Below are positions 1 to 64,000 of a stretch of 64,000 nucleotides of DNA, in pieces. Each line of letters opens with the position of its first letter. Within the stretch, counting starts at the first letter, position 1. The position numbers were made by a program, and so were the translations under genes. Under the pieces are notes generated by a model, which was given only the letters and a program-made list of their open reading frames with translations, was not told where the DNA came from and did no database searches. Source of the stretch: Companilactobacillus farciminis KCTC 3681 = DSM 20184 (GTDB lineage Bacteria > Bacillota > Bacilli > Lactobacillales > Lactobacillaceae); the NCBI RefSeq assembly GCF_002706745.1, contig NZ_CP017702.1, forward strand, positions 1,736,001 through 1,800,000, read 5' to 3'.

Positions 1-662
1 TTTCTAAATGCCAAAGCGAATGGTTCAACTTCTAGTTGTCCAGAAACAGTTAAGTTAGTTTCCTTCTTGAAGAAGTCTTGGCTGTAATCAACTTTGCCAT
101 CGTCAGTCTTAGGAACGTTGTTCATATCTAAAGTTGTAACTTCAAACATTTCACCGGCACCTTCAGCATCAGAACTAGTGATGATTGGTGTGTGAACGTA
201 AACGAAGTCATTGTGTTGTAAGTATTCGTGGATAGCAAAAGCAGCTAGTGAACGAATTCTAAAGACTGAGTAGAAAGTATTAGTTCTTGGACGCAAGTGA
301 GCTACTGTTCTCATAAATTCGTATGAGTGAGCTTTCTTTTGCAATGGATAATCAGCATCTGAAGAGCCTTCTTCAACTACTTCTGTAGCATGGATTTCAA
401 AAGGTTGTTGAGCTTTAGGTGTCAAAGCTAATTCACCAACAACTTTGATAGTTGTACTGATTGGGTACTTAACTACTTCAGCGTAGTTTTCCATGTCGCT
501 AGTCATAACAACTTGCACATTTTTGAAGAATGAACCATCGTTTAATTCGATAAATCCAACTCTCTTTGAACCTCTGATTGTACGAATCCAACCAGAAACA
601 GTGATCTTGTCACCGTCAGCAAATTCTTTTTTGTATAAATCTTTAACCAAAACGTTTTGCAT
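1..662 (-). CDS. asnS: Asparagine--tRNA ligase, N-terminal part (cut by window edge)
   Basis: The reverse strand encodes about 220 residues from an ATG at 660-662 and runs off the left edge. The product charges tRNA-Asn with asparagine in the cytoplasm. The visible part holds the N-terminal OB-fold anticodon-binding domain ([17 protein letters not shown] near residues 20-37, then [10 protein letters not shown]) and the start of the class II catalytic domain, with the motif-2-like stretch [17 protein letters not shown]. The pattern [10 protein letters not shown] followed by HLRPRTNTF is characteristic of AsnRS rather than AspRS. The gene follows a T-box leader with a terminator, so it is expected to be induced when uncharged tRNA-Asn accumulates. 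The C-terminal half, including motif 3, is outside the window. Confidence 0.93.
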
Positions 663-689
663 TATTTTCTCCTTTTAAAATCCAGAATA

Positions 690-965
690 CTATAAACTAA
701 AAAAAAATCCTCCATCCCTAATAAAAGGGACGAAAGATCTTTTCCGCGGTACCACCCAAGTTTTTTGTAAAAAACACCTCAAAGTACATAAATATACTCT
801 CCAATTGTAACGCATTGGGTCACGTCCGTACCTACTCTACATGTGTATTTCAGCCAGAAATAACGAAGATGTTTTTCCTATATACCGACACGTTAAGTTC
901 TCACTTGCCTTAACTCCCTGTGGATAAAGTATACAGTACTCCTTCTTCTAATATTATTCATATTG
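690..965 (-). promoter_or_regulatory. T-box leader of asnS with intrinsic terminator
   Basis: The reverse strand carries the hallmark T-box core GGGTGGTACCGCGG at 745-758, the sequence that pairs with the NCCA end of uncharged tRNA. Directly downstream a hairpin (CGTCCC pairing with GGGATG around 712-735) followed by a run of T near 700-707 forms the terminator that competes with the antiterminator. The upstream part of about 200 nt is long enough for stem I and the other T-box stems. I did not assign the specifier codon with certainty; asparagine is inferred from the downstream gene. The leader ends about 30 nt before the asnS start. Confidence 0.9.
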
Positions 966-974
966 ATTTTCTTA

Positions 975-1004
975 AATGTAGCATATTTTCATACCAAATG
1001 TAAA
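975..1004 (-). promoter_or_regulatory. Putative promoter of the asnS T-box transcript
   Basis: On the reverse strand TTTACA (999-1004) and TACATT (975-980) are separated by 18 nt, a plausible sigma-A -35/-10 pair located just upstream of the T-box leader. It also lies upstream of the divergent hydrolase gene at 1039. Judged by eye only. Confidence 0.45.
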
Positions 1005-1038
1005 GTACAATAGAGAAGTATTTATAAGGGAGGATTTT

Positions 1039-1758
1039 ATGAAGAAAAAAGTCTGGAAATGGCTATTAGGAATTTTGATCTTCCTATTAGTAGCAATTTC
1101 AATAATGGTCGTTGTGGTTAAAAACAAAGAATATCAGCCAAGTCAAACAGCTATCTCCACTTCACAAGAAGCTTCGATCGTAGATAATGTTATTCGTTTC
1201 GAAGGTGACAATAACAAACCTAAAGTGATTTTTTATCCAGGAGCCTTAGTTGAACCAGCAAGTTACAGTATTTGGGCTCAAAAGGTGGCACAAGCTGGCT
1301 ATTCAGTTTATATCGTCCACTTCCCACTTGATTTGGCTGTTTTGAATAGTAACGCCGCTAATAAAATTTCTAAGAGCAACGGCTACGTTATCGGTGGTCA
1401 CTCACTTGGTGGAACGATGGCTGCCAAGTATGCCAAAAATAATCCTAATAATCTCAAGGGGCTGTTCTTTTTAGCAAGTTATCCTGAAAACAAAAATGAT
1501 TTACATGAAATAAATGTACCAGTTCTCTCACTAACTGCTACTAAAGACGGAGTTTTGAACCATACCAATTATCAGAAAACTAAAAAACTACTACCAAACA
1601 ATACAATTTATGAACAAATAAAAGGTGGCAATCATGCGGGCTTTGGTAGCTACGGCAAGCAAAGTGGCGATAATACCGCATCTATCAGTAATGCAAAACA
1701 GCAAAATATTATAAGCACACTTTTAATAAATTGGTTAAATGATTCAATTAGTGAATAA
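1039..1758 (+). CDS. Membrane-anchored alpha/beta hydrolase
   Basis: 239 residues with an N-terminal membrane anchor (residues 8-27, hydrophobic after MKKKVWKW) and an extracytoplasmic alpha/beta-hydrolase domain. The nucleophile elbow GGHSLGGT (GxSxG, near residue 120), FYPGALVEPASY as the oxyanion-loop region, a late aspartate (TKDG) and a histidine in GGNHAGFG near the C-terminus make a complete Ser-Asp-His triad. It resembles the small Abhydrolase_5-type proteins of lactobacilli; the substrate is unknown and could be an ester or lipid. A good ribosome site (GGGAGG) lies just before the ATG. The gene is divergent from asnS and is followed by another + strand gene after 83 bp. Confidence 0.75.
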   Translation: MKKKVWKWLLGILIFLLVAISIMVVVVKNKEYQPSQTAISTSQEASIVDNVIRFEGDNNKPKVIFYPGALVEPASYSIWAQKVAQAGYSVYIVHFPLDLAVLNSNAANKISKSNGYVIGGHSLGGTMAAKYAKNNPNNLKGLFFLASYPENKNDLHEINVPVLSLTATKDGVLNHTNYQKTKKLLPNNTIYEQIKGGNHAGFGSYGKQSGDNTASISNAKQQNIISTLLINWLNDSISE

Positions 1759-1759
1759 T

Positions 1760-1773
1760 ATAAAACGTTTTCA
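1760..1773. promoter_or_regulatory. Possible cre (CcpA) site, weak
   Basis: Reverse strand TGAAAACGTTTTAT matches 12 of 14 positions of the cre consensus TGWNANCGNTNWCA. It sits in the 83-bp gap before the gene at 1842, so catabolite control of that gene is possible. A single weak match to a degenerate motif is poor evidence. Confidence 0.3.
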
Positions 1774-1841
1774 TAATTTTCCACAAAAGCGCATACATTT
1801 TTGTTATACTAACATTAATCGTTACAATTTTTGGGGGAATT

Positions 1842-2534
1842 ATGACAGTCTTATTTAATGAAAAAATAAATTTAACTGAGGATGCAACTAGATTTATCAA
1901 TGAATATATCGACTATGTCAAAGAACTCAATCATAAAGATCTCTTTGAAGGATTAAAAGACAAACAAATTCTCAAGAACAAATTCATCTTCAAGATGTAC
2001 CAATTAGAAAATTTGGATTCCGCTATGGTCGATGTCCACGTTGCAAATAATCGTGTTTATATTTTAGCAAGTGTCTGGACTTCTAAAGTCATTACAATTG
2101 GCTCAATTCCTCTCACTCCTAAACTAAAACTAGCTCTATCAAATAATTATTATCCAAAACTAAGTATCACTGGTGGCTTCTTCAAACAAGTCGTACCGGA
2201 TGACTTTGACAAAGACAAGATTGTCGACGGCTTTGATCCTTATCAACTGACTTTAGAAATTCACAAAGCTGACATGACCGTCTACAAATCACAAAAAATC
2301 GATTCAGTCTACCACGCTGCTTTCAAGACTGAGAATAGCTTGATCACAGTATCCAAGAATTTAATGCGCTGTTTTGCGGTCTTTGGATTATTATTAGGCT
2401 TAGGATTCATGTTCTTAGGCTACATGTTAACTGGCTTACTAGTTATCATTGCCTTCTTCGGCGTAAACTCCTATACCCTAATAATTGCTGACACGCACAT
2501 GCAAACACAACCACAGCGACAAAGGATAAGTTAA
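1842..2534 (+). CDS. Uncharacterised protein with C-terminal membrane hairpin
   Basis: 230 residues, not recognised as any named family. The first 170 residues look soluble, with many charged residues and alternating beta-like stretches (MVDVHVANNRVYILASVW, then VITIGSIPL). Two adjacent hydrophobic segments follow (about residues 178-198 and 199-216), suggesting a cytoplasmic domain tethered by a C-terminal membrane hairpin. The start is an ATG with a GGGGG ribosome site eight bases upstream. A strong terminator follows the gene, so it is either monocistronic or the end of a transcript with the hydrolase at 1039. No function is proposed. Confidence 0.6.
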   Translation: MTVLFNEKINLTEDATRFINEYIDYVKELNHKDLFEGLKDKQILKNKFIFKMYQLENLDSAMVDVHVANNRVYILASVWTSKVITIGSIPLTPKLKLALSNNYYPKLSITGGFFKQVVPDDFDKDKIVDGFDPYQLTLEIHKADMTVYKSQKIDSVYHAAFKTENSLITVSKNLMRCFAVFGLLLGLGFMFLGYMLTGLLVIIAFFGVNSYTLIIADTHMQTQPQRQRIS

Positions 2535-2547
2535 TATACATTCATGT

Positions 2548-2596
2548 AAAAGCCTCATAAAAATGTTGGAAACTTCATTTTTATGGGGCTTTTTGC
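2548..2596 (+). terminator. Intrinsic terminator
   Basis: AAAAGCCTCATAAAAATG and CATTTTTATGGGGCTTTT form an 18-bp stem (one G-U pair) with a ten-base loop, ending in a T run. It closes the transcript of the gene ending at 2534 and shows that the ATG at 2583, inside the hairpin, is not the start of the next gene. Confidence 0.85.
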
Positions 2597-2681
2597 TGTG
2601 TTTTATAGTATTATTATGGTAAATATTTCTAAAAATGTTCGTTATTCACGAACAATGGGGGTTACGAAAGGGTGGTATATC

Positions 2682-4061
2682 TTGGAAAAAAAGTCATTAA
2701 ATAGGAGTCTGTCTTCAAGGCAAATGCAAATGATTGCTCTTGGTGGAACAATCGGTGTTGGTCTATTCATGGGTTCAGCTTCGACAATCAAATGGACAGG
2801 TCCTTCAGTTTTAATCGCATATGCTATTGCTGGTTTGATTTTGTACATGGTTATGCGTGCTTTAGGTGAAATGATTTACACGGATCCATCTACAGGTTCT
2901 TTTGCAAAATTCGGCTCCGAATACATCCATCCAGTTGTTGGCTATTTAACCGCTTGGAGTAACGTCTTCCAATGGCTAGTCGTTGGAATTTCTGAAGTAA
3001 TTGCTGTTGGAACTTACCTAGAATTTTGGTGGCCCAATTTGCCACAATGGCTCGTTGGGGTTGTCGTTGTCGCCACTCTTTGTCTAGCCAATTTAACTTC
3101 TGTTAAGGCTTATGGGGAAATGGAATTTTGGTTCTCATTGATCAAAGTCGTTACGATTATTTTCATGATTATCATGGGACTTTTAGTTATCTTATTCGGT
3201 CTTGGTAATAATGGCCAGCCCGTTGGTATCAGTAACCTTTGGACTAACGGTGGCTTCTTTACAGGTGGATTGAAAGGCTTTATCTTCGCTCTTTCAATCG
3301 TTGTCGCTTCTTATCAAGGTATCGAAGTTATTGGTATCACTGCTGGTGAAGCAGAAAATCCTCAAAGTAGTATCGTACATGCGATTCGGACTATCGTTGG
3401 AAGAATTTTAATTTTTTATATTGGTGCAATTTTTGTTATCGTTTCAATTTATCCTTGGAACAAATTAGGTACGATGGGCTCTCCATTTACCGAAACTTTT
3501 GCCAAAGTCGGAATTACCTTTGCAGCTGAGATCATCAATTTCGTCGTTTTAACAGCCGCTCTTTCTGGATGTAACTCAGGTATGTTCAGTGCCAGTCGAA
3601 TGCTTTACACACTTGGTCTAGAAAACAATTTACCAAAATCGTTCAAGAAAATTTCTAAAGCTGGTGTTCCTTATATCGCCGTTATCACTATTTCACTAGG
3701 TATTTTAATTGGTTTGATCATCAACTTCTTGCTTCCCGTCTTATTCCACACCCCTAGCGACGTTTTCGTAGTTGTTTACAGTTCCAGTGTCTTGCCAGGT
3801 ATGGTGCCTTGGTTTGTTATTTTGTTCAGTGAACTTCATTTCAGAAGGCTCAATAAAGACAAGATGAAGGACCATCCTTTCAAAATGCCACTCTACCCTC
3901 TAAGTAATTACTTAGCCATTGCGGCATTGCTAGTAATTTTAGTCTTCATGTTCTTAAATCCAGAAACAACTATTTCATTATTGATTGGGGTTGTTTTCTT
4001 GGTATTCATGACTTGCTTCTACTTTGTTCGTGAAAAATTTCAAACTCACAAGGAAAAATAA
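2682..4061 (+). CDS. Amino acid permease (APC superfamily, AAT family)
   Basis: 459 residues from a TTG start preceded by GGGTGG; upstream in-frame ATGs fall in or next to the terminator of the previous gene and lack a ribosome site. About 12 membrane segments, starting with the family signature MIALGGTIGVGLFMGSAS in TM1, followed by GEMIYTDPSTGSFAKFGSEY and SAFAGIE-like TM6 region (ASYQGIEVIGITAGEAENPQ). This is the proton-coupled amino acid transporter family of GabP, AnsP, CycA and LysP. The exact amino acid cannot be read from the sequence. A bidirectional terminator follows, and the next gene is convergent. Confidence 0.85.
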   Translation: MEKKSLNRSLSSRQMQMIALGGTIGVGLFMGSASTIKWTGPSVLIAYAIAGLILYMVMRALGEMIYTDPSTGSFAKFGSEYIHPVVGYLTAWSNVFQWLVVGISEVIAVGTYLEFWWPNLPQWLVGVVVVATLCLANLTSVKAYGEMEFWFSLIKVVTIIFMIIMGLLVILFGLGNNGQPVGISNLWTNGGFFTGGLKGFIFALSIVVASYQGIEVIGITAGEAENPQSSIVHAIRTIVGRILIFYIGAIFVIVSIYPWNKLGTMGSPFTETFAKVGITFAAEIINFVVLTAALSGCNSGMFSASRMLYTLGLENNLPKSFKKISKAGVPYIAVITISLGILIGLIINFLLPVLFHTPSDVFVVVYSSSVLPGMVPWFVILFSELHFRRLNKDKMKDHPFKMPLYPLSNYLAIAALLVILVFMFLNPETTISLLIGVVFLVFMTCFYFVREKFQTHKEK

Positions 4062-4066
4062 ACATC

Positions 4067-4111
4067 AAATAAGCTCAAGACAATCACTTTAGATTATCTT
4101 GAGCTTATTTA
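4067..4111. terminator. Bidirectional terminator between permease and nadD
   Basis: AAATAAGCTCAAGA and TCTTGAGCTTATTT form a perfect 14-bp stem with A/T tracts on both sides, serving the two convergent genes. It overlaps the last codons of nadD by a few bases. Confidence 0.85.
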
Positions 4112-4753
4112 CTTTTTATAAATCCCCTTATCCTTAATATACCAAGCCACGTCATCAGGAACGTAATACTTCAACGACTTACCTTCTCGAACTCGTTGTC
4201 TTATCACAGTTGAACTGATTTCAATCACTGGTGTATTGACCCACATGATTGGATATTGGGATTTTTTTTCGTAGCCTTTACGACAGACTCCGACAAAGTG
4301 GACTTCCTTAACTAATTCATCAATGTGCGACCATTTGGACAAATTCTCAACAATGTCATAACCGACGATTAAATAGTACTCAGTATTAGGATTGCGCTCT
4401 TTTAGCCGTTTGATTGTTTCATAAGTATAACTAACCCCACCTAGGTCAATATCAGTCATATCGAGTTGAAAATTGGGATTATCTCTAATGCCATATTTGA
4501 TCATATTGATACGGTCATCGACGCTGACTTTAGGAATGTAGCGACTAACTCCGCGATGTGGTGGCACCTTACTAGGAATAAATAAAATTTTATCCAAATT
4601 TAACTGTTCAAAAACTTGTTGAGCAATCATCAGATGTCCATTGTGAATTGGATTGAATGAACCACTGAGAATGCCGACATGTTTCTTTTTAAAATTAAAA
4701 TCTAATTGCGGTTGGACTTTGGTTCTAGTTAAAACTGCTCCAGCTGTATTCAT
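4109..4753 (-). CDS. nadD: Nicotinate-nucleotide adenylyltransferase
   Basis: 214 residues; transfers AMP from ATP to nicotinate mononucleotide in NAD synthesis. The nucleotidyltransferase signature GSFNPIHNGHL (HxGH, about residues 31-41) and the C-terminal ISSTVIRQRVREG (ISSTxIR) are both present, and IPSKVPPHRG matches the substrate-binding loop of NadD. I chose the ATG at 4753 because AGGCGAG precedes it; the upstream TTG at 4774 has no ribosome site. In other Firmicutes nadD is usually followed by yqeK, but here an IS-interrupted repeat and a convergent permease flank it. The window also has a putative niacin transporter (29302), the supplier of the same pathway. Confidence 0.92.
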   Translation of the reverse strand: MNTAGAVLTRTKVQPQLDFNFKKKHVGILSGSFNPIHNGHLMIAQQVFEQLNLDKILFIPSKVPPHRGVSRYIPKVSVDDRINMIKYGIRDNPNFQLDMTDIDLGGVSYTYETIKRLKERNPNTEYYLIVGYDIVENLSKWSHIDELVKEVHFVGVCRKGYEKKSQYPIMWVNTPVIEISSTVIRQRVREGKSLKYYVPDDVAWYIKDKGIYKK

Positions 4754-4850
4754 ATTTCTCGCCTGCTTTAACAAATTATCTTTTGTTATATATTATACCA
4801 ACTGTACAAAAAAATCTCCCACAACCAAATTTAGCTCTTTTTGAACTTGA

Positions 4851-4898
4851 ATCGGTGGTAACATGCCGTCCTCCATAGCAAAGCAAATTTGGCTGGAA
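4851..4898 (+). repeat. Structured intergenic repeat copy C, left part (split by IS)
   Basis: The segment has the repeat's 5' end (CCGTCCTCCATAGCAAAG, then TTTGGCTGGAA) and stops exactly where the IS begins. The rest of the copy resumes after the IS at 6595. The three bases GAA at 4896-4898 are repeated at 6595-6597 and are the target duplication. See the copies at 15098, 36719 and 37007. Confidence 0.85.
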
Positions 4899-4953
4899 TG
4901 CACTCTGCCTTGTCAAGTTGACATTTCAATAGAGTTAAAATTATAAAACATAT

Positions 4954-5847
4954 TTAAATGGCTTTATTCCGGTATTCCGCTGGAGTAAAGCCATTTATTT
5001 TGTCTGATCTATCTTGATTGTTAAAGTAATCTATTCCTTCTTTAACTAGATTCTTCAACTCTTCCAGCGTAGCTGGTGTAGGATGAAGATCCATCCAACG
5101 TAATTTAAAATCGTTCCACCAGCGTTCCATTGGTGAATTATCATAAGGAGTCCCTGGTCTGGACATACTTCTAGAAACTTTATGTTGTGCTAGTAATTTA
5201 TTAAAACTGTTAGCTACATAAGCTGACCCTCGGTCCGTATGGACCATAGGGTGCACGTCTCCTTCATTTTTAAATACTTCTTCAAACATGGTCATTTCAG
5301 CTTCTGCCGTCTCAGTGGGTGTTATTATGTATCCCAATAGAAAACGTCCATAAAGATCCAATATTCCACTTAGTCGTACTTTGTATCTTTTATTTGGTCC
5401 ATATTCTATTTGTGTTGAATCTGTTAGCCAAACTTCATTTGGCTTAGTAACTTTAAAATTTTGATCTAAGATATTATCTTGAATATATTTTTCTTCTTTT
5501 TCTTTTCTATTTATCTTTTTCTTCCGTACTTTACAAACAAGATTCAATTCATTCATTACTCTTCTTACTCGTTTTAATGATAATTTAAATCCTAGTTTAT
5601 TTTCGTGTATAAGATGAGTAAGTATTTTACCTGCTCCAACACTTCCATTGTGTTCTTCATATATTCTCTTAACATGTTTTTTTAGAGTTCTGTCTTGTTT
5701 TTCCCAGACAGTTTCTTTACGATTAATGCTTTTGTGATAGGCTTGTCGACTGACACCTATGTACTCTAATAGGATAGTTTCCCATCCATGATGGCTTTGA
5801 CATACTTCCTTTATCGCTTGGTAAGCATGCCTATGCTGTTTGTTCAC
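4954..5847 (-). CDS. IS3-family transposase orfB (DDE integrase core)
   Basis: 297 residues with an HTH_21-like N-terminal part (residues 40-95) and an rve-type DDE domain. The catalytic residues are visible as D in VWLTDSTQIEY (near 142), D in MVHTDRGSAY (near 204) and E in DNSPMERWWNDFK (near 240). The frame opens at a GTG overlapping the orfA stop as GTGA and is preceded by GGGGA, so it could be translated alone. The usual product is an OrfAB fusion made by -1 frameshifting at the A8 run upstream. The end of the gene contains a hairpin (TAAATGGCTTTA pairing with TAAAGCCATTTA) that may act as a terminator. Confidence 0.92.
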   Translation of the reverse strand: MNKQHRHAYQAIKEVCQSHHGWETILLEYIGVSRQAYHKSINRKETVWEKQDRTLKKHVKRIYEEHNGSVGAGKILTHLIHENKLGFKLSLKRVRRVMNELNLVCKVRKKKINRKEKEEKYIQDNILDQNFKVTKPNEVWLTDSTQIEYGPNKRYKVRLSGILDLYGRFLLGYIITPTETAEAEMTMFEEVFKNEGDVHPMVHTDRGSAYVANSFNKLLAQHKVSRSMSRPGTPYDNSPMERWWNDFKLRWMDLHPTPATLEELKNLVKEGIDYFNNQDRSDKINGFTPAEYRNKAI

Positions 5848-6524
5848 TCCCCACGCTGGATTTCTTCGAATTTTTTTTCAAAAGCCTCTATAGCGTTACG
5901 TTTATTTAATTCAGCCTTTAATTGTCTATTTTCTAGTTTTAATTTATCAACTTCTGTTAAACTCTTTTCTTTGACGTAACCTCTGCGTCCTCGCTTATCA
6001 GCGAGGGCAGAGTATCCTTGTTTCTTCACGATTAATACCCAATTGCGTACTTGTTGATAGGAAACTTGAAAATGTTCCGAAGCTTCAGAGTATGAATGTT
6101 TTTGAAGAGTTACGTATTCAACTACTTCAATTCTTTCTTCAAGAGTGGTTTTCTTCGACATTGTAACGACCTTCTTTCTAACAGGCGTAGCCTTGATTAG
6201 ATTCTTGTCATTATTATACTGTATTATCCAATATCTCAATTGTTTAGAAGAACGTAGTTTAAACTTTATAGATACTTCTTTAAGAGTCCCTTCGCCATTA
6301 AGATAAGCACTGACAGCTTGAATCTTAGTCTCATAACTATATTTCTTGGGAACTTGAGGGATTAATCCCTTTTCACCGTATGCTTGAAATAAGGTAAGCC
6401 AACCTCTAGCAGTAATAGGATTAACTCCGATTGATCTGCAATATTCTGTAAATATTATTTCTGACTTTACTTTCAAATAGTCTTTAATTATTTTTATCTT
6501 GAACTCTGATTCGTACTTCTTCAT
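5844..6524 (-). CDS. IS3-family transposase orfA (helix-turn-helix)
   Basis: 226 residues that bind the IS ends. Repeated helix-turn-helix units are visible: YCRSIGVNPITARGWLTLF (near 30-48), VSIKFKLRSSKQLRYWI (near 85-101) and ASEHFQVSYQQVRNWV (near 148-163), followed by a C-terminal coiled coil/leucine-zipper segment (VDKLKLENRQLKAELNKRN). I chose the ATG at 6524 because AAGGGA lies seven bases before it; an ATG at 6548 has no such site. The protein is longer than the orfA of IS150 (about 173 residues) owing to the extra HTH. It overlaps orfB by 4 bp. Confidence 0.9.
   Translation of the reverse strand: MKKYESEFKIKIIKDYLKVKSEIIFTEYCRSIGVNPITARGWLTLFQAYGEKGLIPQVPKKYSYETKIQAVSAYLNGEGTLKEVSIKFKLRSSKQLRYWIIQYNNDKNLIKATPVRKKVVTMSKKTTLEERIEVVEYVTLQKHSYSEASEHFQVSYQQVRNWVLIVKKQGYSALADKRGRRGYVKEKSLTEVDKLKLENRQLKAELNKRNAIEAFEKKFEEIQRGE
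5871..5878 (-). promoter_or_regulatory. Slippery A8 run for -1 frameshift OrfA to OrfAB
   Basis: On the reverse strand orfA reads TTT GAA AAA AAA TTC. The A AAA AAA heptamer in the zero frame allows slipping back by one, after which reading continues AAA ATT CGA in the orfB frame without a stop until the orfB end. In the orfB frame the first stop upstream (TGA) lies just before the run, so the frames overlap precisely here. This is the standard IS3-family arrangement. Confidence 0.75.
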
Positions 6525-6594
6525 AAAAAAATCCCTTCTGATTTTCATCTGAAATTATTCCATTTCATATGTCAACCACAAAGGGAGTATAGCA

Positions 6595-6749
6595 GAACAA
6601 TGTGGGCACGACTTGGAGCCTTTGCTAAGCCCAAGACCGGGCAAAGTCTTCAAGCTCGACCTTATTCTAAGCAATAAATTGCTAAGAATAATTTCACATT
6701 TGAGCCAATTTGCTTTGCTATTCCGGACTAGATTAATAATTATCTTTTT
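6595..6749 (+). repeat. Structured intergenic repeat copy C, right part
   Basis: The remainder of the IS-split copy, starting with the second GAA of the target duplication. Helix P2 pairs CTTGGAG/CTTCAAG and CTTTGC/GCAAAG; helix P3 pairs TTATTCTAAGCAA/TTGCTAAGAATAA; the closing arm CACATTTGAGCC...GGACT pairs with the left part beyond the IS. The lower helix is AATGTG/CACATT here, against GTAGTG/CACTAC in copies A and B, with the same GGAAC/TG internal loop between helices. Confidence 0.85.
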
Positions 6750-6765
6750 AATTTCAACAAACAAA

Positions 6766-6822
6766 AACACTTACTTAGATAAGAGTTAGTCAACTTTATC
6801 TAAGTAAGTGTTATTTTTGATA
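6766..6822. terminator. Terminator hairpin between repeat C and patB
   Basis: AACACTTACTTAGATAA and TTATCTAAGTAAGTGTT pair over about 17 bp, followed by a T run on the + strand and a T-rich tract on the reverse strand. It ends the patB transcript (reverse strand) and lies about 20 nt after the 3' end of repeat copy C (+ strand). Confidence 0.8.
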
Positions 6823-7980
6823 ATCATTGAGCGATTTTTCTAAACGATTCAATCCGTCTTGAATCATACTTTGGGGACTAGCAATATTCATCCGAATGAA
6901 GTGTTGACCGTCGCCTCGATAAACAGAACCAGGATTGATGATCAAGCCACTGTCATCTTTGATAAATTGAGCTAATTTATCAGCATCATCAGTGATTTCT
7001 GAAATATCGAACCACAGCAAGTAAGTTGCTTGACCTGGTACCCATTTGAGTTGTGGAATCTTTTCTTCAATGAAATCTAAGACTAATTGACGGTTCTTCA
7101 AAAGTTGTTCTTTCAAAGCCTTCAACCATGGACCACCTTTTGTATAAGCGGCAATTGTTCCGGGAATAGCTACGAAATTTGGTTCAGCTAATTCTTCACT
7201 ATTTAAACCACGACTCACTTGCGCACGAAGGTTTTCATTAGGAACAATAATCGTTGCTGCATGCATAGCAGCTACGTTGAAAGTCTTACTTGGAGATACT
7301 GCTACAACAACATTGTCGAGATACTTACTATCTAAACCAAAGATAGGATTATAACCATTTTCGTTGAAGGTAATGTCACCGTGAATTTCATCACTGAATA
7401 GTTTAACGTCATATTTCAAACATAAACTAGCGATTTTTTCCAATTCGGATTTTGTCCAAATTTTGCCAACTGGATTGTGAGGATTACAAAGGATCATCAT
7501 GTTAGTTAGTGGATCACTCAATTTAGTTTCTAAATCTGTGAAATCAATTGAATAAGAACGAGTTTTGCCATCGTAAACCAAATCATTAGAAACTACGTGA
7601 CGACCGCTGTTGACGATAGAATTATAGAAAATATTATAGACAGGTGCTTGAACTAGGACGTTATCGCCTAACGAAGTTAAACGTCTAACCGCTGAAGAAA
7701 TGGCTGGAACAACTCCGGTTGCAAAAATCATCCAGTTTTCTTGTGGACGAGTGTGATGTTCTTTTTCGTACCAATCAGCTACAGCTTTGAAATACTCTGG
7801 TGGAATCTCTTCATAGCCAAACAAGCCCATTGAGATTTTTTCTTGCAAAGCTTCAACGATTTCTGGAGCAGTTGGAAAATCCATATCAGCAATCGTCATT
7901 GGTAGATCACCGTTTGGAACATCCCACTTAGCCGAATTTCCAGCCCGAGTTTTATTTAGAGTTTCAAAATCATATGCCAT
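6811..7980 (-). CDS. patB: PatB/MalY-type PLP-dependent C-S lyase (cystathionine beta-lyase)
   Basis: 389 residues, class I/II aminotransferase fold of the MalY/PatB group. Visible marks are WDVPNGDLPMTIADMDFP near the N-terminus (substrate-binding MalY signature), the PLP aspartate region FSDEIHGDITF (near 197-207), the Schiff-base lysine in SPSKTFNVA (near 234) and the carboxylate-binding arginine in HFIRMNIA near the C-terminus. Such enzymes split cystathionine or cysteine to pyruvate, ammonia and a thiol. The start is the ATG at 7980 (GAGGTG upstream), not the TTG one codon earlier. It is the last gene of an operon with the DUF3737 gene (12-bp gap) and two ABC exporter genes. Confidence 0.85.
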   Translation of the reverse strand: MAYDFETLNKTRAGNSAKWDVPNGDLPMTIADMDFPTAPEIVEALQEKISMGLFGYEEIPPEYFKAVADWYEKEHHTRPQENWMIFATGVVPAISSAVRRLTSLGDNVLVQAPVYNIFYNSIVNSGRHVVSNDLVYDGKTRSYSIDFTDLETKLSDPLTNMMILCNPHNPVGKIWTKSELEKIASLCLKYDVKLFSDEIHGDITFNENGYNPIFGLDSKYLDNVVVAVSPSKTFNVAAMHAATIIVPNENLRAQVSRGLNSEELAEPNFVAIPGTIAAYTKGGPWLKALKEQLLKNRQLVLDFIEEKIPQLKWVPGQATYLLWFDISEITDDADKLAQFIKDDSGLIINPGSVYRGDGQHFIRMNIASPQSMIQDGLNRLEKSLNDYQK

Positions 7981-7992
7981 CAAAACACCTCA

Positions 7993-8847
7993 TTATTTGA
8001 TTTCTTCAGCGACTTCAATTTTAGTCTTGTCAGGATCAATTTGTGGGTCATCAAAAATCACTTTATCAACTGATTTTACTCTGATTGAACCACTGATTGG
8101 ATTCTTGATACTCATAACATTAGTCGTAATGTCAGCATCAATATTTGAGCAGTATTCAAAAGCCAAATCAGTCCGCAAAACTTTACAGTTGATCATTTTT
8201 AGACCATCGATGTAACAAAGTCCCTGATCACTTTCGATTGTACAATTAATCAAAGTTAAATTCTTGGTATTCCAAGCTAAATATTCGCCACTGATTTTGG
8301 AATCATAAATTGTTACGTTCTCGCAATTCCAAAAGGCATCCTTTGAAACAAAAGTTGAGTTGTGAACTTCAATATTCTTAGCGCCATCGAAAACATAATT
8401 TCCAACGACATTTAAATTCTCAGCATAAATATTTGAACTGTCTTTACCGAAGTAATTTCCGTTAACTTGGACGTCTTTTAACTTGATATCGTCACAAGTC
8501 CACATCGTTTCTTCAGCGTCAGCAAAATGAACGTTATTCAAACGAATATTAGAAGCTCTTCTGAATAATTTTGGTGCTTGTAAAGCTGAGTCGTTAATTT
8601 CAATATCGTGCGTATACCAAATTCCAGAACGGGACATGGTTTCAAAAATACTATTATTTACAACGACGTGGTTAACGTACCAAAGTGGATACTTCCATTT
8701 AAAAACTACGTCGTCTAGATTGATATTACTAGCTTCTTTTAATGGTGATTCACCTTGTCCAAAAGTAGTATCAACAATTTTAGCATCATTGATTTTGAAC
8801 AGTGGACGTTCACCGTCAAAGTAACCTTCATTAATTTCTGTTGTCAT
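7993..8847 (-). CDS. DUF3737 family protein, right-handed beta-helix
   Basis: 284 residues matching the DUF3737 proteins of Firmicutes. The sequence is a run of short beta-strand repeats (for example NIRLNNVHFADAEETMW, NIEVHNSTFVSKDAFWN, NLTLINCTIESDQGLCY) typical of a parallel beta-helix with asparagine ladders. No signal peptide or membrane segment is present, so it is cytoplasmic. The family function is unknown; it is often found beside transporter or aminotransferase genes. Here it lies between an ABC exporter (16-bp gap upstream) and patB (12-bp gap downstream), clearly co-transcribed. Confidence 0.82.
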   Translation of the reverse strand: MTTEINEGYFDGERPLFKINDAKIVDTTFGQGESPLKEASNINLDDVVFKWKYPLWYVNHVVVNNSIFETMSRSGIWYTHDIEINDSALQAPKLFRRASNIRLNNVHFADAEETMWTCDDIKLKDVQVNGNYFGKDSSNIYAENLNVVGNYVFDGAKNIEVHNSTFVSKDAFWNCENVTIYDSKISGEYLAWNTKNLTLINCTIESDQGLCYIDGLKMINCKVLRTDLAFEYCSNIDADITTNVMSIKNPISGSIRVKSVDKVIFDDPQIDPDKTKIEVAEEIK

Positions 8848-8863
8848 TTATTTTATCTCTCTT

Positions 8864-10663
8864 TTATTTTTCTTCATTATTATTTTGTAATTCATACAAT
8901 TCAGCGTAATGTCCACCAAGTTTCAAAAGTTCTTGATGAGTTCCTCGTTCAATGATGCGACCTTTATTCAAAACTAAAATAAGGTCAGCATCTTGGACGG
9001 TGGATAAACGGTGGGCAATCGCAATAGTTGTTCGGTCATCTCGCATTTTGTGCAAGCCATTAGTAATACTTTGTTCAGTTTGAGGGTCAATATTAGCTGT
9101 AGCTTCGTCGAGAATCAAAACTTTGGGATTTCTAACAATAGTTCTAGCAAAGGAAATCAATTGTCTTTGTCCAGTTGAAAAACTAGCTCCTCTCTCACTA
9201 ACTTTGGCATGATATTTACCAGGAAGTTGTTGGATAAAGTTATCAGCATCAACGAATTTACCTGCTTGTTCAACTTGTTGGTCGGTGATCGAGTCGTCAA
9301 ACATCCGAATATTCTTGGCAATGTCACCGTAGAACAAGTATGGTTCTTGAATAACTAAACCGAGTTTTTTACGTAATTCTTTAGTTGAATAGTCACGGAT
9401 ATCATAGTCATCGATTAAAATCTGGCCTTCTCCAAACTCGTAAAATCTCAATAACAAATTGATAATGGAACTCTTGCCACTACCGGTGTGACCAACAAAG
9501 GCTACTGTTTGACCAGGTTGAACGGTAAAGGAAATATCCTTCAAAACAGGTTTGCCCGGTTCATAGCTGAAAGTCACATGGCGAAATTCGATTTTTCCTT
9601 GGGTAATTTCTTCAGTGCTATTTTCGAGCTGTTTAGGAGCAGTCGTTTGATTATCGAACAATTTCATAATTCTAAAACCGGCTACTAAACCATCTTGGAA
9701 AAATGACATGTAGTTCATCACATCAGACAGTGGATTAAAGAAGTTTTGTTGGTAAGACAAGAAGGCATAGATTACACCTGCTTGCACTAGAAAATGCATA
9801 CTATCCCAACCAAAGCCACTCAAGGACACGACTTCAGCTAAGATGAACATCAAACTGATGGTCGGATACAATAAGAAAGCATTAACGTTGATCATCTTGT
9901 TGCGCATTCCAAAATAGGCATTGTTTCGATCTTCGAATTCAGCCGTCATTCGCTTTTGTTGACCAAATTGTTGGATAATACTGATACCCATCAGTGATTC
10001 ATTCAGTTTGGTATTGATTTGACTCAAGAATTCACGCAAATTTTGATAAATTTTAAAACTCAATTTCTGATAGAGCCAGACTAAGAAGTACAACACGATC
10101 ACAAACAACGCTGTCAACAAGGCCAAAGTTTTGTTAACTGACATCATTGCTATAAAGGCCGAAACCATGGCGAAAAATGCCACAATGATCATCAAAAACA
10201 AAGTCCAAAAGTTATACAACGTCTTCGTATCATTAGTAACTCTTGAAACGATTGACCCTGCCGGTGTGACGTCAAAGTAATTTAACCCTAAGGTATGCAA
10301 TTTATGAAATAATCTGCTCCGGATTTTTTCTAGCGTTCGTTCGGCACCCATCGCAAAGGCAAACTCCTCAATGAATTGAACGATTGCTTTGATAATTGTG
10401 CCAAGAGCATACAAAATGGCAAATGAAATTATCAAGCGCACGCCAGTACTTTGGTCAGTCAAATAATGATCCATGTAAAATTGCAACATTCTTGGCAACA
10501 ACACGTTGACGACACTCAATAAAATGGCAAATACGATAGCAATGCCAAATTGCTTTTTGAACAACCAGGCAAATTTAAATAATCGTTTCAAAACTTGTCG
10601 TTGGTCTTTTCTAGTCAATGAGTGAATCTCTTCAAGTGTCTTCTCATTTTCATTTTTCATCAT
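8864..10663 (-). CDS. Heterodimeric ABC exporter subunit with catalytic glutamate
   Basis: 599 residues: six membrane segments (about 35-320) fused to a nucleotide-binding domain. Walker A is GHTGSGKSS, Walker B VLILDEATANID keeps the catalytic glutamate, and the signature is degenerate (FSTGQRQL instead of LSGGQ). The partner at 10650 has the opposite pattern, so this subunit supplies the Walker A/B face of the one active ATP site. The pair matches LmrCD/BmrCD-type multidrug exporters. The start is ATG ATG after GGGGAGG; it overlaps the partner gene by 14 bp, indicating translational coupling. The substrate is unknown. Confidence 0.88.
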   Translation of the reverse strand: MMKNENEKTLEEIHSLTRKDQRQVLKRLFKFAWLFKKQFGIAIVFAILLSVVNVLLPRMLQFYMDHYLTDQSTGVRLIISFAILYALGTIIKAIVQFIEEFAFAMGAERTLEKIRSRLFHKLHTLGLNYFDVTPAGSIVSRVTNDTKTLYNFWTLFLMIIVAFFAMVSAFIAMMSVNKTLALLTALFVIVLYFLVWLYQKLSFKIYQNLREFLSQINTKLNESLMGISIIQQFGQQKRMTAEFEDRNNAYFGMRNKMINVNAFLLYPTISLMFILAEVVSLSGFGWDSMHFLVQAGVIYAFLSYQQNFFNPLSDVMNYMSFFQDGLVAGFRIMKLFDNQTTAPKQLENSTEEITQGKIEFRHVTFSYEPGKPVLKDISFTVQPGQTVAFVGHTGSGKSSIINLLLRFYEFGEGQILIDDYDIRDYSTKELRKKLGLVIQEPYLFYGDIAKNIRMFDDSITDQQVEQAGKFVDADNFIQQLPGKYHAKVSERGASFSTGQRQLISFARTIVRNPKVLILDEATANIDPQTEQSITNGLHKMRDDRTTIAIAHRLSTVQDADLILVLNKGRIIERGTHQELLKLGGHYAELYELQNNNEEK

Positions 10664-12410
10664 TCAACCTCCCCTCAAGTTGTTCGTTTCGAGCTTGCAA
10701 ATTATAGGTATCAGCGTACCAACCAGCCTGGTGCAACAATTCTTGATGAGTACCTTTTTCAACGATTGTTCCATCTTCAACAACGATAATCTCATCGGCA
10801 TCTTCGACTGAACTCAAACGACTGGCCGCAATAATGGTCGTCCCCTGTTGTCGATTTTTAGCAATACGCGATTCAATGTGTCGTTCAGTTTTAGAATCAA
10901 CCGCTGAAAGTGAATCATCCAAAATCAATAATTTAGGGTTACTCAAAATAGCTCGAGCAATGGCTAAACGTTGTTTTTGACCACCAGAAAGTGAAACTCC
11001 GAGTTCACCAACTTGAGTGTCATAGCCTTCCGGCATTTGCTTAATATCATTATCCAAATCAGCGACAAAACTAGCCTGTTCAACTTCTTCTTGAGTAGCA
11101 TCAATATTAGCAAATCGAACGTTATCTCTAACATCCGTCGAGAATAAAAAGTTTGTCTGAGGCACGTATCCGATCGTATCCAAATAACTATTTAGATCAT
11201 ATTTTCGGATATCGATTTTACCGACATCGATTGAGCCTTGATAATGGTCAAAGTCTCGCATCAACAAACTAATAATGGTCGACTTACCACCACCAGTTGG
11301 TCCAACGATTCCTAAGGTTTGACCTGGCTTTAGTTTGAAGTCAACATCATGCAAAGCTGTTTTGGGGTCATCTGGATAAGAAAAACTTTCAACTCGAAAA
11401 TCCAACAACCCACTTGGAACAGTCGTGAAACTATCTTTAGTTTTTACCACTGAAGATTTCTCATTCAATAAATCACTGATCCGGTCGTAACTGGCTGATC
11501 CTCTTTCCAATAAATTGAATAAACTACCGACAGCGTACATTGGCCACATCAATTCAGCCATATAAGTAATGAATGAAACGAGTTGACCAATCGTGATTCT
11601 CTGTTGCAATACAGCTAATCCACCAAAGATAATCGTCAACGTGTAAGAAATCCCCATTATTAAAGTCGTCAAAGGATCAAACATCGCATCCAAACGATAA
11701 GAACGTTTATTAGCTTTGATATTTTTATCAACATAGCAGTCGAAATCTTTTTCATCTTCAGTCTCTTGACCTAATGCTTTTAAAACTTTAATCCCGACAA
11801 CACTCTCTTGGGTCTTATTGTTGATACTAGAAAAAGCCGCTTGTGAATCACGAAAGGCAACGTGAATCTTATTTCCAAGCACATTAGCCATCACCGCCAA
11901 CAACAATAGTGGCAAAACAGCCATTAAAGTCATCTTCCAGTTAACAAACATCCCCATCGCTAAAATCATCGAGATACCCGTAATCAAGGAGTCAGCTAAA
12001 GTCAAAATTCCCGGTCCTGCAACATCTCTGACAGCATCGATATCATTAGTAGCATGAGCCATTAAATCACCAGTTCGCCACCTCTGATAAAAAGTCTTAT
12101 CCATCTTCATAAAGTGTTTGAAAAGTCGACTTCTCAAATCACGTTCCAAAACATAAGAACTGCCATAAATCATCTTCTGCCACAAAAAGCGCAATAAATA
12201 TTGCACGATAGCGACGACAAAAAGTGTCACCATATTTATGACCAAAAATCTCACAGTCATATTCTTATTGCTGACAGAATCAACTACGTTACCAATAATT
12301 CGTGGCGGTATTACATTACAAATTGCCACTAATATCAAGGCCACCACACCAATTAAATATTGTTTCCATTGGTGTTTAAAAAACCAACTTAAACGAGAAA
12401 AAATCCCCAT
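10650..12410 (-). CDS. Heterodimeric ABC exporter subunit with degenerate ATP site
   Basis: 586 residues with an N-terminal six-helix membrane domain and a C-terminal ATPase domain. Walker A is GPTGGGKST and the signature LSGGQKQRLAIARA is canonical, but Walker B reads LLILDDSLSAVD: aspartate replaces the catalytic glutamate. This is the expected LmrC-like partner of the subunit encoded downstream. I chose the ATG at 12410 with AGGTGGG upstream; the GTG at 12419 overlaps that ribosome site. It is the first gene of the operon ABC-ABC-DUF3737-patB. Confidence 0.88.
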   Translation of the reverse strand: MGIFSRLSWFFKHQWKQYLIGVVALILVAICNVIPPRIIGNVVDSVSNKNMTVRFLVINMVTLFVVAIVQYLLRFLWQKMIYGSSYVLERDLRSRLFKHFMKMDKTFYQRWRTGDLMAHATNDIDAVRDVAGPGILTLADSLITGISMILAMGMFVNWKMTLMAVLPLLLLAVMANVLGNKIHVAFRDSQAAFSSINNKTQESVVGIKVLKALGQETEDEKDFDCYVDKNIKANKRSYRLDAMFDPLTTLIMGISYTLTIIFGGLAVLQQRITIGQLVSFITYMAELMWPMYAVGSLFNLLERGSASYDRISDLLNEKSSVVKTKDSFTTVPSGLLDFRVESFSYPDDPKTALHDVDFKLKPGQTLGIVGPTGGGKSTIISLLMRDFDHYQGSIDVGKIDIRKYDLNSYLDTIGYVPQTNFLFSTDVRDNVRFANIDATQEEVEQASFVADLDNDIKQMPEGYDTQVGELGVSLSGGQKQRLAIARAILSNPKLLILDDSLSAVDSKTERHIESRIAKNRQQGTTIIAASRLSSVEDADEIIVVEDGTIVEKGTHQELLHQAGWYADTYNLQARNEQLEGRLNDEK

Positions 12411-12524
12411 ATATTTCACCCACCTGTTACTTCAAAAATGACCTCGAAAATAACTCTACACCCTAAAGTCGACTTTAACTCAAGCATTAATTCGAGATTA
12501 TTTTTAGAAAAACGTTTTCTATAC

Positions 12525-12570
12525 AAAAAGAACAACCCTTCGGATTAATCCTAAGAATTGTTCTTTCTAT
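12525..12570 (-). terminator. Terminator of the lactate oxidase gene
   Basis: On the reverse strand AAAGAACAA and TTGTTCTTT form the outer stem with further inner pairing (CTTAGGATTAATCCGAAG), followed by TTTTTG. It separates the lactate oxidase gene from the ABC operon. Confidence 0.7.
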
Positions 12571-12601
12571 GATTAAATTCAATTTTATATTATTACAACA
12601 A

Positions 12602-13696
12602 TTATAATAAATCAACGTTCTTAACATCATGAATCGTCTTAGTACCAGCCAATTGCATAGTAATGGAAAGTTCCTTATTTAAGTGTTCAATGACATCTGT
12701 GACACCTTGAGCACCACCAAGATTCAATCCATAAATGATTGGGCGACCAACGGCAACTAAATCAGCACCACTAGCCAAGGCCTTGAAGACATGTTCTCCA
12801 CGACGAACGCCACTATCGAAGACGATTGGAACACGTTTGTCGACAACTTGTGCAATTGAAGGCAATACATCAAATGAAGCAGGACCCCCATCTAGTTGAC
12901 GACCACCGTGATTTGATACCCAAATACCATCAGCTCCAAATTCGATTGCAAGCTCTGCATCATCTGGTGATTGAATACCTTTAACAAAGACTGGCAAACC
13001 GGACATATCTTTGATCTTTTGAATATCTGAAGGTACGATACCTTGTTTAGCGGCGGCATAAATTTCAGAGATTCCCTTACCTTCACCATCGCCGTCAGAA
13101 AAGGCAGCTAAGTTTGGCATTGGTAGTGGGAATTGGAACTTGTTGATGACATCTGCTTCACGATAGCCACCAAGCGTTGAATCAACTGTCAAAATGATAG
13201 CTTTAACACCAGCTTTGACAGCTTTCTTGATCAAAAATTCATTAAATTTGTCATCTTTACTCATATAAAGTTGGAAGAATTGTGGAGCATCAGGAGCAGC
13301 AGCGGCACCGTCCTCGATTGCAGTACTACCATAAGTACTCATTGAGAAAATCGAACCGGCAGCAGCAACACCTTTAGCAGTATCAACTTCACCTTTAGCA
13401 TGAGCCAAACCGTGAGCAGCTGAAGGAGCTTCAATGATTGGTGTCTTCAAATCAATGTCCCAAAGTTTAGTACTCAAATCGGCATGATCGATTCCTTGTA
13501 AAACACGAGGCATGATTCTCTTCTTGTTGAAAGCCTCAGTATTTTGTTTCATTGTCCACTCGTCTTCAGAACCACCGCGAATATAACCAAAAGCACCTTT
13601 TTCATTACTCATATGGTCCTTAACACGTTGTTCCAAACTTGCAATATTGACGATATCAATATGCTTTTCTTCTGTACTTGCTTCATACTTTGCCAT
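12602..13696 (-). CDS. lox: L-lactate oxidase (FMN-dependent alpha-hydroxy acid oxidase)
   Basis: 364 residues, TIM-barrel FMN enzyme. The active-site histidine and arginine are in SNHGGRQLDGGP (near 264-275), TVDSTLGGYREADV contains the substrate/FMN-binding arginine region, and GGSEDEWTM and FQLYMSKDD match Aerococcus-type lactate oxidase more than lactate dehydrogenases. It oxidises L-lactate with oxygen to pyruvate and hydrogen peroxide in the cytoplasm. The ATG at 13696 has AAGGATGGGG in good position; the ATG four codons upstream overlaps that site. It appears monocistronic, with a terminator after it. Confidence 0.82.
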   Translation of the reverse strand: MAKYEASTEEKHIDIVNIASLEQRVKDHMSNEKGAFGYIRGGSEDEWTMKQNTEAFNKKRIMPRVLQGIDHADLSTKLWDIDLKTPIIEAPSAAHGLAHAKGEVDTAKGVAAAGSIFSMSTYGSTAIEDGAAAAPDAPQFFQLYMSKDDKFNEFLIKKAVKAGVKAIILTVDSTLGGYREADVINKFQFPLPMPNLAAFSDGDGEGKGISEIYAAAKQGIVPSDIQKIKDMSGLPVFVKGIQSPDDAELAIEFGADGIWVSNHGGRQLDGGPASFDVLPSIAQVVDKRVPIVFDSGVRRGEHVFKALASGADLVAVGRPIIYGLNLGGAQGVTDVIEHLNKELSITMQLAGTKTIHDVKNVDLL

Positions 13697-13798
13697 AAAA
13701 ATCCCCATCCTTTTGATGTTACTTTTTATTTAACAGGTACATTCTAGTCCATATCGACATATTTTGCTGTGCTTTTTTCTCCAAAAAAGATATTTTTA

Positions 13799-14965
13799 TT
13801 AATTTGTCTCTTTTTGACCACCACTAATAATTTTGTTGAAAAGCGTTGGCCCAATCAAACACGTTATAATAGCTGCCAAAGTGATTGCTCCAGCTTGAGC
13901 GGTATTGATCAATTTTAAATTTTGACCGACTTGTAAAATTGGCAAGACCAAAGTAATCGTAGTCGAAGTCAAAATCGTTGCTGCGGCCGAATACCTCTTG
14001 CCAAACTTCTTTCGAAAAGCTACGTAAACAATCATCTTAGACAAAATGAAAGCGACGAAGAAAACCGGAATCAAAACTAAAGCTTGCTTGTTAGTCAACA
14101 AAGTTCTTAAGTTCAAATTAACACCGGTAGTAATGAAGAAAACCGGAATAAAGAAACCATACCCCATCGAGCTCAATTTTTCTTCAGTATCTGACTTAGG
14201 TTTGAGCAATTTCATAACTGCCCCAGCCAAAAAAGCTCCTAAGATATTTTCAGCACCAATTTGTTCAGCAAATGTGACTAAGATAAAAATCAAAAAGAAG
14301 GCCAAACGAATATCTAATTGCGTCGTACTCTTATCAATACCCTCGAAGAAAACATAAATCCGGTTGAATCTCCGCAATAAAATAATGGCAATGATAAAGA
14401 TAACTGGCAATCCTAAAACGGATAAATAATTCTGCTGTTTCATAGCTGAATAGACTGTCAAAGCTAGTAAGGGAATAAATTCTCCCAAAGCACTAGTCAA
14501 CAGAATCGTCTGTCCATAATTAGTCTGCAACAGTCCAACTTCTTTCAAGAGTGAAATAATAACTCCTAAAGCAATCGTACTGAATAAAATAACCGCCAAG
14601 ATAAATTCACTAAAAATACCCGTCGCATACAATATTGCACTCAAAATTAACGACATGATCAGAATTGAAACAAAGCCCCAAATCGAGGTCCCTAGTGGTG
14701 AAAAAGTATCTTTACCCTTCTTAGGCTCCAACAGTGAGAAGTCAATTTCCATCCCACCTAAAAAGATCAACATAATAACACCCAAACTAGAAATGTAGCG
14801 TAAACTGGCATCAGGTTGAACAATATTCAAACCAGTTTTTCCGATAATTATTCCCATAATAATTTCCGAAATAGCCGTCGGCATTCGGGTCAAATGAAAT
14901 TTTGCGGTAATTAAAGGTGTTGCCAAAGCCGCAAATAATACGATTAATAGTGCAAATCTCTCCAT
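13799..14965 (-). CDS. Cation:proton antiporter (CPA2, KefB/NapA-like)
   Basis: 388 residues and about 12-13 membrane segments covering the Na+/H+ exchanger domain. The family motif IMLIFLGGMEIDFSLL (near residues 64-79) and the mid-protein stretch AEQIGAENILGAFLAGAVM correspond to the conserved regions of CPA2 antiporters. No C-terminal TrkA-N domain is attached, so this is the short NapA-type form. It likely exchanges Na+ or K+ for protons in pH and ion homeostasis. The ATG is preceded by AGAGGA. Repeat copy A lies in its upstream region on the other strand. Confidence 0.82.
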   Translation of the reverse strand: MERFALLIVLFAALATPLITAKFHLTRMPTAISEIIMGIIIGKTGLNIVQPDASLRYISSLGVIMLIFLGGMEIDFSLLEPKKGKDTFSPLGTSIWGFVSILIMSLILSAILYATGIFSEFILAVILFSTIALGVIISLLKEVGLLQTNYGQTILLTSALGEFIPLLALTVYSAMKQQNYLSVLGLPVIFIIAIILLRRFNRIYVFFEGIDKSTTQLDIRLAFFLIFILVTFAEQIGAENILGAFLAGAVMKLLKPKSDTEEKLSSMGYGFFIPVFFITTGVNLNLRTLLTNKQALVLIPVFFVAFILSKMIVYVAFRKKFGKRYSAAATILTSTTITLVLPILQVGQNLKLINTAQAGAITLAAIITCLIGPTLFNKIISGGQKETN

Positions 14966-15097
14966 AATTTATATCCTCTATATCCTCTGGTAATATCAAC
15001 ACCTGATGATATAATAATTTTTTCAAAATATAAAATAAAACGAATTTTGAGACCTATTACAAATTTGGTTTATTTTATATTTTAATTAGTGGTAATA

Positions 15098-15263
15098 TTC
15101 CGTCCTCCATAGCAAAGAAAATTTGACTGGAACGTAGTGGGCACGATTTTGAGCTTTTGCATAAACCAAGTGCGCAAAATCTCAAAACTCGACCTTATTC
15201 TAAGCAACAAGTTGCTAAGAATAAATTCACTACTGAGCCAATTTTCTTTGCCATTCCGGACTA
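15098..15263 (+). repeat. Structured intergenic repeat copy A (intact)
   Basis: About 166 bp, differing from copy B (36719) at two positions that I can see. It folds as a long closing helix P1 (GCAAAGAAAATTTGACT with the arm ending AATTTTCTTTGC), a conserved asymmetric internal loop GGAAC/TG, a lower helix GTAGTG/CACTAC, then two hairpins: P2 (CGA, TTTTGAG and TTTTGC pairing with GCAAAA, CTCAAAA and TCG, with a bulged C) and P3 (TTATTCTAAGCAAC/GTTGCTAAGAATAA, one mismatch). It sits between the 5' end of the antiporter gene and the 3' end of the MFS gene. No open frame explains it. Confidence 0.88.
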
Positions 15264-15298
15264 ATTCAGTGGTTCTATTTCTAATATCAAAAAATAAA

Positions 15299-15356
15299 TA
15301 GCATCTATATTTTAGAATAGCCCAATTTTTTGAGGACCATCCTTAATATAGATGCC
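15299..15356. terminator. Terminator hairpin between repeat A and the MFS gene
   Basis: GCATCTATATT and AATATAGATGC pair across a loop of about 30 nt, with T-rich tails on both strands. It can end the MFS gene transcript on the reverse strand. It lies about 45 nt after the 3' end of repeat copy A. Confidence 0.65.
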
Positions 15357-15397
15357 ATTTTTGATGTCAAATTAATCTGATTGCTAAAAATTAACCA

Positions 15398-16579
15398 TTA
15401 TTCTTCAGTATTTAGTTTCTGAGGCTCACCAACAATCAAGTGATCCAAAATTGAGATCAACAAGAAAACAAAGGCGACAACGCAAACTCCGGACCAACCG
15501 AATTTTCCCCAAGCCCAAGTAGCTGACAAGGTTCCGATTGAACCACCTAAGAAATAACTGAACATGAAGACTGAATTGTTACGGCTACTTTGCTTACGAT
15601 TGATTGACTGAACGATTGCTTGATTAGAAACTTGACTGAATTGCGTTCCCAAATCTAACAAAACGATTCCGACAATTAAGCCAATAATCCAGAAACCAAC
15701 TAACCAAAAAATCACAAAAGCTAGACCAGAGAAAATCATACTCAAGCCGATTGTAAGCTTAGGTGACTTTTGATCTACTAAATCTCCGACCCAAGGTGCT
15801 ACTAAAACTCCGGCAATTCCAAGCAATCCTAATAATCCGGCGACATTACTTCCTAAATGATACTGGTCTGCTAGATAGAAAGCTAAGGTTGACCACAAAA
15901 CGTTGGACATTCCAAACATACAAAAACCGTTGATAGAAGATCCACGTAATTCTTTTTGACTGATGAATAATTTTGGCAACATTTTGATAACTGACAAATA
16001 ATTTAAATCTTGATGACCACGTTGATCCTTTGGCATAAAGCGGTGCACGATAACCAAAAAGATTAAATCAATTACCGCCGCAACTAAATAAATATCTTGC
16101 CAAGGCATGATGCTTCCCAATAATCCACTGAATGAACGTGACAATAAAATACCTGTCAACAGTCCACTCAAAACAATTCCCAAAACTTTTCCTCGTTGCA
16201 AAGCTGGCGCTAAATAACCTGCATAAGGAATGATAATTTGCGGTGCAACTGACGTGATACCAATTAAAGTCGTGGCAATCGCAAATACCGCGGCATTTGG
16301 TGCTAAAAAGGCTATTATTAATGAAACAATTGACAAAATCATCATGAATTGAATCAGATGATATCGATCAAAAATGTCTCCTAATGGGACTATCAACAAT
16401 AAACCAAAAGCATAGCCTAATTGCGTCACCATCGCTAATATCCCAACAACTGCTTTTGATACTCCAAAATCAGTTGCTATCAAGTTTTCAATTGGCTGAA
16501 TAAAATTTAAATTAGCAACAATGACACCTGTTACTACGGCCATCAATAAAATGGTCTTTCTTGACATAGTTTTTTCCAC
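15398..16579 (-). CDS. MFS efflux transporter
   Basis: 393 residues with 12 membrane segments, of the drug/arabinose-efflux (DHA1) type: LNFIQPIENLIATDFGVSKAVVGILAM in the first helix-loop-helix and PLGDIFDRYHLIQ as the loop 2-3 motif A variant (GDxxDR). It starts with a GTG two bases after the stop of a PadR regulator gene, so the two are one operon and the pump is probably controlled by that regulator. The substrate, likely a toxic or phenolic compound, is unknown. A terminator-like hairpin follows at 15299-15356. Confidence 0.82.
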   Translation of the reverse strand: MEKTMSRKTILLMAVVTGVIVANLNFIQPIENLIATDFGVSKAVVGILAMVTQLGYAFGLLLIVPLGDIFDRYHLIQFMMILSIVSLIIAFLAPNAAVFAIATTLIGITSVAPQIIIPYAGYLAPALQRGKVLGIVLSGLLTGILLSRSFSGLLGSIMPWQDIYLVAAVIDLIFLVIVHRFMPKDQRGHQDLNYLSVIKMLPKLFISQKELRGSSINGFCMFGMSNVLWSTLAFYLADQYHLGSNVAGLLGLLGIAGVLVAPWVGDLVDQKSPKLTIGLSMIFSGLAFVIFWLVGFWIIGLIVGIVLLDLGTQFSQVSNQAIVQSINRKQSSRNNSVFMFSYFLGGSIGTLSATWAWGKFGWSGVCVVAFVFLLISILDHLIVGEPQKLNTEE

Positions 16580-16581
16580 AG

Positions 16582-17121
16582 TTAATTTTCCCCCTCATTT
16601 AACTGTTCAATCGATTCCTTTGCCCAATCTAAAGCTGCCTTCATCTTCATTTGTTCTAATTCGATGACCCATCTGGCATTCTTCAAATCAGTTTTAGAAA
16701 TCTTCGTACTTTCTAATTCTCGTGCTTGTTGAGTCAATAAATGCTGGCTCTTTAATAAATAAGTCTGATAATCATGCAGAATCTGTTCTTTCAATTTTAA
16801 GTCTACTTGATGAAAATTACGGAATTTTACGCTATAAGTAAAATCTAAATTGGGATTCAATGGAACTTTTTGTGCCATTAATTCATAAAAACGTTTTTTG
16901 CCTGCTTCAGTGATCGTTGCAACTTTAATAAAGCGATTATTCTCTGACTTCACCTCAGAAATCGTAATATAACCAGCTTCATTCAAGCGATTGAACAACG
17001 GATAAATCATCCCAAAACTGATTTTTCTCTGCCGTCCAACGATCTGCTGTAAAATACTTTGCATCAAATAACCACTCATTGATTCGTCCATTAATTGACC
17101 TAAAACGAATAAATCATACAT
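16582..17121 (-). CDS. PadR-family transcriptional regulator
   Basis: 179 residues. The N-terminal winged helix (MYDLFVLGQLMDESMSGYLM, then GMIYPLFNRLNEAGYI) is the PadR signature, with a C-terminal helical dimerisation part (residues 95-175) as in PadR/VirR-type repressors. It is the first gene of an operon with an MFS pump. Two copies of a 15-bp palindrome lie just upstream (17134-17148 and 17169-17183), suggesting autoregulation. The ATG is preceded by GAGGTGA. Confidence 0.85.
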   Translation of the reverse strand: MYDLFVLGQLMDESMSGYLMQSILQQIVGRQRKISFGMIYPLFNRLNEAGYITISEVKSENNRFIKVATITEAGKKRFYELMAQKVPLNPNLDFTYSVKFRNFHQVDLKLKEQILHDYQTYLLKSQHLLTQQARELESTKISKTDLKNARWVIELEQMKMKAALDWAKESIEQLNEGEN

Positions 17122-17132
17122 AATCTCACCTC

Positions 17133-17183
17133 TATATCAGTCTGATATAAGCACAACTTTTTTAATATATATCAGACTGATAG
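17133..17183 (-). promoter_or_regulatory. Tandem palindromic operators of the padR-MFS operon
   Basis: ATATCAGTCTGATAT at 17134-17148 is a palindrome around its central base, and ATATCAGACTGATAG at 17169-17183 is nearly its reverse complement. The two centres are 35 bp apart, close to three or more helical turns. The first site ends 12 bp before the padR start codon, so bound repressor would block transcription. Confidence 0.75.
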
Positions 17184-17220
17184 TTGTGTCAAATACAAAA
17201 AAACTCTTATCCCTCCCTAA

Positions 17221-17355
17221 ATGAGAGAAAAAATAAAACGTACAAAATATCCAAATAAATTGAAGTTACAAGTCATAACTGATTATCTTGAGGGTAAAAG
17301 CTCTCTCGAAACTCTTGCTTATAAATATGGTTTAAGAAATCATTTTCAGGTATGA
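17221..17355 (+). pseudogene. Remnant of an IS3-family orfA (N-terminal 44 codons)
   Basis: A short frame from ATG 17221 to TGA 17353 encodes a basic start followed by LQVITDYLEGKSSLETLAYK, the first helix-turn-helix of an IS150-type OrfA. It ends abruptly after YGLRNHFQV. It differs from the intact IS at 4899. No ribosome site is seen. The matching orfB remnant lies 1.7 kb downstream on the same strand. Confidence 0.65.
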
Positions 17356-17552
17356 GACTAGGTATTCAAGTATAATAAATGAAAGAACTAGACATTAAAT
17401 GCCAGTCTAGAATCAAGAAACGCAATTTAAGAATAGGTCTTCATGCGGCTTTTCTGGTCCAGTCATTTAAGGGTTACACTTCAATTTTAAATTTGGACAC
17501 ACAATTATCTTTACAATTTAAGTAACTAAGCATTTCAATTAAAATTACCGAG
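17356..17552. other. Intergenic stretch after the IS remnant
   Basis: About 200 bp with no open frame I trust. A short hairpin (CTAGAC with GTCTAG near 17385-17407) and the promoter region of the TetR gene are all I can see. It is probably decayed IS sequence plus regulatory DNA. Confidence 0.4.
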
Positions 17553-17561
17553 GTGTATATC

Positions 17562-18098
17562 ATGGGAGAAAATGATTTACGAGTTATTAAAACTAAGAAG
17601 ACTATCGAGAATAGTTTTTGGAATTTACTCAAAAAGAAAGATTTTGAAAAAATTACGATTAAGGAAATTACCGATCAGGCTTTAATTGGTAAAACCACCT
17701 TTTATTATCATTATGTTGATAAATACGACTTAGCCCAAAAACTGTTAGATAAATACCTTAATGAGTACAAAATTACTTTAAGCAAACGGCTTCAGACAGG
17801 GATACAATCTAAATTACTGGATGCACTCAATACTCTTTCTAGTAAAATCCTGCTGTTACGAAAAATTCATTTTAGTAACTTTAATGTTGATACCACCATT
17901 AAGCAGATATTAGCTGACGTTTTTCAAAAAGAAATTCATTCGATTAATGATCCATTAGCGGCTAGACTTCTTGCAGCGGTTGTTTTTGAAAGCTTACTGA
18001 TACATAACGATAATGAATTTCCGCAAAATAAAGAACAACTACAAAAAGTAATGTTGGAATTATTGAATGGTCTACAAGAGATAAACAAGCAGTTTTAA
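17562..18098 (+). CDS. TetR/AcrR-family transcriptional regulator
   Basis: 178 residues. The N-terminal helix-turn-helix is clear: FEKITIKEITDQALIGKTTF followed by YYHYVDKYDLAQKLLDKYL (residues about 25-65). The C-terminal ligand domain is not specific. The start is ATG 17562 with GAGGTG seven bases upstream. It precedes an unrecognised gene (18211) in the same direction, with 112 bp between them, and both lie between two pieces of IS3-family sequence. The regulated gene is probably the neighbour, by position only. Confidence 0.83.
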   Translation: MGENDLRVIKTKKTIENSFWNLLKKKDFEKITIKEITDQALIGKTTFYYHYVDKYDLAQKLLDKYLNEYKITLSKRLQTGIQSKLLDALNTLSSKILLLRKIHFSNFNVDTTIKQILADVFQKEIHSINDPLAARLLAAVVFESLLIHNDNEFPQNKEQLQKVMLELLNGLQEINKQF

Positions 18099-18210
18099 AA
18101 CTGATGATAGCAATTAGTTCGATATCTTACTGTTAGTCTAAAGATGCTTATTTTAATTCTTCCTTTCTGACGTGATAATAAAATTATCAACAGAGAGGAA
18201 GAATTGAATT

Positions 18211-19041
18211 ATGACAGTATATCCAGAATTAACCGTTACTATAGATAACCGTCCCGTCCAATGGGAAGAGATCAAACATTGGAAAGCTAAACGAGCCTTA
18301 GTTGTTCTTCAGTTATTTGCCGATTATGGACAAAAAGTTATTTTGAAAAATCAAACTTTACTTCAAGATGCTTTTCATGATTTAAGTGATGACGATCTAA
18401 TTCAGGCAGCGAAAGAGACCAAATTAGCTTTAGGGCCAAATAAAATTCTTGAATTATTGCAAGATGAATTTAAGAAATCAGATGAAATGTGGCATCAGAT
18501 AATTGCGAGAACTCCACAAGATGCCCCACTAAAAGAGATGCACATCCAGTTAGACGTTAAAGGTTTAACTATCACTAAAATTGCTCAAATTAACATTCAA
18601 AATGGATTTAAAACTGGATTATCTAATAAAGAGATAGCTATTTTAGAGAAAGCTTACGATTTACATCCTGAACATTATGTTTTTTCTCAGAAAAGGAACA
18701 TACAAGATGTAGTCGAGACTTTTGGTGAATATGGTTCCCCTACCCACTTCAATTTAATGATGCTTGATGCTAAGGAAGAAAAATTTCTAGATAAAATTGA
18801 TCCACGGACCAAGAAAATTATCTTTGGTAAGGGATTATTAGCAAGTGATCAATTTGATATTCAGCAGTACGCTTTGCACCAATTTATCCCCACTAAGGAC
18901 GGTTTGCATGTTGATTTAGGATTATTTGCTCCAGCCGGCGTACCCGATACAGCAATTGTTGGTCATCAACGACATTTTGCAATTGAGTTTAGTTCGTTGT
19001 TTATCAATATTTTAAAACAAATGCATTCCCAACCTGAATAG
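18211..19041 (+). CDS. Unrecognised soluble protein
   Basis: 276 residues, no signal peptide or membrane segment, and no family I can name. The N-terminal part is helical and charged (WEEIKHWKAKRALVVLQLF). The middle contains LDVKGLTITKIAQINIQNG and an unusual aromatic stretch DLHPEHYVFSQKRN. A glycine-rich turn with aspartates (FAPAGVPDTAIVGHQRHFAI) lies near the C-terminus. Histidines and aspartates are frequent in the last third, so an enzyme is possible. A clear GAGAGGAAG ribosome site precedes the ATG. It follows a TetR gene and is followed directly by a degenerate orfB. Confidence 0.6.
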   Translation: MTVYPELTVTIDNRPVQWEEIKHWKAKRALVVLQLFADYGQKVILKNQTLLQDAFHDLSDDDLIQAAKETKLALGPNKILELLQDEFKKSDEMWHQIIARTPQDAPLKEMHIQLDVKGLTITKIAQINIQNGFKTGLSNKEIAILEKAYDLHPEHYVFSQKRNIQDVVETFGEYGSPTHFNLMMLDAKEEKFLDKIDPRTKKIIFGKGLLASDQFDIQQYALHQFIPTKDGLHVDLGLFAPAGVPDTAIVGHQRHFAIEFSSLFINILKQMHSQPE

Positions 19042-19395
19042 TTCCAAACAGAAAGAGATTTACATACAAGATATGGTCGTTATTTATTTCAAGTAATATC
19101 AGCTTCAGCAACTGAAATAATTGTATTTCAACGTGCATTTACAAAAGCTGAAGATGTCCATACGGACCGCAAATCAGTGTTTACATCATTATCATTTGGA
19201 AATTACATAGATGAACATGGCGTTATTAAAAGTATCTTAAGGTCGGGTACACCATATGATAATTCACCAATGGAAAGCTAGTGGAGTGAATTCAAATCAC
19301 GTTGGATGAATCGTCATCCAATGTCTAAGACTTACAAAGAACTAGTTAAACTTGTCGACGAAGGAATTCACTATTTTAATCATATAGAACAATAA
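19042..19395 (+). pseudogene. Remnant of an IS3-family orfB (DDE transposase, C-terminal part)
   Basis: The frame reads RYGRYLFQVISASATEIIVF, then KAEDVHTDRKSV, SILRSGTPYDNSPMES and a stop (TAG at 19279), then WSEFKSRWMNRHP to a TAA at 19393. It has lost residues around the second aspartate, carries a nonsense codon just after the catalytic glutamate, and lacks its first half. Clearly a dead IS150-type orfB. Its sequence differs from the intact IS at 4899. Confidence 0.82.
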
Positions 19396-19399
19396 ATAA

Positions 19400-19428
19400 C
19401 CATACCCCAGTGTTCCACTGGGGTATGG
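19400..19428. terminator. Hairpin at the end of the IS remnant
   Basis: CCATACCCCAGTG and CACTGGGGTATGG form a perfect 13-bp stem with a three-base loop. It lies right after the orfB remnant, in the position of the hairpin seen at the end of orfB in the intact IS at 4899. It has little T tract, so termination is uncertain. Confidence 0.5.
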
Positions 19429-19502
19429 CCATCTAAAAAAGTATTCAATTTTTATATTATTTCAAATATCGACTTGACAGGTACCAACGCAAATAAGAGT
19501 TC

Positions 19503-19829
19503 TTAGATAGCTAATCGTACTAACGCCAGAGAAATAATCCCAACAACAACGATAAGCAATAACTTCTTAGTAAGAATGGCAGTCAAAACAGTTGGTACTG
19601 AAGCCAACAAATTAGCAAAGTCAATCTGTGGTAGATGGCCAATTTGCTGGTGGAACAAGTTTTCAAACCACAAAGCAGCCATGATGGTTATTGGCACAAA
19701 ACCTAAAAATTCGACTACTTTTGGTGACAAATTAAATTTTTTTAAAAGGACAAACGGCATGATTCGAGACAGCCAGGTCACTAACCCACACGCAATTAAA
19801 GTCCATAAAACAAATTTAGTTGATGGCAT
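19503..19829 (-). CDS. azlD: AzlD-family branched-chain amino acid export subunit
   Basis: 108 residues and four membrane segments; the arrangement LITWLSRIMPFVLLKKF-like (here TWLSRIMPFVLLKKFNLSP) and FLGFVPITIMAALWF is typical of AzlD. It forms the small subunit of the AzlCD exporter of branched-chain amino acids and analogues. Its start overlaps the end of azlC by 14 bp, so translation is coupled. Confidence 0.88.
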   Translation of the reverse strand: MPSTKFVLWTLIACGLVTWLSRIMPFVLLKKFNLSPKVVEFLGFVPITIMAALWFENLFHQQIGHLPQIDFANLLASVPTVLTAILTKKLLLIVVVGIISLALVRLAI

Positions 19830-20523
19830 GTTTCAAAATCACCCCTATCGTGCAACCTATCAAAGTTACGACTAAAATCAATAAATCACTAGAAATAAAA
19901 ATCAATCCAAAATAAACCAATGGCAGCATGATGCCAACAACAATCAATTGAACTTTCAGAGAAATCGATTTGTCGCTGATCAATTGTAAGTATAGCAAGC
20001 CGATAAACATCGCTACTAAGGCAAAATCTAGACCGAGTTTCTCCGGATCACTGATGATTTTTCCCAACATTGCACCAACGGCAGTCGATACAGCCCAGAC
20101 TAGATAAGCCATCACATTGACAGTATTGAACCATTTAAAAGTTAATTTACCATCCGTGTAATTGAGTTTATTCATACTCAAAGCAAAGCTTTCATCAGTA
20201 ATCAAACTTCCTAACAAAATATTCTCAAATAAAGAATTTTTCTTAAAGAAATTTGCAGTCGTCATACTCATCAAAATCATTCGTGAGTTGACCAAAAAGA
20301 CTGACAAAGCAATCGAAACAATCGGCGTCCCAATCACTAACAAGCTGACCAAAATAAATTGTGCCGAACCTGCATAGACTATCAACGACATCAACGTTGC
20401 CATCAAAACACTCATCCCAGCAGATGCGGCTACAATGCCAAAGGACAAGCCAATTCCAATGTAACCAAATACTGTTGGGAGCGTATCTTTGACGGCAGTC
20501 TCAACACTTAAACTATCATCCAT
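19816..20523 (-). CDS. azlC: AzlC-family branched-chain amino acid exporter, large subunit
   Basis: 235 residues with about seven membrane segments. The motif FGYIGIGLSFGIVAASAGMS near the start and VYAGSAQFILVSLL (near 48-61) are the AzlC/YgaZ signatures, and NSRMILMSMTTANFF follows. It pairs with the AzlD protein encoded just downstream. The ATG has GGAGGGGGAAAG upstream. Export of leucine, isoleucine or valine (or of toxic analogues) is the known family role. Confidence 0.9.
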   Translation of the reverse strand: MDDSLSVETAVKDTLPTVFGYIGIGLSFGIVAASAGMSVLMATLMSLIVYAGSAQFILVSLLVIGTPIVSIALSVFLVNSRMILMSMTTANFFKKNSLFENILLGSLITDESFALSMNKLNYTDGKLTFKWFNTVNVMAYLVWAVSTAVGAMLGKIISDPEKLGLDFALVAMFIGLLYLQLISDKSISLKVQLIVVGIMLPLVYFGLIFISSDLLILVVTLIGCTIGVILKHAIN

Positions 20524-20666
20524 ATACTTTCCCCCTCCTCAGTTTAAATAATTATAATAATTTTAATTTAGTTAAATGTCAATTAGATATAATAAATTAA
20601 CTCAAAAAACAAATATTCTTTAAAAAAACGTTATAATCAAAGTGACAAATCAATGGAGGCAAATTT

Positions 20667-21710
20667 ATGAAAAAAGCTGTTTTTGAAAAAGTCGGTCAAA
20701 TGAAGATCGAAGATGTCGCTAAACCTACTATCCAAAAAGACGATGACGTAATTATCAAAGTCGTCCGTGCCTGTGTCTGTGGTTCAGATCTTTGGGCTTA
20801 CCGAGGTCTTGAAGAAAAAGCTCCAAATTCTGAAAATTCTGGTCACGAAGCTATCGGAATCGTTGAAAAAGTCGGAAAAGATATCACAACTGTTAAACCT
20901 GGTGATTTTGTAATTGCTCCATTCACCCATGGTTGTGGACACTGTCCCGCTTGTTTAGCTGGTTTTGACGGCGATTGTCAATCACACGATGACAATTTCA
21001 GTAATGGCAACCAAGCTGAATACGTCAGATTCCAACACGGTCAATGGGCTTTGATTAAAGTTCCCGGTCAACCTAGTGATTACAGTGAAGGCATGCTCAA
21101 ATCACTTTTGACTTTAGCTGATGTTTTGGCAACTGGTTTCCATGCTGCTCGTGTTGCTCACGTCAAAGCAGGCGATACCGTCGTTGTTCTAGGTGATGGA
21201 GCTGTTGGTTTATGTGGAATCATTTCTGCTAAACTACTCGGCGCTAAGAAGATTATCTCAACTAGCCGCCACCCTGACCGTCAAGCACTCGCTAAAACTT
21301 TTGGTGCTACTGACAACGTCGCCGAACGTGGTGATGAAGGTGTCAAAAAGATACTTGAACTAACTAACGGCTTCGGTGCTGATGCGGTACTCGAATGTGT
21401 CGGAACTGAGTTATCAACCGAAACTGCTCTACGTGTTGGTCGCCCTGGTAGTGTCGTTGGCCGTGTTGGTTTGCCACATACTGGTAAGATGGATATCACT
21501 ACTCCTTTTGCCAACAACATTTCAATTGCCGGTGGCCCTGCCTCAGTTTCAACTTATGACAAACAACTTCTTTTGAAAGCTGTTCTAGATGGAGAAATCA
21601 ATCCAGGATTAGTTTTCACAAAGAGTTTCAAACTCGATGACATCGATGCAGCTTACAAAGCTATGACTGATCGTAAAGTCATCAAGTCATTAGTTGTCGT
21701 TAGTGATTAA
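20667..21710 (+). CDS. Zinc-dependent medium-chain alcohol dehydrogenase
   Basis: 347 residues of the MDR family. The catalytic zinc ligands are C in VCGSDLWAYRG (near 38), the GHEAIGIVE region (near 60) and the four structural cysteines in CGHCPACLAGFDGDC (near 92-106). The Rossmann motif VLGDGAVGLCG (near 173) and STSRHPDRQ indicate NADPH-type binding. The substrate could be a secondary alcohol or aldehyde. A GGAGG site precedes the ATG and a terminator follows. The gene is convergent with the MerR gene next to it. Confidence 0.87.
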   Translation: MKKAVFEKVGQMKIEDVAKPTIQKDDDVIIKVVRACVCGSDLWAYRGLEEKAPNSENSGHEAIGIVEKVGKDITTVKPGDFVIAPFTHGCGHCPACLAGFDGDCQSHDDNFSNGNQAEYVRFQHGQWALIKVPGQPSDYSEGMLKSLLTLADVLATGFHAARVAHVKAGDTVVVLGDGAVGLCGIISAKLLGAKKIISTSRHPDRQALAKTFGATDNVAERGDEGVKKILELTNGFGADAVLECVGTELSTETALRVGRPGSVVGRVGLPHTGKMDITTPFANNISIAGGPASVSTYDKQLLLKAVLDGEINPGLVFTKSFKLDDIDAAYKAMTDRKVIKSLVVVSD

Positions 21711-21718
21711 TTATTAGT

Positions 21719-21770
21719 CTAAAAAAATAGAGTTTCGTATTGTATTAACAATATGAAGCTCTATTTTTAT
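21719..21770. terminator. Bidirectional terminator (ADH / MerR)
   Basis: AAATAGAGTTTCGTATTG and CAATATGAAGCTCTATTT pair with one mismatch and a six-base loop, followed by a T run on the + strand and preceded by an A run that serves the reverse strand. Confidence 0.8.
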
Positions 21771-22246
21771 TTAAAATCAATTAAATCATGTACGTCGTCA
21801 ACTTTTTTTAATTCAGCTTGATACTTATCTTTAGTATCTGGAGCTACTAGATTTTGCCCTGGCACAAAATGGATTTTTTCAGTCCCTGCTTCAACTGATG
21901 TCTTATAATACCATTTTTTAAATCTTAAAAAAGCTAATTTATCATTCATATCAGCTATTTTTTGTTCTAAATCTTTTTCTTCATTATCTAAATAATCGTA
22001 TCTTTCTTGAAGAGTACCATCCCCTTCCATACAGAGACGGACAAAGTGGGCGATGTCTTTGACTGGCACGCCACTTTTTTTCAGACAATCGATCACTTCC
22101 AAAAAATTCATATCTTGTTGCTCAAATTTTCGACGACCAGCTTCATCTCTTTTGACAAAAGGAAGCAAGCCTTTCTTATCATAAAATCTAATTGCTGATG
22201 CATTGATATCCATTTTTTTGGCTACATCGCCTATTAAATATTCCAT
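21767..22246 (-). CDS. MerR-family transcriptional regulator
   Basis: 159 residues: winged HTH at the N-terminus (YLIGDVAKKMDINASAIRFY, then DKKGLLPFVKRDEAGRRKF) and a long dimerisation helix (near residues 80-118). No metal-binding cysteine cluster, so it resembles the AdhR-type rather than metal-sensing MerR proteins. It is divergent from an SDR gene; the shared 75-bp space contains an 18-bp perfect palindrome within a promoter of 19-bp spacing. The same palindrome with one change is upstream of the acetyltransferase gene at 23164. Confidence 0.88.
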   Translation of the reverse strand: MEYLIGDVAKKMDINASAIRFYDKKGLLPFVKRDEAGRRKFEQQDMNFLEVIDCLKKSGVPVKDIAHFVRLCMEGDGTLQERYDYLDNEEKDLEQKIADMNDKLAFLRFKKWYYKTSVEAGTEKIHFVPGQNLVAPDTKDKYQAELKKVDDVHDLIDFK

Positions 22247-22262
22247 TTTTTTAAATCCTTTC

Positions 22263-22293
22263 TTGACTTAAACCTAGGTTTAAGCTTTAACAT
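22263..22293 (+). promoter_or_regulatory. MerR-type promoter and operator of the SDR gene
   Basis: TTGACT (22263-22268) and TAACAT (22288-22293) are separated by 19 bp, the over-long spacer typical of MerR-activated promoters. The perfect palindrome CTTAAACCTAGGTTTAAG (22267-22284) fills the spacer, exactly where MerR proteins bind. Confidence 0.85.
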
Positions 22294-22320
22294 CGATTTT
22301 GTTAAGAGGAGGTACTTATT

Positions 22321-23049
22321 ATGAATGAACTAAAAGGAAAAGTTGCCATCATCACTGGAGCTAGTTCGGGATTCGGACTTGGCACCGCTTATAAATTTGC
22401 TCAAGCAGGCTGTAATTTAATTATAACTGCTCGTAACGAAGAAAAACTCAAGGCGGTTACAAAAAAATGTCAGGAATTTGGTAATCAATCGTTCTATTTT
22501 GCCGGTGACGCTAGAGATGAAACTACCGCACAAAAGGTTGTCCAACTAGCAATTGAGAAATTCCACAAAATAGACATTTTAATCAACAATGCTGGTATCG
22601 GTAAATTGTTATCTATCGAAGATACTTCAGTCGAAGATTTTAACTTAATTATGGACACCAATGTTAAGAGTGCGTTTTGCTTCACTAAATATGCTGTCCC
22701 AGAAATGAAAAAACAACACGATGGACAAATTATTTTAACTTCATCCGTCACTGGTATCAAAGGTCATGCCGATGAAACTGCTTATACTTGTAGCAAATTT
22801 GCTTTGCGTGGCTTTGGACAGGCACTAGATCATGAATTACTCGATGATGGTATTAGAACTTGTGTCTTCTGTCCACACGCTGGTGCTACTAATTTTGAGG
22901 TTGGTTTTGGTAGAACTAAACAAGGTGTTCAAGAATCAGGCTTCCTAACCCCTGAAGACGTTGCCAGTGCCTTACTCTCAGTCTGCACTCAACCAAAACA
23001 TTCACGTATCGTTGAACTCAGATTAGCTTCAAACAACGTTAAATATTAG
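22321..23049 (+). CDS. Short-chain dehydrogenase/reductase
   Basis: 242 residues of the classical SDR type. The cofactor motif TGASSGFGLGTA (near 11-22), NNAGIG (near 86-91), the catalytic serine in TSSVTGIKG (near 140), and YTCSKFALRGF (YxxxK, near 155-159) are all present. It is likely an NADP(H) oxidoreductase acting on a carbonyl; the YdfG/serine-dehydrogenase group is closest. It is divergent from and probably activated by the MerR regulator. The ATG follows GAGGAGG. Confidence 0.87.
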   Translation: MNELKGKVAIITGASSGFGLGTAYKFAQAGCNLIITARNEEKLKAVTKKCQEFGNQSFYFAGDARDETTAQKVVQLAIEKFHKIDILINNAGIGKLLSIEDTSVEDFNLIMDTNVKSAFCFTKYAVPEMKKQHDGQIILTSSVTGIKGHADETAYTCSKFALRGFGQALDHELLDDGIRTCVFCPHAGATNFEVGFGRTKQGVQESGFLTPEDVASALLSVCTQPKHSRIVELRLASNNVKY

Positions 23050-23108
23050 TTTGAACAGAAATAATAATAGCTCTATAACAATTAATTAGCACCGTTTAAT
23101 AAAAAAAG

Positions 23109-23163
23109 TAAAAAAATTCCAAGATTTTACTCAATTAGAGATAAAATCCTGGAATTTTTTTCG
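23109..23163. terminator. Bidirectional terminator (SDR / acetyltransferase)
   Basis: AAAAATTCCAAGATTTTA and TAAAATCCTGGAATTTTT form an 18-bp stem with one mismatch and a 12-base loop, with A and T runs on the flanks. It serves the two convergent genes. Confidence 0.85.
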
Positions 23164-23724
23164 TTATTCAACATCTAACTTTTTAATCACCTTAGCAGGT
23201 ACTCCACCGACCAAAACATTATCAGGAATATCTTTAGTTACCACAGCCCCTGCAGCAACGACAACGTTATTGCCAATCGTTACTCCTGGCGTGATAGTGA
23301 CTTTACCACCGATCCAGACATCATTTCCAATCGTAACTGGAAAACCTTTGCCCAAATATTCACGACGACCTTTAGCAGTCATTGGGTGATTAACCGTATA
23401 AATATCGACATTGGGTCCAATCATCACATTATTACCAATATTTACTGGAGCAACATCCAAAATCGTTAAATTATAATTGCTTAAAAAATCATCCCCAACG
23501 TGAATATTTTTACCATAATCACAATTAAAACGACTTTGAACAGAAACATTCTTGCCATAAGAACCAAAGATCTCTTTGATTTTTTCAGTTTGTTTTTCAG
23601 GATCTGTTGCAGGAATCTCATTAAACTCTTGACACAACTTAGCCGCATGAGCTTTACGAGCAGCTACATCTTCATCAATAAAGTAATACCAATCACCATT
23701 ATCTAATTTTTCGATTTCTTTCAT
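23164..23724 (-). CDS. maa: Maltose/galactoside-type O-acetyltransferase
   Basis: 186 residues, left-handed beta-helix of hexapeptide repeats (for example VNIGNNVMIGPNVDIYTVN, VTIGNDVWIGGKVTITPGVT). The N-terminal Mac domain and the catalytic histidine in YTVNHPM (near 112) place it in the Maa/LacA group that acetylates sugars with acetyl-CoA. The start is the ATG at 23724 with GAGGTG upstream; a GTG three codons earlier is inside that site. A MerR-type operator lies at 23752-23769. A second, diverged member is encoded at 56384. Confidence 0.85.
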   Translation of the reverse strand: MKEIEKLDNGDWYYFIDEDVAARKAHAAKLCQEFNEIPATDPEKQTEKIKEIFGSYGKNVSVQSRFNCDYGKNIHVGDDFLSNYNLTILDVAPVNIGNNVMIGPNVDIYTVNHPMTAKGRREYLGKGFPVTIGNDVWIGGKVTITPGVTIGNNVVVAAGAVVTKDIPDNVLVGGVPAKVIKKLDVE

Positions 23725-23742
23725 TTCAAACACCTCATATTC

Positions 23743-23773
23743 AAATTACCACTTAAACATAGGTTTAAGTCAA
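23743..23773 (-). promoter_or_regulatory. MerR-type promoter and operator of the acetyltransferase gene
   Basis: On the reverse strand TTGACT (23768-23773) and TAATTT (23743-23748) are 19 bp apart, and the spacer contains CTTAAACCTATGTTTAAG (23752-23769). This is the operator found in front of the SDR gene with one base changed, at the same offset from the -35 box. It strongly suggests control by the MerR regulator at 21767. Confidence 0.83.
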
Positions 23774-23774
23774 A

Positions 23775-24593
23775 TTAATAATTTCGGTGATAATTCTTTT
23801 TATAATAGTGATGCTGTTGATAAGGATTCTTCACTTCGGGAACTTGAAATTCCAAATCAACTCTTGAACGACCGGTCGCATAATCGAATTGTAAGTGATC
23901 TTCAACATTCCACAAATAACGATTCAACTTCATACTACCGTCAGTCGCTAGTGCTTGGACCCAAACGCCACGAGCCATCAATTCATTACCACGAAAAATT
24001 GGTGTTACACGATAAATCACTTTTTTATTTCTAGTCAAAGAATTACGAACGATTTGTTCAACTTGAACCATAGTCTTCTGATTAGAAAAGCTCGTTTGAG
24101 TAAACAAGTTATATGGATTGTCGATACTACCCAACTGCCCTTGTTGAACTTGACCTGACTTGTTCAAATTAAAAGTCATCGTATAAGCTATTAGATGCCC
24201 TCTGTTTTGGGGAATTATACGCTGTCCCTTAACATATTTAGGTTGATTGTTCCATCCAGTAGGTCGCCAAGTCTGTTCGGTTCTAGTATTCGAGCGTCCC
24301 AGATTATTTCTCGTTAAGTAGGCTGTCGCTGTTTTGGTTCGATTGAGTTTGTCCAAACCACCATAGTCGATATGCTCACTCTTGAAATCAGACGCCTTAA
24401 TTGTTGAAGGTTTGTCATCATTTAAAATTTTAACTGGCTTATCTCCCGATGAATACGTCCATTGACTTAACTTTTCAGCACTAACAACCGAATCAACTTT
24501 TGTCTGAGTATTGCTCTGCTGATTTTGATCATTAGTATTAGCTGCACAACCACCTATAAGTAACGGTAATAATAACAATAGTAATTTTTTCAA
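23775..24593 (-). CDS. Secreted DNA/RNA non-specific endonuclease, lipoprotein (EndA-like)
   Basis: 272 residues. A lipoprotein signal peptide ends in LLIGGC (cysteine 16). The nuclease domain has QNRGHLIAYTM (near 146-156) in place of the usual DRGH of EndA, followed by YNLFTQTSFSNQKTMVQVE, which carries the metal-binding asparagine region. It probably degrades extracellular DNA, or acts in nutrient uptake or competence. A TTG start with GGGGAT upstream is used. The Asp to Asn change is also common in lactobacillar relatives of EndA (recalled, not checked), so I read it as active. Confidence 0.8.
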   Translation of the reverse strand: MKKLLLLLLPLLIGGCAANTNDQNQQSNTQTKVDSVVSAEKLSQWTYSSGDKPVKILNDDKPSTIKASDFKSEHIDYGGLDKLNRTKTATAYLTRNNLGRSNTRTEQTWRPTGWNNQPKYVKGQRIIPQNRGHLIAYTMTFNLNKSGQVQQGQLGSIDNPYNLFTQTSFSNQKTMVQVEQIVRNSLTRNKKVIYRVTPIFRGNELMARGVWVQALATDGSMKLNRYLWNVEDHLQFDYATGRSRVDLEFQVPEVKNPYQQHHYYKKNYHRNY

Positions 24594-24604
24594 AATAATC
24601 CCCT

Positions 24605-25216
24605 TTAAAAAGCCATTCGTGACTTAATTTTTAAGTAACTGTCGACTAAAATTTCATCACATGCCTTGATATAGTTAACATTATCAATATCAGAAATATT
24701 ATCTAATTTATTTGTGGCGACAATGACCGTTTTATCTAATTTTACCAAACCTTTGATCCAGCCAAAAACCTCTTGAGATGTTTCCAAATCTAATCCCATT
24801 TCTGGCTCATCGAATAAATACAATTCCTTTTCTACCATAATATTGAGATAGATAATTACGAGCTTCTTTTCAACCGCTGATAGTTCCAAAAATTTTTGTT
24901 CTTCTAACTGTAAAATACGTAAAGGCGGTGTAAAATTTTTGTTTCCATCCAATTGTCTGATAAAATTCAAAATTTCTTTTACTTTCAGATTAACGTAAAA
25001 ATCATTTTGCTGTGCTAAATAGGCAATCTCAGGCGTTTTAGGAAAACCAATCAAATTATCAAACGATTCACTTTGAGCTATTTGATCTAACAATCCAGTC
25101 TTGCCGCTCTGACGTTTACCAAGTACAAAGTTCAACTGACAATCTTCAAAATAGAAATTAACATCTTTAAAGAAAGTTTGTTTTTTAGTAGCTAAATTAA
25201 AATTTTCAATCTTCAT
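24605..25216 (-). CDS. Atypical ABC transporter ATP-binding protein
   Basis: 203 residues, shorter than normal ABC ATPases. Walker A is recognisable as GKRQSGKT (near 33-40) and Walker B as LYLFDEPEMGLD (near 132-143), with the catalytic glutamate kept. The signature motif is degenerate: LSAVEKKLV instead of LSGGQ. The start overlaps the stop of the permease gene as ATGA. The pair probably forms a small exporter, in the style of bacteriocin or antibiotic immunity transporters, but no substrate can be named. Confidence 0.72.
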   Translation of the reverse strand: MKIENFNLATKKQTFFKDVNFYFEDCQLNFVLGKRQSGKTGLLDQIAQSESFDNLIGFPKTPEIAYLAQQNDFYVNLKVKEILNFIRQLDGNKNFTPPLRILQLEEQKFLELSAVEKKLVIIYLNIMVEKELYLFDEPEMGLDLETSQEVFGWIKGLVKLDKTVIVATNKLDNISDIDNVNYIKACDEILVDSYLKIKSRMAF

Positions 25217-25920
25217 CGCAATCTTTCTCCAATCGAAAATTTCTTAAAAACTAACAGGCTGATTATCAAGTATAACAAACTGCACAGTGCAAGAAAAACA
25301 GCGAATCTAACAGTTGAACAAGGTACAACATACAGTCCATAGACGAATTGAAATGGACTAAATATTGTCAAAATAGCTTTATTAAAACCTTGTGGATGAA
25401 TGCCTAACATCAACACGCTAATTGTAAAAAAGCCTCCGACTAAATAATTAAAAATTGTCCGCTGAATTTTTAAGACAAAAAAAATTGACATCATCGCTGC
25501 ACATAAAACAGTTATCAATGATGACGTCAAAAGACCATATACAAAAGTCAACAGTGACACGTGGGTAATAAAAAAAGTAACGTACAAATTAAATAGAAGA
25601 ATTTCTAATTGTACGATTATCAATTGAACTAACAAATTGGCCAAAATAATCGAATGTCGCGAACCACTCAAATAAGTCAGCGTTTTTAAAAATCCGCTCT
25701 CACGTAAGCGAACTAAATTCAGTAAAAAGCCATTGAAAACCGTAGTCACGACGATATACGACCAGTATACATAGATCGATTCATTATCTTGAAAGTCCAA
25801 AGTTTTATTCAAAAAAACCATAAATATCGGTACTAATAAAGTGTAAACGAAGTAAAAACGTTCTTTGAAAGCTATTGTTAGCTGTATTTTAAAAAGTGCC
25901 CAATCATTTCTTAACTCCAA
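25213..25920 (-). CDS. ABC-2-type membrane permease
   Basis: 235 residues with six predicted membrane segments (for example YFVYTLLVPIFMVFL near 23-37 and YLIISLLVFKKF near the end). The topology and the RLRESGFLKTLTYLSGSRHS cytoplasmic stretch are typical of ABC-2 permeases, where the loop between the second and third helices contacts the ATPase. It is the first gene of a two-gene operon with the ATPase at 24605. The start is TTG with GGGGA seven bases upstream. Confidence 0.72.
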   Translation of the reverse strand: MELRNDWALFKIQLTIAFKERFYFVYTLLVPIFMVFLNKTLDFQDNESIYVYWSYIVVTTVFNGFLLNLVRLRESGFLKTLTYLSGSRHSIILANLLVQLIIVQLEILLFNLYVTFFITHVSLLTFVYGLLTSSLITVLCAAMMSIFFVLKIQRTIFNYLVGGFFTISVLMLGIHPQGFNKAILTIFSPFQFVYGLYVVPCSTVRFAVFLALCSLLYLIISLLVFKKFSIGERLR

Positions 25921-26121
25921 AAATCAATCCCCATTTTCTCAAAAATCATCAATTAAATTAATATATTTTAACTTAACTGTCAATTATGATTCTGATATAT
26001 TAAAAAACGTCAAAATTTATAAAATCATATGAAAAATTTCTCAATTTAAAAAATAATTCGTGTCTTTTTAGAAAAAATCGGGTATGATATTGAGAGAAAA
26101 ATTTTAACCGAGGAAAAGCCT

Positions 26122-26433
26122 ATGAATTACTTACTACTACTAGTATCAATCGGTTTTGAAGTTTTGGGAACTTCACTTTTAAAGAAGACGGATGGCTTCA
26201 CTAACTTGTTACCTACATTGGGTACATTGTTATCTTACTTCATCTGCTTATTCGTCCTCTCCCACGTATTGAAAAGATTACCTCTTAGTTTGACTTATGC
26301 TACTTGGGGTAGCGTTGGGTTGATACTAGTCACAATTGCAGGAATGGTCTTTTATCACGAATCATTGTCAGCTGCTTCAATCGCTGGACTCGTTTTAGTA
26401 GTATCGGGAACCGTTCTAATAAATGCATTCTAA
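26122..26433 (+). CDS. Small multidrug resistance (SMR) family transporter
   Basis: 103 residues, four membrane helices, the size of EmrE/QacC. The essential glutamate is in SIGFEVLGTSLLKK (residue 13) and YATWGSVGLILVT matches the conserved third helix. SMR proteins exchange protons for quaternary ammonium or guanidinium ions. It stands alone, with a terminator directly after the stop and a GAGGAAAAG site in front of the ATG. Confidence 0.9.
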   Translation: MNYLLLLVSIGFEVLGTSLLKKTDGFTNLLPTLGTLLSYFICLFVLSHVLKRLPLSLTYATWGSVGLILVTIAGMVFYHESLSAASIAGLVLVVSGTVLINAF

Positions 26434-26470
26434 AAAACGTGTGAATTCTAAAATTCACACGTTTTTTTTA
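26433..26470. terminator. Terminator after the SMR gene
   Basis: AAACGTGTGAATT and AATTCACACGTTT form a 13-bp perfect stem followed by T8 on the + strand. It may also end the convergent WxL-partner transcript. Confidence 0.85.
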
Positions 26471-27505
26471 TCTTCTTTTTCTATAAATATAAATAACACT
26501 ACCAGCAATTACCATCATAGCTACGATGGCACCTAAAATAATCCATAGATCATGAGAACGATTTGGAACCTTCTTATTCAATTGCTTGTTTTCACGACTA
26601 CTGATTGTGAAGTTACGCTTCATCTTCCAATTATTTTCTCCATTATTGGCTTTGACATTCAAATACATCGTATAAGTACCGGGTTTTAGACGTTTATTTT
26701 TACCGACACCACTAGGCGTATTAACATTAACTGGATAATCAAAATCACTATCTGGAGCAATGGACATGTTCTGCTTATCGGATTTCAAAATAATCTTTTT
26801 ACTATTCTTAGGAGTTACTTTTGCATCAACTGAAACTTTCTTTTCCAATTCAGGAACATCGTTATCCATCTGACCTTCAACTGAAATCTGGTCACTATTC
26901 GTAGTTACTTGAAAAGCTTTATCAAACTTCAAATCAGATTTTACAGCAGCAGTACTTTGTTGTAACTGTAAACCCAAAACATAATCATATTTATTTCTTA
27001 ACGAAACACCTTTAATTCTCTTTTTATTATTTATCTGGTTATTTTCTTCAACTAAAATACCGCCTAATAATTCACCTTCAAAATGACCACTGGGAGCTTG
27101 AATACCAACTGTTACTTCTTTTGAAGATCTAGCAGGTACGGTCACCTTCTTAGGATAAGTTACCAAATTTTCGATATTATATTTCAAATCGCTGTCTGGC
27201 TTAACACCATGTTTGTTATAAACTATCACACCATTGACATCAGTCGTAGCACGATTGATCTGAACATTGTAAGATTGTGTTGAAGTACTGTTATTATTGA
27301 TTTTAAATTTAATATTCTCTTTTTGGTTAGGACTAACTTTCAAATCAAAATAACCGACTTTTTTATCAATTTGATTAGTGGCACTTTCTGGACTGACACT
27401 ATAATTGACTGTTGGCGTGACTGCAGCTTGAACTGGAGTATTTAAAAATTGAAAACCAAGAAACATTGATATGAAAATCAAAAATCCCATTAACGACTTT
27501 TTCAA
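26468..27505 (-). CDS. DUF916/DUF3324 cell-surface protein (WxL-interacting protein)
   Basis: 345 residues: signal peptide (residues 1-28, ending VQA), an N-terminal DUF916 domain (about 33-155; VGYFDLKVSPNQKENIKFKI) and a DUF3324 domain (about 165-300), then a membrane segment (about 318-338) with a basic tail IYIYRKRR. This is the standard architecture of the WxL-interacting proteins that bind both peptidoglycan and WxL proteins. It is encoded directly downstream of a WxL gene on the same strand. The start is TTG with GGAGG seven bases upstream. Confidence 0.9.
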   Translation of the reverse strand: MKKSLMGFLIFISMFLGFQFLNTPVQAAVTPTVNYSVSPESATNQIDKKVGYFDLKVSPNQKENIKFKINNNSTSTQSYNVQINRATTDVNGVIVYNKHGVKPDSDLKYNIENLVTYPKKVTVPARSSKEVTVGIQAPSGHFEGELLGGILVEENNQINNKKRIKGVSLRNKYDYVLGLQLQQSTAAVKSDLKFDKAFQVTTNSDQISVEGQMDNDVPELEKKVSVDAKVTPKNSKKIILKSDKQNMSIAPDSDFDYPVNVNTPSGVGKNKRLKPGTYTMYLNVKANNGENNWKMKRNFTISSRENKQLNKKVPNRSHDLWIILGAIVAMMVIAGSVIYIYRKRR

Positions 27506-27521
27506 AATATTTCCTCCAAAA

Positions 27522-27553
27522 AAAAAGAGGCATTATTAAATACCCCTCTTCTT
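27522..27553 (-). terminator. Terminator after the WxL protein gene
   Basis: On the reverse strand AGAAGAGGGG pairs with CCTCTTTTT around a loop, ending in a run of nine T. It lies between the WxL gene and the DUF916/DUF3324 gene, so the latter is partly insulated or read through. Confidence 0.6.
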
Positions 27554-27579
27554 TGTAACCTCAAATTGTAACTTTTATT

Positions 27580-28209
27580 TTAGCTAGGTGCATTAGACAA
27601 AGTCCAAGTCAATGTTGAACTATAAGATCCACCGGCATTCCCAGCTGGTACCATCAATGAAGCATCAGTAGGATTATATGTAGCCGTATAAGCACCGATA
27701 CCATCACCAGCAGCAGCATCAACTACAGTTACTGGAGCTGTTGACAATGAAAGTGTTGGACTAAATGTTGGCAATGTAGAAACGTTATCCGAAGCATCGG
27801 CTGTCAAAGCTGGTGATTTACTATCAGCAAGTGACAATACCGCGCCTTTCAAACTTCCACCAGTGGCATTGCTAAAAGCACTATCTGCAACTGAAACTGA
27901 CCAGCCAGTTGGTTCACCAGGATTAGTTACATGCAAATCACTGGAAATACTCGTTGACTTGTAAGTAGCGTCGCTAGCACTTGATGCAACAGTACCAAAA
28001 TCAATTCCACCAGGTGTCGTTGTACTTGTCGAACCACCAGGTACACTATCCAACGTAATCGTTCCGGGCGTCAAATCTGCCGTTGAAGTTGAAGTTTCTG
28101 GAGGTGCCGTCGTTGTTGCAGCTTTTGCAACAATTCCACCAGCACCAACAGAACCGATCCCTAAAATTGCAGCACCGATTAATAGACTATTCTTTAATAA
28201 TTTTTTCAT
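27580..28209 (-). CDS. WxL domain surface protein
   Basis: 209 residues: signal peptide (MKKLLKNSLLIGAAILGIG to about residue 30) and a short WxL domain. The two defining WxL motifs are TGWSVSVADSAF (near 112-123) and TLTWTLSNAP at the C-terminus, and the characteristic FGT/ST-rich start (GGIDFGTVASS) is also present. WxL proteins attach non-covalently to peptidoglycan and usually work with DUF916/DUF3324 proteins, here encoded just downstream. ATG 28209 follows GGAGGGG; the frame extends further upstream without a better start. Confidence 0.9.
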   Translation of the reverse strand: MKKLLKNSLLIGAAILGIGSVGAGGIVAKAATTTAPPETSTSTADLTPGTITLDSVPGGSTSTTTPGGIDFGTVASSASDATYKSTSISSDLHVTNPGEPTGWSVSVADSAFSNATGGSLKGAVLSLADSKSPALTADASDNVSTLPTFSPTLSLSTAPVTVVDAAAGDGIGAYTATYNPTDASLMVPAGNAGGSYSSTLTWTLSNAPS

Positions 28210-28349
28210 TATATAATTCCCCTCCATATGCGATTTTTTTCGATATGAAACAGAGCCAACTTTCAAGATGGTTTTCCAGGACCCTTTGGGGAATAACTTT
28301 TACCATCTTTTCGGAGACCTCTCAACCTCCATCTCAGTTATATAATCCT

Positions 28350-28371
28350 TTTTACTTATTAACAAGTAAAT
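28350..28371. promoter_or_regulatory. Inverted repeat upstream of the Nudix regulator (possible operator)
   Basis: TTTACTT and AAGTAAA are separated by six bases at 28351-28370. A similar half, TTTTACTTTTAATAA, lies in front of the MFS gene at 29250. They share TTTTACTTwTTAAyAA. This could be a regulator-binding site, but AT-rich DNA produces such repeats easily. Confidence 0.35.
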
Positions 28372-28436
28372 CTAATGCCAGTGTACGAAAAGTAAATTAT
28401 AATAAGTATAGTAATAATTAGAAGGTGTCATAACAT

Positions 28437-29210
28437 ATGGTTGAAACTAATTTGAACAATAATTTAATCATCAATGTCGCTAATATTATTTGGAGTTTTG
28501 ATCCAACTAATAAAGAAATAGTCGTTTTGCTAGTTAAAAACTCACTTGGTCAAAACACTGATAAATGGGGACTACCCACGACGATTCTTCGCCAAAATGA
28601 AAGTGCTGAAGAAGCTTCTTTGCGTTTGATTCGAGAAAAAATCGGTATCAAGCTACCAGAGTTCTCAACTGAACAATTAGCCACCTTTAGTAATGTAAAT
28701 CGAACTCAAAAAAATCGAGAAATTGCTTTAACTTACATGACCTATCTTCCACAAAAAGTTGATTTAACCGCTGGCTACGGTGCTAAAGATGCTGAATGGT
28801 TCCACGTTCAATATGCAGCAGATCAATATTTATTGAAATATCGCAATTTAATTTTTAAAACTTTATCGGATAAAATATCGGAAAGTGATTTTTATAACAA
28901 TATCGATGAATTCAATAATGACAAGCATTTGACGGCTGACCATGAATTAATTCTTCGCTTAGCCTTTAGCAGGATCACTAACCGACTCGATTATTTGCCA
29001 ACGATTTTGTTGATTTTAGGAGATCATTTTACCCTCAAACAAGCCCGTGAAGTCTACGCAACTTTTTGGAAAGAGCCAGTTACAAACATTGATAACTCTA
29101 ACTTTCGCAAGACTCACTCTCACCTCTTCACTGAAGTAGGCATTGAACACGGCAAGAGCGGTCGACCGGCCAAATTGTATAAACTTCGTGGTCTACTTGA
29201 CCAAAAATAG
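28437..29210 (+). CDS. nrtR: Nudix-domain transcriptional regulator (NrtR family)
   Basis: 257 residues. The N-terminal half is a Nudix-like domain with a modified box (NESAEEASLRLIREKIGI, near 56-73; the REUXEE part is incomplete, so hydrolysis is doubtful). The C-terminal half is a winged-helix domain (LILGDHFTLKQAREVYATFW, then FRKTHSHLF). This combination defines NrtR regulators of NAD metabolism, which sense ADP-ribose. The next gene on the same strand encodes a protein like niacin transporter NiaP, which fits. The ribosome site is AAGGTG, 11 bases upstream. Confidence 0.82.
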   Translation: MVETNLNNNLIINVANIIWSFDPTNKEIVVLLVKNSLGQNTDKWGLPTTILRQNESAEEASLRLIREKIGIKLPEFSTEQLATFSNVNRTQKNREIALTYMTYLPQKVDLTAGYGAKDAEWFHVQYAADQYLLKYRNLIFKTLSDKISESDFYNNIDEFNNDKHLTADHELILRLAFSRITNRLDYLPTILLILGDHFTLKQAREVYATFWKEPVTNIDNSNFRKTHSHLFTEVGIEHGKSGRPAKLYKLRGLLDQK

Positions 29211-29249
29211 GGCTTCTGCTAGTCTTATTTTTAAGCTATTTAAGGTACA

Positions 29250-29269
29250 TTTTACTTTTAATAAAAATA
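29250..29269. promoter_or_regulatory. Sequence upstream of niaP resembling the nrtR inverted repeat
   Basis: The segment TTTTACTTTTAATAA shares 13 of 15 positions, with one gap, with the left half of the inverted repeat at 28350. It lies 40 bp before the niaP start. The second arm is not conserved, so the call is tentative. Confidence 0.3.
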
Positions 29270-29301
29270 GTTATTATTCTTTATAATTTTGGAGGTAGAT
29301 C

Positions 29302-30498
29302 TTGAAATCACAAGAAATAAATACCAAGGACAATAGTGGCTTGAAACTACTAATGGTCATTGGTACGGCTTGGCTATTTGATGCTGCAGACGTAGCTTTA
29401 TTATCATTTATCATGCCCTTATTAAAAAAAGAAATGCTATTAACTGACGGACAAGTGGGATTAGTTAGTTCCATTACGACTGTCGGTATGATTATCGGTG
29501 CCATTCTATTCGGTTACTTAGCTGATAAATTTGGCAAGAAAAATATTATCATCATTACGTTATTATTGTTCTCTATCAGTAATTTAGCACTGGCATTGAC
29601 ACAAAACTTGCCACAATTTCTCTTAGTCCGCTTCATCACGGGAATTGGACTTGGTGGCGAATTACCAGTAGCAACAACTATCATTGCTGATTCATTTTCG
29701 GGTCATCGTCGCTCAAAGATGTTAATTTTGGTCGATAGCTTTTGGGCCATTGGTTGGATATTAGCATCCCTACTAGCCTTTTTATTCATGCCGGTTTATG
29801 GCTGGCGTCCAACAGTTATCATTACTTCGGTTATGGCCCTTTACACATTAGTGATCAGACGCCATTTACCAGAGCAAACAAATGTCAAAAATGACAAATT
29901 GAATTTAAAGGTCGCTTTCGGTCAGATTTGGTCTAAGGATTTTCGTCGCGCTACTATTTGTTTGAGTATTCTCTGGTTTATCATCATGTTCACTTACTAC
30001 GGTATGTTTTTGTGGCTACCTAGTGTCTTGATCAAACGTGGTTTCTCAGTTGTCCACAGTTTTAAATATACTTTATTGATGAGTTTTGCCCAGTTGCCAG
30101 GATATTTCTTAGCCGCTTATTTAATGGGTAAACTCAGTCGTAAAAAAGTTCTCGCCATTTATTTAACGGGTACTATCATCGGAGCATTTATGTTTGCCAC
30201 TGCTCAAAGCGAGTTTTTAGTTGTCTTCAGTAGTTGTATTCTCTCCTTCTTTACTTTAGGTGCTTGGGGAATCATGATTGCCTTAACACCAACTCAATAT
30301 CCATTAGAAATTCGTGGCGTTGGTATTGGTTTTACTCAATCGATTGGACGAATCGGTGCTACAATTGGACCTTACTTGATTGGTTTCTCATTAGGATTAG
30401 GTATCAATGTTTCAACCGTCTTCTCTTATTTCGTTGTCGGTTTAGTTATCGGTATCATCGTGCTAGTCTTTGGCATGGTCGATAACGATCAAAAATAA
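29302..30498 (+). CDS. niaP: MFS niacin transporter, NiaP-like
   Basis: 398 residues with 12 membrane segments. It shares the pattern of Bacillus NiaP along its length: AWLFDAADVALLSFIMPLL, GYLADKFGKKNII (motif A), FITGIGLGGELPVATT, DSFWAIGWILAS and FTYYGMFLWLPSVLIKRGFS. NiaP imports nicotinate for NAD synthesis through the salvage route that includes nadD (4109). The start is TTG 29302 with GGAGG six bases upstream. It lies 91 bp after the NrtR-like gene on the same strand. A terminator follows. Confidence 0.78.
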   Translation: MKSQEINTKDNSGLKLLMVIGTAWLFDAADVALLSFIMPLLKKEMLLTDGQVGLVSSITTVGMIIGAILFGYLADKFGKKNIIIITLLLFSISNLALALTQNLPQFLLVRFITGIGLGGELPVATTIIADSFSGHRRSKMLILVDSFWAIGWILASLLAFLFMPVYGWRPTVIITSVMALYTLVIRRHLPEQTNVKNDKLNLKVAFGQIWSKDFRRATICLSILWFIIMFTYYGMFLWLPSVLIKRGFSVVHSFKYTLLMSFAQLPGYFLAAYLMGKLSRKKVLAIYLTGTIIGAFMFATAQSEFLVVFSSCILSFFTLGAWGIMIALTPTQYPLEIRGVGIGFTQSIGRIGATIGPYLIGFSLGLGINVSTVFSYFVVGLVIGIIVLVFGMVDNDQK

Positions 30499-30531
30499 TT
30501 AAAAAATTCATCTTAATCATTAATTCAAGGT

Positions 30532-30578
30532 CAAAAAAGCCTCTATTGGAGAATACTCCCGAATAGAGGCTTTTTATT
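30532..30578. terminator. Bidirectional terminator (niaP / B3-B4 gene)
   Basis: AAAAAGCCTCTATT and AATAGAGGCTTTTT form a perfect 14-bp stem with a 14-base loop, flanked by A and T runs. It serves the two convergent genes. Confidence 0.88.
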
Positions 30579-31292
30579 CTATAATTGTTCAGTTTCTGGA
30601 TGGTCTTTTGTCAAATGCTCAATCTTACCATCAACCTTGAAATACTTCTCAGTCAATTCCTTTAATTCTTCAATTGCTTCACTAGCACGTTTAGCTTGTT
30701 CCTCATTGGTAGCTTCAACAACCAAGACTGAATCAGTTGTATCTTCTGTCAACATAGTTCTTTGAGCCTCACGCCAGTTAAGACAACGACAAATGGCACC
30801 GGAATTATCATAATAAATAATTTCTCCTGGTAAAGCTGGTGAATCTTCAGTTGCACCTAATGGTTTGAAACCTTCGCCACCTTTAGCTTCTCCTAAATGC
30901 ATGTCGCCATCAAAAGCGTTGATATTTTCTCCACCACAAGGAACACCATATTTTAAAGAAACACTGTTGTAAATATCAACTAGTGGATTGATTGGTGAGA
31001 ATTCATGTCCTTGACTGACCCGTTTCAACAAAGCTTCAATTGAACAACGAGCACCTTTTTTAGTCTTGAATTGACGAAAGGCTTGACGCCATTGATCAAT
31101 AACATCATTTTCACGGAAAACATCATTGGTGATAAACTTCTTCGATTCTTCTGAACCTTCGTGCAACAATTTAGCAAAGTATGGATCATCTTTTTCATCC
31201 ACATGATTGTCGATCCCATGAATTGTTAAAGTACTAATTTGTGCTTCTGGGAATAATTCAAAAAACTCTTTATCTATAACTACTTTTGTCAT
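30579..31292 (-). CDS. Free-standing B3/B4 domain protein
   Basis: 237 residues matching the B3/B4 domain of phenylalanyl-tRNA synthetase beta subunits, known there as an editing hydrolase that removes mischarged tyrosine. Conserved points are FRQFKTKKGARCSIEALLKR (near 70-90), NPLVDIYNSVSLKYGVPCGG and LPGEIIYYDNSGAICRCLNW. It has no tRNA-binding partner domain. It is the last gene of a MarR-GNAT-B3/B4 operon (2-bp gap). A paralogue is encoded at 34489 with the same blocks. Trans-editing is the likely role by analogy, not proven. Confidence 0.82.
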   Translation of the reverse strand: MTKVVIDKEFFELFPEAQISTLTIHGIDNHVDEKDDPYFAKLLHEGSEESKKFITNDVFRENDVIDQWRQAFRQFKTKKGARCSIEALLKRVSQGHEFSPINPLVDIYNSVSLKYGVPCGGENINAFDGDMHLGEAKGGEGFKPLGATEDSPALPGEIIYYDNSGAICRCLNWREAQRTMLTEDTTDSVLVVEATNEEQAKRASEAIEELKELTEKYFKVDGKIEHLTKDHPETEQL

Positions 31293-31294
31293 TA

Positions 31295-31813
31295 CTATTT
31301 CCTCAATTCTTTTTTTAAAATGAAATCTGTTTGTACTGAATCACCCATCGTAAAACGGTGAGAACTATACTTCTCAAAACCCAGAGAATGATAAAAATTC
31401 TGAGCTGCAAAGTTTTTCTCCCAGACGCCTAACCATAAACGATCTTTACCCAAATCATTGGCTCTTTTGATAGCAAATTCCAGCATTTTTTTGCCAATAC
31501 CGTGACGTTTAAACTGCTCTCTGACATAGATTCGTTGAACTTCCAAAAAATCATCGGCCATTTTTTCACTCTGAGCATCCAGAATATTGATTTTCAAATA
31601 TCCAGCAATTTCATCATCTTCATAAGCAAAATAGAACTCGGAATTCTGGTTGCTTAATTCTTGCCGCAAAACTTCAATATCATAAGCTTTTTTTAAATAG
31701 CCTTTTAAATTTGCTTCCGTATTATAAGGACCAAAAGTTGCTGAAAAAGTCTCAATACTGATATTTTGCAAAGCTTCAACATCTTCTGGCGTACATTTAA
31801 TAAGTTTTATCAT
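31295..31813 (-). CDS. GNAT-family N-acetyltransferase
   Basis: 172 residues. The acetyl-CoA loop is visible as REQFKRHGIGKKML (near 100-113; R/QxxGxG/A), preceded by the VQRIYV strand, and the C-terminal block LWLGVWEKNFAAQNFYHSLG is typical of PaiA/RimI-like GNATs. The substrate (an amine or small molecule) is unknown. Its start overlaps the MarR stop (TGATG), so they are coupled. The start is the ATG at 31813; the TTG before it is inside the overlap. Confidence 0.83.
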   Translation of the reverse strand: MIKLIKCTPEDVEALQNISIETFSATFGPYNTEANLKGYLKKAYDIEVLRQELSNQNSEFYFAYEDDEIAGYLKINILDAQSEKMADDFLEVQRIYVREQFKRHGIGKKMLEFAIKRANDLGKDRLWLGVWEKNFAAQNFYHSLGFEKYSSHRFTMGDSVQTDFILKKELRK

Positions 31814-32265
31814 CAATACACCCGTTTATTACCTTTTTTTACGTATTCCCAATTTTCAGAAATGTTTTTCTCAACTACTTCCAAAAGTTCAAAGACTTGC
31901 TCCTTTTGACTATCTGATAGCCCACTTAAGGCAATCTCATTAGAATAATTTTCTTCACGAGACAAAATCGGATAAGTTTCTTCACCCTTTTTAGTCACAT
32001 AAAGTTTTTTCTCTTTCTTATTGTCTGGAGCTTGTTTACGAACAATAAAGCCATTATTCTCAAGTTTCTTTATAGCCCGAGCTGCAGTCGTTCGATCAAC
32101 TTTGATCATTTCAGCCACTTTTTCCTGAATGATACCAGGATTCTCGTAAATTCGTGCTAGATAAATATACTGTCCTTTAGTTAAATCATATTGCTTAAAT
32201 TCAATATTACTGATTGAATCCAATGATCTAGCAATCACTCCAATAGATCTCAAAATGTCTACCAC
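31813..32265 (-). CDS. MarR-family transcriptional regulator
   Basis: 150 residues. The winged helix shows QEKVAEMIKVDRTTAARAIK and LENNGFIVRKQAPDNKKEKK (residues about 48-88), which is the MarR recognition helix and wing. It starts with a GTG eleven bases after GAGGT. It is the first gene of an operon with a GNAT and a B3/B4 gene. A palindrome overlaps its -35 box, implying autoregulation. Confidence 0.87.
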   Translation of the reverse strand: MVDILRSIGVIARSLDSISNIEFKQYDLTKGQYIYLARIYENPGIIQEKVAEMIKVDRTTAARAIKKLENNGFIVRKQAPDNKKEKKLYVTKKGEETYPILSREENYSNEIALSGLSDSQKEQVFELLEVVEKNISENWEYVKKGNKRVY

Positions 32266-32293
32266 AAAATTACCTCTCTTCCAAACAAGTTGT

Positions 32294-32322
32294 ATTGTAT
32301 AATTATTTTATTGCATTTGCAA
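32294..32322 (-). promoter_or_regulatory. Promoter with palindromic operator of the marR operon
   Basis: On the reverse strand TTGCAA (32317-32322) and TACAAT (32294-32299) are 17 bp apart. The 12-bp palindrome TTGCATTTGCAA at 32311-32322 covers the -35 box, the usual place for a MarR repressor site. Confidence 0.7.
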
Positions 32323-32336
32323 CAAAACTTAAGGAT

Positions 32337-32374
32337 AAAAAAATTAGCAACCTTTATTCGTTGCTAATTTTTTA
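32337..32374. terminator. Terminator after the immunity-like gene
   Basis: AAAAAATTAGCAAC and GTTGCTAATTTTTT pair perfectly over 14 bp with an eight-base loop and T/A runs at both ends. It ends the gene at 32380 on the reverse strand. Confidence 0.85.
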
Positions 32375-32379
32375 TTATA

Positions 32380-32655
32380 TTAATGAATTGCAAAGTTTAC
32401 ATTATGGGCAAATTGGTCGATTTGTTCGATATAGTCTTCACCGTTTTCCAATTTAGCAAGTGTGGCTTGAACTTTTCGATCATCCCGCAATCGGCTAAAT
32501 AAGTATTGGAAAGAATAATTCTTATTCAACAAATTATATGTTTTTAGAACAAAATCTTTGGAATAATCTTCTTTGTCGATGTCTTTTTGATTATTAATAT
32601 CGGTATATAGCTCCGATAAAACTTTCTTTGCCTCAGTATTGTCATTTAGTTTCAT
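32380..32655 (-). CDS. Small helical protein, possible bacteriocin immunity protein
   Basis: 91 residues, all-helical by appearance, without cysteines or a signal peptide: KVLSELYTDINNQKDID, FVLKTYNLLNKNYSFQYLFS and KVQATLAKLENGEDYIEQ. The size, charge and four-helix look resemble the enterocin A immunity family (class II bacteriocin self-protection) in lactobacilli. I cannot confirm the family by motif. No bacteriocin precursor or export gene is nearby, so it would be an orphan immunity gene. ATG 32655 with GGTG upstream; the preceding TTG is not used. Confidence 0.5.
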   Translation of the reverse strand: MKLNDNTEAKKVLSELYTDINNQKDIDKEDYSKDFVLKTYNLLNKNYSFQYLFSRLRDDRKVQATLAKLENGEDYIEQIDQFAHNVNFAIH

Positions 32656-32787
32656 CAATACGCACCACCTAATTAATTATTAATCTCTCGACAGAACTCC
32701 GCTTTTATGTAAGCGTTCACCACGTTCCGTATTTACATTATATAACTTCTAGGTAGAAATTTCATTGAAATGCCAAATATCATAAAA

Positions 32788-33446
32788 TTAATTATTTTTT
32801 GTTTTGAAATTATGCTTTAATGATGGCCAAATCCACTTATCGGCACTAGCTATCAAGATTCCGTTAAAAATAAAAGAAAAGATGGTTCCAATATTAACTG
32901 AATAAACTTGACCGATGGCAATCCCCGCTACGATGATAATAATAATTGGAGGAATAAAATCAATAATTTGAGCTGCTGTTGAGTTACCTTTTAAATATAA
33001 GAACCTCAAAATATTGTCGTATCGTCATTTGGATGCATCACAATATTGGCTCTTTGATAAAGAGAAATAGCCACACAGAAAAAGACTACGCCTAAACAAG
33101 ATAAAATAATTCTAATAAAAATTGGTAAGCTCGGTACACCTAAGAAATTGAGCAAATTAGTAAACACATTTACAAAATAACTGAAAAACATGACGTAGAG
33201 AACTTCACCAATCAAACGTTTTGTATCTAATCTTTTAATCAAGAATTGATTCGTGATTGCATTAATCACTCCGATAATGAATAACAATAGTCCCGTATTC
33301 CAACCAAACCACTTAGTCATATTGACTGCTGAAGCCGTCCACAGACCACTACCCATATCAGCCGAAATACACAAACCATTTCCAAAAGCATTTAAAATCA
33401 AACCAGAAATTAAGCCAATAACTCTAGTTTGGATTGAATTTTTGAT
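32788..33446 (-). pseudogene. Broken YczE/YitT-type integral membrane protein gene
   Basis: Two frames on the reverse strand make up one protein: residues LNAFGNGLCISADMGSGLWTASA to RANIVMHPNDDTTIF (ending at a TGA near 33008), then, one frame over, ILRFLYLKGNSTAAQIIDFIPP to the end at 32788. The overlap of MHPND and RFLYLKGNS regions matches one continuous family sequence, so a frameshift near 33012 is likely. The natural start also appears lost: GAGGTG at 33452-33457 is followed five bases later by ATC (33444-33446) in front of KNSIQTRVIG, where ATG would be expected. The gene is therefore probably dead unless it uses ATC. Confidence 0.72.
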
Positions 33447-33509
33447 AGTATCACCTCTTACACAATATGCTGTCTATCATACAACAAGATGACACGTTGA
33501 TTCAAAAAA

Positions 33510-34370
33510 CTATTTACCATAATTCATATTTAGAAATTCTGTTAAATCTTGAGCTGGATGTCCCATAATTGTTTGATAATCAGAACTGATTTCATCCAAT
33601 AATCCTAATCCTCCGGCAGCATACATTGAAGATAACATATGTCCTTCATTGCCTTGGTTATAAATCTGAGCAAATTCATCAAGACTAACCGGTTGATAAC
33701 CAATTTCACTGCCAGAAACTGAACTCAAAACTTTTGCTAACTGTGGCATTGTATAATTTCTCGATTGAGTTAATGTATAAATTCTTCCATTCTGCAACAA
33801 GGCTTCTTTACTGGCAACCTTGGCAAAGGCTTTGGCACTATCTTGCAAACTGATAAATGACAAGGCCTGATCTTTTACCGGATAAATAATATTTTGACGT
33901 TCAATCAACTCTGGTAAATAAGGTACCAAAGGATCTGCATACAAAGCATTACGTATAATCGTATAAGGAATTCCACTAGCAGCTAATCGACGTGGCAAGT
34001 AACCGTAAAAGGCGGACAAATCAAATGGATTATTAACTTGATCAGCAATAAAGCCCATCGATAAAATATGTCCAACTCGAGCTTTTTTAGCAGCCGTCAA
34101 AACATTTTCTAGTTCGCTAACTCGACTGAAACTATCGTGGCTTTTACTTGGAACGTAAATTAAAACATCAATATTTTCAAAAGCCTCCAATAAGATATCT
34201 TCTTTCAAGAAATCGATGCCAACAACTTTTGCACCAGCTTCTGCCAATGATTCGGCTTTAGAAACCGTGTGAACACCGACCGTAATATCGTTACTTGGCA
34301 CCAATTCGACCAACTCATTAAAAATATGACCACCTAGATGGCCTGTTGCTCCAGTTAATAAATATTTCAT
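33510..34370 (-). CDS. NAD(P)-binding NmrA-like oxidoreductase (QorB/YtfG type)
   Basis: 286 residues. A Rossmann motif KYLLTGATGHLGGHIF (near residues 2-17) begins the protein, followed by YVPSKSHDSFSRVSELENVL and YTIIRNALYADPLVPYLP, typical of the NmrA/QorB quinone oxidoreductase group of atypical SDRs that lack a Tyr-Lys pair. The start is the ATG at 34370, seven bases after GGAGG; the ATG right before it is closer. It is divergent from the second B3/B4 gene. It may act in redox stress, but no substrate is visible. Confidence 0.8.
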   Translation of the reverse strand: MKYLLTGATGHLGGHIFNELVELVPSNDITVGVHTVSKAESLAEAGAKVVGIDFLKEDILLEAFENIDVLIYVPSKSHDSFSRVSELENVLTAAKKARVGHILSMGFIADQVNNPFDLSAFYGYLPRRLAASGIPYTIIRNALYADPLVPYLPELIERQNIIYPVKDQALSFISLQDSAKAFAKVASKEALLQNGRIYTLTQSRNYTMPQLAKVLSSVSGSEIGYQPVSLDEFAQIYNQGNEGHMLSSMYAAGGLGLLDEISSDYQTIMGHPAQDLTEFLNMNYGK

Positions 34371-34488
34371 CATCCTACCTCCATTTTCGTCACAAATGTT
34401 ACTATATAAATAACAGGCTGTCAAATTAATCAACTTTATTCCTTTAAAAATTATATAATGGAATTAAAAGAATAATGGGGGGATTCCA

Positions 34489-35196
34489 ATGCAAAAAATT
34501 ATAATCGATCAAGCTTTTTGGGATTTGTTTCCTGATGTAAAAATTGCCGTAATGACAGCCCACAATGTCGACAATAAGGATCAAAATGTTCCAAATGATT
34601 TAATTCAAAACGCCAATAAGATTGCCAAAAAATGGGTACCTGATGACCCAATCAGTGCTAATCCGGTAGTTAAGGCTTGGCGTGATGCCTATCGTAAGTT
34701 CAAAACTAAAAAAGGTGCTCGTAACGCTGTGGAAAATCTCTTAAAACGGGCCAAAAATAACAAAGGCGTGGGCAATATCAATCCAGTCGTTGACGTCTAC
34801 AATTCAGTTTCCCTAGAATACGCCTTCCCAATTGCCGCTGAAGACCTAGATAAAATTGTTGGCGACGTTCATCTAACTGTTGCCAAAGGTGGCGAACCTT
34901 TCACTCCCATCGGTGAAGATGAAATTGAAGAAGCCTTACCAGGTGAAGTAATTTATCGTGATGATCAAGATATAATTTCACGTTGCTGGGCTTGGCGAGA
35001 CAGTGCCCGTGTAGCCGATACCGATGAAACCAAAAACTTACTATTTTATATGGAAAACATTCAACCTGAAAGAGACGATGACCACTTAGCTGCCGCTCAT
35101 CAACTAGAAAAACGATTCCACGATTATCTAAATATCGACATCAATGACTTAACGATTCTTACTCGTGACAATCCAGAATTTGTTTTTGCTAAATAA
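34489..35196 (+). CDS. Free-standing B3/B4 domain protein (paralogue)
   Basis: 235 residues. It shares the blocks YRKFKTKKGARNAVENLLKR, NPVVDVYNSVSLEYAFPIAA and LPGEVIYRDDQDIISRCWAW with the protein at 30579, but lacks the conserved cysteines of that one at PCGG. The family domain is the editing domain of PheRS beta. A GGGG site precedes the ATG and a terminator follows. The duplicated gene within 4 kb on the opposite strand implies an old duplication with divergent flanks. Confidence 0.8.
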   Translation: MQKIIIDQAFWDLFPDVKIAVMTAHNVDNKDQNVPNDLIQNANKIAKKWVPDDPISANPVVKAWRDAYRKFKTKKGARNAVENLLKRAKNNKGVGNINPVVDVYNSVSLEYAFPIAAEDLDKIVGDVHLTVAKGGEPFTPIGEDEIEEALPGEVIYRDDQDIISRCWAWRDSARVADTDETKNLLFYMENIQPERDDDHLAAAHQLEKRFHDYLNIDINDLTILTRDNPEFVFAK

Positions 35197-35236
35197 AAAA
35201 ATAATCCGCCTAATATTAGGTGGATTATTTTTTACC
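35195..35236. terminator. Bidirectional terminator (B3/B4 / small gene)
   Basis: AAAATAATCCGCCTAA and TTAGGTGGATTATTTT form a 16-bp stem with one G-U pair and a loop of two to four bases, with T and A runs on the two flanks. Confidence 0.85.
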
Positions 35237-35411
35237 ATTGTTCATGATTCCAAAGTCGACCGTCGACTTCGCCTTCTAATTGTGCTTGACGTTGATTTTG
35301 TTCTTCAATCACTTTTTTCATCGCTACCAAAAAGGCCCGATTTTCATATTGAGTCTGTTTAGTAGATAAATCATTAACTGTTTTACTTAACCATTGACCA
35401 GTTTCACTCAT
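35232..35411 (-). CDS. Small protein of 59 residues, co-transcribed with oxidoreductase
   Basis: A complete frame on the reverse strand from ATG 35409-35411 to TAA 35232-35234. The protein is charged and helical: MSETGQWLSKTVNDLSTKQT, then AFLVAMKKVIEEQNQRQAQL and a C-terminal GRLWNHEQW. No signal or membrane segment. GGTGAGGACG lies just upstream and the ATG is two bases after the stop of the oxidoreductase gene, so it is the second gene of that operon. No family is recognised. Tight spacing, a clear ribosome site and a terminator directly after it support it as a real gene. Confidence 0.72.
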   Translation of the reverse strand: MSETGQWLSKTVNDLSTKQTQYENRAFLVAMKKVIEEQNQRQAQLEGEVDGRLWNHEQW

Positions 35412-35413
35412 AA

Positions 35414-36106
35414 TTATTCGTCCTCACCTTGTTTGATTAAACTAATCGTACTCTTCAATTGTGAAATATCCTCTCGTTGCTGGATAAAAGTATTCAAAAT
35501 TGTCTCACATTCGTTACAGTTTGTACCATCAAAATTCTTAAATCGGTCAGTGAATTCTCTTTCAAACCAAATTTGACGATTTTGTAAACTGTCGGGGTAT
35601 TGTTGCGTTAAATAACGTTGATAATCAATCAGCAACTGCATCTGTGTATTTTCTTGCAAATATTGAAATTGGGCAATCGTAAATACTGGCAAGATTTGCA
35701 TCTTAGCACGTTGAGCAATTGCAAAATAAGGCGCCATTATCTCATCGATCGTCACATTCTCACTGCCGCCACGTTGAAAATCCTTCAAGGGCATCCCGGT
35801 ACTGACAACGATACCGAATTCTTTTTCGGCTAAATTATCGTCACCATCACCATAGACAAAATTTCTCGTCAAAACGTTATCTTCCCAATGCTTCAATCCT
35901 TCTGGGGCTGCATACCAATATAAAGGAAATTGAAAAATTATTCGATCATGTTCCTTTAACAAAGCTTGTTCTTTTTCGACATCAATTTCTGACAATTCTT
36001 CTACATGATGCCAAGTCACGTCTTGCAATTTAGCACCTTGCAGCAAAAATTGCTGTGTCTGTGAATTATTGATTTCTGGGTGTGACACTATTACCAAAGT
36101 TTTCAA
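35414..36106 (-). CDS. NAD(P)H-dependent oxidoreductase (flavodoxin-like, KefF/MdaB type)
   Basis: 230 residues. The flavodoxin-like fold is recognised from LVIVSHPEINNSQTQQFL (FMN phosphate loop region), RIIFQFPLYWYAAPEGLKHW (near 61-80; the FPLYWY signature of modulator of drug activity proteins) and GIVVSTGMPLKDFQRGGSEN (glycine-rich). I use a TTG at 36106, seven bases after GGAGAT; an ATG three codons upstream has no ribosome site. Family members reduce quinones. It heads an operon with the small protein gene at 35232. Confidence 0.82.
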   Translation of the reverse strand: MKTLVIVSHPEINNSQTQQFLLQGAKLQDVTWHHVEELSEIDVEKEQALLKEHDRIIFQFPLYWYAAPEGLKHWEDNVLTRNFVYGDGDDNLAEKEFGIVVSTGMPLKDFQRGGSENVTIDEIMAPYFAIAQRAKMQILPVFTIAQFQYLQENTQMQLLIDYQRYLTQQYPDSLQNRQIWFEREFTDRFKNFDGTNCNECETILNTFIQQREDISQLKSTISLIKQGEDE

Positions 36107-36244
36107 AATTAACATCTCCAATCAAGACTAGAATAGCAAAAAATCACTCTTTATAACAGTTGAAACTATTTTCTAGAAATTAATTCCAACGACAAAATCC
36201 AATGATATACTGAAGAAGATACCGATTCGCTTAAGGAGTTTATT

Positions 36245-36679
36245 ATGGAAAAATATTATATAGTTGATAGCTCTATTCTTCCGGAATCATTTGAAAAAGT
36301 TATTGAAGCACGTAACTTATTGGAAACAAAAAAAGTCCACAACGTTAGCGAAGCCGTCAAAGTCGTAGGCATTAGTCGTGGAACTTATTATAAATATAAA
36401 GATTTGGTTTTTAAGCCTGACGAAGAAAGAAACGAGCGCAAAGCTGTAATTTCAATGATGCTCAAACACCAACAAGGAACGCTCTCCAAAGTTCTAGTTG
36501 ACATCTCTGAATTGAACGCTTCTATCTTGACTATCAACCAAAACATCCCTATTCATAACATTGCGACCGTCGTCATTTCCTTAGATATCAGTCATCTAAA
36601 CGGAACTATGGACGATTTGATCGATAAACTACAATTGTCTGACGCCGTAGAAAATGTGCAGTTAGTTGCGATCGAGTAA
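36245..36679 (+). CDS. pheB: UPF0735 ACT-domain protein (PheB-like)
   Basis: 144 residues. The N-terminal half resembles a helix-turn-helix (VSEAVKVVGISRGTYYKYKD, near 34-53) and the C-terminal half is an ACT domain (KHQQGTLSKVLVDISELNAS, near 75-94), the architecture of UPF0735 proteins such as PheB/YszB. These proteins are thought to bind amino acids; the function is not firmly known. A TAAGGAG site precedes the ATG. Repeat copy B begins about 40 bp after the stop. Confidence 0.85.
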   Translation: MEKYYIVDSSILPESFEKVIEARNLLETKKVHNVSEAVKVVGISRGTYYKYKDLVFKPDEERNERKAVISMMLKHQQGTLSKVLVDISELNASILTINQNIPIHNIATVVISLDISHLNGTMDDLIDKLQLSDAVENVQLVAIE

Positions 36680-36718
36680 GCTCTCTTGTTTCTTTCTTAA
36701 CTTCGGTTAGTAATAAGA

Positions 36719-36886
36719 TTCCGTCCTCCATAGCAAAGAAAATTTGGCTGGAACGTAGTGGGCACGATTTTGAGCTTTTGCATAAACCAAGTGCGCAAAA
36801 TCTCAAAACTCGACCTTATTCTAAGCAACAAGTTGCTAAGAATAAATTCACTACTGAGCCAATTTTCTTTGCTATTCCGGACTGGA
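36719..36886 (+). repeat. Structured intergenic repeat copy B (intact)
   Basis: About 167 bp, almost identical to copy A (15098); I see an A to G change in TTTGGCTGG and a C to T change in CTTTGCTATTCC. The stems are those of copy A: closing helix with GGAAC/TG internal loop, GTAGTG/CACTAC, then P2 and P3. The near identity of A and B, over 21 kb apart, contrasts with unrelated flanks and points to recent spread or conversion. Confidence 0.9.
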
Positions 36887-36921
36887 TAGTGGTTCTATAT
36901 TTTTTTATGATCAAACATATA

Positions 36922-36972
36922 AACATCAATTCAGATAAATGGTTATCAACTATATCTGAATTGATGCTTTTT
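36922..36972. terminator. Terminator hairpin between repeats B and D
   Basis: CATCAATTCAGATA and TATCTGAATTGATG form a perfect 14-bp stem with a loop of about 15 nt, followed by T6 on the + strand; an A/T-rich tail on the other side allows action on the reverse strand. It lies 35 to 40 nt after the 3' ends of both repeat copies, which converge on it. Confidence 0.78.
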
Positions 36973-37006
36973 TGATTTACTTGAAATAAATAATAAAAAA
37001 CATTTT

Positions 37007-37166
37007 CCAGTCGGTAGTGGCAGCTTTGTGGATGCTCAGTACTGAAATTTCACTTAGCAATTTATTGCTTAGTGAAAGGTCAAGCTTTAAGACAGTTCCC
37101 GATTCTGGAATTGGCTTAAAGTTGTACCCAGTACGTTCCAGCATCCACAAAGCAGAACGGACGACG
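37007..37166 (-). repeat. Structured intergenic repeat copy D (inverted, diverged)
   Basis: On the reverse strand it reads GTCCGTTCTGCTTTGTGGATGC...GGAACGTACTGGG...CACTAAGCAATAAATTGC...CAGTACTGAGCATCC. The primary sequence of the stems differs from copies A and B but every helix is kept: GCTTTGTGGATGCT/AGCATCCACAAAGC, GTACTG/CAGTAC, CTTTAAG/CTTAAAG with CAA/TTG and the same bulged C, and TTTCACTAAGCAA/TTGCTAAGTGAAA. Many paired positions change on both sides. Confidence 0.85.
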
Positions 37167-37192
37167 ACATCTAAGGATAACCTAAAATTAAG

Positions 37193-37232
37193 AAAGGACC
37201 CTCTCTTTTTGAGGGCTTTTTATTTTGGCCAC
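37193..37232 (-). terminator. Terminator of the small membrane protein gene
   Basis: GAGGG and CCCTC flank a loop of A/T, with AAAAAGCCCTC on one side and a TTTTTATTTT tract on the other strand. The stem is short but lies directly after the stop at 37220 in the reverse direction. Confidence 0.6.
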
Positions 37233-37372
37233 GCAATGTACATGGCAATTAAGACATTTACTGTTCCAAAAGTGAATAAACATTTCGACATAAATCGATT
37301 TTTAACATGGTTTCCATAAAATACTAAAAATAGCCCGAGGACAAAAATAATTATCATCCATAAAAAGTTCAT
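37220..37372 (-). CDS. Small membrane protein of 50 residues
   Basis: A complete frame from ATG 37370-37372 to TAA 37220-37222 on the reverse strand. The product has two predicted membrane helices: FLWMIIIFVLGLFLVFY (residues 3-19) and TFGTVNVLIAMYIAWP (residues 34-49), joined by the basic loop GNHVKNRFMSK. TAGGTGA precedes the ATG by four to seven bases and a terminator follows the stop. I do not recognise a family. The spacing, ribosome site, terminator and clean helix pattern make it credible, although the reading frame is short. Confidence 0.62.
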   Translation of the reverse strand: MNFLWMIIIFVLGLFLVFYGNHVKNRFMSKCLFTFGTVNVLIAMYIAWPK

Positions 37373-37464
37373 TGCGTCACCTACCATTTAAGATTTCTAT
37401 TCAAGTGATACTTTAAAGGATAAATGTGACTAAATAATGAATTTGTTATGGAGAATCTGTTCTT

Positions 37465-38298
37465 TTAATTTCGTTGCCACAAGAAATGTTCAATATCGTG
37501 CAGCACTCTGGGATTTCTTCTCGTCAAGGCACTGTGTTCTGCCCGATTTCCCGTAAAGAGTCGTGCTTGATACGTTTGATGCGGTCCTTTAAAGACTTTT
37601 TTCAATGATTTTGCCGACGAAACCGGTACAGCTTTATCAAAATGATCTTCTTTAGAAAGCTGCCCGATGATATTCAATTCCCGAACGTGAAGTTGACGCA
37701 TAACCGAATCAGGATGAGTATATTTATCAAAGTCTCTGGTCAATTGATCAGAATAGCGCCAAGGGTTACGTCGATAAATGTCTCGATTCAACACTTGCAT
37801 CGGCGCAGCAATATTTACTAAGGAATCGATTTGAGGTTGATTTTTCTTGTCGCTATATTTAAATAAGTAATACATAACGGCGTTATTGCCCCAAGAATGT
37901 GCCACGGCATTAAACCTAGTTATCTGATATCTTTTTTGCAAGGTCAAAATAATCGTATTGATCCACTTAGCTGTTTTATGGTAATCGGATTGATGATTAT
38001 TGCCAAACAAAACTTGAATTTCTGGATTCTTAGCATTTTTGGGCCAAGTTCCATCAAAACTGAGCTTACCCTTTTTCGAAACAAAAATAGTCAACGTTCT
38101 AGTCGCGTACCCGTCGGCTTGTGATTGATCAATTAAGTAGTCCATCGACCGCACCGTACCACCAAAACCATGAAAAAATAACGTTGGAATTTCTCTAGGA
38201 TTATTGGAGCTGGCAAAAGTAGTTTGAGCGTTGGTTAAAAAACCTAAACTGACTGCGAAACTAATTAATAATATTTTGATTAATAATTTATTTTTCAT
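37465..38298 (-). CDS. Secreted alpha/beta hydrolase, DUF915 family
   Basis: 277 residues with a cleavable signal peptide (MKNKLLIKILLISFAVSLGF, cut near residue 30). The domain starts with IPTLFFHGFGGTVRSMDYLI (oxyanion HGFGG), has the nucleophile in NAVAHSWGNNAV (AHSWG, near 133-137) and a histidine near the end (NRAEHSALTR). It matches the DUF915 (lipase-like) exported proteins of lactobacilli. The start is the ATG at 38298; an upstream TTG has no good ribosome site. The substrate is unknown. Confidence 0.83.
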   Translation of the reverse strand: MKNKLLIKILLISFAVSLGFLTNAQTTFASSNNPREIPTLFFHGFGGTVRSMDYLIDQSQADGYATRTLTIFVSKKGKLSFDGTWPKNAKNPEIQVLFGNNHQSDYHKTAKWINTIILTLQKRYQITRFNAVAHSWGNNAVMYYLFKYSDKKNQPQIDSLVNIAAPMQVLNRDIYRRNPWRYSDQLTRDFDKYTHPDSVMRQLHVRELNIIGQLSKEDHFDKAVPVSSAKSLKKVFKGPHQTYQARLFTGNRAEHSALTRRNPRVLHDIEHFLWQRN

Positions 38299-38335
38299 TA
38301 TTACCAAAGTTTAATGCATTTTTACTTTGAGTCAA

Positions 38336-38370
38336 CAAAAAAAGGCTTAGATTTCTCTAAGTCTTTTTGA
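38336..38370. terminator. Terminator of the dipeptidase gene
   Basis: AAAAAGGCTTAGA and TCTAAGTCTTTTT pair over 13 bp with one G-U and a three-base loop; the T tract on the reverse strand follows the peptidase stop at 38371. Confidence 0.8.
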
Positions 38371-39795
38371 TTACAAATTTTGACCCTTTTCCCAAGTAGT
38401 CTTTGATAGTAATAAACCTTTTTTGACTAAGTTATTAAACAATTGGTGCGTGCGAGAAGAAATTTCACCAGCTGTTGTTTGGTTGCTTGCTGTCAAAAAT
38501 TCAGTGACATCATCAGCTTTTGCTACCGCTTGATCAGTTTCTTCAACTCGTTGACGAGCAAATGATTGGCAGCCGTCTAAGTAAGCATGAACCATATCAG
38601 AATATTCGTGATAATGTGGCTCGATAATAACTGACAAAGTCTTCTCTAACCAATAAACATTGTCGACTGAAACTTCAGTAGTTGTATTCTTATAGTCTTC
38701 TGGTGTATCAGTAATGTTAGTAAAGAATGGTACATAAGGACTGTAAGCAAAGAATCCCATTGACAACCATTGAATAGCTGCGTGATCATCATCAACATCA
38801 TTTCTGATTTGTAAAATTGATGAAGCTTGATTTCTATCCATAGCAATAGAACGGAATTGACGTTGTTCTTTTGGAGTTCCTGAAGCAAAGGTTCCAAATG
38901 GATCATACTTCGTACCATTGTAATGTGATGACAAGAAAGCCTCAACATCTTCAATAGCTAATTTCTTGGCAGGTTTTCTGCACATTGGCATATCTTGAGC
39001 GGTTGGCACTTGTTCAATTTCTGGGTTGAACATCTTTTGTCCATACCAAGTACGTGGCGTGTTGTAATAAGCATCAGCTTCACTTTGAGTTCCAAAAATT
39101 TCACGGAAATTAAAGTGACCTGGTTGTGGATTTAAATGATGTTTTTCGACAAATTCAACCAAATCAGTTGCTACTAAGAAGTTATCAGTATCATTGACGT
39201 CAACTTCTTGCATGACGGTTTGGTTAGGTACGATAGCATAAGTATCTTCTGGCAAACGCATAGCAGCCCAATGGTGACCGCCCGCTGTTTCTAAGAGCCA
39301 GATTTCATCTTTATCGTTAAAAGCAATACTATTGCATTCACCAGTACCATATTTTTCCAACAAAGCGCCCAATCTCTTGGCACCTTCTTTGGCGGATTTA
39401 ACGTATGGCAAAACTAAGGTCAACATTGCTTCTTCATCAATACCATCGTGAACTAATGGATCGTATCCTAAAACGCGGGCATTAGTAGCAGTAGTTTCTG
39501 TTGAACTCATACCAACATTTAATTCATTAATACCAGCTTCTTCATATTGACCATCACTTTGGTCTGCCTGTGGTGTAGCAGTATATCTTAGAGCGTGTTC
39601 AGGTAGTGGTACTTTTACACCTGTAGTTACTGAAGTATAAAAAGCATTCTTTTGATCTTTTGCAACATGTGCAACAAATTTAATGGGATTGATTGGACCA
39701 TAACCGTCTTCATTACGGGCGACAATAGTGGAACCATCCATGCTAGCAGCTTTACCAACTAGTATCTCAGTACAATCGGAACTTGGATTTATCAT
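38371..39795 (-). CDS. pepD: C69-family dipeptidase (PepD type)
   Basis: 474 residues. The catalytic N-terminal cysteine is at position 8 (NPSSDCTEILVGKAAS), and SMDGSTIVARNEDGYGPINP follows, both signatures of Ntn-hydrolase dipeptidases of lactobacilli. Further family blocks are GIDEEAMLTLVLPYVKSA and LLETAGGHHWAAMRL. It cleaves dipeptides in the cytoplasm to complete protein use. Unlike some relatives it has no signal peptide. A strong GGAGGG ribosome site precedes the ATG. Confidence 0.88.
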   Translation of the reverse strand: MINPSSDCTEILVGKAASMDGSTIVARNEDGYGPINPIKFVAHVAKDQKNAFYTSVTTGVKVPLPEHALRYTATPQADQSDGQYEEAGINELNVGMSSTETTATNARVLGYDPLVHDGIDEEAMLTLVLPYVKSAKEGAKRLGALLEKYGTGECNSIAFNDKDEIWLLETAGGHHWAAMRLPEDTYAIVPNQTVMQEVDVNDTDNFLVATDLVEFVEKHHLNPQPGHFNFREIFGTQSEADAYYNTPRTWYGQKMFNPEIEQVPTAQDMPMCRKPAKKLAIEDVEAFLSSHYNGTKYDPFGTFASGTPKEQRQFRSIAMDRNQASSILQIRNDVDDDHAAIQWLSMGFFAYSPYVPFFTNITDTPEDYKNTTTEVSVDNVYWLEKTLSVIIEPHYHEYSDMVHAYLDGCQSFARQRVEETDQAVAKADDVTEFLTASNQTTAGEISSRTHQLFNNLVKKGLLLSKTTWEKGQNL

Positions 39796-39885
39796 TTTGT
39801 TCCCTCCCTTTAAAATAAGTATAAAATTAAAAAAGCTTTTAATCTAGTAGCTATATTAGAAATTTTATAATTATACAAAAAAAAC

Positions 39886-39912
39886 AGAACAAATTAATGT
39901 TCTGCTTCTCAA
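39886..39912 (-). terminator. Terminator of the LysM protein gene
   Basis: CAGAACA and TGTTCTG pair around a six-base loop on the reverse strand, with a T8 run after it. Right behind the stop at 39922. Confidence 0.7.
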
Positions 39913-39921
39913 ATATTTATC

Positions 39922-40602
39922 TTAAAGTACTTCAACAGATGCAGTAGTTACACCGTATGAAGGAATTTGGTTATTTGGCATAGCAACGTCCAATTGGTTA
40001 GGGTTACTGTATGCAAATGTACCTGTATCGTTAACTGTTCTGATCAATACTGTACCATCAGAAAGTGTGATCTTAAGTGTTGTACCCTTAGGGAATACTG
40101 AAAGGTTAGCGGCAACACCACCATAACCCATGTTTGAACCTAGTACGGCTGGATCATAGAAAGAAATCTTGAATGTTCCTTGTGATGTACCAGTTTGTGT
40201 TGTTGATTGTGTTGTAGTAGCAGCACTTTGAGTTGTAGCTTGTGTTGTATTTTGTGCTTGGTAACTTGTATCTTCAGTAGTTTGTGTTGCTTGAGCTGTT
40301 TGTGTTATGTCTTGAGCAGCTTGTGTTGTTGTATCTGTAGCGGCTGCAGTTGTAGCACCTGGCAATGTTACTGTTTCACCAGGGAAGATCAAGTCGTATC
40401 CGCCAACTTCACGGCCGTTAGCTTGTTCAAGTTCAGCGATTGTTACGCCAGCATTTTCAGCGATGCTCTTGTATGTGTCGCCTGCTTCAACTTGGACATG
40501 GTTACTGTCGAGTTGTACTGCAGCTTGAGCAGTTTTTGTTGTTGCAGAAATTGCTGTTAAAGCCATAGTACTTACTAAAGCGATAGATAAAACTTTTTTC
40601 AT
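39922..40602 (-). CDS. Secreted LysM protein with C-terminal 3D/RlpA-like domain
   Basis: 226 residues: signal peptide (1-28, ending TAQA), one LysM domain (about 33-82; VEAGDTYKSIAENAGVTIAE, NGREVGGYDLIFPGE), a low-complexity T/Q/A linker (about 85-145; many TTQ and TQAT units) and a C-terminal double-psi beta-barrel (about 147-226; FKISFYDPAVLGSNMGYGG, TVNDTGTFAYSNPNQLDVAM) with the essential Asp at VNDTG and DVAMP. Such proteins bind peptidoglycan and may hydrolyse it. The repeat linker causes a false cysteine-rich frame on the other strand. Confidence 0.85.
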   Translation of the reverse strand: MKKVLSIALVSTMALTAISATTKTAQAAVQLDSNHVQVEAGDTYKSIAENAGVTIAELEQANGREVGGYDLIFPGETVTLPGATTAAATDTTTQAAQDITQTAQATQTTEDTSYQAQNTTQATTQSAATTTQSTTQTGTSQGTFKISFYDPAVLGSNMGYGGVAANLSVFPKGTTLKITLSDGTVLIRTVNDTGTFAYSNPNQLDVAMPNNQIPSYGVTTASVEVL

Positions 40603-40861
40603 GAATTAATTACATCCTTATATTTAAAATTGTTTAGCCCTCATTTGCTATGTTGCATATACTAACAGGTATTTATTACACAACAACGTCCGTAAAGTTA
40701 CAAAAAAGCTGTTTTCTGTAATTTTAGTAATACAACTGAAACAAACATCCGTTCTATCGTTGGTATAACTCACTTTTGATTTTCATAAAATAGCCAATAA
40801 AAAACTAAATAATCTCAAATTTTTTCGCACTTTTTTGAATTGTCAATTTATAAAAAGATTA
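40603..40861. other. AT-rich intergenic region upstream of the LysM gene
   Basis: About 260 bp without an open frame I trust. It must hold the promoter of the LysM gene; I see TGTGTAATAAATACCTGT (reverse strand), which is reminiscent of but not a match to the WalR consensus. No repeat or riboswitch is recognised. Confidence 0.5.
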
Positions 40862-40912
40862 AAAAAACACTACAAATCCTAATTTAACAAGGTTTGTGGT
40901 GCTTTGCTTTAA
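40862..40912 (-). terminator. Terminator of the gluconokinase gene
   Basis: On the reverse strand AGCACCACAAACC pairs with GGATTTGTAGTG around a loop of about 13 bases, followed by T7. The stem has one or two G-U or mismatched positions. Confidence 0.75.
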
Positions 40913-40939
40913 AAAATATAACTAAAAATATCGGTCAAA

Positions 40940-42475
40940 CTAATTATTGTGTTTCTTTTGAAATTTAGCAATTGCCTTGTATTCTGGCTCTAAAATCTTG
41001 GAAATACGAATCCAAATCGGTAATAATTCTCGATAAACTTTGGAATTTTCATAATTTGGTTGGTGCGTATCAGTCACGCCGACCATATTTTTTACCGCTG
41101 ATAAATCGTCTATATAACCTAACGAATACATTGCCAAAACAGCTGCTCCCAGACAAGAACTTTCAAAACTTTCGGGAATCGACACTTCTTGTTCAAAAAT
41201 ATCCGCTAACATTTGTCTCCACAATGCGGATCTAGCAAAACCACCAGTTGCTTGAATACTCTTAGGTTTTCCTGTAATTTTCTCAATTGTTAACATCACT
41301 ACGTATAAGTTGTAAACAATCCCCTCAAGGGTAGCTCGTAACATGTGAGCTCTAGTGTGCTTTCTCGTTAAACCAAAGAAAGATCCCCTAGCATAGGCAT
41401 TCCAGATTGGTGCCCGTTCCCCACCCAAATAAGGATGGAAAAGTAATCCGTCGGAGCCAGCAGGAATTTTCTGAGCAATTTTCGTCAAGATATCATAGGT
41501 AGAAACTTGCATTTGCTCGGCAGTAATTCTTTCTGGAGCAAACAACTGATCCTTGACCCAGCGAAAAACGATACCACCATTATTGACCGGACCACCGACG
41601 ACCCATTTATCTTTGGTCAAAGCGTAACAAAATAGTTTTCCATCTGGATCGACAACCGGCTTATCTACTACAACTCGAACGGCTCCACTAGTTCCAATCG
41701 TAACGGCCACTACTCCAGGATCGATAGCATTGACTCCTAAATTGGACAAGACACCATCGCTGGCACCAAAAATGAAAGGAGTTTTTTCTTCGAGACCTAA
41801 TAATTGAGCATATTCGGACTTCAATCCCCTTATTTGATCAGTTGGTTCAACTAGTTGTGGCAGTTGGTCTCGATCAATTTGTAAGACATCCAAGGCTTGT
41901 TGATCCCAATCGAGTTTAAAAATATTGAACATCCCCGTAGCCGAGGCAATCGAATATTCCATTTTATAAACGCCAAATAGTTTAAAGAATACATAAGTTT
42001 TTAGGTCGATAAATTTTTTCGTTTGCTTGAACAAATTATTTTTCTCGTGACGCAACCAAAGAATTTTTGATAATGGTGCCATTGGATGAATCGGCGTCCC
42101 AGTTTTTTGATAAATTTGTTGGCCCAAACCATTTTCTTTTAACTCTTCACTATATTTGGCGGCTCGATTGTCAGCCCAAGTGATAGCTCGAGTCAATGGT
42201 CGGTCATTTTGATCCATCAAAATCAAACTGTGCATTGCTGAAGAAAATGATACCCCTTTGATTTCTGAAGCTTGGACTTGAGATTTGCGAATAACTGAAC
42301 CCATCGTTTCTAAAACTGCTCCAAAGATTTCTTCAGGGTCTTCCTCAGCCATATCAGGGATATCTTGGTAGAGTTGATAACCAGAATTGGCATAGGCGAT
42401 CACTTTACCTTTAGTATCGTAAAGTACACTTTTAGTACTCGTCGTTCCAATATCTACACCAATAATATAATCCAT
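40940..42475 (-). CDS. gntK: Gluconokinase (FGGY family)
   Basis: 511 residues of the FGGY carbohydrate kinase family. The N-terminal phosphate motif GVDIGTTSTKSVLYD (near 6-20), WADNRAAKY (near 101), the ATP-binding VTIGTSGAVR (near 261) and the C-terminal ATGGFARSALWRQMLADIF (near 410) fit gluconate kinase GntK rather than xylulokinase. It converts gluconate to 6-phosphogluconate for the pentose phosphate route. The start is the ATG at 42475 with AAGGAG eight bases upstream. There is no gluconate permease in the window. A terminator separates it from the PTS gene. Confidence 0.82.
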   Translation of the reverse strand: MDYIIGVDIGTTSTKSVLYDTKGKVIAYANSGYQLYQDIPDMAEEDPEEIFGAVLETMGSVIRKSQVQASEIKGVSFSSAMHSLILMDQNDRPLTRAITWADNRAAKYSEELKENGLGQQIYQKTGTPIHPMAPLSKILWLRHEKNNLFKQTKKFIDLKTYVFFKLFGVYKMEYSIASATGMFNIFKLDWDQQALDVLQIDRDQLPQLVEPTDQIRGLKSEYAQLLGLEEKTPFIFGASDGVLSNLGVNAIDPGVVAVTIGTSGAVRVVVDKPVVDPDGKLFCYALTKDKWVVGGPVNNGGIVFRWVKDQLFAPERITAEQMQVSTYDILTKIAQKIPAGSDGLLFHPYLGGERAPIWNAYARGSFFGLTRKHTRAHMLRATLEGIVYNLYVVMLTIEKITGKPKSIQATGGFARSALWRQMLADIFEQEVSIPESFESSCLGAAVLAMYSLGYIDDLSAVKNMVGVTDTHQPNYENSKVYRELLPIWIRISKILEPEYKAIAKFQKKHNN

Positions 42476-42548
42476 TATCAAAACTCCTTTATATATAGTA
42501 GAAACTTGTTTAATTGTAATAATAGATTTCTAAAAAGTCTACTGAACA

Positions 42549-42588
42549 AAAAAAGATTTGCCATATATTATACGACAAATCTTTTAAT
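42549..42588 (-). terminator. Terminator of the PTS gene
   Basis: AAAGATTTG and CAAATCTTT pair across a 15-base loop on the reverse strand, followed by T7. It separates the PTS gene from gluconokinase, so they are probably not one transcript. Confidence 0.8.
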
Positions 42589-42600
42589 TAGCATCTTATA

Positions 42601-44568
42601 TTAATTAGCTTGTGCAGGTTCACGACTACCTAATCTTACTTTTTCAACAGCGTGACTGCTTTCCAAATCTTCTTCTTTGAATCCGAAGAGATAAGTACAT
42701 ACAAATGATACGACAATTGTTGCTGCTGAAGCGATTAAGTATCCGGTGAAACTGGCATCGATACCTTTAGGGTTAATAAATGAAGCAAAACCAATCAATG
42801 ATCCAGCAAAGCCCCACATATCAACGTGAAGTAAACCTGTTAACAAACCACCAACGGCACTACCGATATTAGCGGTCCAGAAAATTCTACCGTACTTCAA
42901 ATTAATACCGTACATTGCAGGTTCAGTTACTCCGGCAAAGGCTGAAAGTGTAGCAGCACCGGCAATTTGTTTCATATCGATATTCTTCTTAGTTTTAACA
43001 AAGACAGCCATAGCAGCGGCACCTTGAGCGACCATTGTTGCTGAAACAATCGCATTCAAGGCACTGTGTCCAGTTGTAGCAATTTGACTGGCAACAACCG
43101 GAATAACTGCCCAGTGCAATCCGAAGATAACCAAGCATTGATAGAATCCACCGATGATCAATCCTGAGATTGCGGGACTGAATTTCAATAGAGCCACAAT
43201 ACCACTAGCAAGATAAGAACTTAATAATGTAATAATTGGTCCAACAACTACAATAATAACAGCACTGACAATGAATACTTCTAGCAAAGGACTGAGAATC
43301 ATTCTTAAAGACATTACAATATGTTTCTTGAGCCAAGGTTCAATTTTTGAAGCAATCCAGGCTGCAGCAATCATTGGGAAAATTGAATAAGTATAGTTAG
43401 CAATGTGAATTGGAATTCCAAAGAAATCTCCATTAACATTCATAGCTGTACTTGTCGTCTTGCTGGCAACTTGTACTAATGTTGGATATGCTAGAACACC
43501 ACCAACAACACCCATGATGATCTGGTCAGCGCCGAGTCTTTTAGCAGCGGTAAAACCAACTAGAATTGGCAAGAAGTAAAAGACTGAATCTCCCATTGCG
43601 TTGATGATCATGTAAGTGGAACTCTTAGCTGACAACCAATTGGCTGAAACAATTAAAGCCAATAAACCTTTCAAAATACCAGAAGCAGCTAATAGTCCAA
43701 TAACGGGCATCATGCTGGCTGTAATAACACCAATAAGAGCACTAAAATAAAATTTAGTTTTAGGCCAAACACCCTTAGGAGCTTTAGCTTTTGGAGCTTG
43801 GGCTTGGGTGTCGCCACCAAAACCAGGCCCTAAAGCTTTAACAACGGCATCGAAAACATCATTTACAGCTGGTCCGATAACAACTTGATATTGTCCACCA
43901 GCTTTAGCAACATCCAAAACGCCATTCATATTCTTAATAACATCGTCATTGGCTTTATTGTCATCTTTTAAGTAAAAACGAACACGTGTGATACAGTGGA
44001 TAACGTTCTCAACATTACTTACTCCACCAACATTCTTGACAATATCTTTACCTAATTGATCATAGTTGACTTTGCCACTAGGTCTAGCAGTAGCTTCTCC
44101 AGGAGCCATTGGTTCGACTTGAGCAACTTCTTGACCAGCCTTGACGACACCTGCGTTAACATGGATTTCCTTAACTGTCTTAGCGGTGTTAGTAATGGCG
44201 ACGATAACATCAGTTACCTTACCTGCTTTCTTGATTGCTTCCGTATCCATCAAAGCAATCTTTTGACCGGCCTTGACTGAATCTCCTTCTTTAACGAACA
44301 ATTCAAAAGGAGTTCCATTCAGTTCAACGGTATCAACACCCATGTGAACTAGCACTTCAAGCCCATCAGCAGTACTAAAACCAATCGCATGTTTAGTTGA
44401 TGCAACTAACATAACTTTACCTGAGACTGGAGCCACAATTTCATGACTATTAGGAAATACCCCATAGCCTTCACCCATTGCTTTTTCTGAAAACATTGGA
44501 TCGTGAACTTCAGTTATATCAACTGCTTGCCCAGAAACAGGAGCAAGCATTTTAACTGTACCTTTCAT
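42601..44568 (-). CDS. PTS enzyme IIABC, glucose/sucrose/trehalose type (A-B-C order)
   Basis: 655 residues in one chain. The EIIA domain comes first (residues 1-150), with the phosphorylated histidine in VLVHMGVDTVEL (near 87) and KHAIGF as the companion histidine. EIIB follows (about 175-260), with the cysteine in NVIHCITRVRFYL. EIIC (about 275-635) has ten or so membrane segments, with FAGVTEPAMYGINLKYGR as the substrate-loop signature of the glucose/sucrose superfamily. It imports and phosphorylates a sugar. Its divergent neighbour is a GH65 phosphorylase, so maltose, trehalose or a related alpha-glucoside is likely. ATG 44568 with GGAGG. A cre-like site lies in front. Confidence 0.85.
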   Translation of the reverse strand: MKGTVKMLAPVSGQAVDITEVHDPMFSEKAMGEGYGVFPNSHEIVAPVSGKVMLVASTKHAIGFSTADGLEVLVHMGVDTVELNGTPFELFVKEGDSVKAGQKIALMDTEAIKKAGKVTDVIVAITNTAKTVKEIHVNAGVVKAGQEVAQVEPMAPGEATARPSGKVNYDQLGKDIVKNVGGVSNVENVIHCITRVRFYLKDDNKANDDVIKNMNGVLDVAKAGGQYQVVIGPAVNDVFDAVVKALGPGFGGDTQAQAPKAKAPKGVWPKTKFYFSALIGVITASMMPVIGLLAASGILKGLLALIVSANWLSAKSSTYMIINAMGDSVFYFLPILVGFTAAKRLGADQIIMGVVGGVLAYPTLVQVASKTTSTAMNVNGDFFGIPIHIANYTYSIFPMIAAAWIASKIEPWLKKHIVMSLRMILSPLLEVFIVSAVIIVVVGPIITLLSSYLASGIVALLKFSPAISGLIIGGFYQCLVIFGLHWAVIPVVASQIATTGHSALNAIVSATMVAQGAAAMAVFVKTKKNIDMKQIAGAATLSAFAGVTEPAMYGINLKYGRIFWTANIGSAVGGLLTGLLHVDMWGFAGSLIGFASFINPKGIDASFTGYLIASAATIVVSFVCTYLFGFKEEDLESSHAVEKVRLGSREPAQAN

Positions 44569-44589
44569 AGAAAGCACCTCCTAAAAATT

Positions 44590-44603
44590 AGTAACCGGTT
44601 ACA
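44590..44603 (-). promoter_or_regulatory. Probable cre site (CcpA) upstream of the PTS gene
   Basis: AGTAACCGGTTACA matches 13 of the 14 positions of cre (TGWNANCGNTNWCA); the reverse strand also matches 13 of 14. The core GTAACCGGTTAC is a perfect palindrome. It lies about 20 bp before the start codon, so CcpA would block the PTS transcript when glucose is present. A LacI-type operator cannot be excluded. Confidence 0.62.
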
Positions 44604-44635
44604 TGCTTTTATCATATACTATATTACAACCAATC

Positions 44636-44647
44636 ATGTATAAACAT
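44636..44647. promoter_or_regulatory. ROK-type operator candidate 1
   Basis: ATGTATAAACAT, one base away from the perfect palindrome ATGTTTAAACAT found at 53565. It sits in the PTS/GH65 divergent promoter region. Confidence 0.55.
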
Positions 44648-44723
44648 CAAGTTTTGTAATAATTTATTATAAAACTCGCGTTGAAACGCCAATAATTGCG
44701 TGTATAATACACATTGTATGAAT

Positions 44724-44735
44724 ATGTTTAAACAC
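44724..44735. promoter_or_regulatory. ROK-type operator candidate 2
   Basis: ATGTTTAAACAC within TATGTTTAAACACATA, again one base from the operator at 53565. It lies 44 bp before the start of the phosphorylase gene and 88 bp from candidate 1, so a looped repressor complex is possible. Confidence 0.55.
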
Positions 44736-44778
44736 ATAATTAAGTTTTTTATTTTGCTATTTTATGGAGGAATTGATT

Positions 44779-47478
44779 ATGAAACCTTTGTATTTAAAAA
44801 TTACTGAACACCACTTGGTCTACTCAGATGATATAAATACTTTAAACGAAGGTAGTTTCGAATTAGATCCAAAATTGGAACTTAAACAAAATTTTCACAA
44901 CTTTAAAGAAAATATTTCCGATGCAATTGACGTAATCGTTATTATGAATTCTCCACAAACTATCTTAAAAAAGAATATCTTCACATATAATAATGAAGCC
45001 TTCGATTTCGGAGACGAATTAGAAAATATCTTTCATATCCCTGTGATCAATTATGCTGATCTAGAAAATTCAGATTTAAATACTGTAGCTGAACAAGAAA
45101 TTGATTATTCAACTTGGCACCTTGACTATTACGGAATTTCACATAAAAAGCGTCAATATGGTCAAGAATCGATGCAAACAATTGGGAATGGTTTCTTAGG
45201 CTTAAGAGGTACTTATTTAGAAGCCAAAGCTAATTCTGATAACTACCCTGCTACTTATGCCGCTGGAGTTTTCAATCAATTAGCTACTCCCGTCAACAAT
45301 CGTAACGTTATTAATGAAGATTTGATCAACTTGCCTAATGCCCAATACTTGAGTTTTAAAGTAGATGACGGCGAATTCTTCAAAATTGATCAAAAACTTA
45401 TTCAAGAGTCCTTGCGTTCATTAGATTTGAAATCCGGTATCCTAACTATCACTAGCCTAATCAAATTAGCTGATGGTAAAGAATTAAAAGTAGTTGCCAA
45501 AAAAATCGCCGATTTAAAGAATTATCACAACTACTATTTGCAATATGAAATTAAACCTTTAAATTTCTCTGGCAACGTTACAGTCATTTCTCAAATTGAC
45601 GCATCAGTAGTTAATAGCAACGTCGAACGTTATAAAAACTTAGCTAAAAAGCATTTATCAGTTGATAACATAGAGAACAAAAATCAAGAAACCACTTTAT
45701 TAGCACATACCAATCAATCAAACATCAAATTGGCTATCAAAACTGATTTACGTTTCCCACAAATAGCCGACGCCAAGTACTCTGTCAACAATACTGACGA
45801 AATAGCCACTCAATTCATTGAATTCTCTGTTTCTGAAGGTAAAACTTATTCAATTGAAAAAAGTGTTGCCATCTTCACTTCTTTAGAAACGCAAACTGAT
45901 CTTGAGCAAGTCATCAATCAATATCACTTCATTACCGACTTTGCCCTCAATCAACAACAGGCTATAAAAAATTGGCGTCAAGTGTGGAATAAAGAAGATG
46001 TTACCGTTACAGGAGATATAACGGCTCAAAAGTTACTACGTTTGAATAGCTACAGCATGACTACCGCCGCACAATCTAATGCCAATAAGGATCTTGATGC
46101 TTCAGTTGGTTCCCGTGGATTAACTGGTGAAGGCTATCGTGGTCACGTTTTCTGGGACGAACTCTTCGATATGAATTTTTATATCTTGCACGCTCCACAA
46201 TTGGTCAAATATCTGCTCATGTATCGTTATAACCGTCTAGGAGCTGCGATGGATTACGCTTCTGACTATGACTATAACGGTGCCATGTACCCTTGGCAAA
46301 GTGGTATGTATGGCGATGAACAGTCACAAGAAGTTCACTTAAATCCAATCACCAATAAATGGGATCCCGATAATTCTCGTAAGCAGCGCCACGTTTCTTT
46401 AGCCATTGCCTACAATATTTGGAATTATTACAACCTAAGCGAAGACGAAGAATTCATGGAACAATATGGTCTAGAGATGTTACTTCAAATTGCTAAATTC
46501 TGGATCGACATGGCTGATTTTGACGAAAAAACCAGTAAATATTCAATTGAAAATGTAATGGGACCAGACGAATTCCATGAAGGCTACCCTGGTAACGACG
46601 ACGGTGGTCTTAAGAACAACGCCTATACTAATATCATGGTCAGTTGGCTTTTCAAACAAATCACCAAAATGTTGCATACTCAACCGATTGACAGCGTTAA
46701 AGACAATTTAAAAAGAACTGATTTCAATCCCGACTACCTGGATAAGATGAATAGTATCAGGCACAATCTCAAGCTTGATTTCGAAGATGATATCCTAGGA
46801 CAATTTGAAGGTTATTTCGACTTGAAGGAATTAGATTTTGAGAAATATCGTCAACAATATGGCAATATCTCTCGAATGGATCGAATCCTCAAAGCTCACA
46901 ATGATTCTCCGGATAACTATAAGGTTGCTAAACAAGCTGATACATTAATGGCACTCTTTAATATCAGGGAAAATGATTTTCTCGATATCATGAAAGACCT
47001 AGGCTATCCTATCAACAATCCGAATAAATTTATCAGTGACAACATCCAATACTACATTCAAAGAACTACTCACGGATCAACTCTTTCCAGAATTGTTTAT
47101 TCAATGTTACTGCTAAAAGTCAATGACGATAAGCAAGCTTGGAAACTGTTCTACGAAGCATTAACTAGCGACTACTATGACATCCAAGGTGGTACTACTG
47201 CCGAAGGAATCCATCTAGGTGTCATGGGTGCTACCTTAAATGTCGTTACATCATACTTTGCCGGAATAGATTATCGTGGCGACCAATTGCAAATCAACCC
47301 TCATATGCCAAAGCAATGGGAGAAAATTTCTTTCAATATGCTCTTTAAAGGTGTTAAATTCTCCTTTGAAGTTACCCAAGATACGATTACTATCGTGACT
47401 GACAAGGATACTGAGGTTCAATTTATCGGTAAAGATTTACCATTGACTGCCAATCAAGAAATTGAATTGACTTATTAA
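44779..47478 (+). CDS. GH65-family glycoside phosphorylase with N-terminal extension
   Basis: 899 residues, longer than maltose or trehalose phosphorylases (about 750-770). The first 130 residues form an extra segment not seen in standard GH65. The beta-sandwich domain follows (about 140-370), then the (alpha/alpha)6 barrel. The catalytic glutamate is in NVMGPDEFHEGYPGNDDG (near 587), the phosphate-binding THGSTLSRIVYS is near 760 and GYRGHVFWDELFDMNF near 450 shapes the active site. It should split an alpha-glucoside, probably phosphorylated, with inorganic phosphate. It is divergent from a PTS permease. The ATG at 44779 follows GGAGG; an upstream ATG is inside that site. Confidence 0.85.
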   Translation: MKPLYLKITEHHLVYSDDINTLNEGSFELDPKLELKQNFHNFKENISDAIDVIVIMNSPQTILKKNIFTYNNEAFDFGDELENIFHIPVINYADLENSDLNTVAEQEIDYSTWHLDYYGISHKKRQYGQESMQTIGNGFLGLRGTYLEAKANSDNYPATYAAGVFNQLATPVNNRNVINEDLINLPNAQYLSFKVDDGEFFKIDQKLIQESLRSLDLKSGILTITSLIKLADGKELKVVAKKIADLKNYHNYYLQYEIKPLNFSGNVTVISQIDASVVNSNVERYKNLAKKHLSVDNIENKNQETTLLAHTNQSNIKLAIKTDLRFPQIADAKYSVNNTDEIATQFIEFSVSEGKTYSIEKSVAIFTSLETQTDLEQVINQYHFITDFALNQQQAIKNWRQVWNKEDVTVTGDITAQKLLRLNSYSMTTAAQSNANKDLDASVGSRGLTGEGYRGHVFWDELFDMNFYILHAPQLVKYLLMYRYNRLGAAMDYASDYDYNGAMYPWQSGMYGDEQSQEVHLNPITNKWDPDNSRKQRHVSLAIAYNIWNYYNLSEDEEFMEQYGLEMLLQIAKFWIDMADFDEKTSKYSIENVMGPDEFHEGYPGNDDGGLKNNAYTNIMVSWLFKQITKMLHTQPIDSVKDNLKRTDFNPDYLDKMNSIRHNLKLDFEDDILGQFEGYFDLKELDFEKYRQQYGNISRMDRILKAHNDSPDNYKVAKQADTLMALFNIRENDFLDIMKDLGYPINNPNKFISDNIQYYIQRTTHGSTLSRIVYSMLLLKVNDDKQAWKLFYEALTSDYYDIQGGTTAEGIHLGVMGATLNVVTSYFAGIDYRGDQLQINPHMPKQWEKISFNMLFKGVKFSFEVTQDTITIVTDKDTEVQFIGKDLPLTANQEIELTY

Positions 47479-47582
47479 AACAAATATTAATGTAAATAAG
47501 TATTGCGACAAAGCACCCTTAGTAAACACTGTATGGTGCTTACAATTTACTAAACTACGATGGTCATTTGATTTAGACATTA

Positions 47583-47644
47583 AAAATCCCTTTCGCATTA
47601 TAATCGGTTGGTAGCCTTTTATAATTGCGAAAAGGGATTTTTTC
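47583..47644. terminator. Long terminator-like hairpin after GH65
   Basis: AAAATCCCTTTCGCA and TGCGAAAAGGGATTTT pair with a one-base bulge, extended by TTATAA/TTATAA, with a T6 run on the + strand and A/T on the other. It lies between two convergent genes. A shorter hairpin (AAGCACC...GGTGCTT) near 47513-47540 may be an additional terminator of the GH65 gene. Confidence 0.7.
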
Positions 47645-47746
47645 ATGCTAAAATCTCACTCCTACAAGTAAAACGTGTGGTTTCATTTGCAACAAAGAAA
47701 TGATAGCCTTTTTCTTTTGACATCATACAGCTGTATGCGGAATTAT

Positions 47747-48418
47747 CTATTTTAGATTTTCTTTTTCTTCTACATACTTCAAGGCAGAATAATAGAGAGT
47801 CACCAACGCTGATGAGAGTAAAACACCTGCCACGATGTCGGTAAACCAATGAACTCCCGATATAAGTCTTCCTACTACCGTTACCGCAATAATCAAAACA
47901 GAAGCTATTTCTACTGTCCATAGACAAACTTTTTTATCTTGTAAATAGTAATGAAACTGCGACATTGCCGTAACCATAATACAAATTACAATCATTGTAT
48001 GAGAAGACGGAAAAGATGCTTCTAAACTTTGAGAGAGAATTATCGGTCTATAATTGATAATTACAAATTCAAAGAAGATATAAAATACAACGACAATAAA
48101 ATAAAATACACCAAGCAACAGAATGCGTAGATCAATTTTCCAAATGCTCTTACGTTGTATAAGTTGGATTAATCCCAAAATTGCAAATCCTAAAGCAACT
48201 ACTATGGCAACAATACCCAACCAATCAGTAATGTCATACCAAAGGAGGTTCACCCCAAAAGAGTTAAATATAAACTGATTAAGGGTAGCAAATCCTATCT
48301 TAGACTGCTCTGGTCCGATAGGCTGTACGTCAATGGTCTTAATCATAATAGTAAAAAATATAAAAATTAGGAACAAAATTCCTGTTATGATGATAGGTTT
48401 CTTTGATTTCTTTTGCAT
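47747..48418 (-). CDS. PAP2-family membrane phosphatase
   Basis: 223 residues and six membrane segments. The phosphatase motifs are INYRPI (RP motif, near 125), SFPSSHTMIV (PSxxH, near 138-147) and GRLISGVHWFTDIVAG (SRxxxxxHxxxD with G-R, near 183-198). This fits the type-2 phosphatidic acid phosphatase superfamily, which removes phosphate from lipid carriers such as undecaprenyl pyrophosphate. It is transcribed 155 bp after an XRE regulator gene, with a strong hairpin between them. Confidence 0.85.
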   Translation of the reverse strand: MQKKSKKPIIITGILFLIFIFFTIMIKTIDVQPIGPEQSKIGFATLNQFIFNSFGVNLLWYDITDWLGIVAIVVALGFAILGLIQLIQRKSIWKIDLRILLLGVFYFIVVVFYIFFEFVIINYRPIILSQSLEASFPSSHTMIVICIMVTAMSQFHYYLQDKKVCLWTVEIASVLIIAVTVVGRLISGVHWFTDIVAGVLLSSALVTLYYSALKYVEEKENLK

Positions 48419-48523
48419 AGTTATACATTCCTTTCTTCTTGCTGCAATAAATTACTTGCAAGCTCATTTCGATTATCTATTCACGAAGTCTGAGGTACAA
48501 GAAACCTATCGTCACAACCGAAA

Positions 48524-48562
48524 ACAGGCTCTGACACTTATCGTGTCAGAGCCTGTTCTCAA
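48524..48562 (-). terminator. Very stable hairpin between XRE and PAP2 genes
   Basis: AACAGGCTCTGACAC and GTGTCAGAGCCTGTT make a perfect 15-bp stem with a five-base loop, then TTTTCGG on the reverse strand. It should terminate the XRE transcript (reverse strand). Confidence 0.8.
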
Positions 48563-48573
48563 GGGTTTTATGA

Positions 48574-49194
48574 CTATTTTCGTTTGATCCCACTTTGTTT
48601 TAACAACAAGAATATCTTTACTACAAAAAATAAAAATAACAGTATAGTTGCATACGGTTCTCTTGCCGCAGCAAATAAACAGATTGCTATTGCCCCTGTT
48701 ACGATAGAAACTTTTGAGGTAATGTTACACAAACGTTCCTTATCAAATAAAACAAAAGCAAGTCTGGCAATCCCCAACCCAATTATAAGTAAATAAACAA
48801 CCCAATATATTCCAATATCTATCTTTGATAAGTGAGTAATTGACAAAAGATTTACATGATAGACACTGTTACCTCGGGATTCTCCATAAATTGGTAATAC
48901 AATAAGTCCCACGACCAAAACATCTATCATTCCGCTGATAATGTTATAAATTCTCTTAATATTAGAGTAGTTTTCGGTTTCTGCAAGATTAATTAATTCT
49001 TCACTCGATAGCAGTTCATCTATGGTTATAGAAAAGAATTTGGAAATACATTTGAGTGATTCAATGTTAGGATAACCTTTTCCACTTTCCCATTTTGAAA
49101 CTGCTGTTCTTGATACATATAACTGCTTTGCAAGTTGTTCCTGTGTTAAATTTTTCCCAATTCTAAGCCGTTGCAATTTTTCGTTAAACTCCAC
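48574..49194 (-). CDS. XRE-family regulator with membrane domain
   Basis: 206 residues. The N-terminal Cro/C1 helix-turn-helix is clear (NLTQEQLAKQLYVSRTAVSK, then WESGKGYPNIESLKCISKFF; residues 12-52). The C-terminal half has four hydrophobic segments (about 90-105, 130-150, 160-177 and 180-196), so the DNA-binding domain is membrane-tethered. It is encoded ahead of a PAP2 phosphatase on the same strand. I use the GTG at 49194 (six bases after GGGAGG); the ATG upstream at 49212 has no proper site. Confidence 0.82.
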   Translation of the reverse strand: MEFNEKLQRLRIGKNLTQEQLAKQLYVSRTAVSKWESGKGYPNIESLKCISKFFSITIDELLSSEELINLAETENYSNIKRIYNIISGMIDVLVVGLIVLPIYGESRGNSVYHVNLLSITHLSKIDIGIYWVVYLLIIGLGIARLAFVLFDKERLCNITSKVSIVTGAIAICLFAAAREPYATILLFLFFVVKIFLLLKQSGIKRK

Positions 49195-49490
49195 GATTAT
49201 CCTCCCACTCATTTTTTACTTTCATACGTCCATCAATAAATTTTTTGTGCTCTCTGGTATCAGCATATAACTAAATATAGAAACGTCGAGTATACAGCTT
49301 TCTTTGTATAATTTCTGTATCTGCCTTTTTAAAGCACCCCATCTTGTTGCCGTTTCGGTGGCTGTAATAATGTAACCGTCACATCAACTACACTCTTGCT
49401 TAGCTCACATTATATGCGGACTTACGAACAATAGAAATGGATAAGCTACAATAATATGATATATGCAATCATATCCGAAAAAAAAATAAA
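49195..49490. other. Non-coding region between XRE and the flavoprotein gene
   Basis: About 300 bp, AT-rich, with no open frame that I trust. It must contain the promoter of the XRE gene. I see no repeat, tRNA or known RNA here; the texture differs slightly from the neighbours and may mark the edge of an acquired segment. Confidence 0.4.
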
Positions 49491-49496
49491 AAAGGC

Positions 49497-49546
49497 GAAT
49501 AACAAAGAAACGGAGGAATAAAATCCTCCGTTTCTTTGTTATTCCA
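49497..49546 (-). terminator. Terminator of the flavoprotein gene
   Basis: GAATAACAAAGAAACGGAGG and CCTCCGTTTCTTTGTTATTC form a perfect 20-bp stem with a loop of eight bases. On the reverse strand it is followed by a T-rich tract. It ends the gene at 49563. Confidence 0.88.
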
Positions 49547-49562
49547 GCCATTTGTTTGTTTA

Positions 49563-50897
49563 CTAAGCACGATGCCAAGCAGCATATCCAATAGTTGGGA
49601 ATAAGCCAACTAGACGGCTAACTTGTTGACGGTCGAATTTGAACTCAATTGCTGGCAACAAGGCATTGATAGCATCTTCAGCTTGATCACTAACTTCTGT
49701 GACACCAACTAAGTGACCATCCTTGTCATGAATTTGCGTACTGTGAGCGATTGGTTCTTTATCAACGATATAGTACCAATAATTTGCTAAATCATTCTCG
49801 CTAATTTGATAACCTTTTTGTTTTCCTTCTGCAACCGAAATTCCCGCTTGGGCAATTCTTGGCGAAGTAAAGACAACTGTCGGAATAACAGGAAATTTAA
49901 TTGGATCAGTAGTTTGTCCAGAAAATAGTGACATCAAATACTTAGATTCAAAGTAAGCAGCTGGAGTTACTTTTGGTTGATCACTTGAGATAACATCTCC
50001 GGATGCATAAATATTTTCGACATTAGTTTGCAAATAATCATTTACCAAAACGCCAGTTTCATCGTATTTAACGCCTATTTCATCTAAGCCCAAATTGTCT
50101 ACGTTAGGAATGCGTCCAGTGGCATCTAAGATCCAATCAGTCGTTAAAGTTTCTTCGTTACCGTAGTGAATTTGATAATCATTATCACTTTGTTCGAATG
50201 ATTTAACGTTACTGTTTTCAATAAATTTTACGCCACGCTTTTTGAGATCATCAACGACTTTTTTAACGTATGGTTGATAAAAATCTCTTAAAACTTTGTC
50301 TGAATGTAGCATCACTGTAACTTTTGAACCAGCTTCATTGGCAATCGTAGCGAATTCCATTCCGATATAGCCTGAACCAATGATTGTGATGTGATCAGGT
50401 AATTTCGTCAAATTCAAGAAATCTTCGCTGTCGTGTGCTAAATCAGTTCCAGAAATATCGAGACGATGTGGCTTTAAACCTGTAGAAATAACGATTTTTT
50501 CAGCTGTGACTTGTTGGTCGCCATCAATTGCAACCGTATGATTATCGATAAATTTGGCATGACCATGGATAACTTTAGCTCCAGCATCTTCCAGTCTCTT
50601 CGTTAAACCAGCTGGCAAAACGTCAATGATTTCTTGTTTGTGTTCCATATTCTTAGCCCAATCGATGGAAATATTTCCTTGTAAAATATTCCCCATTCGT
50701 TGCGCTTCACGGGTCATTTTCACTGGTTCATCCAGCGTTATCTTAGCGTTACAGCCACGATTAGGACAAGTTCCTCCAACTAATCCACTTTCGATAACAC
50801 CGACATTGACCCCCGTTTGAGCCAAGGGAGCCGCACCATCAAAAGTTCCATGACCTGCTCCAATATAAAGTACGTCAAAATCAAATTTTGCTGACAT
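49563..50897 (-). CDS. Pyridine nucleotide-disulfide oxidoreductase (glutathione reductase-like)
   Basis: 444 residues. The FAD-binding motif YIGAGHGTFDGAA (near 11-23), the redox-active disulfide GGTCPNRGCNAK (CxxxxC, near 42-53), the NAD(P)-binding IIGSGYIGMEFA (near 173-184) and ASGDV (near 300) are complete. The C-terminal dimerisation domain ends with FPTIGYAAWHRA without the usual HPT motif, so the second catalytic base is missing or replaced. It resembles the glutathione/mercuric reductase-like proteins of lactobacilli. The electron acceptor is not known. Confidence 0.82.
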   Translation of the reverse strand: MSAKFDFDVLYIGAGHGTFDGAAPLAQTGVNVGVIESGLVGGTCPNRGCNAKITLDEPVKMTREAQRMGNILQGNISIDWAKNMEHKQEIIDVLPAGLTKRLEDAGAKVIHGHAKFIDNHTVAIDGDQQVTAEKIVISTGLKPHRLDISGTDLAHDSEDFLNLTKLPDHITIIGSGYIGMEFATIANEAGSKVTVMLHSDKVLRDFYQPYVKKVVDDLKKRGVKFIENSNVKSFEQSDNDYQIHYGNEETLTTDWILDATGRIPNVDNLGLDEIGVKYDETGVLVNDYLQTNVENIYASGDVISSDQPKVTPAAYFESKYLMSLFSGQTTDPIKFPVIPTVVFTSPRIAQAGISVAEGKQKGYQISENDLANYWYYIVDKEPIAHSTQIHDKDGHLVGVTEVSDQAEDAINALLPAIEFKFDRQQVSRLVGLFPTIGYAAWHRA

Positions 50898-51076
50898 TAA
50901 AACACCCTCCGATTTCTTTTGATACTTTTAACATATCCCATTCTAGTTGTCATGACAATAAATTTACTTTATTAGAAAATGACTCAATAAAAAAACAATA
51001 TTTATGTGTCGCATTGACAACTATTGATTTTAAACATGCTAGAATGGTCTTAATTAGATAAAGGGGAATTTGTCAT

Positions 51077-52426
51077 ATGATAGATCTGACTCGTGGAAGA
51101 CCTATGAAAGTCATTTTCCTGTATACAATTCCTTTACTACTAGGTAACTTTTTCCAACAATTTTATAGTTTCATCGATACTTTAATCGTCGGGAAAACAA
51201 TCAGTGTTAATGCTTTAGCTAGTGTTGGTGCCACTGGTGGATTGACTGGTTTGATCATTGGTTTTGCCCAAGGTATGACCAGTGGTTTAACTATCTTAAC
51301 AGCGCAGAAACATGGTGCTCACGATGAACAAGGCGTTAGACAAAGTTTTGCTTCAGGGATAATCATTTCCTTTTGGATCACAATTATCTTTACTTTGTTA
51401 GCTTTGGCTCTTGCTTATCCACTATTAGTCGTCATGCAAACACCTAAAGTATTGATTCGTGATTCATTTATCTTCTTGGAAATTATTTTTGCAGGAATAT
51501 TCTCTTTCGTTGGGTTCGATTTTTTAGGTAATACCATGCGGGCACTCGGTGATTCACGTGTACCATTATTTTTCTTGATCATCAGTACCGTTTTGAATAT
51601 TTTATTAGAATTAGTCTTCATTTTGTACTTGCACATGGGAGTAGCCGGTGCTGGATTAGCCACCGTTGTTGCGCAAACGATTACATTTATAATTCTTTAT
51701 TTCTATATTCGTCATCACATTCCGTATTTGATTTTGACGCGAAAAGATTTCAAAATTGATAAAGCAGAAATCAAAGAATTACTTCACATCAGTTTGCCCA
51801 TGGGATTTCAATCTTCCATCATTGCTATCGGTTCCATTATTTTACAAGTAATGCTGAATACTCTCGGTGCTAATGCCGTGGCTGCTTATACTGTGGCTGG
51901 ACGTGTTGAACAAATTGCTACTTTGCCAGCCTTTAGTTTTGGCTTAGCTTTAGTCAACTACACAGCTCAAAATCTTGGTGCCAAGAAATTTCAAAGAATC
52001 TTACGTGGCGTTCGTGACGGAATCATTATTTCTGTTTCTTCCAGTCTAGTGATTGGTGGACTTCTAATCGTTTTTGGCCGTGCCATTTCACATCTATTCA
52101 TGAATGGTGCTCAAGATGCCGTTTTAAATTTGGTTCAAATTTACTATTATTTCAACGGTTCAACTTACTTTATCTTATCGATATTATTTATCGTTAGATA
52201 CACCTTGCAAGGATTGGGCAATCAAAAAGCACCTACCATTGCCGGAATTGCCGAACTCTTAATGCGGGTTTTTGCTGGTGTTGTTTTGGTTCACTTCTTC
52301 GGATTCTACGGAGCTGCCATGGCCAACCCATTAGCTTGGAGCGGATCAGTTCTAGTTTTAGTAAGTACTTGGAATTTCCAAATCAAAAAGCTTAAAAATA
52401 TGAATAATCTTCTTGGTGAAGAATAA
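51077..52426 (+). CDS. MATE-family multidrug efflux transporter
   Basis: 449 residues and 12 membrane segments, with the MATE pattern FLYTIPLLLGNFFQQFYSFI (first helix) and its echo LLHISLPMGFQSSIIAIGSI in the second half. It follows the NorM/DinF group and exports cationic drugs in exchange for sodium or protons. The start is ATG with GGGG upstream. It is divergent from the flavoprotein gene and is followed by a terminator. Confidence 0.9.
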   Translation: MIDLTRGRPMKVIFLYTIPLLLGNFFQQFYSFIDTLIVGKTISVNALASVGATGGLTGLIIGFAQGMTSGLTILTAQKHGAHDEQGVRQSFASGIIISFWITIIFTLLALALAYPLLVVMQTPKVLIRDSFIFLEIIFAGIFSFVGFDFLGNTMRALGDSRVPLFFLIISTVLNILLELVFILYLHMGVAGAGLATVVAQTITFIILYFYIRHHIPYLILTRKDFKIDKAEIKELLHISLPMGFQSSIIAIGSIILQVMLNTLGANAVAAYTVAGRVEQIATLPAFSFGLALVNYTAQNLGAKKFQRILRGVRDGIIISVSSSLVIGGLLIVFGRAISHLFMNGAQDAVLNLVQIYYYFNGSTYFILSILFIVRYTLQGLGNQKAPTIAGIAELLMRVFAGVVLVHFFGFYGAAMANPLAWSGSVLVLVSTWNFQIKKLKNMNNLLGEE

Positions 52427-52468
52427 AAATAAGAAAACAGCCCCATATAGAGACTGTTTTCTTATTTA
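52427..52468. terminator. Bidirectional terminator (MATE / esterase)
   Basis: AAATAAGAAAACAG and CTGTTTTCTTATTT form a perfect 14-bp stem with a loop of about 13 bases. Confidence 0.85.
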
Positions 52469-53505
52469 TTTTCATTTAAATATTGAGCAGATACATTCAA
52501 AGCATCTTCGACTGCGGGAATCTTACCAACGTAATTCAAAAAGGCATGTCCTAAACCACCATAACGAACATATTTTGCCTCACAACCGGCCAAACCGATT
52601 TTTTGAACAAAGGCTTCATCTTGTAATCTAAACGGATCGAACTCACCAGTTAAAACGAGAACTCTTTTAAAAGTTAATGGTTGAGCATATAAAGGTGAAA
52701 TAATCGGTGCTTCTAGGTCAATCTTTTGTCCATTCAAGTAGTATTTCGTCATAATGGAATCTAATTGCTTAAATTGCGTATAATTATTATGCAAAACACG
52801 TCTTTGGTCTTCTTTGATGGGAATTTCATGATCATCCCACAAACAACCTTGATGATTAGAGCCATGTACAACTGTAGGATAAAATAGAACGTGTTTATCT
52901 ATCTCGCAAAGTCCCAAATTATGACACAATTGACTGACGCCTAAAGCGATTGCAGCACCAGCCGAATCCCCCGACAGAGATATCTTTTCAAATGACTTAT
53001 TAGCCTCTGCAACGACTGACAATGAATCCATAATGCCATTTGGATAAGGTTTCTCGGGAGCAATTCCATAGTCAACGCTATAAATTACTCCGGTGAATTT
53101 CGTGGCTAAAAGGGTTAAAAATGGTAAAGTATCTTCTGGAGTACCACCGTAAAAAGCTCCACCGTGCATATAAACTAGAGCTCTATTTGAAGACAAGTTA
53201 TTTCTAAAAATTTTCAAATAGCGAACTTTACGACCTAACTCATAAGTAACATTATTTTCTACAGTAATATCAGGATAAGGATTTTGGATAGTATCATGAT
53301 TGTTGCCATCACGCAATTGCGTCAAATCATCTGGCAAATCTGAATCATCTGGCAATTGCTTTAAATGGTCAAAAATTATCGGATCATAGGAATGTGCGTC
53401 CACTCGGTCTTTTACTATCATTTGGACTCTCTTCAAATGTGGTATGTCAACTGTCTGAATTTGATTTAATCGTTCAAGTTCTACGTTATAATTATTCTTT
53501 ATCAT
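52462..53505 (-). CDS. Alpha/beta hydrolase, HSL-type esterase/lipase
   Basis: 347 residues. The oxyanion motif HGGAFYGG (near 119-126) and the nucleophile SGDSAGAAIALG (GDSAG, near 184-193) define the hormone-sensitive-lipase group; the aspartate is in LTGEFDPFR (near 296) and the histidine in GGLGHAFLNY (near 326). It hydrolyses short acyl esters in the cytoplasm. It is divergent from the ROK-like regulator gene, with the ATGTTTAAACAT palindrome in the gap. The ATG at 53505 has GGTGACG upstream; the ATG four codons earlier is less well placed. Confidence 0.82.
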   Translation of the reverse strand: MIKNNYNVELERLNQIQTVDIPHLKRVQMIVKDRVDAHSYDPIIFDHLKQLPDDSDLPDDLTQLRDGNNHDTIQNPYPDITVENNVTYELGRKVRYLKIFRNNLSSNRALVYMHGGAFYGGTPEDTLPFLTLLATKFTGVIYSVDYGIAPEKPYPNGIMDSLSVVAEANKSFEKISLSGDSAGAAIALGVSQLCHNLGLCEIDKHVLFYPTVVHGSNHQGCLWDDHEIPIKEDQRRVLHNNYTQFKQLDSIMTKYYLNGQKIDLEAPIISPLYAQPLTFKRVLVLTGEFDPFRLQDEAFVQKIGLAGCEAKYVRYGGLGHAFLNYVGKIPAVEDALNVSAQYLNENK

Positions 53506-53564
53506 AAACGTCACCATTCTCTAAAATTAATTTGTTATCCTTATAACTGAATACATTATATTAC

Positions 53565-53576
53565 ATGTTTAAACAT
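53565..53576. promoter_or_regulatory. ROK-type operator (perfect palindrome)
   Basis: ATGTTTAAACAT is a perfect palindrome between the esterase gene and the ROK-like regulator gene, 69 bp from the latter. Near copies lie at 44636 and 44724. It is presumably where the regulator represses its own and the target promoters. Confidence 0.62.
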
Positions 53577-53644
53577 ATATAATTCTGGATTATAATAATT
53601 ATTTTTATTAAATATGACAAAACGACAATTAGGAGGTTATTTTT

Positions 53645-54613
53645 TTGACAACGGAAGCTGAACTATCTACCCGCCAAAGAAATTTACTAACAGTGCTTAA
53701 CTTATTACAGCAAAACGATTCCCAATCGGCCAAGAACTTATCTGCCCAAACAGGTTTAAGTATCGTTAGTATCAATAAATTATTAGATGTATTAGACAGC
53801 AAACACCTCATCATTAATGGCTTTTTAAACACTCCTGGTCGACGTGCCAAAACTTATCAATTACGAGCTGATGCTGGTAAATTAGGAATCTTTCAATTGG
53901 TTGAAATTGACGGAAAGATTCAAATAACCTACTTTCTCTGTAATTTATTAGGACAAGTTTATCTACAAAAACAAGCTGCTAAGCCTTTGGAATCTTTGGA
54001 CTACTTATTAGACTTCATCAAGAGCATGACTGCAAAACAACGTCCCGACAAGATCATTGTTGGCATTCCTGGTGTCGAATTGAACGCTCTTTTACAAATC
54101 AGTGATGTTAAATCATTGCAAGGTATCAACTTGACTGCAGCAATTACTACCGCTACTGGCATCGATTCTTTGATTGTTAATGACGTCAATGCTAGTACTT
54201 ACGGCGCCAATAAGAAATCTTCCCATGAAAATATTACCGTTGGTATCTACTTCCCGAAAAATTTTGGTCCCGGCGTTGGTATTGTCATCAACAATCATTT
54301 GCTGCACGGTGCTGACGGTTTGACTGGTGAAATTGAATTCGGTACGGTCTCTTCAGACAACAAACCTCAAGAAATAATCCAGCACTTACAAAATATCATC
54401 AGTTTGCTCAATCCTAATTTAGTCATCGCCTACATCGAAAAATTGGACTTATCAGATACTCAAATCAATCACATTAAACAGACCCTCGACCGTAAATTGC
54501 CTTTGCATCAAAATTATTCATTGAGTTTCGATCATAACTTTGAAAAAGACTATTTAACCGGTTTAATTGCTATTGGCAGACGACAATTCTTACACGATCA
54601 AATCTTAAATTGA
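53645..54613 (+). CDS. ROK-like (NagC/XylR-type) transcriptional regulator
   Basis: 322 residues. The N-terminal winged helix is visible (LSTRQRNLLTVLNLLQQNDS, then AKNLSAQTGLSIVSINKLLD, residues 7-45). The C-terminal part is a diverged ROK/actin fold: GPGVGIVINNHLLHGADGLT, then GEIEFGTVS (near 216-245) keeps the GxGxG-like turn and the GE motif, but the zinc-binding cysteines and the phosphate loop of ROK kinases are absent. It probably senses a sugar. A TTG start follows GGAGG. A perfect palindrome 69 bp upstream recurs at the PTS/GH65 promoters, so that is its likely target. Confidence 0.75.
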   Translation: MTTEAELSTRQRNLLTVLNLLQQNDSQSAKNLSAQTGLSIVSINKLLDVLDSKHLIINGFLNTPGRRAKTYQLRADAGKLGIFQLVEIDGKIQITYFLCNLLGQVYLQKQAAKPLESLDYLLDFIKSMTAKQRPDKIIVGIPGVELNALLQISDVKSLQGINLTAAITTATGIDSLIVNDVNASTYGANKKSSHENITVGIYFPKNFGPGVGIVINNHLLHGADGLTGEIEFGTVSSDNKPQEIIQHLQNIISLLNPNLVIAYIEKLDLSDTQINHIKQTLDRKLPLHQNYSLSFDHNFEKDYLTGLIAIGRRQFLHDQILN

Positions 54614-54624
54614 AAACGCTTTAT
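54611..54624 (+). promoter_or_regulatory. Possible cre site before the first HAD gene
   Basis: TGAAAACGCTTTAT matches cre in 12 of 14 positions. It lies at the end of the regulator gene and just upstream of the HAD phosphatase gene at 54678. Confidence 0.4.
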
Positions 54625-54677
54625 TGTTTTGGTACAATATCCTTATCTTAATTAACAAGGTTAAAAAAGGAGTACTT

Positions 54678-55484
54678 ATGATTAAATTAATCGCTATTGA
54701 TATAGATGACACACTTTTAAATTCACAAAATAAAATTACTATTCAAACAAAGGAAGCTTTGCAAAAGGCTCTTCAAATGGGAATCAAAGTTGTTCTTTGT
54801 TCTGGCCGACCATTGGCTGGAGTGAGTCCCTATCTAAAAGAATTAGGTATCAGTGGCGACGAACAATACGTAATTACTTATAACGGCGCTTTAGTTGAAA
54901 CTGTCTCAGGCAATATCATCTCCAAAAACGTTTTAGACAACGACAGCTATCGAAAAATTGCCAGTTATGCCACTGTCAATCACATGCCATATTACGTTTT
55001 AGATGACGATAGCAACGTCTACACTTCTGATCACGAAGTTAATCGTTTCGCTGTCATTCAAGCTTGGGAAAATAGCGCTGGAGTTTTGATCCGTACTCCC
55101 GATGAATTAGATGACGATTTTGAAATTACCAAAGCTGCTATCGTTGGTGAAAAAGAACAACTTGACCAATTTGAGCAACCCGTCAAGGATCAATTCTCAA
55201 AAGACTATTACGTGGTTCGTGCTGGTGGCAACTTTTTGGAGATTATGCATCAAGATGTCAATAAAGGTAGCGGTCTGAAAAAATTAGCACAAGCACTCAA
55301 AATAAGTCCTGATGAAATTATGGCCTTTGGTGATGAACAAAACGATATTCCAATGTTTAAATTTGCGGGAACAGCCGTGGCTATGGGTAATGGTTCAGAC
55401 CTTGCAAAATCCTATGCTGACTACGTTACCGACACCAATGACAACGATGGAATCGCCAAAATTTTAGCTAAAAAAGTTTTTTAA
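54678..55484 (+). CDS. Cof-type HAD-IIB phosphatase (YidA-like)
   Basis: 268 residues. The HAD motif I is AIDIDDTLLNS (nucleophile Asp 8), motif II VLCSGRPLAG (near 40), and GSGLKKLAQAL with FGDEQNDIPMF (motifs III/IV near 193-220) are all present with a C2B cap. Cof-type enzymes dephosphorylate sugar phosphates or other small phosphates. ATG 54678 follows AAGGAG; the frame runs back further but without a site. It lies 64 bp after the regulator gene in the same direction. Confidence 0.85.
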   Translation: MIKLIAIDIDDTLLNSQNKITIQTKEALQKALQMGIKVVLCSGRPLAGVSPYLKELGISGDEQYVITYNGALVETVSGNIISKNVLDNDSYRKIASYATVNHMPYYVLDDDSNVYTSDHEVNRFAVIQAWENSAGVLIRTPDELDDDFEITKAAIVGEKEQLDQFEQPVKDQFSKDYYVVRAGGNFLEIMHQDVNKGSGLKKLAQALKISPDEIMAFGDEQNDIPMFKFAGTAVAMGNGSDLAKSYADYVTDTNDNDGIAKILAKKVF

Positions 55485-55559
55485 AAAGTTAACAAATTCG
55501 ATTGCTAGTTCTTTGAGCTTTCTTCTACAATTAAGTGAAAATTGAAAGGATCTAATAAT

Positions 55560-56354
55560 ATGACAATCAAATTAGTTGCAACCGATATGGATGGCACTTT
55601 CTTAACTGATGAAAAAACCTTCGACAAACCTAGATTTCAAAAGATTTATGACTATATGCTCCAAAACAATATCCAATTTGTTTCTGCCAGCGGCAATCAA
55701 TACGATCAATTGAGAAATTTCTTCAAAGATTTCCCAGAAACTTTGTTCGTAGCTGAAAATGGTGCCCTAGTCGGTAGCCACAACGAGGTTTTCCGCTCTG
55801 ATATTTTTAGCAATGATTTAAAGATGCGTGTGATTGACCTCTTAAATAGTCTGGACGATATTCAAGTAATCATGTGTGGCGAAAAATCAGCTTATATTTT
55901 GAACAGTTCTACACCAGAATTTATCAAAACTAGTACCTTCTATTTCCCAACAATCAAAATGGTCGACGACTTTAAAACAGTTGACGATGGCGTTTTGAAA
56001 TTCTCTTGCAACTGTCCCGACGACGAAACAGAATTGTATATGCAGAAGTTAGCCGATTTAATTGGACCTGAAGTTGCTATTCCAACTAGCGGTCATGGTG
56101 ATATTGATGTTGTAAGAGCTGATGTCAATAAGGCTTACGGTTTAGAATATTTAGCAAACAAACTAAACATTAAACCAGAAGAAATGTGTGCCTTCGGCGA
56201 TGGTGGTAACGACTTAGAAATGTTGAGATATGTTGGTCACAGCGTTGCCATGGAAAATGGTTCACCGATTGTTTTAGAAACGGCCAAATATCAAACTATC
56301 AATAATAATCAACAAGGCGTCATCGCTCATCTAGAAGAAATTTTTGGTATATAA
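55560..56354 (+). CDS. Cof-type HAD-IIB phosphatase (SupH-like)
   Basis: 264 residues. Motif I ATDMDGTFLTDE (near 7-18), motif II SASGNQYDQL (near 43-52), NKAYGLEYLANKL (near 190) and FGDGGNDLEMLRYVGHSVAM (near 211-230) are typical of sugar-phosphatase-type HADs. It follows the other HAD gene by 75 bp and may be co-transcribed. The ATG at 55560 is used, with GAAAGGA ten bases upstream. The two enzymes share the fold but little local identity. Confidence 0.85.
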   Translation: MTIKLVATDMDGTFLTDEKTFDKPRFQKIYDYMLQNNIQFVSASGNQYDQLRNFFKDFPETLFVAENGALVGSHNEVFRSDIFSNDLKMRVIDLLNSLDDIQVIMCGEKSAYILNSSTPEFIKTSTFYFPTIKMVDDFKTVDDGVLKFSCNCPDDETELYMQKLADLIGPEVAIPTSGHGDIDVVRADVNKAYGLEYLANKLNIKPEEMCAFGDGGNDLEMLRYVGHSVAMENGSPIVLETAKYQTINNNQQGVIAHLEEIFGI

Positions 56355-56390
56355 AAGAGCATGTGGATAACCCACATGCTCTTTTATTGT
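56353..56390. terminator. Bidirectional terminator (HAD / acetyltransferase)
   Basis: AAAAGAGCATGTGG and CCACATGCTCTTTT form a perfect 14-bp stem with a five-base loop, flanked by A and T runs. Confidence 0.88.
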
Positions 56391-56992
56391 TCAAAATAAC
56401 GTTGTTTTTCGGCTTCCCAATACTTTTTATCTTGGTCATTGATCTCACGTAAAACTTTGCAAGGATTTCCGACCGCTATAACGTTACTGGGAATATCTTT
56501 AGTTACGACAGCACCCGAGCCAATGACAACATTATCACCAATTGTTACACCTGGGTTAACGACTACGTTGCCTCCAACCCAAACATTGTTTCCAATCGTT
56601 ATGGGTTTGCCATATTCATAATATTCATTACGAATAACTCCATCAATTGGATGTCCTGCCGTATAAAGACCGACGCGGGGACCGAACATGACATTGTCAC
56701 CGATTTTGACGTTAGCAATATCCAAAATTATGCAGTCGTAATTGCTATAGAAGTTTTCCCCTATAACGGTGTTACAACCATAATCAGTGTGAAATGGCGG
56801 TTCGATATGAATCTTTTGGCCACTTTGCTTAAAGAGATCATCAAGAATTTTCTTACGATCAGCTTCTTGATACTCTGTTGTTTGATTGTACTCACGCAAT
56901 AATCGTTTGGCCTTATGAAAATCTTTGGCAAGTTCAGGATCATCAGCAATGTACAAGTCCCCTGCCAACATTCTGTCTTTTTGTGAACGCAT
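56384..56992 (-). CDS. Maltose/galactoside-type O-acetyltransferase (second copy)
   Basis: 202 residues of hexapeptide-repeat type: VKIGDNVMFGPRVGLYTAGH with the catalytic histidine at AGHPID (near 115), then TIGNNVWVGGNVVVNPGVT. The N-terminal Mac helix region is MLAGDLYIADDPELAKDFHK. It is related to the enzyme at 23164 and shares its family role of acetylating sugars. It lies just downstream of the PduO gene in the same direction (8-bp gap), so the two are co-transcribed. Confidence 0.85.
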   Translation of the reverse strand: MRSQKDRMLAGDLYIADDPELAKDFHKAKRLLREYNQTTEYQEADRKKILDDLFKQSGQKIHIEPPFHTDYGCNTVIGENFYSNYDCIILDIANVKIGDNVMFGPRVGLYTAGHPIDGVIRNEYYEYGKPITIGNNVWVGGNVVVNPGVTIGDNVVIGSGAVVTKDIPSNVIAVGNPCKVLREINDQDKKYWEAEKQRYFEQ

Positions 56993-57000
56993 AGTTTCTC

Positions 57001-57570
57001 CTATCTGAAAACCGGTTTACTGTTACGATATTGAATATCTTCAACACCGTCAAGCACATTACTAAAACGCGCTGCCGCAAAGAAATAATCCGATAAGCGA
57101 TTAATAAATTTCAAAACAAATTCATTAATTGGTTCTTCTTGCATCAAGGCAACAATTTCTCTTTCTGCTCGTCGAGTTACTGTTCTTGCCATATGCAAAT
57201 TAGCAGCCGTTTTAGATCCTCCTGGTAAGATAAACTTCTTAGTTACAGGCACTTTAGCTGAATAGTCATCAATCTTCTTTTCTAACCAGTCGACTGAACC
57301 ATTATCGTCTTTAAAGATAAATTCATGTTTCTTATCAGTCGGTGAAACAGCCAAATCAGTTCCACAGTCAAACAGTAATTGTTGGATTTCTAATAATTCA
57401 TCTTTTAAAACTTCTGTCTTATCGGATAAATTAGCAATCACTACTCCAACCAATGAATTCAATTCATCCACTGTTCCGTAAGAATCGATTCTTTGAGCTG
57501 ATTTATATAAAACGTCATTGCCAATAATTCTGGTCTTTCCTTTGTCACCAGTTCTCGTGTAGATTTTCAT
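57001..57570 (-). CDS. pduO: PduO-type cob(I)alamin adenosyltransferase
   Basis: 189 residues. The ATP-binding N-terminus TRTGDKGKTRIIG (near 5-17), the RRAEREIV stretch (near 134) and FINRLSDYFFAAARF (near 156-170) are the signatures of the PduO/MMAB family, which transfers the adenosyl group from ATP to cob(I)alamin to make coenzyme B12. It is the upstream gene of a pair with the acetyltransferase at 56384 and is divergent from a glycerol facilitator gene. With the ECF transporter and DUF4430 protein nearby it forms a B12-use cluster. Confidence 0.87.
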   Translation of the reverse strand: MKIYTRTGDKGKTRIIGNDVLYKSAQRIDSYGTVDELNSLVGVVIANLSDKTEVLKDELLEIQQLLFDCGTDLAVSPTDKKHEFIFKDDNGSVDWLEKKIDDYSAKVPVTKKFILPGGSKTAANLHMARTVTRRAEREIVALMQEEPINEFVLKFINRLSDYFFAAARFSNVLDGVEDIQYRNSKPVFR

Positions 57571-57724
57571 TTTCGTACTCCTTATTTAATTACGTATGAA
57601 TAATTATCATACATTCTATAATAAATTATCAATAATTTCACAATGAATAACCGTAGCTTTATCTCCTATATCTATGTATAATATCACATGTAAGCGCAGT
57701 CATTGTGAAACTGGAGGAGATTAC

Positions 57725-58444
57725 ATGAATGATAGTTTAACCTTACAGCTTGTAGGGGAATTCGTTGGTACGTTAATTTTGATTTTACTTGGTGACGGAG
57801 TTGTTGCCGCGGTTACATTGAAAAAATCTAAAGCCGAAGGTTCTGGTTGGATCGCCATTGCTCTTGGTTGGGGACTTGCAGTAACTTTGGGGGTTTACTG
57901 TTCAGCCTTCTTAAGTCCAGCCCACTTGAACCCAGCAGTTACGTTAGGTATGGCCATTGCCGGAGTATTCCCTTGGTCAAGCGTCATCCCTTACATGATT
58001 GCTCAAACCTTAGGTGGTGTCGTTGGTGCCATTATCGTTTGGCTCAACTACTACCCACATTGGGAAGAAACAGAAGATTCCAGTGCAATTTTGGGAGTAT
58101 TTGCTACTGGACCTGCCATTAGAAATTACTTCTTTAACTTTTTAAGTGAGTTCATTGGTACATTTGTCCTAGTCTTTGCATTATTAGCTTTCACACGTGG
58201 TAAATTCACCGAAGGATTGAATCCTATTGTCGTTGGACTATTGATCACAGCTATCGGTTTCTCACTTGGTGGGACAACCGGTTATGCCATCAACCCAGCC
58301 CGTGACCTTGGACCAAGAATTGCTCACCAAATCTTGCCAATCGCTAATAAAGGAGAATCAGACTGGGCCTATAGTTGGGTTCCTATCTTAGGACCTTTAG
58401 CCGGTGGTGCTGTTGGTGCATTCTTATATCTATTAATTCCGTAA
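57725..58444 (+). CDS. glpF: Glycerol uptake facilitator (aquaglyceroporin, MIP family)
   Basis: 239 residues, six membrane helices and two half-helices with the pore motifs HLNPAVTLGM (near 66-75) and INPARDLGPRIAHQ (near 194-207). DLGPR after the second NPA is typical of glycerol-conducting channels. It may supply glycerol for a B12-dependent diol/glycerol dehydratase elsewhere, as suggested by the neighbouring PduO gene; that link is inference. ATG 57725 follows GGAGGAG. A terminator follows. Confidence 0.9.
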   Translation: MNDSLTLQLVGEFVGTLILILLGDGVVAAVTLKKSKAEGSGWIAIALGWGLAVTLGVYCSAFLSPAHLNPAVTLGMAIAGVFPWSSVIPYMIAQTLGGVVGAIIVWLNYYPHWEETEDSSAILGVFATGPAIRNYFFNFLSEFIGTFVLVFALLAFTRGKFTEGLNPIVVGLLITAIGFSLGGTTGYAINPARDLGPRIAHQILPIANKGESDWAYSWVPILGPLAGGAVGAFLYLLIP

Positions 58445-58451
58445 TAATTTT

Positions 58452-58489
58452 TAAAGGCGAACCTAAATCAATAGGCTCGCCTTTTTTCA
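58452..58489. terminator. Bidirectional terminator (facilitator / ECF genes)
   Basis: AAAGGCGAaCCTA pairs with TAGGcTCGCCTTT with a single internal mismatch, followed by T6 on the + strand. Confidence 0.82.
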
Positions 58490-58492
58490 TGC

Positions 58493-59164
58493 TCAAAATA
58501 AATCATATTTTCGTTTGTAATTATTGAATAACTTTATCCACCGTTTACCCACAAATAACAACAATACGGCAGTAAACAATGCGTGGACGAAATCAAAATA
58601 AAAGCTGGCCATTATTGACGTAAAGATACTCTTAATTGTAATTGGATCAACGTAACCGACAATATAATAAATATCCATTATCCAACCCATCAAAAAGCCA
58701 CTGAAAAAGCCCCAGACGACCAAAAGCCATTTAGGAACGCCATCGCTCATTAAACCGGAAATCAAGCCAATCACGCCCAAAGCAAACATCTGCCATGGTG
58801 TCCAAACGCCTTGTCCAAAATACATGTTAGATGTCAAAGCAATGATCGTTCCCATCAAAAAACCAGTCTCCGGACCACTAACGATTGCTCCCATAATTAA
58901 GATAAAAATCTCTGGTTTTACTGATGGCAAAGCTGCAAAGATGATTCTACCAACAACTGCTAATGCACAAATTATTGCGATAAAGACTATCTCTTTGGAA
59001 TTGTGTTGAGACTTCTCAAATCTCCAAAAATAAACTCCTAAAGTCACAATTAAAAAGCCAAATGAGAATAACAAATAATTTTGACTAGAAAAAACTGCCA
59101 TAAGAATCAAAACTATCAGCGATAATACTAATAAGATTGTTGATTTACGATTCAAACCGTTCAA
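58493..59164 (-). CDS. cbrT: ECF transporter substrate-binding (S) component, cobalamin type
   Basis: 223 residues with seven or so membrane helices. The ECF S-component pattern is IVFIAIICALAVVGRIIFAA (near 57-76), FILIMGAIVSGPETGFLMGT (near 86-105) and TSNMYFGQGVWTPWQMFALG (near 111-130), which fits the group that includes CbrT of lactobacilli (vitamin B12). The neighbouring ATPase and T genes, PduO and a DUF4430 gene support B12 as the substrate. The start is set at TTG 59164 after AAGGA, with a second TTG nine bases later possible; it overlaps the ATPase gene by 20 bp. Confidence 0.72.
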   Translation of the reverse strand: MNGLNRKSTILLVLSLIVLILMAVFSSQNYLLFSFGFLIVTLGVYFWRFEKSQHNSKEIVFIAIICALAVVGRIIFAALPSVKPEIFILIMGAIVSGPETGFLMGTIIALTSNMYFGQGVWTPWQMFALGVIGLISGLMSDGVPKWLLVVWGFFSGFLMGWIMDIYYIVGYVDPITIKSIFTSIMASFYFDFVHALFTAVLLLFVGKRWIKLFNNYKRKYDLF

Positions 59165-60740
59165 TATCCTTCCATGATAAAGCCTTAGGGAAAATATCCC
59201 TCAGAGCCTTATTTATTTCTGTTGTATAAAAAAATCGATGACTGAAAAATGTTTGTGGACGATTGAAATCACTTAATTTGCCATCAAACATCATTGCCAC
59301 TCGGTCAAAATACTGGGCTGCAAATAATAAATCGTGACTATTGACAAAAACTGTCCCGCCCTTTTCTTGAAATTCCTTAAGCCGTCGACCTAATTCCATG
59401 CGTTTATTAGGATCTAGGCCCTTCGTAGGTTCATCCAAGAATAGAATCTGAGGATTTTTGATGAAACCTAGCGCTAATGCCAAAAATTCTTGTTGACCAC
59501 CACTTAAATCGTAGGGACTGACATTTTCCAATCCTTCTAAAGAAAAGGCCTCTAAAACATCTGACATTTTTTGTTGGCTTTGGCTCAATTCAATCTGAAA
59601 TTCTAATTCTTTGGCAACCGTATCCTTAGCAAACAAAGTTGCTGGATCTTGTGGCAACACAAAAACATTACGATAAAAATCTCTCGTTATCTTTTGTCCT
59701 GCAAATAAGATTTGACCAGATTGTTTTTGCAACTGCTGGGTAATGACCTTAAGTAAAGTCGTCTTCCCCATACCATTAGGGCCAACTACACAATAAGATA
59801 AGCCCTTCATCAATTTAAAGCTGACATTATCGACAATTTCGTTGCCATTATAGTCAAAACGAAAGTTCAATCGATTTACCGAAAGCAGCTCAGTATCACT
59901 TTGAATTGGAACCTCGTTGTCTTTAAACTGCAATTCGGTTTGATGATGATGAATGATTGAACTCAATTCCTTATTGTTCAATGGCAAAGAGACTCTTTCA
60001 GGCAATCGTAATTCCAAAAACAACCGGTCTACTTGCGTCAAATAATTTTTATAACGAGGATTGTTAAAAATAGTTTGCAAAGCTGCACTAGTGCTTTGAT
60101 CGACGACCAAATGGCTAGCTTCCATTACAACTAAACGATTAGCATATTGTATTACTTGATCTAATTTATGCTCCACTAAAATAATTGTCATATCGAACTC
60201 GACATTAACCTTGTGGACCATTTGCAACAACTTCTCAGCTGCAATCGGGTCAAGTTGTGACGTGGGCTCATCTAATAACAAAACCTGTGGTTTCAAAATC
60301 AACGCACTCGCCAAATTGATCAACTGCTTTTGTCCACCAGATAAATTCTTGACTGGTTCATCTAATAAATTGATAATTCCCAAAAAACTAGCAATCTCGG
60401 CAATTCTCAAACCTATCTCGTTGTTAGACTGACCTTGATTATCCAAAATAAACTTCAATTCATCCCTAGGAGTTTCCATAATCAACTGGTTATCCACAAA
60501 CTGTGAAACATAGGCAAAATGATTCGTATCCCGCAATAATTCGGTTTCTATGCTACCAGAACTCTTACCATCAGCTATCGGCAATAATTGCTTTAACAAG
60601 GTACTTTTGCCACTGCCAGTTTCACCGATCATCACCACAAAATCACCCTTATCGAGGGCAAAATTGATCTTATCTAGCGAAAGTCTTTGACTGTTGTAGT
60701 ATTGGAAGCTGTAGTCTTTGAAACGTAGTATTTCCACCAT
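59145..60740 (-). CDS. cbrU: ECF transporter ATPase with two fused ATP-binding domains
   Basis: 531 residues containing two ABC domains. The first has Walker A GETGSGKST (near 40), signature LSGGQKQLINLA (near 141) and Walker B VLLLDEPTSQLD; the second has GPNGMGKTT (near 321), LSGGQQEFLALALGF (near 414) and LFLDEPTKGLD. It powers the ECF transporter together with the T component upstream. The start is ambiguous: ATG 60752 directly follows GGGGG and ATG 60740 lies twelve bases after it; I show the second. Either way the gene starts inside the T-component gene. Confidence 0.82.
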   Translation of the reverse strand: MVEILRFKDYSFQYYNSQRLSLDKINFALDKGDFVVMIGETGSGKSTLLKQLLPIADGKSSGSIETELLRDTNHFAYVSQFVDNQLIMETPRDELKFILDNQGQSNNEIGLRIAEIASFLGIINLLDEPVKNLSGGQKQLINLASALILKPQVLLLDEPTSQLDPIAAEKLLQMVHKVNVEFDMTIILVEHKLDQVIQYANRLVVMEASHLVVDQSTSAALQTIFNNPRYKNYLTQVDRLFLELRLPERVSLPLNNKELSSIIHHHQTELQFKDNEVPIQSDTELLSVNRLNFRFDYNGNEIVDNVSFKLMKGLSYCVVGPNGMGKTTLLKVITQQLQKQSGQILFAGQKITRDFYRNVFVLPQDPATLFAKDTVAKELEFQIELSQSQQKMSDVLEAFSLEGLENVSPYDLSGGQQEFLALALGFIKNPQILFLDEPTKGLDPNKRMELGRRLKEFQEKGGTVFVNSHDLLFAAQYFDRVAMMFDGKLSDFNRPQTFFSHRFFYTTEINKALRDIFPKALSWKDIERFES

Positions 60741-61600
60741 AAGTACGTCCATCCCCCTATAATCAATGGCAATAAAATCAATAAACTATCGAAAATCATA
60801 ACCAACCAAACTTTAACATCAGTTTGAATAAGTAGATTAGCCGAACCAAAGTTGATTTTGCCAATTTTTAAAATTACTAAAACAAGATTGACTATCACAG
60901 ATATTAAAACAATCATTAGAATTGCCCAATCGCTGTTTTTAAAATCAGTCTTTCCTATTTTTTGTTGTCGCTGCTCATAGCCTTTCAAAGTCAATGCATC
61001 AGCCACATTCATGAAATTAGCAATTGCCTTGTTCAATACCACTTCCGTAAGTTCTAAGGTTACCTTGATTTTTTGATCAAATTTTTGCGGTTTTTCATAG
61101 ACTCGAAACTTGTTTAACTCTTTAGTCTCACGGTAAATAGCAATAATTTGCGGAATAAATTTAATTGTTAAAACGAAGACAACGGCTACGCTTTTAAAAA
61201 ACTTTGCCAATAATTCAAATATCACTTTGATCCTAATCAAAGCATCATATAAATAAAAAGCCCACAATAAATTCACAAAAGAAATTCCTAAAATAATTCC
61301 GTTGCTAAGCGATTCAAGCGTGACTTTGACAAATGGTATCGTCAATAAAAGATTATTTCCACGCTGATTCAAAATCAAATTAAACAATACAGTCACTAAG
61401 AAAATTAGCCCCGAGAATTTACAATACGTTTTGAATTTCTCCCGGCGTGTAAAAAATGCTACAACCAACAGTGAAACTAACACGCCAACAATAATGATTG
61501 GATTGTTAAACAGCAGAGATATTAAGATGACATTGACTAAATAAGCAAATATCGCCAAATTATTAGTATTCTTGTGAAAATGAAAAACTAATTGATTCAA
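60674..61600 (-). CDS. cbrV: ECF transporter transmembrane (T) component
   Basis: 308 residues with about six membrane segments. The cytoplasmic coupling helices carry the typical alanine/arginine motifs in weak form (ETKELNKFRVYEKP, then NVADALTLKGYEQRQ; residues about 170-225). A second cluster of membrane helices follows near 240-300. It overlaps the start of the ATPase gene by 67 bp or more. I use TTG 61600 with GAGGTG six bases upstream; GTG 61609 is an alternative. First gene of the ECF operon and divergent from the DUF4430 gene. Confidence 0.8.
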   Translation of the reverse strand: MNQLVFHFHKNTNNLAIFAYLVNVILISLLFNNPIIIVGVLVSLLVVAFFTRREKFKTYCKFSGLIFLVTVLFNLILNQRGNNLLLTIPFVKVTLESLSNGIILGISFVNLLWAFYLYDALIRIKVIFELLAKFFKSVAVVFVLTIKFIPQIIAIYRETKELNKFRVYEKPQKFDQKIKVTLELTEVVLNKAIANFMNVADALTLKGYEQRQQKIGKTDFKNSDWAILMIVLISVIVNLVLVILKIGKINFGSANLLIQTDVKVWLVMIFDSLLILLPLIIGGWTYLWWKYYVSKTTASNTTTVKDFR

Positions 61601-61722
61601 TATCTCCACCTCTTTTCCAATATTCTTATTCTAACTTATTAACTTTAAAAATCCAAATGATTCAAGAAAGTTTTATTTTGTTATAATAAAAATCGTGTTT
61701 AATTTACGAGGAGGAATTATCG

Positions 61723-62103
61723 ATGAAAAGAATTGCTGCATTTTTAGTTGCATTATTGATGTTACTAGGAGTATTTGCTCCTGCTGCTGCAACACCTGTT
61801 CAAGCTAAGTCAACTAAAAATATCAAAGTGACTTACGTTTTGAAGAAGAATAAGAAACAAATTGCCAAGAAAACTCTAACTTTGAAGAAAAATACCACTG
61901 TTGCTCAAGGTTTGAAAAAAGGTTGGAAAGTAACTGACAAAGGCGGTTTCATTTCTAAGATCGATGGTCACAAACAAAATACTAAGAAAAAGATTTACTG
62001 GACTTTTACCGTCAACAAGAAACAAGTTAACGTTTCAGCTGACAAGAAGAAATTGCACAATAAAGACAAAGTCGAATTTAAGCTTTCAAAATATAACGGC
62101 TAA
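61723..62103 (+). CDS. Secreted DUF4430 protein (possible cobalamin binder)
   Basis: 126 residues: signal peptide (MKRIAAFLVALLMLLGVFAP, cut near VQA 28) and a DUF4430 domain (about 32-122), which resembles the C-terminal part of transcobalamin/intrinsic factor. Visible are the VAQGLKKGWKVTDKGGFISK block and the IYWTFTVNKKQVNVSAD block (the aromatic lid region). It is very basic, so it probably binds the cell wall. Located next to a B12-type ECF transporter, it may capture cobalamin at the surface. A strong GGAGG precedes the ATG and a terminator follows. Confidence 0.8.
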   Translation: MKRIAAFLVALLMLLGVFAPAAATPVQAKSTKNIKVTYVLKKNKKQIAKKTLTLKKNTTVAQGLKKGWKVTDKGGFISKIDGHKQNTKKKIYWTFTVNKKQVNVSADKKKLHNKDKVEFKLSKYNG

Positions 62104-62105
62104 TA

Positions 62106-62158
62106 AAAAAACATTCAACAACTTCCGCAAACGGAAAAATGTTGAATGTTTTTTTATT
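62106..62158. terminator. Bidirectional terminator (DUF4430 / AssT-like)
   Basis: AAAAACATTCAACA and TGTTGAATGTTTTT form a perfect 14-bp stem around a 19-base loop containing a small inner stem (TTCCG/CGGAA). Confidence 0.85.
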
Positions 62159-63803
62159 TATTAACGTCAAATGTGTAAGAACTTGAATAGAATGGAACTC
62201 GATATGCTCGGTAAACATAGGCTTTAGAAGCTGCATTTTCAATTGTTACGTTGAAAACTTGATTACCATCAGAATCGACTTCAATAATATTACTTTCTTC
62301 ACCATTTTTCTTGAATCCGAAATCGACTAAGGTATTACCGTTAGATTCTCTTTCTGCATAACCGATAATACTAGTAAAGTTAGCTTTACCCAAATCTTTT
62401 CCATAAGACCAAGTTTGATCAATCGTCATATTCTTAGTATCAATATGATATTGCACAGCCTGTGAATACTTGCCACTAGTCTTCTTATCACCGTTTGTAA
62501 CATCGATATTATTGTCATACAAGATCACATCTTCATAATTTTTGCCTTTATCCAAAAGATACAATCCGTGCTGACCACCAGTTATCGAAGTTCCTTTAGT
62601 AGGTGTTAAGACCTTACTACGATATTTCTTAGGCCATGACGACTTCTTCTTACCGCTGTAGATCCAGACAATTTTATTCGTCTTATAATCTAGTTTCATA
62701 ATCATATCTTGATTACGTCCTGAAATAATAATCGAATTATCTGATTCATCATAATCGACTGAATTTTGATGGAACCAGTCGACTTTACCATCGGAACCAG
62801 CTTTGTAATCCTTGTACATTGAACTAGGTAAAATCTTCTTCAAATCGATAACTTTGACTACTTTACCGGTCTTATGAGAAATCTGTACCATAACGTCTTC
62901 TTTGTACTTCGAACCATCGCTGACAGTAGCTAGAATATCTTTATTTGGCAACTCGACTAAATCGTGGTGAATCAAAGTCTTTTCGTCTTTAGCATTACCC
63001 GAATCATTAGATTTCGTCTTAGTACTGAAAGTATATTCCTTGTAAACTCGACCCAAGACATCTGTTTCAATCAAATCATTATAAACTAAAGAATCTTGGT
63101 TCTTTTTCGTCAGAACTAACATGTGACCGTTAGAAATTTGTTCAATCGTGTGTTGTGAATAATCAGTCGAATACCAGCGAACCTCTCCGTCAGCATCGAT
63201 TGCAAATGGCTCTTTGGTCGTACGGTTAACGATAGTTAGTTTATTGTCGCCAATATCCATTTTTGACTTATCGTTCTTAGAAACGGTTATTTTGGCATTC
63301 TTGACATATTTTGGCAACGAGCCAGTTTTAATTTGAATCGTCTTTTCGTCAGTCGTGCCGTCCTCATAAGTAACAGTGATTTTTACGTTATTAGTAGTAT
63401 TCGCATACAAACCTACTACTGGTACTTGATGAGTCGTTGAATTGCCATTGACTGTATTAGTAATATCCGTAGAATCAGTTTTACCCTCAACAGTATATGA
63501 AACTTTCGCTTTTTGATCAGTCTGGAAAATTACTAATGCGGTCAGTGGTGATGTTTTATATGGATTAACCTTCACGTATGGATTATCCAAAGTATATTCT
63601 TTATTCTTAACAGCTTTTTGATAAGTCTTTGTTAACGTCGCTTGCTTATCCTCACGTGTATTAACAAGTTTCGAACCGATATTTTTCTTTATCTGGGCTG
63701 TAGATAGGACTTGTGAATCATTACTACTAGTCTGTGAACATCCCACTAAAAGAAACGAGATAAATAATAACGGTAATAAAGAAAAAATTACTCTCCTCCT
63801 CAA
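62154..63803 (-). CDS. Arylsulfate sulfotransferase-like lipoprotein (AssT family)
   Basis: 549 residues. A lipoprotein signal ends in LLVGCSQ (Cys 22). An N-terminal beta-sandwich (about 75-170) precedes the six-bladed propeller. The catalytic set of AssT can be aligned: HHDLVELPNKDILATVSD (His, near 279), DWFHQNSVDYDESDNSIII (Asn, near 343), SGRNQDMIMKL (Arg, near 364) and TGGQHGLYLLD (His, near 412). AssT moves sulfate from phenolic donors to acceptors outside the membrane. A TTG start follows AAGGAGG. Why a lactobacillus needs it is unclear. Confidence 0.82.
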   Translation of the reverse strand: MRRRVIFSLLPLLFISFLLVGCSQTSSNDSQVLSTAQIKKNIGSKLVNTREDKQATLTKTYQKAVKNKEYTLDNPYVKVNPYKTSPLTALVIFQTDQKAKVSYTVEGKTDSTDITNTVNGNSTTHQVPVVGLYANTTNNVKITVTYEDGTTDEKTIQIKTGSLPKYVKNAKITVSKNDKSKMDIGDNKLTIVNRTTKEPFAIDADGEVRWYSTDYSQHTIEQISNGHMLVLTKKNQDSLVYNDLIETDVLGRVYKEYTFSTKTKSNDSGNAKDEKTLIHHDLVELPNKDILATVSDGSKYKEDVMVQISHKTGKVVKVIDLKKILPSSMYKDYKAGSDGKVDWFHQNSVDYDESDNSIIISGRNQDMIMKLDYKTNKIVWIYSGKKKSSWPKKYRSKVLTPTKGTSITGGQHGLYLLDKGKNYEDVILYDNNIDVTNGDKKTSGKYSQAVQYHIDTKNMTIDQTWSYGKDLGKANFTSIIGYAERESNGNTLVDFGFKKNGEESNIIEVDSDGNQVFNVTIENAASKAYVYRAYRVPFYSSSYTFDVNK

Positions 63804-63901
63804 AAAATCATTCCCTCCTTTTATTCTTATATGAATAATTTATCAATTAAATATTTGTATTTCTTCAATATCCTGTGAAGATTTTATGAATTTAGGTCAA
63901 A

Positions 63902-63947
63902 AAAGGCCCTGAAATTACCGTTTCAAGGATAATTTCAGGGTAGCTTT
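63902..63947 (-). terminator. Terminator of the gene at the right edge
   Basis: On the reverse strand CCCTGAAATTA and TAATTTCAGGG form an 11-bp perfect stem with a 12-base loop, followed by CCTTTTTT. It ends the partial gene at 63946. Confidence 0.8.
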
Positions 63948-64000
63948 ATTTAATTATTAATGGTTGAAGATTCTTTTCGATTTCAGCCAATGGAGTATCA
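63946..64000 (-). CDS. C-terminal end of an unidentified gene
   Basis: Seventeen codons on the reverse strand end at TAA 63946-63948 (…DTPLAEIEKNLQPLIIK). Only the strand and stop can be supported, thanks to the terminator just after it. No family is recognisable. Confidence 0.5.
   Translation of the reverse strand, partial: DTPLAEIEKNLQPLIIK

Follow-up and report, generated by a model that had tools for sequence, protein, structure and literature searches.

MITEs are short, repeated sequences that have no transposase gene but carry TIRs and are flanked by a target duplication. Recognition of a DNA hairpin is known from attC sites. In the available text of PMC3733652, REPs are palindromes of 20-40 bp with an unpaired GTAG or CGTC tag, and the accessible part of PMC3116915 presents REPINs as inverted doublets with compensatory changes, of which singlets are the remnants. 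The IS3-family elements IS1397, ISKpn1 and ISPsy8 insert into REPs (5/5 for ISPsy8), as described in the available portion of PMC1525189. In the part of the L. farciminis genome note at hand, palindromic repeats are mentioned for CRISPR alone (PMC4574373), and no description of the repeat family reported below was found in searches of an open-access library.

Four copies of an intergenic repeat (A, B, C and D) had been described from the letters alone in the window, the whole 64-kb stretch of DNA analysed here. All four were confirmed at the positions given by this sequence-only reading, and among the genome matches the window has these four arms alone. However, B and D are two arms of one unit and not independent copies. 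Arm B (36722..36883, plus strand, type I) and arm D (37009..37166, minus strand, type II), both delimited by profile match and sharing the same Y-shaped three-helix fold, are the inverted arms of a single 513-bp insertion at 36688..37200. This unit consists of a left TIR (36688..36709, plus strand), arm B, a linker hairpin, the inverted arm D and a right TIR (37179..37200, minus strand); the inner limits of the TIRs are approximate, and the two have 1 and 2 mismatches to GGTTCTTTCTTAACTT. The linker hairpin (36924..36966), defined from its sequence, is terminator-like and is followed by a T run at 36968-36973. The extent of the unit is given by its TIRs, its target duplication and an empty site: in G003, G031 and G012, three near relatives, both flanks match and the stretch between them is missing. 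At the empty site, directly 3' of an ACT-domain gene, these relatives have a terminator hairpin. In the host this native hairpin, which lies behind the gene at 36245-36679, is interrupted, with the 7-bp sequence CTCTCTT on each side of the insertion (36681..36687 and 37201..37207). Two distant relatives have arms of their own between the two genes that flank B and D, one (L131, genome G024) at about the B/D position and the other (L137, genome G029) closer to the right gene.

Arm A (15101..15263, plus strand, type I, profile match) is single and has the same Y-shaped three-helix fold. It is followed by a linker hairpin of its own at 15301..15355, recognised from the sequence, and a decayed left TIR can be seen by eye near 15067. 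Linker hairpins of other units differ in sequence but, by eye, retain their pairing. Arm C is split into a 5' part (4867..4898) and a 3' part (6595..6730), both on the plus strand and located by profile match.

Both TIRs had no more than 3 mismatches in 5/14 units of the host genome (B/D, 749k, 1187k, 1831k and 2408k), while in units with type III/IV arms the TIR was not clear by eye. Perfect duplications flanked four of the 14 units (B/D, 7 bp; 749k, 10 bp; 1187k, 9 bp; 1734k, 10 bp). Another five had one mismatch in a duplication of 7-8 bases, two of these being T runs, and the remaining five had two or more mismatches; the unit ends were set by best match with small shifts permitted, and at least the 1694k end was misplaced. 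An empty site was found for one unit, B/D. Close arm pairs in the host were convergent in 24/24 cases, although in one of these two truncated arms overlap and in another the partner is weak; the other arms were single. Among neighbouring arms in relatives, 26 of 31 were convergent, 5 tandem and none divergent. The solo units at 1831539-1831910 and from 1694557 on retain TIRs and have lost most of one arm, and the unit at 2408969-2409121 has lost both arms. A crude ORF caller gave both neighbours for 62 of 70 units, and the gene context of these was convergent in 17, tandem in 36 and divergent in 9.

No named REP or MITE family had been recognised in the earlier reading, and no named family was found here either, although the B/D unit, with its TIRs, duplication, empty site and REPIN-like inverted pairing, has the features of such elements. 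It is 513 bp long, its interior consists of the arms and the hairpin with no transposase gene, and its arms have 96 matches in the genome. The family thus resembles MITEs in being short, repeated and free of a transposase gene, with TIRs and duplications of 7-10 bp, and a host ISL3 type that shares the unit's first bases and has 8-bp duplications likens it to an ISL3-type MITE. It differs from MITEs in that its interior is made of two folded, seemingly selected arms and in that the mobilising transposase is here a candidate. Compared with REPINs and BIMEs as they appear in the available parts of PMC3116915 and PMC3733652, the family is likewise extragenic and present in many copies, forms inverted doublets with a linker, leaves singlet remnants and shows compensatory changes; its arms, like REPs, are targets of an insertion sequence. 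As far as the same texts describe REPINs, the differences are that the arms here are about 165 nt long with a three-way junction rather than one hairpin of 20-40 nt, and that TIRs and a target duplication are present in a host in which no Y1 transposase was found. Unlike the CGTC-tagged REPs in the accessible text of PMC3733652, the GTC of the arm's CGTC start pairs with GAC, so only the C is unpaired. The bcr1 repeats of the Bacillus cereus group, compared by description alone from the available parts of PMC6542083 and PMC2267715, are similarly limited to one lineage, of similar size and copy number, with mobile traits and a predicted common fold, but their mobility is tied to a TTTAT motif. 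The family is best read as a REPIN/MITE-like element, set apart from the known kinds by its large branched arms.

To follow the family through the genome and its relatives, a check that the earlier reading had proposed, a covariance model (R1) was built on alignment A1, which comprises 39 copies of the host. When 150 of 1051 candidates in the 2.55-Mb genome of the host were scored, R1 gave at least 96 matches with E no higher than 0.01, 3 of them short and weak. Searches by blastn with B gave at least 46 host matches (40 of 104 candidates scored) and with D at least 50 (40 of 77 scored), the latter mostly at places that B had matched. The arms are unevenly spread on the host chromosome, with 15/96 in 0.75-1.75 Mb and 39/96 in 0.25-0.75 Mb. 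When 36 Companilactobacillus genomes and 24 genomes outside the genus were searched with stricter filters and 48 candidates scored per genome, R1 matched 34/36 of the former (the host among them; G007 and G034 had no match) and 0/24 of the latter. At this depth, 22 of the 36 had at least 27 arm matches and 12 had 1 to 18. When the number of scored candidates was 150, each of 12 relatives gave between 29 and at least 150 arm matches, and three of them gave at least 150. A protein neighbouring the repeats, used as query, gave 7 loci, all in Companilactobacillus, with C. formosensis the nearest (94%), and plasmid and phage records had no match to the repeats.

The claim of a conserved, covarying three-helix fold was strongly supported. 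Arm A alone folds at -51.8 kcal/mol (z -4.9) and arm D at -64.1 kcal/mol (z -7.0), both as had been described, and in each case 0/200 shuffles reached as low an energy. From its ends inwards, the arm consists of an outer stem, a type-specific stem, GCT/AGC, the GGAAC/TG loop and P1, followed by P2 and P3 at the three-way junction. RNAalifold predicted 49 pairs on A1, with double changes in 32. The outermost block GTCN/NGAC covaries too in A1, which makes the arm a closed structure; this block and the outer stems belong to the arm but were absent from the helices first listed. A second alignment (A2), fitted to the model, comprised 87 matches from 75 loci of relatives (85 distinct rows). Here 95.1% of cells were paired, vs 65.5% when shuffled and 31-43% with slid partners, and the covariation score was 0.689 vs 0.183. 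Double changes were found at 45/48 pairs, and all four Watson-Crick pairs were present at 27/48. The outer stems, whose partners lie up to about 160 nt apart, had 93-97% of cells paired. An independent alignment of the A2 rows, of which 80/87 were left after a length filter and removal of duplicates, gave 32 pairs, 29 of them with more than one Watson-Crick type. The mismatches within the stems are retained in relatives as well: the P2 C-T mismatch has C in 81/81 and T in 80/81 sequences, and the P3 A-A mismatch has A in 84/84 and 82/84. The unpaired elements are less uniform than the earlier reading had held. In the four copies of the window the GACC junction does not vary, but elsewhere it reads GGCC, GGTC or GGGC, and the GGAAC loop is absent by eye in some species. 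At four loci of relatives (L112, L117, L119 and L209), a variant arm with an extra hairpin near the junction was seen by eye, in which the GGAAC loop is missing. A protein-coding repeat was rejected as an explanation: some copies have one open frame, but subtype indels (2 nt in the type I P2 loop) break it.

A fold of this kind could belong to a structured RNA family, in which the arms would be transcribed, as a 3' UTR element or a small RNA, and the fold selected in the RNA. Strong covariation and a stable fold agree with this explanation, as do arms that lie, by eye, close behind stop codons in some cases. G-U pairs are tolerated in RNA folds, A-C mismatches far less so. In A2, 77 G-U and 100 A-C were counted among 3851 cells, and in the independent alignment of relatives 33 G-U and 36 A-C among 2534. 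RNase P, taken as a control from 30/36 Companilactobacillus genomes (host not among the 30), had instead 280 G-U (9.6%) and 6 A-C (0.2%) in 2909 cells; picking its pairs by RNAalifold biases them toward G-U, but the arms were treated likewise. The fold energy of RNase P was -97.4 in sense and -64.8 in antisense, while that of the arms was -35.6 and -40.7 in A2 and -41.8 and -43.5 in A1. Since the arms fold no worse in antisense than in sense, the pairing is strand-symmetric. Because G-U does not exceed A-C in relatives, unlike in the RNase P of the genus, the branched fold of the arms seems to be kept at the DNA rather than the RNA level. The host-only set is less clear, and its excess of G-U over A-C, which favours an RNA, is a point against the DNA-level reading. 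There were 60 G-U and 36 A-C among 1872 cells of A1, with 50/60 G-U cells coming from three pairs, and A-C was in excess at 11 pairs and G-U at 6; with the RNAalifold pairs the counts were 99 G-U and 36 A-C of 1911, including an invariant G-U within the GGAAC loop. No sense 3'-UTR bias of the arms was seen: among the 41 single-arm units for which the crude ORF caller gave both neighbours, the upstream neighbour was co-directional 18 times and opposed 23 times. The arms had no match at gathering score in Rfam 15, in line with the earlier reading, which had recognised no named RNA in them; when E values as high as 5 were allowed over 36500-37400, all matches were far under gathering scores and were judged to be chance. 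On this evidence a structured RNA family is unlikely, and the earlier view that compensatory change here marks a selected RNA structure was not supported, given the missing G-U excess in relatives, the equally good antisense fold and the opposite behaviour of RNase P. The covariation had been taken as a mark of RNA, but what points to DNA is the comparison of G-U with A-C counts, with an RNA of the genus as control; this test could be applied to other repeats described as structured RNA.

Strand-symmetric covariation would also be expected from neutral upkeep, in which template switching during replication and exchange of hairpin blocks between copies preserve the pairing with no selection on the fold, and P2 and P3 variants do appear by eye to be shuffled block-like between arms. 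However, the C-T and A-A mismatches, kept in at least 80 of 81-84 sequences, count against mere palindrome repair, because repair should erase them, and the outer stems remain 93-97% paired across distances of up to about 160 nt, which makes neutral upkeep a very improbable explanation. Movement of a REPIN/BIME in single-stranded form by a Y1 transposase (RAYT), although it would account for the inverted doublets with linker, the single-arm remnants, the many copies and the strand-symmetric pairing, is likewise very improbable and was rejected for the host. PF01797, present in 18/36 Companilactobacillus genomes, was not found in the host, G003 or G031, all three copy-rich, but was found in G007, which has no arm match. 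The perfect duplications at four units speak for a DDE enzyme, and the arms are about 165 nt long, not 20-40.

The repeats are probably the arms of a non-autonomous, composite, REPIN-like MITE in which the arms may act as folded DNA. The composite MITE is the well-supported part of this reading, and recognition of the arms by a protein as folded DNA is its least certain part. The full unit would be about 510 bp in the order TIR, arm, linker hairpin, inverted arm, TIR, and a DDE transposase, possibly of ISL3 type, may move it via the TIRs. It may often insert into or beside rho-independent terminators, in which case the linker hairpin could stand in for the terminator broken by the insertion. 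With less assurance, the arm might function in a folded DNA form, either a hairpin or a cruciform containing a three-way junction, of which a putative mobility or host protein would read the retained C/T and A/A mismatches together with the GGAAC loop and the ends CGTC...GACTA. Such recognition would explain why selection on pairing is alike on both strands. That these repeats amount to a new class of mobile DNA, namely a unit with TIRs and TSD whose two inverted three-way-junction arms are under equal selection on the two strands and are read as folded DNA by a Companilactobacillus protein, is a more tentative proposal, judged less likely than not. If true, such an element would combine a MITE of DDE type with the recognition of hairpins as in REPINs or attC sites, and selection on a DNA fold would become measurable through the absent G-U signature.

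The target of the units was assessed from their joined flanks, which rebuild terminator-like hairpins for B/D, 749k, 1187k, 1734k and 1831k, with 579k at the foot of one. A fixed terminator rule was positive for 6/14 units (B/D, 1187k, 1734k, 1831k, 579k and 660k) and missed 749k, whose joined flanks form a longer hairpin with a T run. The same rule scored 4/6 ISL3 copies vs 77/300 random non-ORF positions of the window. Because the random sites also score, the preference of the units and of the ISL3 copies for terminators is suggestive, not firm, and targeting as a firm rule was dropped.

As to the enzyme, a DDE type is indicated because four units have perfect duplications. One host ISL3-family insertion sequence, present in four copies (453324, 1059204, 1303944 and 1322531), has the ends GGTTCTAAAC and GGCTCTTTGTC, also given as GGTTCT and GGCTCTTT, and an exact 8-bp TSD in 4/4 copies. 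By eye these copies lie in or near hairpins, 3/4 by the terminator rule, and no TSD was seen in two copies of another host ISL3 type. The length of the duplications and the first bases of the unit resemble ISL3 and suggest an ISL3-type enzyme, so that a transposase of this type is a possible mobiliser. Agreement between the TIRs of the unit and of ISL3 extends over the first 6-8 bases alone, and ISL3 was rejected as the donor of identical TIRs. No autonomous element bearing the unit's TIR was found in a search with a 16-mer at up to 3 mismatches. This search gave 90 matches vs 139 for a reversed control pattern, and TIR matches were therefore used near arms alone.

The arms are themselves the target of another element. 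The IS3-family insertion sequence within arm C (4899..6594, minus strand; 1696 bp) was defined by its orfs and the TSD GAA, the second copy of which starts the 3' part of the arm. Its two orfs, both on the minus strand, are at 4954-5847 (NF033516 over cut-off, rve) and 5844-6548 (HTH_Tnp_1). Five near-identical copies are present in the host (350414, 376526, 1740898, 2239314 and 2512621), and 5/5 are inserted in the GGAAC loop as CTGGAA|IS|GAAC with the TSD GAA and in identical orientation to the arm; the arm of the fifth has a deleted core. Genome G024 has two insertions at the identical arm site: a relative of 79% (L177), for which both junctions are present, and a fragment of 72% (L188), which lies at the end of a contig and has the left junction alone. 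Judged by junction sequence rather than model match, 3/3 left junctions in G035 read CTGGAA|TG; in G001 1/6 did so. Six distant cousins (4 in the host, 1 in G024 and 1 in G009) had no arm on the left flank. Like IS1397, ISKpn1 and ISPsy8 in the accessible part of PMC1525189, this IS3-family element inserts into a palindromic repeat, but here the host is a lactic acid bacterium and the insertion site is the GGAAC loop within a large branched arm. To the interspersed repeats is thereby added a Gram-positive family whose arms are large and branched, whose mobile unit is defined and which has an insertion sequence as a parasite of one arm loop. Elsewhere in the window, the sole Rfam match at gathering score was a T-box leader at 723-961 on the minus strand (RF00230, 97.6 bits).
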